A DNA stretch of 37,611 bases from assembly GCA_009785525.1 (NCBI GenBank), contig WQWC01000020.1, positions 1-37,611 of the forward strand, in the 5' to 3' direction. The translations under genes were made by a program, and so were the position numbers. The notes under the pieces are model-generated. The model was not told where the DNA came from. It did no database searches and saw only the letters and a program-made list of their open reading frames with translations. Of the stretch, positions 1-37,611 are shown piece by piece (position 1 is the stretch's first letter; each line of letters opens with the position of its first letter). This stretch comes from Oscillospiraceae bacterium (GTDB lineage Bacteria; Bacillota; Clostridia; Oscillospirales; Oscillospiraceae).

Positions 1-75
1 CATGGAGATACGCGTTTCAGCAGTGAAGAAAATATTGCCTACATGATAGATTGGCTGAAGAGAATTTTGGCATAG
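1..75 (+). CDS. C-terminal end of a probable alpha/beta-hydrolase (partial)
   Basis: The window opens inside a reading frame (frame 1) that ends at the TAG at 73-75 and encodes 24 residues beginning HGDTRFSSEEN and ending in WLKRILA. The HG-x3-F pattern followed by an amphipathic helix resembles the catalytic-His region of the next gene (HGGGGF, then a helix ending MRRSL), so it may be the end of a related esterase lying in tandem. This is inference from a short fragment; the rest of the gene is outside the window. Confidence 0.45.
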   Translation, partial: HGDTRFSSEENIAYMIDWLKRILA

Positions 76-143
76 GATTAAGAATGAAACTAATGACGCC
101 AAAACAGCTCGCTGCCATCGGCCGAGTATTCGGCTGGGTGTGA

Positions 144-165
144 ATTAAACGCTTTTGCGTTTAAT
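144..165 (+). promoter_or_regulatory. Leader hairpin upstream of the secreted esterase
   Basis: A perfect 9-bp stem (ATTAAACGC / GCGTTTAAT) with a TTTT loop lies 36 bases before the esterase start. A second small hairpin (GCCGA-GTAT-TCGGC) lies just upstream at about 121-134. The first is followed by AT-rich sequence but no clean T-run, so it could be a terminator of the upstream gene or an mRNA-leader hairpin. A 19-codon ORF at 84-143 crosses this region without a visible ribosome binding site and is not called. Confidence 0.45.
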
Positions 166-200
166 ATATAAAATTATTTAAAGGAGGAAAACTCGTATTT

Positions 201-3143
201 ATGAAAAGAAAAACAAGAAGAACTCTATTCCTTTTGGTCGTTCTGGTGATGACGATCAGCATGATGCCGCTTGGAATCGCCTCTGCTCAAACGGATAGCT
301 ACACAATAGAACCCGACGCGACAGTCGGCGGTGAAACGCTGGTAATCACAGCAACGGGGCTTGTGGATGGCTGGTCGCAGTTTGACACCGCTGTGGTCGG
401 CGGATCGGGGCTGGCTCTCGCTGTTTGGTTTTATCCGGGAAGCACTTTCTCGTTTAACCAAGATGTAACACTCTCATTCCAAGGTGACGCAGTCTTGACG
501 GTCAGGGCGGGTGATGTGATCCCGATGACCGATGAACAAAACGAACTGGCATTTAGCCTAGACGATGGTAACAGCATTATCTTAATTTATCAGGAATCAC
601 CTGGAAACTTTGGTATGGTTCCACCGGTGCTGTCTTTTGGACAATTCCCGGGTACGATTACTTTGCCTGACGATACGGTAGTTAGGCGTATGGCTCCAGA
701 TCAACCGCCGCCGCCGGATCCTTCTCACACCGTGGCAGAGTGGATAGCACGCGCTGGTCTGCCGTTTACCGCAACCTTGCCGGATCTGCGTCCGCTTGAA
801 CAGTTGGTTGCGGATTATGGTGAACCCACCCGCGAGGATGGCCCGGGATGGACAGGTCCATTTGTCGAATATACCGATTTGCCCGAAACCGGCAGGGCGG
901 TTCGGCTGTTCGCAAGAGACGGCGGCAGAGTTCCGGCGAGATATGAGATAGGCGAAACGCTGTGGGCTCTCGATTATCATCCGGGCATAGCCAGCAATTT
1001 CCTGCACCTCGTTCTTCCGGAAGGCCCGGCTCCCACAGGCGGGTGGCCTGTTCTTGTGTATTCGCAGGGCGCGGCATGGATGAATCAAAACATAAGCCAA
1101 ACTGCATTGTCGAACCCGGGTAATAATCTCGGATTTGTTGAACGCGGATTCGCGCTCGCGGTTGTGAGCTACAGACATACCGGTACGATGGGTCAGCCGG
1201 TTGTGGATGATTACACGACAATCCTCACAGATTTGAGAACTGCCGTCCGTTACCTGCGTCATCGAGCAGATGAGTTCAATTTGAACACTAACGCAATTAC
1301 CGTGTATGGAATCTCCAGCGGCGGTCACACTTCAAGTATGCTGGCAGTTACTCCGGACGGTGGCATGTTTGACAACGGCAGACTAAATCAATACTCCGGC
1401 ATACCAAACGCGGTAATCAGCGTCAACGCGCCGACAACGCTGCTGGAGAGCCTCTTTTATCCTACAACGACAAACCGCCTGAACCCAGACGGGACGACGG
1501 GGAGGCTCCTCGGCGGGAACTATCCTTGGGAAGTTCAAGATAGTGCGCGTGCAGCGAGTACAACATATCATATCCCCAACGCAGCACCCGGTGAAATCCC
1601 GCCGTTTCTCATTATGGCTGGCACGATGGATAACGTTATGCCACCAAACCAGTCGATTCGTCAATACATGTCGCTTCGGGAGCATGGGCATCCCGCAGAG
1701 TACATCATGGTTATAGGCGCGGGACACGGCGGCGGCGGATTCAACAGCTGTGCATTTCTTGATATAGCGGAAGAGTTTATGAGGCGTAGTCTTGATCTGC
1801 CAATTCCTGCGCCAATGCTCATTGATGGCGGACAAACGGTTAATCTGAATCCCGCGGCGCCTCAGTCATTGACTCTCGAAGCACTGGACGTACACGCCAG
1901 GACGATAGTTCCTCTGATCGCCATATTGAACGCGAATGTCAATCTGATGTATGATGGTGCAAGAATCCTGCCGTCTCCCGGCACGCCTCCGCTTGGAAAC
2001 TTGACAGGATGGGCTGTTAATAGCGGCACTCGCGCCGCGTACAATGCAGCAGCTCTTAATTCCGCGCTTGACGCGGCAGTTGGCGTTGCGGATGACTTCA
2101 TACTGCAATTGTGGATTGCGCTGCCCGGCGGCGGTGAAGCGCAGATCGCATTGAATATTGCGGTTACAGAAGCTGCGCCGGAGCCGCCGCCCGCTCTCGT
2201 TGACGGCCCGGAGGTTACGCTGGCTCCCGGTCTGACAGCACAGCTGACGCTTGTAGTTACACCCGATGATGTCAGCGCAGGAATGCCGCTTATAAACACA
2301 TTGAACGACCGCGTAAACTTCATGTTCGACAATGTGCGGATTATGCTTATACTCGGCCCCGTTGTGGATGGTGGTACATTTGCGGGATGGTCAACTCCTG
2401 CCATAGAACGTCAACCCTTCGGTCCGGCGATAACCGCTGATCTGCTTGGGCCTGCATCCACAGCGGCGGAAAGCTTCTATTTGACACTTTATATTGCATT
2501 GCCCGGCGCGACGGAAGGCGCAGTTGAGCTATTCTTTGATTTTGGCGGTGCCGCTTCGCCACCGCCTCCTCCATCGCTTAATCTCAATGCAAGCACACCC
2601 GTGACTGTGACAGTAGCAATGAGCGAAAGCGACGTTTTCCCGGTATCTGGTGCAGCCTTAGCCGCTCTGCTAAACGCAAACTTCAGTATCGAATTCAACG
2701 GTGCGCCGTTCGTTGCGACTGCCGCTCCAACAGCCGGTTTCAATCTCGTCGAGTTTCAGTGGTTAGATGGTACTTGGGAAGAAGTTACTATGCCTCCGGG
2801 TCCCACAGGTGGGATATCCCCGGCATTGACCGAAGCCGGAGCCGCTTTTTCTGCCGATGGTGCAGTTGAATTTACTATTCGGCTCGCATTGCCCGGCGAT
2901 GCAGGCAGGGCTGAGGTCACGGTTGAATTCACAGATGTTGAAAACTTAGTCGCTGTGATGGTATCGAACGCGGCCGCATGGTCTGGCGCGGACGTTGCGG
3001 AGAGAGCGCGGCTTGCTAATGAATCTCTTGCACTCGGTGCAAAGGTAAGCGCACTGCTCGGCAGACCAGTCATACGTGGCAGTAACGGCGTGTGGTATGT
3101 GGATCGAATTGGTGGTGAAAGATTATTCGATATTATTGATTAG
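201..3143 (+). CDS. Secreted multidomain esterase (BD-FAE-like alpha/beta-hydrolase)
   Basis: A 980-residue exported protein. A signal peptide (basic KRKTRR, hydrophobic core, probable cleavage ASA|QT after residue 29) is followed by an N-terminal beta-rich domain (about 35-135). The alpha/beta-hydrolase domain (about 250-535) has nucleophile Ser372 in GISSG, probable Asp477 (AGTMDN) and His509 (GAGHGGGG), the layout of carboxylesterase/feruloyl-esterase-like BD-FAE enzymes; substrate unknown. Residues about 540-930 contain three successive beta-rich units of about 120 residues, each ending in a similar segment (LWIALPGG, LYIALPGA, IRLALPGD), probably Ig-like or surface-binding modules. The final 50 residues form a separate tail. 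The AAAGGAGG site (179-186) is about 14 bases before the ATG, slightly long; the signal peptide begins exactly at this ATG, which supports it. A strong terminator follows. Confidence 0.88.
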   Translation: MKRKTRRTLFLLVVLVMTISMMPLGIASAQTDSYTIEPDATVGGETLVITATGLVDGWSQFDTAVVGGSGLALAVWFYPGSTFSFNQDVTLSFQGDAVLTVRAGDVIPMTDEQNELAFSLDDGNSIILIYQESPGNFGMVPPVLSFGQFPGTITLPDDTVVRRMAPDQPPPPDPSHTVAEWIARAGLPFTATLPDLRPLEQLVADYGEPTREDGPGWTGPFVEYTDLPETGRAVRLFARDGGRVPARYEIGETLWALDYHPGIASNFLHLVLPEGPAPTGGWPVLVYSQGAAWMNQNISQTALSNPGNNLGFVERGFALAVVSYRHTGTMGQPVVDDYTTILTDLRTAVRYLRHRADEFNLNTNAITVYGISSGGHTSSMLAVTPDGGMFDNGRLNQYSGIPNAVISVNAPTTLLESLFYPTTTNRLNPDGTTGRLLGGNYPWEVQDSARAASTTYHIPNAAPGEIPPFLIMAGTMDNVMPPNQSIRQYMSLREHGHPAEYIMVIGAGHGGGGFNSCAFLDIAEEFMRRSLDLPIPAPMLIDGGQTVNLNPAAPQSLTLEALDVHARTIVPLIAILNANVNLMYDGARILPSPGTPPLGNLTGWAVNSGTRAAYNAAALNSALDAAVGVADDFILQLWIALPGGGEAQIALNIAVTEAAPEPPPALVDGPEVTLAPGLTAQLTLVVTPDDVSAGMPLINTLNDRVNFMFDNVRIMLILGPVVDGGTFAGWSTPAIERQPFGPAITADLLGPASTAAESFYLTLYIALPGATEGAVELFFDFGGAASPPPPPSLNLNASTPVTVTVAMSESDVFPVSGAALAALLNANFSIEFNGAPFVATAAPTAGFNLVEFQWLDGTWEEVTMPPGPTGGISPALTEAGAAFSADGAVEFTIRLALPGDAGRAEVTVEFTDVENLVAVMVSNAAAWSGADVAERARLANESLALGAKVSALLGRPVIRGSNGVWYVDRIGGERLFDIID

Positions 3144-3188
3144 CCGCAACGGCGCGGGATCGTAATTTATATATCTACGTTACAAGAC

Positions 3189-3242
3189 AACCGGAGTTTT
3201 TTTGCATCATCTTTTGATGCTACAAGAACACTCCGGTTTTTT
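3189..3242 (+). terminator. Rho-independent terminator after the esterase
   Basis: AACCGGAGT (3189-3197) pairs with ACTCCGGTT (3230-3238) and is followed by TTTTTTG. A second small hairpin, GCATCA/TGATGC, sits inside the loop. It lies 45 bases after the esterase stop. Confidence 0.85.
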
Positions 3243-3358
3243 GTGGCTATAAAGCCTGGCTCACTGGTTCATATCTGACGTTAAGTCTGGCCGCGATGAG
3301 GCGGTCGAACAGAACCTTGTCCTATTGAAGTTGCCCAGCAGATTTGCACAGTCAATAA

Positions 3359-3526
3359 GCGGAGTTTACAGCCCTTGCTGTCAGGTTGTGTGAAGAGGTC
3401 ACGAACAATGAAATTATCGGGCGTGCTGATTTTGCAGATACGAATGATGAAAACTTGAGAAAATGGCATATCCAAAACGCGGAGACGCCCTCTCTGATCC
3501 ATAAGTATGCCACACAGGCGGTGTAA
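3359..3526 (+). pseudogene. Degenerate coding remnant, family not recognised
   Basis: An open frame with no start encodes 55 residues (from AEFTALAVRLCEEV through IIGRADFADTNDEN to a TAA at 3524-3526) with composition typical of a real protein C-terminus. Immediately upstream, in another frame (about 3270-3350), the sequence reads SDVKSGRDEAVEQN, as if one gene had been frameshifted. I cannot name the family. It may be the decayed end of a gene lost between the esterase and the PerR-like gene. A chance open frame is possible. Confidence 0.35.
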
Positions 3527-3634
3527 AATCCCACTTTTGACATTTTGGTATAGGGTTTTTAATAAGTTTTTTTGTTAACATATTGTAAATACGAGGTGTG
3601 TGAACAGGTTATTTCATATGTCTATATTTCGCTA

Positions 3635-3671
3635 TTGACAAGTGAGACTTGCTGGTTTATAATAATTGATA
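3635..3671 (+). promoter_or_regulatory. Promoter and PerR-box-like operator of the Fur-family gene
   Basis: A perfect sigma-A promoter: TTGACA (3635-3640), 17-bp spacer, TATAAT (3658-3663). Overlapping the -10, positions 3657-3671 match the PerR box TTATAATNATTATAA at 12 of 15 positions by my count. Binding there would block the promoter, so peroxide- or metal-responsive autoregulation is likely (inference). Confidence 0.75.
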
Positions 3672-3712
3672 TCAAATAATAGCAACGACTGTTAAGAGGG
3701 GCGAATAGAGAT

Positions 3713-4114
3713 ATGAGCAGTAAAAGGAACACATTCCAGCGAAAGTTGATTTTTAACGCGGTAAAAGAACTGAATATGCATGCGACAGCGGAGCAAGTTT
3801 ATAAATATGTAGCCAAACAGCATCCAACCATCAGCAAGGCTACCGTTTACAGAAATCTAAATCAGATGGTGCAGGCGGGGGATCTTTTAGGCATCGGCAA
3901 CCCTTATAGCTCCACACATTATGACCATAAGCTCCATGAGCATTATCACTTTGTATGCGATTTATGCGAGCAGATATTCAATGTGGAAGCCGATTTGTCT
4001 GATATTTGCAATCGGCTTGGAAGTGCAGACGGATTTGATGTTTCAAGCTATAACATATCCTTTAGTGGTTTGTGCTGGAGCTGCAAAGCCGAGCAGAGCA
4101 GTGTCGGTTTTTAG
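3713..4114 (+). CDS. perR: PerR-type Fur-family transcriptional regulator
   Basis: A 133-residue metal-dependent repressor of the Fur superfamily. The N-terminal winged helix includes TAEQVYKYV and SKATVYRNLNQM (about residues 24-58). The dimerisation/metal domain carries EHYHFVCDLC. Structural zinc ligands are C82/C85 and C121/C124 (CWSC). By alignment to Bacillus PerR, the regulatory-metal ligands H37, D71 (PerR D85), H77 (H91) and H79 (H93) are present, but the position of PerR D104 is Asn90. Family knowledge: PerR senses H2O2 by Fe-catalysed oxidation of H37/H91, and the fifth ligand tunes this. The ribosome binding site AGAGGGG precedes the ATG. It is monocistronic, with a PerR-box-like operator on its own promoter. 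It could instead be a Fur or Zur variant, but the PerR ligand pattern and operator favour PerR. Confidence 0.85.
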   Translation: MSSKRNTFQRKLIFNAVKELNMHATAEQVYKYVAKQHPTISKATVYRNLNQMVQAGDLLGIGNPYSSTHYDHKLHEHYHFVCDLCEQIFNVEADLSDICNRLGSADGFDVSSYNISFSGLCWSCKAEQSSVGF

Positions 4115-4242
4115 TAAGCATACATTTGCAAACATCCGTTTAAATCGAGTAGCCTATTTTTGCTTGACAAAACATCTGTTTCTTCTGACCGCGCGGGCTG
4201 TGTAGAAACAGGCTGACCAAGCTAAAAGATGGAATTCGGACA

Positions 4243-4283
4243 AAAAGTGCCGCGATACCGTTGTCTGGTATCGCGGCACTTTT
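4243..4283. terminator. Bidirectional terminator between perR-like gene and SLH gene
   Basis: A perfect 17-bp inverted repeat (arms 4243-4259 and 4267-4283, core GTGCCGCGATACC) with a 7-base loop, with A-rich sequence on one side and T-rich on the other. It separates two convergent genes and can serve both. Confidence 0.85.
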
Positions 4284-4363
4284 ATTTGATATACGGGATT
4301 CACATAAAGCAAGACCTTTCGCATGTTGAATTGATTCGGAAAGATAAAAAACTATCTGACATA

Positions 4364-7300
4364 TTATCCTGCCCTAAATATATCCTGTGGTCTGGAGTCC
4401 GGCCGCTCCAACAGATGCCAGGGCCGCTCCGGCAGCATGATTTGCGCCCACGTCTCGTGGATACCATTGGCCTTACGCACGTAGTAGTGAGAATTAGTCG
4501 CTTCCTGAATATACAGATAGTACCAAGCGTTTGGATTCGCGTTATCCGGCCAGGTGCGCATATCGGGCAACAGGTCACTCGGACTCTCCGGCAAACGATT
4601 CAGTGCACGGTTTATCATGGCTGCCGCTTCCGCCCTTGTGACAGGCTGATCCGGCAGGAACACCCCGCCTGGGCCGTCTGTCCCCTGGACCCAGGCGTGA
4701 AGGGCGGCAGCATTGATATACCCTTGCGCCCAATGCCCGTCAATGTCTTTAAACTGTGGGGCGTCACTATAACCTGCACCTTTAAATCTGGCGATCACCG
4801 TGGCAAGTTCCGCCCTGGTGATGGCGCCATATGGTTGAAATGTGCCGTCCGGCCTGCCACGGAAAAGACCAAAGTTGCTGACTGTGGATACGGCGTTATT
4901 ATACCAGCTTGTGAGCGCAACGTCTGAGTACGGATTATCCTGCCGCCAGAACGCGGCCCGGTCCGCATCTGACATCAGACGGAAGAATATCGTTGCCGCT
5001 TGCGCCCTGGTGATAGTTGCAACGGGTCTGATTTTACCGTCTTCAAAGCCAATCATATATGCGTAATGCATGTCTCCTGAAGGTTCGGTCGGCTGCGTCG
5101 GTTCAGTCGGCCGTGTCGGCTCAGTCGGTTGTCCGCCGATGCCTCCGGGAGGCGTACGTGTCCACTGCGCTGTGAACGTAATTTCACCGATGACTATATG
5201 CGCCGCCGCATCTTCATGCGTCAGATTCGGGGTGCCGCCCGCCTGGCCGGTGTGACGCCAACCGGTGAACGTGTAGTTCAACCGCCCCGGACGGGGTACA
5301 TTGTATTCCCCGATTGCGGCCCCATAGGGGAGTGTATGCGTGATATTTGCCGGATTGCCGTTCACATTGCCGCCGTTTAGGTCGAAAGTCACGATGTGCA
5401 TAGTCCGCACCCATTGAGCGGTGAAGGTTGTGCTTTCGTTGACGTACAGCGCCTCGACGTCTTCTGTTGACAGTATGGTAGGGTTATCGTCTCGTGTCCA
5501 GCCGACAAGCGTGTAGTTCAAGCGTTCCGGTTCCGGCGTGATTTGAGTTTCCCCGATGGTATATCCTAAAGGGATGGAATACACAATATCCGCCGTGTTT
5601 CCAGATACATTTCCGCCGTTTAAGATGAAGGTGACCCGCGCACGCGGATTTGGCCCTACAAAGTTGATGTCATAATTTGTGAGCAGTTCCCCGAATGAAA
5701 AGTCGTAGTGATTGCTGGGCGGCGCAAACTTTCCGACACCCGCGGTATTGCCGGAGAATACGCCGTCTGCCGCTAGAATGTTCGCATATGCGGTTAGCGG
5801 AAGCGGGTCGGAATAGACATAGGCGCTTGTAAAAATCCCTCCGCCATGTCCGTTTGTTGCTGTGTTGTTAGATATTTCACCGCCGGTCATATTGAGACGG
5901 GCATTCGCCGTGGCGATGCCTGTGCCGAGCCAAATTCCGCCGCCGTTGTTTTCCGCGGTGTTTCCACCGATAGTGCCGCCGCTCATGGTGAGTTGACTGC
6001 CTGACGCTGCGTTGCTTCCTGAGGTAAGCCAGACTCCACCGCCATTAACCGCAGTATTGCCGGTAATTATACCATTGGTCATGTTGATTGTAATTGCACC
6101 GGCTGCCGGATTACCCGCTGCGTTTAAAAGCGCTGCGGCTACCCCACCGCCATTGGCGGCGGCAGTATTTCCGCTGATCTCTCCGCCGGACATGGTGAAT
6201 GCCGTGCCGGCTAACAATATTACCCCGCCGCCCTGAGTAGGGGATTGATTGTCCTGGATTATACCGCCCGCCATCGTAAATATACCGTTGTTTTGTACGA
6301 ATACACCGCCCCCGCCGCGCCGCCAGTCAATAGTGTTTTCCGCAACGGTACCGGGGTTGCCAAGACTCGTTATTGTATTGTTCCGGATTGTGCCGGCTGT
6401 CATGGTGAATAAGCCCCACTCAAGATTCACGCCGCCGCCAAAGAGGGCTGTATTGTCATATATTTCACCGCCAGACATGTGCATACTGGGGGAAGCGGCA
6501 AGTGTGGGAATACCGGTTCCCGCAGCACCTACACGTACTCCACCGCCAAAGCGGCCTGTGTTATCCCGAATTACGCCGCCGTCCATGTTAAAGCTCGACC
6601 CCGCGCCTTGGACGGACACCGCGCCTCCTGTGTTGCCGGTGATACTATTATTGCTGAGTTCTCCGCCGGTCATGGTAAATAATGCACCTGCGCCGACGAA
6701 CACTCCGCCGGCGCCTGTGCCGCCGCTGTTGCCGCTGATCTCTCCGCCATTCATGGTGAGCGCGGCGTCTGCACCCGTTACAGTAATTCCGCCGCCTTGG
6801 CTGCCGGTACCATTTCGATTATTCTGAATAGCGCTGCCATCTTCCATGTATACGCTTCCACCGGCGTTTACTTGAATCCCACCATGATTGACACCCCACA
6901 ACGGAAAGTTGCCGTTCAGCTCGACATTCTCCAATCGCAAGGTGCCATTTACTACAAAGTGCCGTTGCGTGTTGCCTGATACCCGTGTAATGGCATATCC
7001 GCCTGTTAAGGTAATTTCGCTGCCTGCCGGTATGGTAATGGCATTCCATGCTGTTCCCGTGGCAGTGATATTGATGTTGTCTGTAATCTCAATGGTAGTC
7101 GGCGTAGACCCAGCGGCAGTTACCTCACTGCTCAATTCTGCCCATGTGCTTACCTGCACCATATTCAACGGTGCAATTGCAATTCCCGCAGAGGATGCGT
7201 AGGCAGTGTACACCTCATCCTCGGATGGTACATAGACCGCATGCCCTTCTTCCTCTGGGGAGCTAAAGACCGTACAGTCTTCCTCATACGCAAGCGCTTG

Positions 7301-7387
7301 CGTTGGCAAAAATAAGAAAAACATAGTAAAGGCGAGCAACAAGCTAAGACACCGCCTTGCAACTATGTGCAAAATTTTTGCGTTCAT
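4364..7387 (-). CDS. SLH-anchored beta-helix surface protein with Flg_new repeats
   Basis: A 1007-residue exported cell-surface protein. A signal peptide (hydrophobic core LSLLLAFTMFFLFLP, probable cleavage after QALA, about residue 33) leads to a long right-handed beta-helix region (about 150-560) built of polymorphic repeats of the type MSGGEISGNTA..GGGV. Two InlB/Flg_new (Listeria-Bacteroides) repeats follow (about 582-655 and 662-740, VTFILNGGN and VTFDLNGGN to FTAQW), then a TEPT-rich linker and three SLH domains (about 774-955, with ITRAQAA, ITRAELA and VTRAEAA motifs) that bind pyruvylated secondary wall polymer. A 75-residue tail follows the SLH region. The family suggests an adhesin or carbohydrate-binding surface structure; ligand unknown. 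AAAGGGG lies about 12 bases before the ATG. A bidirectional terminator lies downstream. Confidence 0.88.
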   Translation of the reverse strand: MNAKILHIVARRCLSLLLAFTMFFLFLPTQALAYEEDCTVFSSPEEEGHAVYVPSEDEVYTAYASSAGIAIAPLNMVQVSTWAELSSEVTAAGSTPTTIEITDNINITATGTAWNAITIPAGSEITLTGGYAITRVSGNTQRHFVVNGTLRLENVELNGNFPLWGVNHGGIQVNAGGSVYMEDGSAIQNNRNGTGSQGGGITVTGADAALTMNGGEISGNSGGTGAGGVFVGAGALFTMTGGELSNNSITGNTGGAVSVQGAGSSFNMDGGVIRDNTGRFGGGVRVGAAGTGIPTLAASPSMHMSGGEIYDNTALFGGGVNLEWGLFTMTAGTIRNNTITSLGNPGTVAENTIDWRRGGGGVFVQNNGIFTMAGGIIQDNQSPTQGGGVILLAGTAFTMSGGEISGNTAAANGGGVAAALLNAAGNPAAGAITINMTNGIITGNTAVNGGGVWLTSGSNAASGSQLTMSGGTIGGNTAENNGGGIWLGTGIATANARLNMTGGEISNNTATNGHGGGIFTSAYVYSDPLPLTAYANILAADGVFSGNTAGVGKFAPPSNHYDFSFGELLTNYDINFVGPNPRARVTFILNGGNVSGNTADIVYSIPLGYTIGETQITPEPERLNYTLVGWTRDDNPTILSTEDVEALYVNESTTFTAQWVRTMHIVTFDLNGGNVNGNPANITHTLPYGAAIGEYNVPRPGRLNYTFTGWRHTGQAGGTPNLTHEDAAAHIVIGEITFTAQWTRTPPGGIGGQPTEPTRPTEPTQPTEPSGDMHYAYMIGFEDGKIRPVATITRAQAATIFFRLMSDADRAAFWRQDNPYSDVALTSWYNNAVSTVSNFGLFRGRPDGTFQPYGAITRAELATVIARFKGAGYSDAPQFKDIDGHWAQGYINAAALHAWVQGTDGPGGVFLPDQPVTRAEAAAMINRALNRLPESPSDLLPDMRTWPDNANPNAWYYLYIQEATNSHYYVRKANGIHETWAQIMLPERPWHLLERPDSRPQDIFRAG

Positions 7388-7470
7388 CTGATAATACCCC
7401 TTTCGTTCGCGGATGGATTTTGATTATGGCTTCACTTTTTTTGTAGATGAGCCGGAACAGTAATAGCATG

Positions 7471-7487
7471 GGCGATTGATAATCGCC
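7471..7487. promoter_or_regulatory. Palindrome in SLH-gene upstream region
   Basis: GGCGATT-GAT-AATCGCC, a perfect 7-bp inverted repeat with 3-base centre, lies 84 bases upstream of the SLH gene start. It is the size of a dimeric repressor operator. A second small inverted repeat, GTACGC-TTGTG-GCGTAC, is at 7525-7541. No regulator can be assigned. Apart from these and the lipoprotein terminator I see nothing coding in 7388-7773. Confidence 0.35.
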
Positions 7488-7716
7488 TATATTAAGGTAT
7501 ATAAATCGGTGTAGAACCAACATAGTACGCTTGTGGCGTACAAATTACTACCATGACAGTATATCAAATACCGGCCAATATATCAATAAGCCCATTCCGT
7601 TATCGAAAAAATGGAGCGGATTATTGCAGCGTTATACATTAGTAGCGGACTTCACGACGCTTCGCCCGCTGCGCTGGGTTGCTTGCGGTTTTGGACGGGG
7701 AATACGTTCTAAATTA

Positions 7717-7761
7717 AAACACGCGCCCTCGGGAGAATGCTTCTCCACCATGGGCGCGCGT
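7717..7761 (-). terminator. Terminator of the small lipoprotein gene
   Basis: CGCGCCC and GGGCGCG form the outer stem, with an inner GGAGAA-TGC-TTCTCC hairpin. On the minus strand the structure is followed by TGTTTTAATTT. It lies just downstream of the lipoprotein stop codon. Confidence 0.7.
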
Positions 7762-7773
7762 ATTGTGCTTGAT

Positions 7774-8271
7774 TTAGTGACTATAAAAATATTCAATATT
7801 CGCGTGTACAAACCCCAGTATTTGCCGTGCACGTTCGCTCAATTCCGCAGCTTCCGCTGAGTTCAGCGCGTTCATATACTCATCGTATTCCGCCTGATTT
7901 TCACGCTTGACCTCAGCGATTACAGAACTCACGTAGAACAGCGCCTGCTCCTGCGAAGCGTCCAGCGCGGTTCCCAGCGCCTCCAGCACCGGCGCGGGAT
8001 CTTCTTTAAGTCTTCGCATGAGTTCACGGCCACGGTACTCATCACTGTCCTCAAAATTGTCGATAATCTCAGAAAGTTCTTTGTGCTCGAACGGGTTCGG
8101 ATTCCCGGTATAGTAATTGGGGTAGTCCGGCGGATAGGCCGGATACTCCGGGCTATTTTCGTATACGTATGGATTGCTCGGATTCGGCGTTTCCGTCTCC
8201 GTTTGTGTACATCCGGGCAAAACAGCCGCGAGTGTTACGGCACATAATAGTGTCAGAAATAGCTTTTTCAT
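7774..8271 (-). CDS. Small lipoprotein of unknown function
   Basis: A 165-residue protein with a lipoprotein signal peptide: MKK, hydrophobic stretch, lipobox VLPGC with Cys21. A Pro/Tyr/Asn-rich low-complexity linker follows (about 25-60, PEYPAYPPDYPNYY), then a predominantly helical, charged C-terminal domain (about 62-165). It is likely anchored to the outer face of the membrane. GGAGG sits at ideal spacing before the ATG. I do not recognise the family. It is monocistronic with its own terminator. Confidence 0.8.
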   Translation of the reverse strand: MKKLFLTLLCAVTLAAVLPGCTQTETETPNPSNPYVYENSPEYPAYPPDYPNYYTGNPNPFEHKELSEIIDNFEDSDEYRGRELMRRLKEDPAPVLEALGTALDASQEQALFYVSSVIAEVKRENQAEYDEYMNALNSAEAAELSERARQILGFVHANIEYFYSH

Positions 8272-8398
8272 TATTTCCTCCGGTTTGGTTGTTAATCTTC
8301 ACTATTATGCCCCACAATATTTGGTTTATTAGGGTTTGTCATTCACCTCTAAAGAGTCCCGTCTATGATTATTGGCAAGAAAAACAGCGGGGTATCAT

Positions 8399-9370
8399 CT
8401 ATTCATTTAACAAGGACTCAACTTCGTATGCCCCATTTGTTAGGTTGCTTAATATAACTATGACAATTCCGTCTTTTTTTCGAATCAATTTTGCACTAAC
8501 GCCTGTGCCATCTCCGCCATGGCCTATTTCGTCATCGCTGACATAGAAACCATAGCCATATGACGGCGAATGCAATTCCGACTTTGCGGTGATTGCTTCT
8601 TTTAATAATTCGGAGCCAATGAAAGCACCATTAAATAGGGTGTTCATAAATTTTGTCAGATCTCCAACCGTTGAATAACAACCTCCACAGGAGGTGGCTC
8701 TTGCCAATGGTCTATTAACCAAATAGCGCCACTTTTTATACGTATCATCAAAGAAATAAGCAGTCGCCGCATTCTCTAACACCTCGTCATAGAACCAGAA
8801 GCCGGAGTCGTTCATTCCGGCCCTTTCAAAGATATTTTTTTCAATGTAATCGTAATAATCCATATTTGCTACATTTTGAATGATAAATCCGAGTAATAGG
8901 TATCCGAGATTGCTGTAAGCTTGTTTGCTCCCAGGTTCAAATGAGATTTGAGAATCCTTAATAATTTCTTTGAAGTCGTTTAATTCTTGATATGCGATTT
9001 GATGTGAAGATGAATAGACATGATTGAAAAAGTCACCTAAGCCGGAAGTATGAGTGAGCAAGTGTTGAATGGTTATCTTGTCTGATATTATTTTTGGAAT
9101 AACGCTATCACAGTAGCGGGTAATGGGAGCAAATAAATCTAAAACGCCTTTTTCTGCTAAATGAAGAATAGCAACACTTGTAATGGATTTGCCCACAGAT
9201 GCAATATTGAATTTTGTGTCTATATTGTTTTCTATCATATACGCTCTTGATGCATAGCCATAAGACTTTTTAAATAAACATTCATCTCGGTTTGAAATTT
9301 GTACACATCCCGAAAATTTATCATTGGAAGTTAAAGCCATGATTCCATTTTCTATTTTTATTAAATTCAT
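8399..9370 (-). CDS. Serine hydrolase of the beta-lactamase / PBP4* (class C-like) family
   Basis: A 323-residue protein of the beta-lactamase superfamily (pfam00144 type). Motif 1 SxxK is S58-VG-K61 in NIASVGKSIT; motif 2 YSN is at 152-154 (AYSNLGY); motif 3 is HGGDGTG near residue 285. LLTHTSGL is also typical of the family. There is no signal peptide, so a cytoplasmic esterase or peptidase is more likely than a secreted beta-lactamase; substrate unknown. GAGGGTG precedes the ATG. It lies 39 bases downstream of tsaD and could be read from that operon. It is visibly richer in A+T than tsaD, rimI and polA (AAT, ATT, AAA codons preferred), suggesting separate acquisition. Confidence 0.88.
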   Translation of the reverse strand: MNLIKIENGIMALTSNDKFSGCVQISNRDECLFKKSYGYASRAYMIENNIDTKFNIASVGKSITSVAILHLAEKGVLDLFAPITRYCDSVIPKIISDKITIQHLLTHTSGLGDFFNHVYSSSHQIAYQELNDFKEIIKDSQISFEPGSKQAYSNLGYLLLGFIIQNVANMDYYDYIEKNIFERAGMNDSGFWFYDEVLENAATAYFFDDTYKKWRYLVNRPLARATSCGGCYSTVGDLTKFMNTLFNGAFIGSELLKEAITAKSELHSPSYGYGFYVSDDEIGHGGDGTGVSAKLIRKKDGIVIVILSNLTNGAYEVESLLNE

Positions 9371-9409
9371 TATATATTCACCCTCATTTGGTTTGTGACA
9401 CAGGAGCTA

Positions 9410-10438
9410 TTAACGCCTGTCCGCACTATACCCAACATTCACATCCGTTGTGGCGTAAGCGTTCAAGTCCATTCCAGCTCGAGCCCCTGCAATATATTCA
9501 TAATACCCCTGGCAGCCTATCATCGCGGCGTTGTCGCCGCATAGACTCAGCGGCGGGATTATCAGCGTTTTTCCCTGTGATTCCGCCGCTTTCACGAAGT
9601 CGGCGCGTATACGGGAATTCGCGGCCACACCCCCGGCTATGGCTATTTTATCTCTGCCGAATTCCGTCGCCGCTTTGATAACGCGCGGCACGACAATATC
9701 ACTGACAGCGGCAGTCAATGACGCTGCGAGCGACGATTTATCGATCTCCTCCCCGCGCTGCTCGGCGTTGTGGACGATATTGACGACGGCTGTTTTCAGT
9801 CCGGAGAACGACATGTCGTAAGGCGCGCCGTCAATAACAGGGCGCGGCAAATTGAACAGAGAGTCATCCCCCGTCTGCGCAAGCAAATCCAGCGCCGGGC
9901 CGCCGGGATAGCCTAATCCCAAGGCTCGCGCGGTTTTGTCGAAGCACTCACCAGCCGCGTCGTCCCGCGTTCTGCCGATAATGCAGATATCAGTATATCC
10001 CCGGACATCGGCTATCAAACTGCTGCCGCCGGAAGCGATCAGGCATAGGAACGGTGGCTCAAGTTCAGGCTCCGCTATGTAATTCGCCGCCACATGTCCC
10101 CGTATGTGATGCACCGGAATCAGCGGAACACCCAGCGCCAGCGCAAGGCCTTTCGCGAAATTAACGCCGACCAGCAGCGCGCCGATAAGCCCCGGCGTGT
10201 ATGTCACGGCAATTGCGTCTATATCGCTTTTGGACAACCCCGATTTCTTCATCACCAAATCGGCGAGATTCCCTATAACCGCCGCGTGATTGCGCGAGGC
10301 AATTTCAGGCACAACGCCGCCGTACAGCGCGTGCTTGTCCGCTTGGGAGTATATTTCTTCCGCCAGAATCGTCCGCCCGTCTTTCGTCACCGCCACGGCC
10401 GATTCGTCGCAAGAGGTTTCAATTGCAAGTATTATCAT
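9410..10438 (-). CDS. tsaD: tRNA N6-adenosine threonylcarbamoyltransferase TsaD
   Basis: A 342-residue ASKHA-fold enzyme that transfers threonylcarbamoyl from TC-AMP to A37 of ANN-decoding tRNAs (t6A), acting with TsaB and TsaE. Diagnostic features: N-terminal MIILAIETSCDES, metal ligands H111 and H115 in HHIRGHVAANY, SGG at IASGGSS, FDKTARALGLGYPGGP, and C-terminal AIAGGVAANSRIR. The start at 10438 is chosen because it begins at the conserved MIILAIETSCDE and has AGAGG 8 bases upstream; the frame upstream is open but not conserved. It is the third gene of the leftward operon polA-rimI-tsaD. tsaB and tsaE are not in this window. Confidence 0.96.
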   Translation of the reverse strand: MIILAIETSCDESAVAVTKDGRTILAEEIYSQADKHALYGGVVPEIASRNHAAVIGNLADLVMKKSGLSKSDIDAIAVTYTPGLIGALLVGVNFAKGLALALGVPLIPVHHIRGHVAANYIAEPELEPPFLCLIASGGSSLIADVRGYTDICIIGRTRDDAAGECFDKTARALGLGYPGGPALDLLAQTGDDSLFNLPRPVIDGAPYDMSFSGLKTAVVNIVHNAEQRGEEIDKSSLAASLTAAVSDIVVPRVIKAATEFGRDKIAIAGGVAANSRIRADFVKAAESQGKTLIIPPLSLCGDNAAMIGCQGYYEYIAGARAGMDLNAYATTDVNVGYSADRR

Positions 10439-10497
10439 GGTAGCCTCTTTGTATTTAAGTCGTTTCGCTCTCGGCAAACAGCGGAACCCGTTCGGTG

Positions 10498-10522
10498 CAG
10501 TGGCCCTCACGGAACGCCACTG
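10498..10522 (-). promoter_or_regulatory. Intercistronic hairpin between rimI and tsaD
   Basis: CAGTGGC and GCCACTG (7 bp, 11-base loop) directly follow the rimI stop on the minus strand. No T-run follows, so it is more likely an mRNA-processing or stability element, or a weak attenuator, than a terminator. Confidence 0.4.
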
Positions 10523-10523
10523 T

Positions 10524-10964
10524 TTACCGCAACCGCGAAACACGACACATTGTGAATGCATCTTCTATGGGATTGTCGTAGTAGTGTTTTCTGCGCCCTA
10601 AATGCCGGAATCCGTGCTTTTCATACAGCGATATCGCGGCGGAGTTGCTGACCCGCACTTCAAGGTATATTTCTTCGATTCCCACGGCGTGAGCCAGCGC
10701 GGAGGTCAACAGCGCATCGGCAACACCGCGCCCGCGGACTGATGGACTGACCGCGATGTTGAGCAGATCCCCCTCAATTTCCGCAATCCGCCGCAGAATG
10801 CAGAAGCCGATTACTGCGTTGTTTTCCACGGCGACATCGAAGTATGTGTCGGGATTGTTAAGCTCATACAAAATCAACCCCGGCGCCCACGGTGAGGTGA
10901 ATGACTCCTGTTCAATTGCCGTTATTTCAGGCATGTGCGCTTCTGTGGCGGGTATAATAATCAT
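10524..10964 (-). CDS. rimI: Ribosomal-protein-alanine N-acetyltransferase (GNAT, RimI)
   Basis: A 146-residue GNAT acetyltransferase with an N-terminal IEQESFTSPW segment, typical of RimI, and the acetyl-CoA motif A VSPSVRGRGVADALL, followed by LEVRVSNSAAISLYEKHGF. RimI acetylates ribosomal protein S18; it is usually encoded next to the t6A genes, and here it lies between polA and tsaD. Its ATG overlaps the polA stop codon (ATGA, 4-base overlap), indicating translational coupling. Confidence 0.92.
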   Translation of the reverse strand: MIIIPATEAHMPEITAIEQESFTSPWAPGLILYELNNPDTYFDVAVENNAVIGFCILRRIAEIEGDLLNIAVSPSVRGRGVADALLTSALAHAVGIEEIYLEVRVSNSAAISLYEKHGFRHLGRRKHYYDNPIEDAFTMCRVSRLR

Positions 10965-13264
10965 TTCGTGTCATACCAGCTCTTGCCCGATCTCGCCTCA
11001 ACCACCAGCGGAACCGAAAGCGTTGCCGCATTTTCCATCTCTTCGCGTAAAATCACGGCGATTTCCTCCGCTTCGGACTTCGGGCATTCTGCGATTAGTT
11101 CGTCATGCACTTGCAGAATCAGCTTGGCGTTTGTTTTTTCCAGCCGCTTGGAGACGTTTATCATCGCGATTTTCATTATATCCGCCGCCGTGCCTTGAAT
11201 CGGCATGTTCAGCGCCACCCGCTCCCCGAATGCCCTTGTATTGAAATTGCCCGCATTAAGCTCCGGCAAATTCCGCCTGCGGCCGAACAGGGTTTCAACG
11301 TATCCCTGCTCCCGCGCTGTTTCGACAATACGCGTCATATACTCACGCACACCGGCGTATTTTTCCAGGTAACTCTCAATATACGCCTTTGCCTCGTACG
11401 GCTGTACGCCGATATCTTTCGCCAGCGAAAACGCCGATATCCCGTATACAATGCCGAAGTTGACGGCTTTTGCCCGGCTACGCATCAGCGGCGTCACGTC
11501 CCCCAACGCCACGCCGAACACCTGTGACGCCGTCACCGCGTGGATATCCTCGCCCTGCGCGAACGCTTGCTTCATAATCGAGTCGTCAGCAATATGCGCG
11601 AGCAAGCGCAACTCAATCTGCGAATAATCAGCGTCTACCAACAAGTTCCCATCCCCGGATATAAACATTTTGCGTAGCTCCCCGCCCAGCGCTTTTCTTA
11701 CCGGGATGTTTTGCAAATTCGGCTCAGTGGATGAAAGTCTGCCGGTGGCTGTCACGGTCATCTGGAACTTTGTGTGAATCCGCCCGTCGGGGGCAATTAC
11801 TTTTAACAACCCGTCGGCGTATGTGGATTTCAGCTTTGTCAGCTCTCTGTAATCTTTGATAAGCTCTATTATCGGATGCGTACCGCTGAGATAGTCCAGC
11901 ACTTCGATATTCGTCGAATACCCGGTTTTTGTCTTCTTCGGCGCGGGAAGCATCAATTTCTCAAACAATATCACGCCCAGCTGCTTCGGTGAGTTTATAT
12001 TAAATGTCTCGCCCGCTTGATCGTAGATATCTTGCTCCGTCGCGGCAATCATGTGTGAAAGCTGCTCACCGAACTGCGTCAGTGCTGTTTTATCCACAAG
12101 GAATCCCGTATGTTCCATCTCAGCCAATACCCGGCACAGCGGCAGTTCTACGTCATAATACAACCGCTCTAATCCCAGCTCTTTCAGCTTTTGTTGCAAA
12201 TCTTCACGCGGGGGCGTGATGTCGTACGAACTGTCGGTCGGGGATATCAAATACGCCGCCAGCGCGGTGTCGAAAATCCACTCGCCCGGATCTTCTCCAC
12301 GATCCAACCGCTCACGCATGATGTCTTTGATGTTATGGCCGACGCCTTCTTCCTCAACCCTCGGCGGGTACAGCTCCGTATCCCCGGATTGCGGCGGATG
12401 GAGGCCGAACTTTTCAATCAGGCTCTTGAATCCAAGTCTCCGGAAGATTGCGAAAGCCTCGCCATTATCCACTTCCCGGCGCAGATTGTCTTGCACGACA
12501 AATTCCACCGGCGTGTCACATCGGATTTGTGCGAGATCGTACGATAAATCCGCGTTTTCTCGCCCGGCGGATAGTTTTTTGCGAACCGCGTCTTTTATAT
12601 CCAACGCGTCCAACCCGTCATATATCTCCCGGATTCCGCCGAACCGCTGTACAAGATCCATCGCCGTTTTTTCACCGACCCCGGCAACGCCCGGAATGTT
12701 GTCGGACGGGTCGCCCATCAGCGCTTTTAAGTCGATCATCTTTTCCGGGGTGAAGCCATATTCTTCAACAAAAGCGGTTTCGGTGTAATCCTTTGTTATC
12801 GTCTGGCCCTTTTGCGATTTCACGTGCTTTACGCGCGTAAAATCCGACACAAGCTGAAGCGCGTCTTTGTCGCCTGTGACTATCACGCACTCGCACCCGG
12901 CATCGGTGCATTTTTTTGCAAGCGTACCCAAAATGTCGTCCGCCTCCCAGCCGGATTGCTCGTACCGCGGGATGTTCAATGCGTCCAGCACTTCCTTGAT
13001 AATCGGCATTTGCACGGCAAGCTCTTCCGGCATTGGTTTGCGGTGTGATTTATACTCGTCATATTGCTCATGCCGGAACGTCGGCCCCGGCAAATCAAAC
13101 GTCACGCACAGCGCGTCCGGGGATTCTTCCGCGATCAGTTTCAGCAGTATGTTCAGGAATCCGTACACCGCGTTAGTAGGCGTACCATCCGGCGCGTTCA
13201 GGGCACGAATCCCGTAAAACGCGCGGTTTATTATGCTGTTGCCATCCAACGCCATCAGTTTCAA
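10961..13264 (-). CDS. polA: DNA polymerase I with minimised 3'-5' exonuclease region
   Basis: A 767-residue family-A DNA polymerase for Okazaki-fragment maturation and repair. The N-terminal 5'-3' exonuclease/flap domain (1 to about 288) shows LMALDGNSIINRAFYG, VTFDLPGPTFRH, VTGDKDALQLV and GVGEKTA. The C-terminal polymerase (about 372-767) has motif A VDADYSQIELR (about 540), the O-helix RSRAKAVNFGIVYG (about 595) and motif C QVHDE (about 717). Between them only about 85 residues remain where proofreading or vestigial domains usually occupy 130-200. The DxE motif is gone and only a DTALAAYL-like stretch persists. The start is TTG at 13264, supported by GTGAGGG nine bases upstream; the in-frame ATG at 13255 would leave that site too far away. 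It heads the operon with rimI and tsaD. Confidence 0.95.
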   Translation of the reverse strand: MKLMALDGNSIINRAFYGIRALNAPDGTPTNAVYGFLNILLKLIAEESPDALCVTFDLPGPTFRHEQYDEYKSHRKPMPEELAVQMPIIKEVLDALNIPRYEQSGWEADDILGTLAKKCTDAGCECVIVTGDKDALQLVSDFTRVKHVKSQKGQTITKDYTETAFVEEYGFTPEKMIDLKALMGDPSDNIPGVAGVGEKTAMDLVQRFGGIREIYDGLDALDIKDAVRKKLSAGRENADLSYDLAQIRCDTPVEFVVQDNLRREVDNGEAFAIFRRLGFKSLIEKFGLHPPQSGDTELYPPRVEEEGVGHNIKDIMRERLDRGEDPGEWIFDTALAAYLISPTDSSYDITPPREDLQQKLKELGLERLYYDVELPLCRVLAEMEHTGFLVDKTALTQFGEQLSHMIAATEQDIYDQAGETFNINSPKQLGVILFEKLMLPAPKKTKTGYSTNIEVLDYLSGTHPIIELIKDYRELTKLKSTYADGLLKVIAPDGRIHTKFQMTVTATGRLSSTEPNLQNIPVRKALGGELRKMFISGDGNLLVDADYSQIELRLLAHIADDSIMKQAFAQGEDIHAVTASQVFGVALGDVTPLMRSRAKAVNFGIVYGISAFSLAKDIGVQPYEAKAYIESYLEKYAGVREYMTRIVETAREQGYVETLFGRRRNLPELNAGNFNTRAFGERVALNMPIQGTAADIMKIAMINVSKRLEKTNAKLILQVHDELIAECPKSEAEEIAVILREEMENAATLSVPLVVEARSGKSWYDTK

Positions 13265-13296
13265 AATCTATGCCCTCACAGTCGCTTTTGTGGGAT

Positions 13297-13325
13297 AGTA
13301 TAGCATAAAAGAAGAAAGCGCGCAA
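13297..13325 (-). promoter_or_regulatory. Probable promoter of polA-rimI-tsaD
   Basis: On the minus strand TTGCGC (13320-13325), 17-bp spacer, and TATACT (13297-13302) preceded by TG one base upstream (extended -10). The start of transcription would fall about 25 bases before the polA start. Confidence 0.6.
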
Positions 13326-13388
13326 CGCACGCCTTTCGCGTTATCAGAGTACGGACTTCTGTTTTTTCGATTTTCCAAAATGACAGTC

Positions 13389-13417
13389 TTGACATCAGCC
13401 TTGAAATATAGTAGACT
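13389..13417 (+). promoter_or_regulatory. Probable promoter of tRNA-Met
   Basis: TTGACA (13389-13394), 17-bp spacer, TAGACT (13412-13417) on the plus strand, about 100 bases before the mature tRNA 5' end. No other gene start lies in between. Confidence 0.55.
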
Positions 13418-13517
13418 TGCAAAAGTATTAAGCAAGGGAAACTACTAATCGGTTGCTCCAGGGGTGTAAAAATCTGTTGCTCTGATTTGTAAGATGTAGA
13501 TCCCACAATGGTTTTGA

Positions 13518-13594
13518 GGGCCTTTAGCTCAGTCGGCTAGAGCAACCGGCTCATAACCGGTCGGTCCGCGGTTCGAGTCCGTGAAGGCCCACCA
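13518..13594 (+). tRNA. tRNA-Met (CAT), elongator type
   Basis: A complete cloverleaf: acceptor GGGCCTT/AAGGCCC, D-arm AGCTCAGTCGGCTAGAGC, anticodon stem ACCGG/CCGGT with loop CTCATAA (anticodon CAT at 13552-13554), T-loop TTCGAGT, discriminator A and encoded CCA. It lacks the mispaired 1-72 end and the anticodon-stem G-C pairs of initiator tRNA, so elongator Met is the best call. A tRNA-Ile with lysidine-modified CAT cannot be excluded from sequence alone. Confidence 0.95.
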
Positions 13595-13690
13595 TAAGAA
13601 GATAAATCCGAACCTGACGCCGATAGGCGATGGGTTCGGATTTTCTTGTACTTGAAAGCTTTGCAAAGAAAAAAGCCGGGAGGTGCGATA

Positions 13691-14494
13691 ATGAAAAGAA
13701 AAGTAGTTATGGCCTGGGCGCTTCTGACCACGTCGATTGCTTTAATAGTTCTCATGGCTGTACCCGCGATGGCAAGCCACCCGCCAACGCCGTTGATTAT
13801 GAGAGTTAGAATTACAAACCTGCCCGAAAATGCTGTATTCGCTGATATATTAATCAGGATCAACGAGAGAGACCCGAATTTCACAGCCGTGAATGAGTAC
13901 AATCTTGCGCTGTTTGGACTGGACGCTCACGCCGGAAATGTGCTTTCCGTGTCAGCGGAATTTTCATTACCCAGTCCGCGCAAAGGCGTGTGGATATCCG
14001 GTTCGGCGCTGGATGACGTGGTGTGGTATAATCACGATACAAGCGAGATCGAAGTTCATTTGCGCCCGGTGCGGTATAACTATTTAGGCAGTATACTCCG
14101 CCCTATCTTTTTTGACTCACCGATTCTTGTGCTTGGTGTCATCGCACTGTTTTCTGTAATTCTGGAGCTTGCCGCGGGTCTCTGTTTGGGGTTTCGTAGG
14201 AAAAAGCTGATACCCATAGTTCTCGCTAACTTATTAACGCAAGCTGTTATAGCGATGTTTAGTTTTATTTGGTTATTCCACCAGGATTTCTTCTTCGGAA
14301 ACTTATTCTCGTTTTTCCTGACGGCAATGCTTCTTACGGTAGGCATATACACCGCCGAGTTTTTAATCTATCGCAAGAGCCCGGTTATGAAAGACATCAG
14401 TACGCGCAAAATCTTGCAGTATACAATCACCGCGAATACACTTAGCTTTGCCTTTCTTGCGGCGGCTTTTTTTATGGTTCATATAGTGCGATAG
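13691..14494 (+). CDS. Membrane protein of unknown function
   Basis: A 267-residue protein. The start is placed at 13691, where GGGAGGTGCG precedes the ATG and a signal-like N-terminus begins (MKRKVVMAW, hydrophobic, AVPAMASH, probable cleavage after AMA). An exposed domain (about 32-145) is followed by four hydrophobic helices (around ILVLGVIALFSVI, IPIVLANLLTQAVI, LFSFFLTAMLLTVGIY and FAFLAAAFFMV). I do not recognise the family; the topology suggests an extracytoplasmic sensing or binding domain on a four-helix membrane anchor. It stands alone between tRNA-Met and a terminator. Confidence 0.8.
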   Translation: MKRKVVMAWALLTTSIALIVLMAVPAMASHPPTPLIMRVRITNLPENAVFADILIRINERDPNFTAVNEYNLALFGLDAHAGNVLSVSAEFSLPSPRKGVWISGSALDDVVWYNHDTSEIEVHLRPVRYNYLGSILRPIFFDSPILVLGVIALFSVILELAAGLCLGFRRKKLIPIVLANLLTQAVIAMFSFIWLFHQDFFFGNLFSFFLTAMLLTVGIYTAEFLIYRKSPVMKDISTRKILQYTITANTLSFAFLAAAFFMVHIVR

Positions 14495-14526
14495 CATTGT
14501 CTGACAATGAATTGTATTATGAAAAG

Positions 14527-14554
14527 CTCTGTCGGTTTTTCAGGCAGAGTTTTT
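14527..14554 (+). terminator. Terminator after the membrane protein
   Basis: CTCTGTC and GGCAGAG (7 bp with one G-T pair, 9-base loop) followed by TTTTTC, 33 bases after the stop codon. Confidence 0.7.
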
Positions 14555-14664
14555 CACGTTTCAACTTATTCCACTGCACGCTTTATTGGATATTTTTCAA
14601 ACCGGCCATTGCGGGAGGCTGGTTTATGTGGTAAAGTTATTTTCAAATTCGGAGGTGATCTGCA

Positions 14665-15018
14665 ATGGTATTTACGTCGTTAGAAGCAGAGTTTTCTGTG
14701 TGCAAAATCCGCGATGCCCATGGTGTTGATTTTGCCCGCGACTTTGTTTTTCTGTCCAAAACCGACGAAGAAATATCCTTGGTCTGCCCATCCACCTGCG
14801 TACCGCAAGACGCTGTTGCCGTGGAGGTAGGGTGGAAAGCTTTTAGGATAGATGGGGTTTTAGATTTTGGACTGGTGGGGGTAATCGCCAATATAACCGG
14901 AACATTGGCGAACGCCGGCATCAGTGTGTTTGTTATTTCCACCTACAATACCGACTATGTCTTTATTAAATCTCACGATTTTGACAAAGGCCTGGCGCTG
15001 CTGGAAAATAAATATTGA
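14665..15018 (+). CDS. ACT-domain protein (CASTOR/ACT_7-like)
   Basis: A 117-residue protein. The C-terminal half is an ACT-type fold, GLVGVIANITGTLANAGISVFVISTYNTDYVFI (residues about 69-102), the hallmark of small-molecule (often amino-acid) binding domains of the ACT_7/CASTOR type. The N-terminal half (EEISLVCP, WKAFRIDG) fits the usual second half of this two-lobed family. GGAGGTGATC lies before the ATG. It directly precedes the amino-acid ABC transporter, suggesting an amino-acid-sensing role, but a separate promoter for the transporter overlaps its stop codon. No enzymatic domain is attached. Confidence 0.85.
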   Translation: MVFTSLEAEFSVCKIRDAHGVDFARDFVFLSKTDEEISLVCPSTCVPQDAVAVEVGWKAFRIDGVLDFGLVGVIANITGTLANAGISVFVISTYNTDYVFIKSHDFDKGLALLENKY

Positions 15019-15043
15019 ATTATTAACCATCAGGGTGTATAAT
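15015..15043 (+). promoter_or_regulatory. Promoter of the amino-acid ABC transporter operon
   Basis: TTGAAT (15015-15020), 17-bp spacer, TATAAT (15038-15043). The -35 overlaps the stop codon of the ACT-domain gene. AGGAGG follows at 15064-15069 before the binding-protein ATG. Confidence 0.75.
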
Positions 15044-15077
15044 ATTCGATAATTTGACTACTTAGGAGGACTATAGA

Positions 15078-15866
15078 ATGAAAAAGATTTTAGCAGTTTT
15101 GATAATTATTGCTATGGCTGTTCTTGCCCTGGCTGCCTGCGCGTCTGAGGATGCTGGTATCAGGACACTTGCCGACTTGGATGCACCGGGGATAAGGATC
15201 GGAGTTCAGACCGCCACGACGGGACATGCCTTCGCTGACGAGAACTTTCCCGATGCCTATGTTGATGCTTTTCCCCTGTTCACTGATGCTGTGATGGCTC
15301 TTCGCGCAGGATCAATTGACGCAGTTGTCATTGACGCAATACCCGGCGCCCAATTCGCCGCTGTGAATTATGGCTATATTATCCTCTTGCCGGAAACATT
15401 GACGGCTGAGTATTACGGCATTGCGTTCCAGCATGGCAGCCGATTAACGCCAATGTTTGACGACGCGATCAACCAGCTGCGCGCCGATGGTACATTCCAG
15501 GCTATCTATGATTATTGGATATTAGAGCTTGAGGGCGCCCCCCGATATGTCAGCCCGCCTGGGACGACTCACCCCAACGGTACGCTTCTTATGGCGACAA
15601 GCGCCGGATTCCCGCCGTTTGAGCTTTGGGAGAGTGACAGGATCGTTGGGTTTGATCCCTGTCTCGCGCAGGCCATCGGTGATATTCTGGGTTATCGCAT
15701 CGAAATCCTGGACATGGACTTCGGCGCGATTATTCCGGCGGTTCAGGCCGGGGCTGTGGACTTCGGCATGGCAGGGATGACCGTCCTGGATGAACGCCGC
15801 GAGTTTGTGGATTTTTCCCAGGGTTACTTCTACTCCGGACAGCACGTTCTTGTCAGGGTTCCCTAA
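15078..15866 (+). CDS. Polar amino-acid ABC transporter binding lipoprotein, circularly permuted
   Basis: A 262-residue lipoprotein (lipobox LAAC, Cys21) of the SBP_bac_3 family (GlnH/HisJ type), with its two halves in swapped order. Residues about 28-150 match the usual C-terminal part of GlnH (LADLDAPGIRIGVQTATTGH, then GSIDAVVIDAIP, EYYGIAFQHGS, LRADGTFQAIYDYW). Residues about 168-262 match the usual N-terminal part (LLMATSAGFPPFEL, RIVGFDPCLAQAI, GAVDFGMAGMTVLDERREFVDFS, ending YFYSGQHVLVRVP). Likely ligand-contact residues remain: R240 in the TxxER-type motif and D86. A short Gly/Pro/Thr linker (about 151-167) joins the halves. The frame is intact and the permease and ATPase follow, so the protein is probably functional. 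A fusion of two incomplete tandem copies is an alternative origin. Confidence 0.9.
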   Translation: MKKILAVLIIIAMAVLALAACASEDAGIRTLADLDAPGIRIGVQTATTGHAFADENFPDAYVDAFPLFTDAVMALRAGSIDAVVIDAIPGAQFAAVNYGYIILLPETLTAEYYGIAFQHGSRLTPMFDDAINQLRADGTFQAIYDYWILELEGAPRYVSPPGTTHPNGTLLMATSAGFPPFELWESDRIVGFDPCLAQAIGDILGYRIEILDMDFGAIIPAVQAGAVDFGMAGMTVLDERREFVDFSQGYFYSGQHVLVRVP

Positions 15867-15888
15867 CTGTATACTAAAATAATATAAG

Positions 15889-15912
15889 AACCGAGGGGGC
15901 GCCCCCTCGGTT
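15889..15912 (+). promoter_or_regulatory. Intercistronic palindrome between binding protein and permease
   Basis: A perfect 24-bp palindrome (half-site AACCGAGGGGGC) begins 22 bases after the binding-protein stop. The RNA would form a 10-bp GC-rich stem. No T-run follows, which fits a 3' mRNA-stabilising or partial-termination element that keeps the binding protein more abundant than the membrane parts, a common arrangement in such operons (inference). Confidence 0.6.
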
Positions 15913-15939
15913 ACTTGTATCAAAGTTGGTGAGTAATTT

Positions 15940-16686
15940 ATGATTGATTCGATCTCGGCAGTGCTTTACCGCAATTTTATCTACTCTGACCGGTATTTAC
16001 TCTGGCTCAGAGGGGTGCGGGCATCGCTGTCTATCGCCTTTTTCGCCCTGCTGCTCGGCATGGCGATCGGTCTTTTAATCGCAATAGTCCGCGTGTCGCA
16101 CGATTCAATGGCGAAACCTCACATTCTCTTGTGGATCCTAAATCGGATCATTAAATTGTACATATCGATAATCCGGGGGATACCAATGACTGTGCAGCTT
16201 TTGATCTGGTCCTTTGTCATTCTGGCAGCTTCGCGCAATCAGCTTCTGATAGGAAGCCTTGCTTTCGGCATTAACTCCGGCGCTTATGTTGCGGAGGTGT
16301 TCCGCGGCGGTATCGTGAGTGTGGATAAAGGTCAGGCGGAAGCCGGGCGAAGCTTAGGGTTGAGTTATCCGAAAACCATGACTAAAATAGTATTGCCGCA
16401 GGCGATAAAAAACAGTCTGCCTGCGATGGGTAATGAGTTTATCAACCTGTTCAAGCTGACTTCCATGGCAGGCATGGCGGCTATCACCGAGATAACCCAT
16501 GTCGGCAACATCCTGCGCGGTTTGACATTTGATCAGTCACCCCTGATTTTTGTATGCGTGTTTTACTTGATCATAGTGCTGATTTTGGAGTTTCTTGTCG
16601 GGCGGCTGGAAAAGCATCTGCGTAAGAGCGACCGGCCTGTTGTCGCAAGGCAAAAAAGAAGTGTATGGGACGGGTTTAGTAGATGA
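15940..16686 (+). CDS. Polar amino-acid ABC transporter permease
   Basis: A 248-residue inner-membrane permease of the HisM/GlnP family. Hydrophobic helices run through [37 protein letters not shown], and [21 protein letters not shown]. The EAA cytoplasmic loop that contacts the ATPase reads [22 protein letters not shown] (about residues 133-154). It probably works as a homodimer because only one permease gene is present. The ribosome binding site is weak (GGTGAG). Its TGA overlaps the ATPase ATG (ATGA). Confidence 0.93.
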
Positions 16687-17411
16687 TTAACGTTAAAGGC
16701 TTACATAAAAACTTCGGCTATGTGGAAGTTCTGCGCGGGATTGACGAGGAGATCGCACAGGGCGAGCGAGTCGTTATCATCGGGCCTTCGGGGAGCGGGA
16801 AGAGTACGTTTCTGCGTTGCCTGAATCTCTTGGAGTTCCCCACCGGCGGTGAGATATGGTTCGAGGGAGAGGAAATCGCAAGTCATAATAAAGGAAAAAA
16901 GCTTAACGAACACCGGCAAAAAATGGGCATGGTATTTCAGCATTTTAATCTTTTCCCACATTTAACCGTGGAGCAGAATATCACGCTGGCTCCGGTGACA
17001 TTAAAGAAAGCGGAAAAAGAAGCAGCGCGCACGGCGGCACGGCGTTTGCTTGAGCGGATCGGCCTTGACGCATGGGCGGAGAAATACCCAGCGACCCTTT
17101 CCGGCGGACAGAAGCAGCGCGTTGCCATCGTCCGCGCCTTGGCGATGGAGCCGCAAGTCATGCTGTTTGACGAGCCAACCAGCGCACTGGATCCCGAAAT
17201 GGTAGGAGAGGTGCTGGAGCTTATCCGCGAACTCGCGGCAGAGGGTATGACGATGGTCATGGTCACGCATGAGATGGGCTTTGCCCGAGAAGTGGGCAAC
17301 CGTGTGCTGTTCATGGACGAGGGGATTATTGTCGAACAAGGGGAGCCTGAACCGTTTTTCAGCAACCCGCAAAGTCCGCGTCTGCAAAACTTTTTGGCTA
17401 AAGTATTGTAG
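16683..17411 (+). CDS. Polar amino-acid ABC transporter ATP-binding protein (GlnQ-type)
   Basis: A 242-residue ABC ATPase that powers amino-acid import with the preceding permease and binding protein. Walker [10 protein letters not shown] (34-42), Q-loop Q86 in [14 protein letters not shown], signature LSGGQKQR (139-146), Walker [13 protein letters not shown] (catalytic E164) and switch His196. Motif spacing and length are typical of the GlnQ/HisP subfamily. The 4-base overlap with the permease shows translational coupling. The TAG stop is already inside a palindromic intergenic repeat. Confidence 0.96.
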
Positions 17412-17473
17412 GGACGGATGGCAATCCGCCCGTTTTGTAATCTGTATTCGGGACGATTGCCATCGTCCCCTAC
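17408..17473. repeat. Palindromic intergenic repeat element
   Basis: An imperfect inverted repeat: left arm starts GTAGGGACGGATGGCAATCC, right arm ends GATTGCCATCGTCCCCTAC, separated by about 17 bases. The left end overlaps the ATPase stop codon. It resembles a REP or small MITE. Only one copy is seen in this window. Confidence 0.6.
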
Positions 17474-17489
17474 GAATAAAAAACAAAGA

Positions 17490-17521
17490 CAGGGGACGGC
17501 TTTTCTATGCAGCCGCCCCTG
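17490..17521. terminator. Bidirectional terminator between ABC operon and macroglobulin gene
   Basis: CAGGGG-A-CGGCT pairs with AGCCG-CCCCTG (11 bp with one bulged A, 9-base loop). On the minus strand it is followed by TCTTTGTTTTTT, a strong U-tract for the alpha-2-macroglobulin gene; on plus by TTCTTCTTC. Confidence 0.8.
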
Positions 17522-17595
17522 TTCTTCTTCATAGCCTCTTTAAACAAAATGGAATGTTTGTAGGGTCTTTACGACCGGTCGAGGTATATCAGGCG

Positions 17596-20500
17596 TTATT
17601 CAAGAATCGTCAACACGTCATCCGTGCTCACGGTCAAGTATTCTCTGGCGCCGAAGTGTTGTACAATCAGACCCTCAGCCCGGAAAGTGCCGGGGCTTAC
17701 TACGCGGGCGTAGTAGTAATAGACACGCGCCTCGCCGAATCGGCTGTTGTGGTCGAAGAAGGTGACTCGCTGCCCTTCGGCAAAGGCTTGACGCCATTGC
17801 CCGGGTGTCTGCCGCATGTCGCCGAACCGCGCAGAGCCTGGTGTGTGAACAAGCCCCGCGGGCAGGAAATCGGTTATTTTGTATGAACCGGTCAGCGCTC
17901 TTCCGGAGTAATCTATCGTAATCTGTACACGCACTAAGTCACCCTGGTTGAATGTGTTTCTGGCAACCGTTTCACCGGCGCGGAAGAACTGGCGCGTTAT
18001 TGTGATGTCGCCGTTGGTGATTTCAATATCCGTGAGCGGCACACGATGAATTGACACCGCACCCACGTCGCCTGTTACAGAAGCTATGTTAAACTCGCGC
18101 AGATTTTGTGAGGGGATACGCAGCGTAAAGCTTTTCCCCGTTGAAAGGTCGCGGGTTACTTCATCGCCGAACAGAGTATACGTGATGCTTGCGGGCTGGT
18201 CGTTCACGTTTTCGATTTCGTAAATAATAAACGACAGTTGCTGGATACTTACCAATAAATCCCACGTATGGTTTCTGACGGTGTACTGGTGTAAACCCAT
18301 ACGCTCCGGCATGTTGAGTTGCGCGGCCAGCAGCGCGGTGACGGAAGTAGCGTCCAGTATATCGGCACGAGTCCGGCCGGTGTACACGCGGTAATACGGC
18401 GCCATCCGCTGGATATGTGGCAGGATACGGTCGTTGTACAGCGCGCGGGCCGTGTGAGTTTCGCCCAGCGCAACGAAGCCCAGCGCGATATAGGAGATGT
18501 CGCGGACAGGCAGGTCTTGAATCGCTGCGTAGCCGTGCAAGTCCATGAGCACAGGTTCCCCAAGCTGTGCCAGACCATACAGTGCGCGCATTTTGTTCTC
18601 GGCCGAGTCCCCTTCGAAAATCCCGTAAAGATAATTACGCAGGGCGTGTGCGTTAATTTCATCCAAAATAAACGGCATCATCCGGACTGTCACGGCTAGG
18701 TCACTTTCGGAATAGGGCAGCATGGATATGCCGCCGTCTTCCCGCTGATAGTCCCGCGGGTCGAAGCTGTCTTCACCCACATACAGGCTAAGATCGGGGA
18801 AATGCTGTTGTATAAGCCGGTTAGCTTCGCGCCGCATGACCAAGCCCTCAATCCGTGCGCCGCGTACCCAGCGCATACTCATCAATTCGCCTAAAAATTG
18901 ACTGCGCCCGCGGTCTGTGAAGGTGATTTGTGTCATTCCGGGTCCGCCGGCCGCGAATCTGGTTCCGGCAGTCACGTCATAGAATACGGCTGTGTCAATC
19001 AGCCTGTGGGAGTTGATTACCTGGAAATTATGCCGCACAGCGTCAGAGAGACCGTTCTCGCAAACGGCGCGAATGATAATCGAGTGTGCGCCCTCTTCTG
19101 TCATTTCCCACAGAGGAATATTTATGCGCTCAAAAGCCGTGCCCTCAGCGCGGAGGATGTTATGTGGCGCGGCATCATCCCAAACCTCGAACGTCACCCT
19201 TTCTCCGCCCGAAAAGGCCGTGCCGTAGGCATTCACGCCGATAACAGGCGTGTCGCCCACAAGGAATACGTTGTTAAGCGAATAATGCACAAACATAGGG
19301 TTGGTAACGATAATGCTGGAAACATCGTTCCCCGCGTATAAATTGTCAGTTATGCCCGAAACGGTCAGCCGCCAGGACGTGATGTTGTCGGGCAGATTAA
19401 AGCTGAACGTAGCCTCGCCGCGCGCATTGGTTCGCAAAGATGCGAAAACGGCGGTGTCTTCAAAGATATCCCGGACGTGAGTATCCGCTCCACCATAGCC
19501 GCTTGCCATTCCGGAGTCAGCTTCCATGGCTGCGGATTCGGGCATAAGCATGTCCGTAGCAGCATATCCGCCACGAGCCCCAAACATCACATCGTCATGC
19601 CCGTCGCTCATAAACGTCCTGTGTGTCGCAATATTATGCCGCACGCCGGACGGTATATGTCTGTACAGAGAGGAGCGTGTATCCACCGTATAATCCCGCA
19701 GCGCGAACAGCGCTTCATCCACCGCGGAGATATTAACATGCGCCCGCATGGGGTTACCATCGACATCGGTGGCTCGGACCGTCACGGTCGCCGTGTCACC
19801 GGGGCTGTATACATCCAGGTCAGTGGTCACATTCAGCACCAGCTCGCGGCTTGCGCTGTTAAAGCGCAGGGTTTCACGCATACGCCAGCCTGAACGGTAG
19901 GTATGCCCGTTGAAATGCACTGCGTATATGGTCGCGTTCGGCAAATGCTCCTCGCCGAAAGTAAACGTCAACGGGTTCACGCCGACATAGTATTCCAGTA
20001 TACCGTTGCTTGCGACAACGAACAAGAACCCGCCATGCGTCATCGCTTCCGTCCCGCTCATCACAGTGAGACGCACTTCTTCGCCGATGTCATAACACTC
20101 GCCCCACGGTCTTGCGCCATCCAGGAACGGTTCTCCGCTTTCCGCGTTTGAAAAGAAGTGCCACCAATCACGCCCGATGAAAGCATCATGCGATATACGG
20201 CGGCCGTTGCCGTCGGTGGTGCCAACGCGCGCGATATAGCTCTCATTTTCGCGGTTAGGCACGGTGAAATCCCGGGTTGCGCCGCCGTCTGCATCGGTTG
20301 TCAACGTAAAGCGTTCAATAACTTCCTCACGGCGGTCATGCCGGTACCGGGGGACGACCACGCGCTCAATAAAACAATAACGCTCACCGGTACGCACAGC
20401 CACCCAATACACGCGGACAATTTCTACTGACAGCGTTTGTCCCGCGACAGGTTGGTCGAGGAAATCCCAAGAATGCGCCGCCGTGCCTTCATTGATTCTG

Positions 20501-22701
20501 TCCAGCGTGATTGTGTTTACATCCACGGACAAATTGGCGTTTTCGCCGATACGTGACGCCTGCACTTGCACATCTATATCGTTGACAAACACTTGCAGGC
20601 CTGCAGAGCGTGACGTCCGTCCGATTTCGGGAAGGGTGGCTTCTGCGGTGAAGTACAAGCCCGCTTGCCCCTGTGCGTCTCTTTCGGGCGTAATATTCGT
20701 TATAGTCACATCCATTTCGCCATCGATGTTTGTAACACCCTGCTGCCCCCATATATCATGTTGCAGTTGCCAGCCCCATAGGCTGTATGACACATTCAGA
20801 TCCGGTACCGGCGTCCCTTCAAAGAACTCCGCCCGCGCGGTAAACGTGACCGATTCGCCGACGAATGCCGCATTCCTGTCGGCCGTGACCAACATTTGAT
20901 AAGGCGGCTTGACATAATCCCGCACTTCAAAAAATACCGAACCCAGCACAATATCGCCGTGGTTAATCGTCAGCCTGTACGACCCCGGATCCAGGTTCGG
21001 CAAATCTATATGACCTGAATAGGCGCCGCCGCGTATAGCGACAGTCTGCCGGTGCAATGTATCGCGCGTACCGAACCGCCCAAACCCCCAGCCTTCGGTG
21101 AGAGTTGCGGATACGTAATTTATTTCCTCACTATACGCACGACTTTGCGCAAAGCCCCAGAAATTCAAGGTGTCATCGCGCTGGAACAGCGTCCTATCCA
21201 GTTGCAGCGCCGTCCAATAAGCGTCGCTGGGTTGCGGTGCGCTCCACCACCCCCAAGTGGGGTGAACCGGACTGATATGCCTTGCATGGAATATGATATT
21301 GCGCTTCCCGTCGGGCGCGGTGATAATCAGCATATCCGCCGTGTCAGTCACTCCACCGTTGAGAATTGCAATCCCGTTTTCATCCGTCTCACCTGAGCGC
21401 GACGAATCTTGAACCTGCGCACCCTGAGCGGGCCGCCCCGTGACCATATCATTGACCCAGACGAGAGTCATGTCATCGTCCGCGATTATCTGCACCGCCA
21501 AGTCGGTGATTTGCAGTATCATTTGGTCGCTTGTTTCGTTATTGATGGATGCGTTGATTATATAGAACCCGGGCGGCAGCGCGTCGGGCAGCTGCAATGT
21601 TTCAAACCACTGCCATTCGTCCTGCCCTTGCGGCTCTGTTATTGTCATAGATGCCGTCCGCGTGAGAGATGACACGTCCACAAAGCTGTCGCGCCACGCG
21701 AACCATGCCCAGCGCGGCACGGTCAGCAGATTCTGCACCGCTTCCACGGCTTGTTCGTTGTCGTTAAACCGATACACGCCGATGTTGACAGCGGGTCTGG
21801 TGCCGTCCCATGGATAATTTACCATGTAATTGATCCTAGGCGGCTCAAAAGACGGATATTCAGTGTAGACGGTACCAAAATGGAACGACTCCGTCTGCTG
21901 CTGCCGCACCAGGTCGTCTCCGGATGTTTCAAACGAAAATACATAGTCTTCGCCAATTACTTCGTCTGTATCCGGCAAACTGATTCCGGCTGTGATGGTA
22001 ACGGTGTACAACTGCCCCTGCTCCAGCGGATTTGTCGGCATAAAAACGACAGTAGCCCCGCGTTGTATAAACCGCCCCTCAACGGCCGGATACATGCGAA
22101 AATGCTCCCGTATATCCGTATGCCCACCGGCGGAAAAATTAATTTCAATCCCCGTGTTGATCGGCACATTGACGGATTCATGCCCGGGCAATGTGGACAT
22201 TATCTGGAACCGTGCCGTTGTCTGGAATGTCCACGTTATGTCTTCCGTCCCCTCACGCGTCAGCCGTAAGGTATACAACCTGTTATGCGCAAGCGGCGTT
22301 ACCGGTGTAACCAGAAACGTGCCGTCATCCTGCCGTGTTACAACCGGCAGCGGCTGCCCGTCGATTGAAATCATAGGCAAGTACCCCGGCGGCGCCGCAG
22401 TAGGCACGGTCAGCAGGAACGCGCTTGCCACATCCACCCCGGCCGCGCCGAATGACTGCGGTACAAGGGTATGTCCCTCCCTAGACGTTTCAAATATGTC
22501 CTGCCACGCCAGTCGCTCGACAACCGGTCTGTTTGCTCCCGCTCCCATAGCCTCCACAGAAAGTGGCATTTGCGTCATGTCGATTTCTCGCGCATTTGAC
22601 GTAATTCCCGTTTCACCGCCCGGCGACACACCACACGCCCCTAAAAGAAGGGCAGCTGCTGTAACAAGCAGAACTAGAATTCTCTGGCTTTTCATCATCA
22701 T
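17596..22701 (-). CDS. Alpha-2-macroglobulin-family lipoprotein without thioester
   Basis: A roughly 1701-residue lipoprotein. The signal peptide ends in lipobox LLLGAC followed by GV. Bacterial MG/Ig-like domains follow (MLVTADRNAAFVGESVTFTA is one). An A2M domain lies at about 1088-1110 (NARGEATFSFNLPDNITSW), then an alpha-helical region corresponding to the thioester domain, and a C-terminal DUF11/receptor-binding-like part (FNQGDLVRVQITI, YKITDFLPAGL). Family knowledge: bacterial homologues (YfaS) trap proteases at the envelope. Where CxEQ should be (about residue 1280) the sequence is RGARIEGLVMRREAN, so the thioester Cys and Gln are absent. Three successive ATGs (22701, 22698, 22695) follow AAAGGGG; the first has 5-base spacing, the second 8, so either may be used. 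The longer upstream frame is non-conserved. Confidence 0.9.
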   Translation of the reverse strand: MMMKSQRILVLLVTAAALLLGACGVSPGGETGITSNAREIDMTQMPLSVEAMGAGANRPVVERLAWQDIFETSREGHTLVPQSFGAAGVDVASAFLLTVPTAAPPGYLPMISIDGQPLPVVTRQDDGTFLVTPVTPLAHNRLYTLRLTREGTEDITWTFQTTARFQIMSTLPGHESVNVPINTGIEINFSAGGHTDIREHFRMYPAVEGRFIQRGATVVFMPTNPLEQGQLYTVTITAGISLPDTDEVIGEDYVFSFETSGDDLVRQQQTESFHFGTVYTEYPSFEPPRINYMVNYPWDGTRPAVNIGVYRFNDNEQAVEAVQNLLTVPRWAWFAWRDSFVDVSSLTRTASMTITEPQGQDEWQWFETLQLPDALPPGFYIINASINNETSDQMILQITDLAVQIIADDDMTLVWVNDMVTGRPAQGAQVQDSSRSGETDENGIAILNGGVTDTADMLIITAPDGKRNIIFHARHISPVHPTWGWWSAPQPSDAYWTALQLDRTLFQRDDTLNFWGFAQSRAYSEEINYVSATLTEGWGFGRFGTRDTLHRQTVAIRGGAYSGHIDLPNLDPGSYRLTINHGDIVLGSVFFEVRDYVKPPYQMLVTADRNAAFVGESVTFTARAEFFEGTPVPDLNVSYSLWGWQLQHDIWGQQGVTNIDGEMDVTITNITPERDAQGQAGLYFTAEATLPEIGRTSRSAGLQVFVNDIDVQVQASRIGENANLSVDVNTITLDRINEGTAAHSWDFLDQPVAGQTLSVEIVRVYWVAVRTGERYCFIERVVVPRYRHDRREEVIERFTLTTDADGGATRDFTVPNRENESYIARVGTTDGNGRRISHDAFIGRDWWHFFSNAESGEPFLDGARPWGECYDIGEEVRLTVMSGTEAMTHGGFLFVVASNGILEYYVGVNPLTFTFGEEHLPNATIYAVHFNGHTYRSGWRMRETLRFNSASRELVLNVTTDLDVYSPGDTATVTVRATDVDGNPMRAHVNISAVDEALFALRDYTVDTRSSLYRHIPSGVRHNIATHRTFMSDGHDDVMFGARGGYAATDMLMPESAAMEADSGMASGYGGADTHVRDIFEDTAVFASLRTNARGEATFSFNLPDNITSWRLTVSGITDNLYAGNDVSSIIVTNPMFVHYSLNNVFLVGDTPVIGVNAYGTAFSGGERVTFEVWDDAAPHNILRAEGTAFERINIPLWEMTEEGAHSIIIRAVCENGLSDAVRHNFQVINSHRLIDTAVFYDVTAGTRFAAGGPGMTQITFTDRGRSQFLGELMSMRWVRGARIEGLVMRREANRLIQQHFPDLSLYVGEDSFDPRDYQREDGGISMLPYSESDLAVTVRMMPFILDEINAHALRNYLYGIFEGDSAENKMRALYGLAQLGEPVLMDLHGYAAIQDLPVRDISYIALGFVALGETHTARALYNDRILPHIQRMAPYYRVYTGRTRADILDATSVTALLAAQLNMPERMGLHQYTVRNHTWDLLVSIQQLSFIIYEIENVNDQPASITYTLFGDEVTRDLSTGKSFTLRIPSQNLREFNIASVTGDVGAVSIHRVPLTDIEITNGDITITRQFFRAGETVARNTFNQGDLVRVQITIDYSGRALTGSYKITDFLPAGLVHTPGSARFGDMRQTPGQWRQAFAEGQRVTFFDHNSRFGEARVYYYYARVVSPGTFRAEGLIVQHFGAREYLTVSTDDVLTILE

Positions 22702-22776
22702 TTCATCCCCTTTCACGTGTTTAGTATAATAATCATTAGACGATAGACGCAGCAAAATGTTCCATCGAATAATAAG

Positions 22777-22827
22777 AACAATCATTCGGGCTATGAATAT
22801 TTAGATGGTGCAGGCGTTATCTGTCAA
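22777..22827 (-). promoter_or_regulatory. Probable promoter and 5' hairpin of the macroglobulin gene
   Basis: On the minus strand TTGACA (22822-22827), 18-bp spacer, TAAATA (22798-22803). Predicted transcription starts near 22791. The first transcribed bases, CCCGAATGATTGTT (22790-22777), can form a hairpin with following ATTATTCG. The same bases are complementary to the tracrRNA anti-repeat (see findings). Confidence 0.5.
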
Positions 22828-22878
22828 AATTTTTTGTGTATGCGTTATCAATTAGACCAAGCTGCCGTGAATAATAAC

Positions 22879-23637
22879 CTACCCCCAGGACATTACCAGC
22901 CCCACAGGGCAGTGATCACTGCCGTATACATCGGCGTATATGATCGCGTCTGATACGTTCTCGCGGAGCCTGTCGGAGCCTATAAAGTAATCAATGCGCC
23001 ACCCGACATTTCGCTCCCTCACCCCCGGCATTAAAGACCACCATGTATATGCGTCATGCTTGTCCGGATAGCGATCACGGTAAAAATCCGTAAAGCCCGC
23101 GCCCAGAAGCGCTGTCATCTTGTCCCGCTCCTCTTGTGTAAATCCCGCGTTGCGCGTGTTAGATTTCGCGTTTTTGATATCAATCTCCTGATGTGCAACA
23201 TTTAAATCACCGCAAATGAGCGTTGGCTTTATTCCATCCAACCCTCGGACATATTCCCGGAAATCGTCCTCCCACCTCATACGGTAGTCAAGCCGCGCAA
23301 GCTCCCGCTGGGAATTGGGGGTATATACGTTTACAAGGAAAAAGTTTTCAAACTCAAGACGAATGATCCGCCCTTCACGGTCATGCTCATCAATATCCAT
23401 GCCGTAAGACACGGAAAGCGGTTCAATTCTGCTGAACACCGCGGTCCCGGAATACCCTTTTTTATCGGCACTGTTCCAATATTCGTGGAAACCCTCCAGA
23501 TCGATTTCTGCTTGCCCCTGTTCCATTTTCGTTTCCTGCAGGCAGAAGACATCCGCGTCAATTTGCGCGAACGCATCTGAAAATCCTTTTTTAAGGCAGG
23601 CTCTCAATCCGTTTACATTCCATGACACAAGTTTCAT
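22879..23637 (-). CDS. xthA: Exodeoxyribonuclease III (AP endonuclease, ExoA/XthA)
   Basis: A 252-residue exonuclease III-family Mg-dependent AP endonuclease of base-excision repair. It starts MKLVSWNVNGLRA (N7), then the metal-binding Glu in CLQETKME (E35), YTPNS, CGDLNVAH, RIDYF and the C-terminal SDHCPV with catalytic His. Length matches the family. The start at 23637 is fixed by the conserved N-terminus; a longer open frame upstream is not conserved. It lies 64 bases downstream of the cation transporter on the same strand and may be co-transcribed. Confidence 0.96.
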   Translation of the reverse strand: MKLVSWNVNGLRACLKKGFSDAFAQIDADVFCLQETKMEQGQAEIDLEGFHEYWNSADKKGYSGTAVFSRIEPLSVSYGMDIDEHDREGRIIRLEFENFFLVNVYTPNSQRELARLDYRMRWEDDFREYVRGLDGIKPTLICGDLNVAHQEIDIKNAKSNTRNAGFTQEERDKMTALLGAGFTDFYRDRYPDKHDAYTWWSLMPGVRERNVGWRIDYFIGSDRLRENVSDAIIYADVYGSDHCPVGLVMSWG

Positions 23638-23701
23638 ATGCAACGCCCCGATCTTTTGGTTTATCTCTTTCGATTTATAATAGCACAGCCAGTAACATAT
23701 C

Positions 23702-24604
23702 TCAATCTCCCGCAGATTCCACCGGGTTGACATGCACCATGCAATGTTTAACCTTGTCAAATTGGCTCTCAATCGCATCGTGAACGCGTTCGGCGATATT
23801 GTGCGCCTCGACCAACGACGCGGCGCTGTCCACGCTTATTTCGATATCCACATATATCCTGTCGCCGAACATGCGTGTCATGATCTTATCTATGCCGAGG
23901 ACGTTATCCTGCGCCAATACAACGGCGCGGATTTCAGCCTCGGTTTCATCATCGCAGGACGTATCGGTCATTTTGCGGATCGCGTCGCGGAATACACTGA
24001 GGCTGACTTTGACTATAAACAGGCAAATTATTACGCCCGCCAGCGGGTCCGCCGCCGGGAAGCCCATTCGTGCGCCCAGAATCCCGAGCAAGCTGCCGAT
24101 AGAACTCAACCCATCCGCACGCTGGTGCCACGCGTCGGCCATCAGCACGCCGGATTCGATTTTCTTCGCGGCATTGCGCGTGTACCAGTACATTGCTTCT
24201 TTGATTCCAATCGACACAATCGCCGCAATCAATGCGAGTCCGCCGGGGACGGCAAGAACTTCGTAATCGACGGCTGAAATCATGGCCCAGGCATTTATCA
24301 CGGCGTTATAGCCAATCAAAAGCCCGGTAACAAGCAATATGCCGGATAGGATAATCGCGGCGGCAGACTCGAATCTCTCATGCCCGTAGGGGTGGTCGTC
24401 GTCGGATGATCTGTTGCCTAGCTTTACGCCGACAATTACAACCACGGTACTGATGATATCGGTCAGCGAATGCACGGCATCTGAAATCATGGCAGAGGAA
24501 TGCCCCAAAATCCCCGCTATCAGCTTGAATGCCGACAGCAGGATGTTTCCGGCCAGTGTGTTCCGGGTCACCCGGATTGCGAGTTGTTCATTTGTTCTTT
24601 GCAT
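23702..24604 (-). CDS. Cation diffusion facilitator, probable Ni/Co exporter
   Basis: A 300-residue CDF-family antiporter. Six membrane helices carry the paired metal-site motifs H45-SLT-D49 (in SDAVHSLTD) and H159-QRA-D163 (in ADAWHQRADG). The linker has DDDHPYGHERFE, typical of CDF proteins. A C-terminal cytoplasmic ferredoxin-like domain (about 210-290, with MFGDRIYVDIEISVD and HCMVHVNP) senses metal. The start at 24604 has GGAGG 8 bases upstream; the frame upstream lies in the riboswitch leader. The NiCo riboswitch in its leader points to Ni2+/Co2+ as substrates, although Mn, Zn or Fe transport by this family cannot be excluded from the protein alone. Confidence 0.94.
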   Translation of the reverse strand: MQRTNEQLAIRVTRNTLAGNILLSAFKLIAGILGHSSAMISDAVHSLTDIISTVVVIVGVKLGNRSSDDDHPYGHERFESAAAIILSGILLVTGLLIGYNAVINAWAMISAVDYEVLAVPGGLALIAAIVSIGIKEAMYWYTRNAAKKIESGVLMADAWHQRADGLSSIGSLLGILGARMGFPAADPLAGVIICLFIVKVSLSVFRDAIRKMTDTSCDDETEAEIRAVVLAQDNVLGIDKIMTRMFGDRIYVDIEISVDSAASLVEAHNIAERVHDAIESQFDKVKHCMVHVNPVESAGD

Positions 24605-24629
24605 AAATATACCTCCAAGCCGCGGACGC

Positions 24630-24674
24630 AAAAAGCTCATCCACGGAACATAATTACTGTCCCGCAGATGAGCT
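24630..24674 (-). terminator. Riboswitch-controlled terminator
   Basis: On the minus strand AGCTCATC...GGGACA (24674-24658) pairs with TGTTCC...GATGAGCT (24650-24635) and is followed by TTTTT (24634-24630). Its 5' arm overlaps the last conserved segment of the NiCo aptamer, so aptamer folding and terminator folding are mutually exclusive. Confidence 0.85.
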
Positions 24675-24743
24675 GTAGTCTTGCTCAATCCGCTGCCGCC
24701 ACACGCGGCCCGGCACCATGAATATTCATCGCCTGCTCAGTTT
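24652..24743 (-). promoter_or_regulatory. NiCo (czcD-motif) riboswitch aptamer
   Basis: The minus-strand leader of the cation transporter contains the conserved segments of the published NiCo riboswitch in order: AACTGAGCAGGCGATGA, TCATGGTGCCGGGCCGC, GGCGGCAGCGGAT and ATCTGCGGGACAGT, forming the four-way junction. Ligand binding is known to favour the aptamer, which here would free the gene from the overlapping terminator (an ON switch for Ni2+/Co2+ efflux). Identification is from memory of the consensus and the crystallised sequence, not a covariance search. Confidence 0.87.
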
Positions 24744-24751
24744 GTAATATT

Positions 24752-24780
24752 ATTATATGCGACTGTCGGGAATTATGCAA
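24752..24780 (-). promoter_or_regulatory. Promoter of the riboswitch-transporter transcript
   Basis: On the minus strand TTGCAT (24775-24780), 17-bp spacer, TATAAT (24752-24757). Transcription would begin near 24745, at the first base of the aptamer. Confidence 0.8.
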
Positions 24781-24883
24781 CCTTTTTTTGAAGAGGACAC
24801 GCATTGCGCGTCCGTTGTCGCCCAATCCCCATCATCGGTTCCCGCGGACGGCCAATGGCCGACCCTGGGGCATCCCTCTTCCC

Positions 24884-25033
24884 ACTTCGTGTGCGAAGGG
24901 GGCTTTGGACGAGGGACGAGGAAACCACCCCGTCGGCTTCGCCGCACCCCTCCACGGGAGGGGAATTTTTGGTGCGTGGCCGTTCTCATTCCCCTCCTCG
25001 GAGGGGTGCGGCGAAGCCGACGGGGTGGTTTCC
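24884..25033. mobile_element. Palindromic MITE-like element, copy 1
   Basis: The core is a perfect 34-bp inverted repeat: left arm 24920-24953 (GGAAACCACCCCGTCGGCTT...), right arm 25000-25033, with further partial palindromes inside. A flanking segment (24884-24914, GTGCGAAGGGGGCTTTGGAC) also recurs at copy 2 in inverted order. It has no coding capacity beyond frames created by the palindrome. It ends 41 bases beyond the BKACE stop codon. Confidence 0.75.
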
Positions 25034-25073
25034 CCAATCCCGGTTTCAAGCCTGGCAACGAAGGGGCATCCCC

Positions 25074-26015
25074 TCATTCCAGCCCCAGTATCCCCTTCAC
25101 TTCGTCCTGCCGGGCCATAGGCCGTCCGACTTCTTTTGCGATTTCCTGCACTTCCTGAAGCAACTCAATATTCGTTGGTTTGCGATCAGGGTCAAAATGC
25201 AGTTCAAGCCCGGTTTTCACGTGTCCGCCGAGTTCTATCGTACGTTTGATAAGCGGGTGCGTGTCGGCGTTGCCCTCGCCCCAGATTGATATAAACCACG
25301 GCAAGCCGCAGTCTCCCATCAAGTCAAGATAAAAGTACAAACTCTCCACAGTCGGCGGCACGCCGGTGGTGTTCACCGGCTGCATGGCTACTGAACCGTA
25401 GTCGCCGAAGAAGTAGAAATCTATGTTAGAGCCTTTGGTAGAGCGGCCGCGCTTTATGTATTGCTTCGCGGTGCGCAGATATCCCGGTTCGTAGACACCC
25501 CAGATTATGCCCAAATCGCTGCTTTCACACCCTGCCACTTGTTTGTTGATTTGATCATACGGCACGGAATAGACAACGCCCATATAGTTCCCGTTTTCAT
25601 CAATGGCAAATGGCAGATTTGCCGAACCGCAGTCGATTGTGCAGAGACGCACACCGGCTCTTTGACGGAGAAGCTCGGCATGTTCAACGCCCGATACCTC
25701 GCCGCCTTGACCGTCCGTGTTCGTCCCCGTGGCGTACCAGAACATGTCCGGGTATTTATCCAGGGCGCCGCGCATCGTTTTCATGTAATCGTCATACGCT
25801 TCCTCACCGCCGATAAAGATATTGGTGTTGTGCAGATGAATCGCGCAAGCACCCGCTTCCCAACACGTTATCGCCTCTGCCGATACTTCGTCGTATCCGA
25901 CGGGAATGTTAGGGTTGTGGTCTTTTGAACGCATTCCGTTGATGTGGGATTCAATGATAACCGGGGTGGTCCAGTTGGACTCCATTTCGGAAAGTTTCTT
26001 ATATCTGCTGCTCAT
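25074..26015 (-). CDS. Beta-keto acid cleavage enzyme (BKACE/DUF849; Kce-like)
   Basis: A 313-residue TIM-barrel enzyme of the BKACE family, which condenses a beta-keto acid with acetyl-CoA to give acetoacetate and a new acyl-CoA; the founding member is Kce of lysine fermentation. Evidence: N-terminal PVIIESHINGMRSK, the Zn-binding H60-L-H62 in ACAIHLHNTN, WFISIWGEGN, and GGHVKTGLELHFD near the C-terminus. The substrate is not determinable: BKACE members act on many beta-keto acids, and no lysine-fermentation genes (kdd, kal) are nearby. GGGAG lies before the ATG. It is single-gene, ending close to a MITE-like element. Confidence 0.9.
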   Translation of the reverse strand: MSSRYKKLSEMESNWTTPVIIESHINGMRSKDHNPNIPVGYDEVSAEAITCWEAGACAIHLHNTNIFIGGEEAYDDYMKTMRGALDKYPDMFWYATGTNTDGQGGEVSGVEHAELLRQRAGVRLCTIDCGSANLPFAIDENGNYMGVVYSVPYDQINKQVAGCESSDLGIIWGVYEPGYLRTAKQYIKRGRSTKGSNIDFYFFGDYGSVAMQPVNTTGVPPTVESLYFYLDLMGDCGLPWFISIWGEGNADTHPLIKRTIELGGHVKTGLELHFDPDRKPTNIELLQEVQEIAKEVGRPMARQDEVKGILGLE

Positions 26016-26187
26016 AATTGTTCTCCCTTCAATATTAAATCCGGCGGCAGGTATTGCAAAACACCGCTCATCTTATACATTACTATAACTTATATATTAT
26101 TGAATGGCAATGATTTTTATGGTATACTAATAGTCAGGAACTGTCGCTTGGCGGCTCGGTCACTCTCTTGCAAAGGGGGTGATACGA

Positions 26188-26224
26188 TATGGTTACATAT
26201 TATGCGCTTTTCGCGTATACCACA
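26188..26224 (+). pseudogene. Remnant of a putative holin-like (type I) toxin gene
   Basis: AAAGGGGGTGATACGAT precedes an ATG encoding MVTYYALFAYT, the N-terminal signature of small putative holin-like toxins (MVTYEALF...) of Firmicutes, with the same strong ribosome binding site. After about 11 codons the hydrophobic helix is replaced by unrelated sequence (THHRPLSIPPRG), although the frame stays open to 26431. It is best read as a truncated or frameshifted toxin gene. Confidence 0.45.
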
Positions 26225-26329
26225 CATCACCGTCCTTTGTCAATACCGCCGCGCGGGAGCAGACAGGGGTTTTGCAGGATTACAGTAGAAGAGTTACACA
26301 CGGGGAGGCGTAGAAATTGCCCCAAACAC

Positions 26330-26358
26330 TTGACTTTCTCGTTCCCATATGGTATTAT
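26330..26358 (+). promoter_or_regulatory. Promoter of a short transcript
   Basis: TTGACT (26330-26335), 17-bp spacer, TATTAT (26353-26358). It is followed after 12 bases by GGAGG and a small ORF, and about 230 bases later by a hairpin terminator. Confidence 0.7.
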
Positions 26359-26381
26359 TAATGCCACTTGGAGGGTTTGCC

Positions 26382-26456
26382 ATGATTATATCACGTGCTT
26401 ATACACTTGCAGTTATAAAATGCTCTGTTAAAAAGGATAATCGACGAGACATTTAG
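26382..26456 (+). CDS. Tiny ORF (24 residues) with promoter and ribosome binding site
   Basis: ATG preceded by TTGGAGGG at 7-base spacing and by a near-consensus promoter whose start site would lie only about 17 bases upstream. The peptide begins MIISRAYTLAVIK, with a hydrophobic first half, and ends in a basic tail (KKDNRRDI). Size and layout are those of small membrane-active or leader peptides. No family is recognised. It may be the first cistron of a transcript that also carries the 23-residue ORF at 26503. Confidence 0.45.
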   Translation: MIISRAYTLAVIKCSVKKDNRRDI

Positions 26457-26502
26457 CGGAGCTTAATCAGGGAATGTTACGTCCCGAGGTTCGTCGGCAA
26501 TT

Positions 26503-26574
26503 ATGGAGACAAGTTTAGGTATAGTTTTTGCTATGCTTATATTGATGTCGCTATTTGCCGATCAGAATGACTAA
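26503..26574 (+). CDS. Tiny hydrophobic peptide ORF (23 residues)
   Basis: Encodes a single hydrophobic helix (SLGIVFAMLILMSLFA) with an acidic end (DQND). The ribosome binding site is poor (GAGG about 13 bases upstream). Inverted segments just upstream (CGACGA / TCGTCG) suggest the start lies in structured RNA. A terminator follows 11 bases later. It resembles type I toxins or small membrane regulators in size and composition only; no homology is claimed. Confidence 0.35.
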   Translation: METSLGIVFAMLILMSLFADQND

Positions 26575-26585
26575 GATTGAGTTTT

Positions 26586-26615
26586 AAGGCTGCGGATGGT
26601 TTCGTCCGCAGCCTT
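26586..26615 (+). terminator. Terminator of the short transcript
   Basis: A perfect 11-bp stem AAGGCTGCGGA / TCCGCAGCCTT with an 8-base loop, followed by a short T stretch. It closes the transcript starting near 26365. Confidence 0.7.
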
Positions 26616-26746
26616 TATGATTTTACGGAGCATGTCTCCGCACGCGGAAAGGTTGCGCGTTTTCACTTGTGAAGCGCTTGGCTTCTCCGCTATTTTTATG
26701 GTCGAACCACCCAAAATTATGGTACAATATCAAGGAGGATAAATAT

Positions 26747-29700
26747 ATGTTTAAGCAAGAGAACCGAAAAGTATACAAAACGCTGAGCGACGGGACTGAG
26801 ATTGTCGAGTACGATGACTCGCTTGCCCCCGCATTGGCTGACATGTGGAACCAAAGCCGCGAAAGCTGGGGCGGCGGCAATGAGGTCACCACCGCCGAGG
26901 AAATCATCACCGACCACGCGGGCGGCGCGTTTTTCAATGTATTTGTCGCCGTTACTAAAGAGGGTGAGGCCGTTGGTTATTGCAGCTTTAAAAGGTATTA
27001 CAAGGACGAAGATACCGCGTATGTGAATCTGCTTAACGTGCGTCCTGACTATCACGGCAAAAAGCTTGGGCGTGAGCTTGTACTCCTGTGTGTGGAGGAG
27101 ACGATTGCGCGGGGAATGCCGCGGCTTGATATCCACACATGGCCGGGGAACACCAAAGCCGTGCCGCTGTACAAAAAATGCGGCTTCCTTTGGGAAGACC
27201 GGTCGGACAGTACGCACCTGAGCAACTATATACCGACCGTATTGAAAACCGGACTGTTCCAAAACTTTTTCAAGACGGCGGATTGGTATGCCGATTCCTC
27301 GCGCGAGATAGCTATCAAGCCGGACGGTGTGAAGTCCGATAAGTTCGAGTTCTTTGACTATGAATGGGAAAAAGACGGCGAACATCTGCGCGTTGGCTTT
27401 GAAAAAACAGGGCGGCGTATCCGCCTTGTCGAGACGGATGGTTACTTAATCGAAATGACGGCGGAGAATCACGCGCTTGCGTTCGGGTTCAAATACCGCT
27501 GCACCTTCCGTGTCGTGAACAAGACAGGGAATGCTCTGGACATTGAAATCAAGGGAAAAAATGACGGCGTGATAAAATTCGACGCACATTGGGTATCAAC
27601 CGTCAGTTCCGAGGCTGTGTTTGACACCGAGTTCTTTGTCGGCGAAATCACTGAAGCGCAGGACGAATGGCGTATGCACCCCTGCGTACTCGCCGATGTC
27701 ACTGTAAACGGCGCTCCCGCGGAATTCGGACTGGGAATCGAACCGAAGTTCCCGCTCGCGGTGAGTATGATTGAAAAGCGGCTCTTTACACGCGCGGGCA
27801 TGTCGGAAGATGTATATTTCAACATCAAAAACGCGTTGACGCGCAGCGCGTCGGTGCGGTTCACACTGCCGGATAACGCGCTGACGCGTTTCGGCCAGGC
27901 GGAATTCGCCCTGTCGCCGGAACCAGGCAAAGACGTATCGCTGAAAACGACAGCGCATATCACAGCCTGCGGTTACGTGAGCCTGCCTGTGACATATAAT
28001 ATCACTCTCGACACTGGGGAAGTCTTCAGCTTCACGCGTCCGCTGCACATTGTGAATCAAGGCGTTGACGGACAGTTCGCATTTGAGACGGAGGACACGC
28101 GCGGCGCGGTAAACGGTCCGTGGCGGCTGAGTATGGATAAAAAGAACAACACCATCGTGCTGGCCCGCGTTGCGCCGTCTGAGACAAGTTTTGCGCGGTT
28201 CCGTGCCACGCAGATAGGCAAGCCGTACTCTGAGGAGTTTGATCTAATGAACCCGGCGGATCTACGGATATCTTTCAACGGCCCGAACGCGGTGTTCGAG
28301 GTGGATTTCGCGTCGAAAGCGTTTGACGGGGCGCTCCTGACCGATGTGTACGAATTCAGCGCGGCGGGCGTTCTGAACCGCCGACACAGGCTCTCGAACA
28401 CGTCACAAAAAACGCTGGATTTGCATATTAAGACGAATTATTGGACAAATATCGAACGCCGCGCCGTATTGCCGAATGACGGTGCGTTTCACGAAGCCGG
28501 GGATGTGGCAGCATTTTGTTTTTCCGGGCTGTCGTCAGAGAAAATCGACGAAAACTGGGCTTTCGACACAAGCAACGCGAACCCCACCGGCGTGTTCTGG
28601 CCGCCTGAATATAAGCCGGTGATAGCGTACGATGATGAGCTCATGTTTGAGCACCCGACCGGTGAGCTTGCCCCGGGCGGGCACTTTGAATCCAAGCCCG
28701 TCACGTATATGTGCGGCGTGTTCACCGACTTCGCGGATTTCCGCAGTTACGTGCTGGGCATACACGAGAAAGAGGGCAATAAACCGCGCACGACCAAACC
28801 GCTGGAAGTCACCGCGAACGGCGGCAATCCCGTGCTGTCAGGCAGTCAGCTTGAATTAAGCGTCCGCAACAATCGCCTGATTGAGCGCGAGGGGTCTGTA
28901 ATTGTCTCGTCGCAGGACAGCCTGTTCACGCAAGAAACTCGCGAAACACCGGAAGATGAGGAGTGGAATGCCCTCACGTTCACAGTCCCGATAACGGGCG
29001 CGGGCGTGCATACCGCCGATTTTGGGCTAAGATTCGCGGCCTTTGAAAAGGACATTCAGCGGGCGCTATTCGTGCCGGATGCCAGCCGAGTCACTTCCAG
29101 GGAGCGGGACGGCGTGTTCACCGTGACAAATGGAAATATAGCCTTTTCCGCCGCTCCCGGATATTCGGACGCACTGTTCTCGTTGAAATACGACGGGTTT
29201 GAATGGCTGTTCTCCAAATATCCTGAGCATGTGCCTTACGCGTGGTGGAATCCGTTTATCGGCGGGGTGCAGACTCGGTTTGCTAACATGAGTAACAGCC
29301 TGACAATCCGCGAACGCATTACCGCCGCATTTACCGAGGAGGCGGACACGTTCGGCAACATGTGGACGGGAATACGTACGGATTTAACCGTGGAGAACTT
29401 TGAGCGATACAAGGGAATCAGCTATTCGCAGTATTTCTTGACGCTGCCGGGCGTCCCCGTGCTGTGCCATTTCACACGGTTTGCGAATAATTCGGGACTG
29501 TATCTATCGGCGGAAGAGGTGTATACGAGCGTGTTCCTGTCCGGCCGGGATGGCATGAGCGATATATACGCGTCGGTGACGAATTCCGATAAAGAGCAGT
29601 TCTGCCTGCGCATGGGCGGCGACGATATGGAGATGCCTTTTGACAAGCTTGCCGTTGTCACGCGCGAGGGCGAAAATCCGCGCGGGGAGGCGCTGCACAT

Positions 29701-29893
29701 ATTTAAGGACGCTAAGCGTGACATGGGGGCCATTGAGATGACTAACGACGCAGATCATACAGGCATCGGTGCAGAGCTGAAAATTTCCGCAGAGGACGGC
29801 GGCACTTACACCACGTGCCCCGTGTTCCTGATTTTTGCGGAAAAAGACATGACTCTTGAGTCGCTGACGGACTTGGAGAATATATATTTTTAG
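26747..29893 (+). CDS. GNAT acetyltransferase fused to a ~900-residue uncharacterised region
   Basis: A 1048-residue protein without signal peptide. Residues about 12-150 are a GNAT N-acetyltransferase (FVAVTKEGEAVGYCSF, VNLLNVRPDYHGKKLGRELV as the acetyl-CoA motif, and PLYKKCGF). The remaining roughly 900 residues are beta-rich (ITAEN, FRVVNKTGNALDIEIKG, DWYADSS and others), reading as several beta-sandwich modules, with an aromatic-rich stretch WLFSKYPEHVPYAWWNPFIGG near residue 825. I do not recognise a family; glycan-related function is only a guess. The start at 26747 is set by AAGGAGG 8 bases upstream; an open extension to 26669 lacks one. An extended -10 (TGGTACAAT, about 26710-26718) lies just upstream. 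Confidence 0.85.
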   Translation: MFKQENRKVYKTLSDGTEIVEYDDSLAPALADMWNQSRESWGGGNEVTTAEEIITDHAGGAFFNVFVAVTKEGEAVGYCSFKRYYKDEDTAYVNLLNVRPDYHGKKLGRELVLLCVEETIARGMPRLDIHTWPGNTKAVPLYKKCGFLWEDRSDSTHLSNYIPTVLKTGLFQNFFKTADWYADSSREIAIKPDGVKSDKFEFFDYEWEKDGEHLRVGFEKTGRRIRLVETDGYLIEMTAENHALAFGFKYRCTFRVVNKTGNALDIEIKGKNDGVIKFDAHWVSTVSSEAVFDTEFFVGEITEAQDEWRMHPCVLADVTVNGAPAEFGLGIEPKFPLAVSMIEKRLFTRAGMSEDVYFNIKNALTRSASVRFTLPDNALTRFGQAEFALSPEPGKDVSLKTTAHITACGYVSLPVTYNITLDTGEVFSFTRPLHIVNQGVDGQFAFETEDTRGAVNGPWRLSMDKKNNTIVLARVAPSETSFARFRATQIGKPYSEEFDLMNPADLRISFNGPNAVFEVDFASKAFDGALLTDVYEFSAAGVLNRRHRLSNTSQKTLDLHIKTNYWTNIERRAVLPNDGAFHEAGDVAAFCFSGLSSEKIDENWAFDTSNANPTGVFWPPEYKPVIAYDDELMFEHPTGELAPGGHFESKPVTYMCGVFTDFADFRSYVLGIHEKEGNKPRTTKPLEVTANGGNPVLSGSQLELSVRNNRLIEREGSVIVSSQDSLFTQETRETPEDEEWNALTFTVPITGAGVHTADFGLRFAAFEKDIQRALFVPDASRVTSRERDGVFTVTNGNIAFSAAPGYSDALFSLKYDGFEWLFSKYPEHVPYAWWNPFIGGVQTRFANMSNSLTIRERITAAFTEEADTFGNMWTGIRTDLTVENFERYKGISYSQYFLTLPGVPVLCHFTRFANNSGLYLSAEEVYTSVFLSGRDGMSDIYASVTNSDKEQFCLRMGGDDMEMPFDKLAVVTREGENPRGEALHIFKDAKRDMGAIEMTNDADHTGIGAELKISAEDGGTYTTCPVFLIFAEKDMTLESLTDLENIYF

Positions 29894-29928
29894 TAATGGT
29901 ATCTCCACCCCACGCAGCGCGCACTACG

Positions 29929-30160
29929 ACCACCCCGTCGGCTTCGCCGCCACCCCTCCAAGGAGGGGAATGGGACGGAGGTTACGCCCAAAAATTCCCC
30001 TCCTTGGAGGGGTGCCCCGAAGGGGCGGGGTGGTTCTCTCGCGCATGGTACAAACACCGTGCAGAGGCAGCCTTTGTTCGTCCGTGAGTCTGCAAAATGC
30101 AGGGATATGCGGACGCACGCGCCCCTACATCGTCTAAAGCCCCCTTCGCGAACGAAGGGG
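29929..30160. mobile_element. Palindromic MITE-like element, copy 2 (inverted relative to copy 1)
   Basis: The palindromic core (29929-30035) begins ACCACCCCGTCGGCTTCGCC and ends GGGGCGGGGTGGTT, with inner CCCCTCC/GGAGGGG palindromes, closely matching copy 1. The associated segment CGTCTAAAGCCCCCTTCGCG (30131-30150) is the reverse complement of the segment flanking copy 1, but about 95 bases farther away. The whole intergenic gap 29894-30218 is accounted for by this element and the amidohydrolase ribosome binding site. Confidence 0.75.
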
Positions 30161-30218
30161 AAGGGGGATGTCCCTCAAAAAGTACACAAAAAAATTCACA
30201 ACAAGGAGGACACAAGCA

Positions 30219-31064
30219 ATGAAAATAATTGACGCGCATATACATTATTCAGATATCGAAGCGTTCCGGCAATGCGCCCGGGATATGTCCCTGGTCGATT
30301 ATTCGGAGGAGGGATTTGTCCGTGAGACCGCGGAAAACCAAGTCGTCCGGTCGGTCTGTATGGGATTGTTCGAGAACACGCCGGGCGCGTTTCCTGACGC
30401 GGGCGCGAACACGCCGATGCTTGCGAAACTGACTGACGAGATGCCGCCCGGAATGTCGCTGTGCATAGGCATAAACCCGCACACGGTGACGGCGCGGAGC
30501 ATCGCGGAAACGGAGGCTCTGATCAAGTCCTCCGGCCGTGTCTGCGGGTTCAAGATTTACGCCGGGTATTATCATTTCCACGTGACCGACCCGGTGTTCG
30601 ACCCGGTATACGCGCTGGCGGAAAAATATGATTTAAGCGTCGCCATACACGGGGGCGAGACATACTCTGAAAGGGGACTTCTGGAGTATTCGCACCCCTT
30701 GCGCGTAGATAGGCTTGCCGTGGCGCATCCTGATATGCGAATCGTTATCTGCCACATGGGTGCGCCGTGGAGTTTTGACGCGTGCGAGGTCGCGGTCAAA
30801 AACAAAAACGTGCATGTGGACATATCCGGCCTGCTTGTGGGGAGTCCGGAGTATATAGCGCAGTCCGCCGCGAAACCTTTGCTGCTGGACAGATACAGAC
30901 AGGCGCTTACGTTCATGGATAACTATGACAAAGTGCTTTACGGCACCGACTGGCCGCTTACGCGGATGGAACCGTATATCGAATTCTGCAAGCTGCTGGT
31001 TCCGCCGGAGACGTATGAAAAAGTGTTTTACCAAAACGCGGCAAGGGTTTATCGGCTGGAGTAA
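30219..31064 (+). CDS. Amidohydrolase-family TIM-barrel metal hydrolase
   Basis: A 281-residue amidohydrolase-2-type enzyme. Metal ligands are H7 and H9 (MKIIDAHIHYS), H144 (VAIHGGETYS), H179 (IVICHMGAPW) and D244 (YGTDWPL); K112 lies in GFKIYAGYY. Members act as decarboxylases, lactonases or amidases; the substrate here is unknown. AAGGAGGA precedes the ATG at 30219; the frame extending upstream to 30168 lacks a site. It is the last gene before the CRISPR array, with the 85-base gap to the first repeat holding no clear promoter. Confidence 0.9.
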   Translation: MKIIDAHIHYSDIEAFRQCARDMSLVDYSEEGFVRETAENQVVRSVCMGLFENTPGAFPDAGANTPMLAKLTDEMPPGMSLCIGINPHTVTARSIAETEALIKSSGRVCGFKIYAGYYHFHVTDPVFDPVYALAEKYDLSVAIHGGETYSERGLLEYSHPLRVDRLAVAHPDMRIVICHMGAPWSFDACEVAVKNKNVHVDISGLLVGSPEYIAQSAAKPLLLDRYRQALTFMDNYDKVLYGTDWPLTRMEPYIEFCKLLVPPETYEKVFYQNAARVYRLE

Positions 31065-31149
31065 AGATAGTTCAGACAAGGTTCGTGTATACCCTAATAA
31101 TCGGGGTCGGGGCTTCTTGGACGGTGCAGGGATTCTCAAGACATAAATG

Positions 31150-31977
31150 GTTATAGTTCCCGGATGATTGTTGGTATGGTATAATGATATCGCGAGAGAA
31201 GCGGCAGAGGAACAGGTTATAGTTCCCGGATGATTGTTGGTATGGTATAATTAACCGTGAGATTGTCCGGCAGATGCAGGGGTTATAGTTCCCGGATGAT
31301 TGTTGGTATGGTATAATCTGATCAACGGCCAGCACATCAACGCAACAGTTATAGTTCCCGGATGATTGTTGGTATGGTATAATGGTTCTGCTTGTTTTCA
31401 TAAAGCTGTTTGCGTTATAGTTCCCGGATGATTGTTGGTATGGTATAATCGCTGATCCAGGGCGAAGCACATAACGACAGTTATAGTTCCCGGATGATTG
31501 TTGGTATGGTATAATATTAACGGCGTGTTCCTGATGCGGGTATAGGTTATAGTTCCCGGATGATTGTTGGTATGGTATAATTCGGAAATCCCGGTCTATA
31601 AACAATCGCTTGTTATAGTTCCCGGATGATTGTTGGTATGGTATAATCCCACGCCGGACACAGTCGCTATTGCTGAGGTTATAGTTCCCGGATGATTGTT
31701 GGTATGGTATAATCGCGATGGCGGAGTCAGTGGAGAGTCTAGTGTTATAGTTCCCGGATGATTGTTGGTATGGTATAATCATGGCGTCAGAGATGAGCGT
31801 GTGATCGAAGTTATAGTTCCCGGATGATTGTTGGTATGGTATAATCGATGATGCGGGCGTGTTCATAGTATATAAGTTATAGTTCCCGGATGATTGTTGG
31901 TATGGTATAATATGGGAACACGGGCGTATAGCGGCTTTCAAGTTATAGTTCCCGGATGATTGTTGGTATGGTATAAT
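31150..31977 (+). CRISPR. Type II-C CRISPR array: 13 repeats, 12 spacers
   Basis: Thirteen 36-bp repeats start every 66 bp from 31150 to 31942; all appear identical, and all 12 spacers are exactly 30 bp. The repeat begins GTTATAGTTCCCGGATGATT and ends TTGGTATGGTATAAT. The crRNA sense is plus: repeats of Neisseria (GTTGTAGCTCCC...) and Campylobacter (GTTTTAGTCCC...TATGGTAAAAT) type II-C arrays have the same shape, and the tracrRNA anti-repeat is complementary in this orientation. Each repeat 3' end is TG-G-TATAAT, a perfect extended -10 promoter, so each spacer can be transcribed on its own, as described for N. meningitidis. The array converges with cas2. No degenerate terminal repeat marks the older end. 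Confidence 0.98.
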
Positions 31978-32031
31978 AGACCCCACAGAAAGCGTTGAAT
32001 GGCGAGAACTTCACGCTTTTTGTGGGGTCTA
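31978..32031. terminator. Hairpin between the CRISPR array and cas2
   Basis: An 18-bp inverted repeat (AGACCCCACA...AAAGCGT with ACGCTTT...TGTGGGGTCT, one G-T pair) with an 18-base loop starts at the base after the last repeat. No long T-run follows on either strand. Its place between convergent array and cas transcription suggests a bidirectional terminator or RNase III-type barrier. Confidence 0.6.
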
Positions 32032-32076
32032 TTATTTGCAGGAATAGATACTACATATGGTCACTGCGCTGATTTT

Positions 32077-32397
32077 TCAGAAAAAAGTCAGCTGCTCAGT
32101 CTCAAACGCATTATCGCACGCGGTTAGCTTGCCTACCAGAATTTCAATACTTTGGTATTGCTTTTCCGTAATAACAAGCATACGGATAGATCCATTGCCC
32201 GGCAAACAGTTATATAGCCGTTGCCTGTGCTTTTCAACCGCATCCGATCCGTTGCAGGTTCTGGCATAGAAGGAATATTGCAGCATATGATAACCGTCTT
32301 TAAGCAAAAAATTGCGAAATTGTGTGGCAACACGCCGCTCCGTTTTGGTTTTAACTGGCAAATCGAAAAATACAAGAATTCTCATAAATTTATTCAT
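32077..32397 (-). CDS. cas2: CRISPR-associated endonuclease Cas2
   Basis: A 106-residue Cas2, partner of Cas1 in spacer integration. Diagnostic: MRILVFFDLPVKTKTERR with the conserved Asp of the first beta strand, FRNFLLKDGYHMLQYSFYAR, and RMLVITEKQYQSIEIL. The start at 32397 gives the N-terminus MNKFMRIL, and its ATG overlaps the cas1 stop (ATGAATAA), suggesting coupling; the next ATG, at 32385, is possible. It is the last gene of cas9-cas1-cas2. No csn2 or cas4 follows, which defines subtype II-C. Confidence 0.95.
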   Translation of the reverse strand: MNKFMRILVFFDLPVKTKTERRVATQFRNFLLKDGYHMLQYSFYARTCNGSDAVEKHRQRLYNCLPGNGSIRMLVITEKQYQSIEILVGKLTACDNAFETEQLTFF

Positions 32398-33295
32398 ACT
32401 TGTGTAAGCTGAGCGCGATAAGCTCTGGCAATAGTAACGCTTTCGCCCTGCCCGCGCAGACGGCTGAAAAGCTTTGTATTGTGAGTTCAATTGCGTAGGA
32501 CACAGTGTGTTTTTTACCGTTTAGCAAAATATTATAATTGATAAGGTTGACAAGCTGCCCCTTAATGCCGCTTGTCAGGCTGTCATCACAATCGGCGTGT
32601 TTTGCTGCATACAGGTCTACAATCGGCCTGTAAGGTTCTATAAAATCATCCGCCAGATTAAATTGGTTTAATGTTGAGTGATGCTGCAATCCAAACATGG
32701 GAAGAAACCCGTACACGGCAAGGTTTCTCGCAACACATCCGCGCACGATGGCATAGCCGTAATTTAACCAAGAGTTTCGCGCATCTACGGAGTCTCCCCG
32801 CACGAAATCACGGCCAAACAGCGCGGGAAAATATTTGGCTGCGGCATGTGCTTCCGTATGTTCTTTATCACCTGAGCGAACTTGCGCAGACAGTAAGTCC
32901 AGCTCACGCGAAACCGCATCCTCTTCGCAAAGAGAGAGGCATTTTGCTTGATTTCGGATCTTGGCGGAAACAATTTGCTGCCACATTTGCTTTTTAGCGG
33001 GCATAGAAAGTGAAAGCTGATTTCTTGCAATTTCAAGCCCGCGTGAATGTTGCGAAAACGGTTCTAGCACAGCGCACGGCAGGTGATACTCATCACAAAT
33101 AAATACTGCGACGCCGCTTTGCGCAAGTACTCCAAGAAGGGCTGTTGTAACTGCTGTTTGGCGGTTTTCGATCAGGAGGGTATTAATGTCTTCTATCGGT
33201 AAAGTTACATCCGCTGCTTCGGTTTTGATCCTAATCTGCTTATTTTGCAGCGATAGATGCGCCTCGTTTTGGATTATAATATTCCGATAAGGCAT
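32390..33295 (-). CDS. cas1: CRISPR integrase Cas1
   Basis: A 301-residue type II Cas1. It integrates new spacers at the array with Cas2. The metal-binding catalytic residues are in place: E148 (HTEAHAAAKYFPALFG), H205 (FGLQHHSTLNQF) and E220 (LADDFIEPYRPIVD). The N-terminal beta domain reads MPYRNIIIQNEAHLSLQN. Length and residue numbering match S. pyogenes-type Cas1 closely. It begins 3 bases after the cas9 stop, with GGGAGG inside the cas9 3' end as ribosome binding site. Confidence 0.97.
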   Translation of the reverse strand: MPYRNIIIQNEAHLSLQNKQIRIKTEAADVTLPIEDINTLLIENRQTAVTTALLGVLAQSGVAVFICDEYHLPCAVLEPFSQHSRGLEIARNQLSLSMPAKKQMWQQIVSAKIRNQAKCLSLCEEDAVSRELDLLSAQVRSGDKEHTEAHAAAKYFPALFGRDFVRGDSVDARNSWLNYGYAIVRGCVARNLAVYGFLPMFGLQHHSTLNQFNLADDFIEPYRPIVDLYAAKHADCDDSLTSGIKGQLVNLINYNILLNGKKHTVSYAIELTIQSFSAVCAGRAKALLLPELIALSLHKYE

Positions 33296-33298
33296 ATG

Positions 33299-36200
33299 CT
33301 ACGCCTCCCTTCTCGTAAAGCCTTGCCGTTTCTCGCGCCCGACTTTGGAGATATTGCCTAACACGTCAACTTGATATTTTTCAAAGACTTGCAGAGTTTT
33401 TGAGCCAAGGCTTTGTATCGTATAACTGTTGTCGTGGTATATAACCGTCATCTGGCCTCCGGCTATACCAGTACCTTTATAGTAAACAAATGCACCATCT
33501 TGCTCCATTTTATCTGCTAACTTACTCTCCTTACGCACTTTACTAAATGTCATTGGTTTCTTTGACTTTACATAGATCAAGTCATTTGGATACAATGAGA
33601 ATGCGAAATTATCGTCACTCATCTCTTTCCAATCACTGTAAGGTTTTGCCGCCACAATTGCCTTATTCGGAAGCGTATCTTTCAGTGTGTCTGCCACATA
33701 GATTGGGACTAGATAATAGCCATCGCCCTCGATATGGAACACATCCACACGCACCATACTGTCGTTGTCGGCAACGCCTCTTCCTTTGTGTACCGGCACA
33801 TTGAGTGTGTTCTTTTCGCAGATTTTTACTTTTTTCACAAGTGATGGCGGTTGTTCGTCGTCTTTAGGCTTGTCGCTTTTAGGTTTGTAAAAAGGGTCTT
33901 TGAAGGCATCCGCAGCATTGCCGTCAAAGTCGATTAGTCTTTGTCTCAGCGCGTTATAAAGCAGACGGTCGTCATTCGGGTTGTGATAATTTTCGATTTC
34001 ATTGTTTTTGTCCAGTTTTAACGAAGTTAACGCAACTTTTTTAATCGCTGTGTTATCATCGCCAACACCTTTGATAGTCTCTTTATGTGCCGCTCCGCCT
34101 ACCTTGCGCGAGGGCATACGAGAAACGAAGACATCTGAGAGTTTTGCCATTAGTTTGCCTGAAAAGTTTTCAAACGGCTCCGGAAATCGTTCTTTTAATT
34201 CCCCGGTCTTTTTTGAGACTTCGTATTCTTTTCCGTCTTTGTCTGTGAAGAGCTGTTCTTTTCGTCTGTAATATCCGCTGAATTTATTGACCATTCCTTG
34301 CGTTGTACATGCGATGACGGCCGCGTCAACGGCATGATGCGTATCTCCGTCCGCGCGCACTTTTGTGAGACCCCACCGGCCACGCAGCATGGATGTGACA
34401 GACCCGTTTACAGCGGTGACATACCGCTTTCTTTCGGAAGAAAACGGTGCAAATGCAAGATGATCCGATAAGTAGTTGTAAATAAACGAAGTCATTGTTT
34501 TTGTGTCCTGAAGATTCCGCTCTTTAAACCCCTCTCTATCCTCTTCCGTTATTTCTTCTTTTAGCAGAAGGCGCTTTTTTGCCGGTGGCAAATGGGTGTT
34601 GTTGATCCAAACAGTAAATTTATCACGTTGCTCTCCGCTCAAATATTGCAGTGGAAGTTTATTTCCCTTCTGCCGGTTTTCATCGGATCGTACTAAAACT
34701 TTGTTTTTGTAGCTATCGTCAAACGAAATACTATAGGGCACAATATGGTCTATATCCGCATATCCGGGCTCAAATAACCTCGTTATATCAAGTTGAGATT
34801 GAGAATACAGGCAAATTCCGCCTTGTTGTTCATAGAGTTTTAGTTTCACAATGTCAAGACCCGTGGGATTTGGGCGATTATATTCTTTTATCTTTTCTTT
34901 AAGCCTTTCATTATGAGCTGCATTTTCCCGCATTCCTTTATCCATTTCAACGCGCTCTTTATGGTCTTTAGACATTTCGCGGGCAAGCTCAATGTTTATG
35001 TATACAGGACTTTCCCCTTTCATTTCGTCCCGGATGAGTGCATTTATCACCTTTGCACACTGAGAAACAACACGTTTTGCCACAGGGCTTGTAACTTTGT
35101 TCTCCGCCTCTTCCGCAAGATGCTTCAAATCGATTGTGCTTCTTTTCTTCGCTGAGGCATGCCCTTTGAAGTCATAGCCTGCTTTTTCGCACGCCATATT
35201 GTAATTGCAGCCTTCTTCCAGAAACGGGATGATATTATCCAGGGCTTTAACAGACAAGTGACCGAATTTAGAAAAAGAACCCAGATTTTCAAGCAGCGCG
35301 TTGATATCCAGTTGCTCGATACCGGCTTGTGCAAGTTCATCACGCAGTCTTTCATCGTTCTTATATAGTGAAAAAATCCTGCCTATTTCGTTCCGTTCTT
35401 TGACAGAAAGGTCGTGTATTCTGCCTTTTTTTACTTTGTCCAGTGCGCGGCGCATTTGATGATAAGCTTTTAAGCAGTTTAACTCTTCCTTTTTCTCCGC
35501 CTTTTCTACATCCTTTTCATGTTTGCGGACAGAATTAAAGCTGGCGTTTTCCGGAATTCCCAGTTCTTTTCGGATGCGAAGAAAATTTAATTTTTCGACA
35601 CTGTGCGCAAGCTCTATTAGTTTAAGCCGTTGCTCACCTGTGAGAGGCATTGTTTTGCCGTCGATATCTAACCTTATATGGCTAATTTTTTGCAGCAACT
35701 CAAAATGCTCAAATGAGTAAGAGGACTTCGCGGCACGTTTTTCTTCTAACTCAAACGTGCAGTTTCCTAACATTTTTTCGATTTGGTTACCGGCGTAGGG
35801 GCCTGAACCGGGGCCCTCTTCAAAAGAGCGCTGGCTTAGCAGAATCTTGAGATACGCATCTTCAAGTGCCTGGCTGCATGATGTATTGCCTTTTTCGCGC
35901 TGTTGTGTAAAAATCTTTCGCAATTCATCCTCCACCATATCGCGAGAGACTGTGTTCAGATAGTTTTCGCCTTTGTTTCTTTTATGGTTTTTTTTATAAC
36001 GTTCATCAGAGAAAAGCATTTCTCCAACTGTCCTGTAGCCGTGCTTTTCCATTTCTGTTTTGTTTTGCTCAACCGCTTTTAAAAGTACGCCATCTTCTTT
36101 AGAACCTGCCGCCGTTTTCCGATTTGACTTAAATCCGCGCCGTTGGGCAAGATGAATCAAAATTCGGGCGAGTTCTTCGTTGGTAATGAGGCGTTCCAAG

Positions 36201-36520
36201 GCTTCTTTTCTGATTTGATAAATATCTGAAAGCTGATTTTTATACAGCGTTTCAAGCTGATCTTTTGAAAGGACGCCGTGGTTGATGATAAGATTGCGAA
36301 TCCTATCTTTCCTGTGCTTCCTTCTTCGCACGCGCCGGCGTGCGCCTCGCGCTTCACGGCGCGGAAGAGCGAGGGACGCCCCATCTTTTGGATTTTCTGC
36401 AACATCGAATACGCGTGAACCAACGCGGACAACAGAGATTGGCGAATCATCCTCATCCAGTTCCATAACAGCGAACCCAACCGAGGCAATTCCAATATCC
36501 AAGCCAATACTATAACGCAT
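33299..36520 (-). CDS. cas9: RNA-guided endonuclease Cas9, subtype II-C
   Basis: A 1073-residue Cas9 (NmeCas9 is 1082). RuvC-I MRYSIGLDIGIASVG with D8; Arg-rich bridge helix RREARGARRRVRRRKHRKDR (55-73 or so); compact REC region (about 80-470); RuvC-II YINIELAREMS with E511; HNH YADIDHIVPYS with D591-H592 and N615 (SDENRQKGN); RuvC-III DTHHAVDAA with H729 and D732; C-terminal WED/PAM-interacting part including MVRVDVF, GYYLVPIYV and FSLYPNDLIYV, closely resembling NmeCas9. All nuclease residues are present, so it should cut both strands. The start is 36520, where AGAGGAGGG precedes ATG and the RuvC motif begins; the open frame farther upstream is translated tracrRNA. The PAM cannot be deduced from this window. 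Confidence 0.97.
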   Translation of the reverse strand: MRYSIGLDIGIASVGFAVMELDEDDSPISVVRVGSRVFDVAENPKDGASLALPRREARGARRRVRRRKHRKDRIRNLIINHGVLSKDQLETLYKNQLSDIYQIRKEALERLITNEELARILIHLAQRRGFKSNRKTAAGSKEDGVLLKAVEQNKTEMEKHGYRTVGEMLFSDERYKKNHKRNKGENYLNTVSRDMVEDELRKIFTQQREKGNTSCSQALEDAYLKILLSQRSFEEGPGSGPYAGNQIEKMLGNCTFELEEKRAAKSSYSFEHFELLQKISHIRLDIDGKTMPLTGEQRLKLIELAHSVEKLNFLRIRKELGIPENASFNSVRKHEKDVEKAEKKEELNCLKAYHQMRRALDKVKKGRIHDLSVKERNEIGRIFSLYKNDERLRDELAQAGIEQLDINALLENLGSFSKFGHLSVKALDNIIPFLEEGCNYNMACEKAGYDFKGHASAKKRSTIDLKHLAEEAENKVTSPVAKRVVSQCAKVINALIRDEMKGESPVYINIELAREMSKDHKERVEMDKGMRENAAHNERLKEKIKEYNRPNPTGLDIVKLKLYEQQGGICLYSQSQLDITRLFEPGYADIDHIVPYSISFDDSYKNKVLVRSDENRQKGNKLPLQYLSGEQRDKFTVWINNTHLPPAKKRLLLKEEITEEDREGFKERNLQDTKTMTSFIYNYLSDHLAFAPFSSERKRYVTAVNGSVTSMLRGRWGLTKVRADGDTHHAVDAAVIACTTQGMVNKFSGYYRRKEQLFTDKDGKEYEVSKKTGELKERFPEPFENFSGKLMAKLSDVFVSRMPSRKVGGAAHKETIKGVGDDNTAIKKVALTSLKLDKNNEIENYHNPNDDRLLYNALRQRLIDFDGNAADAFKDPFYKPKSDKPKDDEQPPSLVKKVKICEKNTLNVPVHKGRGVADNDSMVRVDVFHIEGDGYYLVPIYVADTLKDTLPNKAIVAAKPYSDWKEMSDDNFAFSLYPNDLIYVKSKKPMTFSKVRKESKLADKMEQDGAFVYYKGTGIAGGQMTVIYHDNSYTIQSLGSKTLQVFEKYQVDVLGNISKVGREKRQGFTRREA

Positions 36521-36542
36521 AAATCCCCCTCCTCTTTTGTGT

Positions 36543-36643
36543 AAAAGCAGATGACGCGCCGCCAAAAGGCAGCGCGTCAGAGCTGTACGGTCTGCTACCT
36601 TATTATAGCAACCGAATGATTCTTGGTATGGTATACAAAAATC
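36543..36643 (-). ncRNA. tracrRNA
   Basis: The minus strand carries an anti-repeat (36637-36602) complementary to the CRISPR repeat: about 7 pairs at the repeat 5' end, a small internal bulge at repeat nt 9-10, then a nearly continuous duplex to about repeat nt 34 with one mismatch. It continues with GGTTGCTATAATAAGG, almost the sequence in Neisseria tracrRNA (GGTTGCTACAATAAGG), then a nexus-like segment and a terminal hairpin GACGCGCTGCC-TTTT-GGCGGCGCGTC (36578-36553) followed by ATCTGCTTTT. The start (about 36643) is predicted from the promoter at 36650-36678. Length about 100 nt. The 3' end lies only about 23 bases before the cas9 ATG, so the gene occupies the cas9 leader. Confidence 0.92.
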
Positions 36644-36649
36644 CAGTTT

Positions 36650-36678
36650 ATTATACAAGAAATGTATTATATTGTCAA
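36650..36678 (-). promoter_or_regulatory. Proximal tracrRNA promoter (P2)
   Basis: Minus strand: TTGACA (36673-36678), exactly 17 bp, TATAAT (36650-36655); a perfect sigma-A consensus. The start site would be about 5-6 bases before the anti-repeat. Confidence 0.88.
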
Positions 36679-36717
36679 CACTTTTTGCGAATTTTTACAA
36701 ACATAAATAATTTGGTT

Positions 36718-36746
36718 AGTATAGCATCTGTGTACTCTACTGTCAA
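36718..36746 (-). promoter_or_regulatory. Distal tracrRNA/cas promoter (P1)
   Basis: Minus strand: TTGACA (36741-36746), 17 bp, TATACT (36718-36723), with TG one base before the -10. The -35 overlaps the stop codon of the RepA remnant. A transcript from here would begin near 36711 and extend the tracrRNA 5' end by about 68 nt. Confidence 0.8.
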
Positions 36747-36979
36747 GAAGGTTTTCGCTCCATGACTTCATCAGGGGTGAAGTAAATATATACCCTGTTC
36801 ATTTTATCAATCAGTCCATTTGTGCGTGACAGTTCCATTCGGTCAAGCATTAGTCCGTATAGCATCTTTGCTTCGGTTGATAGCTTGATAAATCGCTCAT
36901 CAGTAAACAAGGCTTTAGGTATTCGGTAAAATGTAAATTTCTCTGCTTGGTTCGTGTAGAAGTATGAAAATTGATTCAT
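36743..36979 (-). pseudogene. Truncated RepA_N-type replication initiator
   Basis: A 78-residue frame starting MNQFSYFYTNQAEKFTFYRI matches the N-terminal domain of RepA_N/ICE-plasmid replication initiators (continuing IPKALFTDERFIKLSTEAK, LYGLMLDRMELS, NRVYIYFTPDEVME). Such proteins are usually over 250 residues; here the frame stops right after VMERKPS, and the downstream DNA is the tracrRNA promoter. AAAGGGG lies upstream of its ATG. It is best read as the surviving 5' end of an initiator gene cut off at the CRISPR-Cas locus boundary, although an expressed fragment is possible. Confidence 0.8.
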
Positions 36980-37081
36980 AGTGACATGGCCCCTTTCACA
37001 GCTTTTTTGCTACTACTACCACGCTTTAAAGGCCAAGTTTGCTAAAACTATGCCGATTATTTCAGAACCATGACATGACTA

Positions 37082-37108
37082 AAGCCACACCATAATTTGA
37101 TGTGGCTT
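37082..37108. terminator. Hairpin in the gap upstream of the RepA remnant
   Basis: AAGCCACA / TGTGGCTT, an 8-bp stem with an 11-base loop. It may end transcription leaving tRNA-Arg, or be a weak terminator for either strand. Confidence 0.4.
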
Positions 37109-37160
37109 AGATAACTTATGTGAAGCATAGTATTTGCAACCGTTTGTGTTGTTTTTATGC

Positions 37161-37196
37161 AAATGACAACTCTTTTTCAATCAAGAGTTGTCATTT
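37161..37196. terminator. Perfect 14-bp hairpin just downstream of tRNA-Arg
   Basis: AAATGACAACTCTT / AAGAGTTGTCATTT with an 8-base loop begins 10 bases beyond the tRNA 3' end (minus strand). The A/T-rich arm ends can act as the terminator tail. Confidence 0.6.
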
Positions 37197-37205
37197 GTTT
37201 GTCTT

Positions 37206-37282
37206 TGGCACGCCAAGAGGGATTCGAACCCCCGGCCTACTGCTTAGAAGGCAGTTGCTCTATCCTACTGAGCTATTGGCGC
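37206..37282 (-). tRNA. tRNA-Arg (TCT)
   Basis: Minus-strand cloverleaf: acceptor GCGCCAA / TTGGCGT (one G-T pair at 1-72), D-arm AGCTCAGTAGGATAGAGC, anticodon stem ACTGC/GCAGT with loop CTTCTAA (anticodon TCT at 37248-37246), T-arm GGGGGTTCGAATCCCTC, discriminator G and encoded CCA. tRNA-Arg genes are common integration sites; the RepA remnant lies on its 3' side. Confidence 0.95.
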
Positions 37283-37611
37283 CAATATTTTACCCTTATT
37301 CGGGATTCCAACCCTTGCAAGCACTGCACATTTAATTAGCATTTGCATCGGCTTTTGTGGGGGCAAAACTGGCTGCACACCAACCCCACAGTTTTTCCAT
37401 TCTATATGTTTATAAAATTTTTGTCAAGAACTATTCATTCATTTTTTGCCGTTCTGTTTTAAAATATCATAAAATATTAATGTTTTCAATATTTGTTATG
37501 AAAACAATATTAACGATAAGCAAAGCAAAGAGACCTGCCTAAATATAAGGCGGGCATAATCTAATACAAGAAATATTTAGGCGGGAACGGTAGCAAGCTC
37601 AGGTGACCAAC
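37283..37611. other. Right-end intergenic region with two hairpins
   Basis: No credible gene is seen. TGTGGGG (37356-37362) and CCCCACA (37384-37390) followed by GTTTTT form a plus-strand terminator-like hairpin. GCCTAAATAT (37537-37546) and ATATTTAGGC (37573-37582) form a 10-bp inverted repeat with a 26-base loop, next to direct AAGGCGGG/TAGGCGGG repeats. Short frames here coincide with tRNA-Arg antisense or AT-rich sequence. Confidence 0.5.

Follow-up and report, generated by a model that had tools for sequence, protein, structure and literature searches.

A predicted circularly permuted amino-acid binding lipoprotein of the SBP_bac_3 family and its permuted relatives in Clostridia

Whether an amino-acid binding protein whose chain runs in an unexpected order is a true circular permutation, and whether such a chain could still serve an ABC importer, are the questions raised by a gene in a 37,611-nucleotide stretch of an Oscillospiraceae genome (hereafter the window; Table 1). 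SBP_bac_3 proteins serve as textbook examples of closure driven by a ligand and are in wide use as scaffolds for sensors. A preliminary description of the window had held that in this protein the normally C-terminal half of a GlnH-type protein comes first and the normally N-terminal half last. On our analysis the product is very probably a working, naturally permuted SBP_bac_3 amino-acid binding lipoprotein of a predicted three-gene ABC importer. It resembles canonical members of the family (GlnH/GlnBP, HisJ and ArgBP; PF00497) in its two halves, pocket motif, predicted two-lobed fold, lipoprotein form and permease and ATPase partners, and departs from them in running C-half, linker, N-half and in carrying its anchor on the small lobe.

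Table 1. Features of the importer locus in the window (nucleotide positions) and cut points among permuted relatives (positions in the 219-position canonical profile)
Feature	Position	Strand, or proteins with the cut	Basis
Circularly permuted SBP_bac_3 lipoprotein gene (262 aa plus stop)	15078..15866	+	ORF, Pfam, phmmer, profile rotation, AlphaFold2
Ribosome-binding site AGGAGG	15064..15069	+	Sequence reading
Candidate promoter-like pair TTGAAT-17-TATAAT, upstream of the binding-protein gene	15015..15043	+	Consensus scan, 10/12 matches (6 such sites against 3.0 in shuffles)
Lipoprotein signal peptide, residues 1-21, lipobox LAAC, lipid-carrying Cys21	15078..15140	+	Sequence; model helix 2-21
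Canonical C-half, now first (residues 23-148; canonical profile positions 95-218)	15144..15521	+	phmmer, profile, model
New linker, canonical C-terminus to canonical N-terminus (residues 149-167)	15522..15578	+	Gap between two profile hits; restart optimum 150-165
Canonical N-half, now last (residues 168-260; canonical positions 3-96)	15579..15857	+	phmmer, profile, model
GC-rich hairpin between binding-protein and permease genes	15889..15912		Perfect hairpin; folding
Permease, amino-acid (HEQRo) type, BPD_transp_1	15940..16686	+	Profile matches
ATPase, GlnQ/TcyN type, ABC_tran	16683..17411	+	Profile matches
Cut point 1	canonical 94-97	Window protein and most others	219-position canonical profile
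Cut point 2	canonical 106/107	L111, L136-L140	219-position canonical profile
Cut point 3	canonical about 126/130	L141, L040, probably L118	219-position canonical profile
Cut point 4	canonical 167/168	c2-N-c1 set, e.g. L012, L015, L112	219-position canonical profile

Comparison with solved GlnH-type chains by phmmer returned two stretches whose order is reversed relative to the window protein: residues 7-103 of the AncQR chain (4zv1) match query residues 165-260 (i-E 6.6e-22), and residues 109-231 match query residues 28-148 (4.2e-11). Scored with a profile made from canonical relatives, the mature protein in its native order gave two hits, of 104.9 and 95.1 bits. When the protein was restarted at residues 150-165 in a rotation scan with steps of 3 residues, the two hits became one domain covering profile positions 3-218 of 219, so that one rotation restores the full-length collinear match at 209.4 bits (lowest-scoring restart, 96.9 bits). 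Both halves are complete (canonical positions 3-94 and 95-218 of 219), the new ends lie just after hinge 1 (canonical positions 94-97) and the new linker lies at the former ends. The proposed reversal of the halves and the proposed hinge permutation are thus borne out by the phmmer matches, the profile pieces, the rotation and the position of the cut: this is a real circular permutation, opened at hinge 1. Because both termini of GlnH lie in the large lobe, the description's wording, that the lobe order is reversed, had to be mended; segments have been reordered, and two contiguous lobes have not simply been swapped. The leading C-half comprises the small lobe, hinge strand 109-117 and the C-terminal part of the large lobe, in that order, and the trailing N-half comprises the remaining large lobe with the pocket motif (AGMT....R240) and, as its final element, hinge strand 251-260. 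The accessible text on GlnBP places its hinge at 85-89 and its small domain at 90-180 (PMC13229503).

Standard family models respond to the broken order. Pfam SBP_bac_3 is placed on the N-half only, at residues 171-260 (94.2 bits against a gathering score of 26.4); PF00497 has the N-half before the C-half, and the window protein, which lacks this order, is a permuted derivative of the family and not a canonical member. The NCBIfam GlnH model (NF007029) scores 132 bits in two stretches, below its whole-protein cut-off of 303, because the segment order is broken, and on these scores glutamine specificity should not be assigned to the protein.

Structure prediction, suggested earlier as a check, gave one confidently predicted domain: AlphaFold2 with an alignment of 20 permuted sequences produced a single model (pLDDT 93.0, pTM 0.83) with the predicted two-lobed fold of type II periplasmic binding proteins and with long strands 109-117 and 251-260 at the expected sites of the two hinge strands. 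Aligners that follow sequence order match the model to type II binding proteins, and the best Foldseek TM-scores, about 0.5 or lower, are as expected of such a method on a permuted chain. A gapless match of GlnBP (1ggg chain 5-95) to query residues 170-260 places F13, F50, A67, G68, T70 and R75, which together with D10 we take to be GlnBP pocket residues, at F178, F215, A232, G233, T235 and R240. The pocket arginine R240 and its neighbors are conserved among relatives. The claim that both halves are complete with their ligand residues therefore holds for the halves and for these matched positions and fails at D10, where the window protein has S175; for the aspartate of the small lobe, D86, the pairing comes from the motif alone.

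We examined how widely such chains occur. A search for SBP_bac_3 genes in the window's genome (96% complete) returned two, both permuted. Of 150 family genomes searched with a 20-row profile (A1), 125 match at E 1e-25; among matches confined to the N-half the strongest reached 2.4e-42, the best match was at or below 1e-44 in 39 of the 150 genomes, and all 30 loci fetched from this family-level search read as permuted. Across the phylum, 15 of 398 genomes reach 1e-44, and their loci comprise 13 permuted proteins, one canonical tandem (L132) and one locus that is cut off (L142). The classified units (n=156) comprise 68 canonical, 55 C-N (C-half before N-half), 17 array, 14 c2-N-c1 and 2 canonical-tandem units, in a set gathered mainly with C-N queries, so that class proportions mean little; three of the C-N units repeat L001 or L002, seven repeat loci were omitted at the outset, and the L142 ORF is in no class. 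The loci that we read, likewise fetched mainly with C-N queries, define four cut points (Table 1). Every one lies within the small lobe or at its hinge, and the ends complement each other to within a few residues. When 25 genomes were searched with the canonical profile in an order-neutral way, with some partial matches (for example 5-208 and 2-181) left unread, no cuts in the large lobe came to light. The c2-N-c1 permutation (L012, L015, L036, L112, L114, L115, L123, L125, L126 and others) is cut just before hinge 2, and its genes stand beside permease and ATPase genes wherever the locus is long enough.

Relatives of the window protein appear, from sequence trees, to have permuted several times independently and at different places. 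A tree of 85 domains with canonical order restored requires 11 changes of the C-N label, a label that lumps cuts 1 to 3, and at least seven of these changes are forced by starred branches. After removal of 14 hand-chosen long-branch or degenerate rows, the remaining 71 rows still need 10 C-N changes, and on this set the AU test rejects both a tree that unites the C-N rows in one clade (p 9.9e-7) and a tree that unites every permuted row (p 8.9e-63). The downstream permease, an independent gene, gives a tree (73 rows) with 16 label changes, 10 of them for C-N, of which at least seven are forced by starred branches; at L040, L057, L080 and L050 the locus holds two systems, and the permease may be that of the other system. 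Changes on these trees are not readable as gains or losses, which leaves room for one ancient permutation followed by repeated reversion to canonical order. We consider such a history unlikely, since at least four different cut points are impossible from one event and a return to canonical order would need the same duplication-and-trim steps. Repeated permutation, the reading that we prefer, explains why standard models score such proteins as if they were fragments. The window's permutation would then be one of several independent ones in the family, with at least four cut points.

How these permutations arose is suggested by tandem genes. One soluble ORF (L132:1099-2682) is a canonical N-C-N-C tandem of two near-identical units and is likely a recent duplication. 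Permuted C-N units also occur in arrays of two (L013, L014, L122, L127 and L133), three (L017) and four (L016, at G026:C5), and a permease domain is present in the array ORFs tested (L013, L014, L016 and L017). Modeled from five sequences, the two-unit part of L013 (pLDDT 81.7, pTM 0.49) has a floppy segment at 235-248 between units, and structure matches resolve compact units at 10-236 and 251-474 (rmsd mostly 3-4), with an rmsd of about 12 for the middle N1-C2 order. On the strength of these unit matches and the floppy segment, the arrays are predicted to be beads of permuted domains, each a C+N unit. Together the L132 tandem and the permuted arrays point to tandem duplication with trimming as the likely route; the tandem intermediate that the preliminary description had asked for is thus found elsewhere in the family and not on the window's own branch. 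In the window protein the permutation was most likely produced when the gene or domain was duplicated in tandem and the leading N-half and trailing C-half were then lost. A fusion that joined halves of two separate binding-protein genes could account for the better mean identity of the window clade's N-half than of its C-half to its best canonical relatives (0.54 and 0.40, against 19 canonical rows). Such a fusion is decidedly unlikely, because the canonical relatives that rank high are the same for both halves (L046, L018 and L060 are among the best for each), half identities correlate (r 0.79 for the 19 rows and 0.85 for all pairs of 85 rows) and the cut points complement each other to within a few residues.

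Natural permutation is known in other binding proteins. The glycine-betaine binding proteins OpuAC of Bacillus subtilis and ProX are a known permuted pair. OpuAC was the top sequence-order structure match to our model, although such aligners can also lay lobe on lobe; it belongs to another family (9% identity to the window protein) and another ligand class, and repeated permutation at several cut points is not among the features given for it in the accessible descriptions. The accessible portion of the OpuA paper (PMC2861598) contains no mention of permutation that we could find. Another example is TpMglB-2 (Tp0684) of Treponema pallidum, a proposed type Ic / cluster Bc protein. According to the accessible text it serves an ABC importer, carries a lipid anchor and a natural circular permutation, and still binds its ligand and closes; its authors raise tethering as a possible driver (PMC4990184). 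As described there, TpMglB-2 has a type I sugar-binding fold in which the hinge is crossed a fourth time and the moved part matches poorly, whereas the window protein belongs, by family knowledge, to a type II amino-acid family and has both halves clearly matched in sequence. GlnP of Lactococcus (6h30) resembles the clostridial arrays in having tandem SBP_bac_3 domains (SBD1-SBD2) fused to a permease; its domains are canonical, whereas the arrays begin with a C-half and finish with an N-half. Among the best 60 of 90 matches, 6h30 is the only solved chain collinear with the C-N profile, because the C-half of SBD1 precedes the N-half of SBD2, and no solved permuted SBP_bac_3 chain is found. Searches of one open-access library, which most subscription papers fall outside, gave no report of natural permutation in SBP_bac_3. 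The order of segments in this familiar family is less rigid than has been supposed, and for engineers the natural cut points show which ones nature accepts.

A path from membrane to permease can be proposed for the window protein. Given its lipobox, the protein would be exported as a lipoprotein and anchored at Cys21, which is followed by 6 residues and then by the small-lobe segment starting at I28; this anatomy implies the suggested tethering from the opposite lobe, the small one. The chain would pass from the small lobe through a single hinge crossing (strand 109-117) into the C-terminal part of the large lobe, continue by the short linker at the former termini into the rest of the large lobe and return along the second hinge strand (251-260), which would end as a free C-terminus while the small lobe is held on a leash of about 6 residues. 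Judging by the pocket residues, the order of the genes and what is known of the family, the lobes would close on an amino acid for delivery to the adjacently encoded permease and ATPase, whose genes follow intact, as described earlier, by window ORFs and profile matches. A changed geometry against the permease, also suggested earlier, finds no support. Docking seems tolerant of chain topology, because permeases with 73-76% identity presumably work with differently ordered partners, canonical and permuted: 76% between L081 (C-N) and L095 (canonical), 76% between L101 (C-N) and L112 (c2-N-c1), and 73% between L036 (c2-N-c1) and L048 (canonical). The window's permutation may thus be largely neutral for docking. 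Repeated permutation at several cut points in one family, beside such closely related permeases, is a natural experiment on chain order, hinge connectivity and anchor placement, with closure, docking and uptake as readouts.

The leash itself differs between classes. Among proteins in which a simple pattern finds the lipid cysteine, the median distance from this cysteine to the domain is 24 residues in 65 canonical, 7 in 45 C-N and 6 in 15 c2-N-c1 proteins. Once proteins were paired by phylogeny, which left 7 independent pairs on starred branches, the difference was not significant (median p 0.5), and we regard a generally short leash as suggestive, a lead only. A broader reading, that chain order in clostridial SBP_bac_3 proteins is labile (canonical plus at least four permuted orders, always with a small-lobe cut) and that selection favors a small-lobe anchor on a very short leash, is possible but rather doubtful; if true, the binding protein would be held in place and not roam.

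Alternatively, the window protein could be a transporter-fold lipoprotein that no longer feeds transport and acts as a sensor or accessory, as its paralog may. The sole other SBP_bac_3 gene found in the genome is also permuted, has no adjacent permease and has lost the arginine of its pocket motif. Retention of the pocket arginine in the window protein, and a position directly before permease and ATPase genes in an order kept across orthologs, make a non-transport role highly unlikely, and transport remains our reading. The paralog (L002:1396-2160, G000:C41), a C-N SBP-like lipoprotein, lies directly behind an ftsH-like gene, as it does at all 12 loci (L148-L159) fetched from among 18 other same-genus genomes; in G130 (L160) it is not behind an ftsH-like gene. 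It may be an FtsH partner or an envelope sensor.

Homologs of the same order, expected earlier in related genomes, are present at 54-90% identity. Same-order orthologs (60-90% identity) occur in 7 of 18 other same-genus genomes searched and, at 54-90%, in six further records (L027-L032), of which L027 and L028 are most likely repeats of the L003 and L007 genomes; over the alignment, L003-L009 and L029-L032 are 55-90% identical to the window protein. The order binding protein, permease, ATPase is kept in L003, L004, L006-L009 and L029-L032, and the L005 locus ends after the permease. The protein is under purifying selection, with a dN/dS of 0.087 against L003 (90% identical) and 0.081-0.082 for two more distant pairs. 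A gene fragment or an assembly chimera wrongly joining two neighboring binding-protein genes, conceivable in an incomplete 70-contig assembly, has a practically negligible chance in view of this dN/dS, the single open frame with signal peptide and the recurrence of the order in records of other studies; misassembly is ruled out because orthologs occur in many genomes, and a different permuted protein lies in a one-contig genome (G130).

Several further elements surround the importer genes. Hairpins like the one that separates the binding-protein gene from the permease gene are commonly considered to raise the ratio of binding protein to permease. By our reading of the folds, with approximate stretch borders, strong intergenic hairpins are present in 10 of 12 stretches folded, window included; L008 and L030 have none, and most relatives carry other strong hairpins in place of the window's. 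An ACT-domain protein (14665-15018) is encoded just upstream of the binding-protein gene and is also upstream in the closest relative, L003 (83% identity), with no match in the short flanks of the other orthologs. Facing the importer from the minus strand is a 1729-aa ORF (17596-22785) with a lipoprotein-like start, by eye a putative bacterial alpha-2-macroglobulin-like protein.
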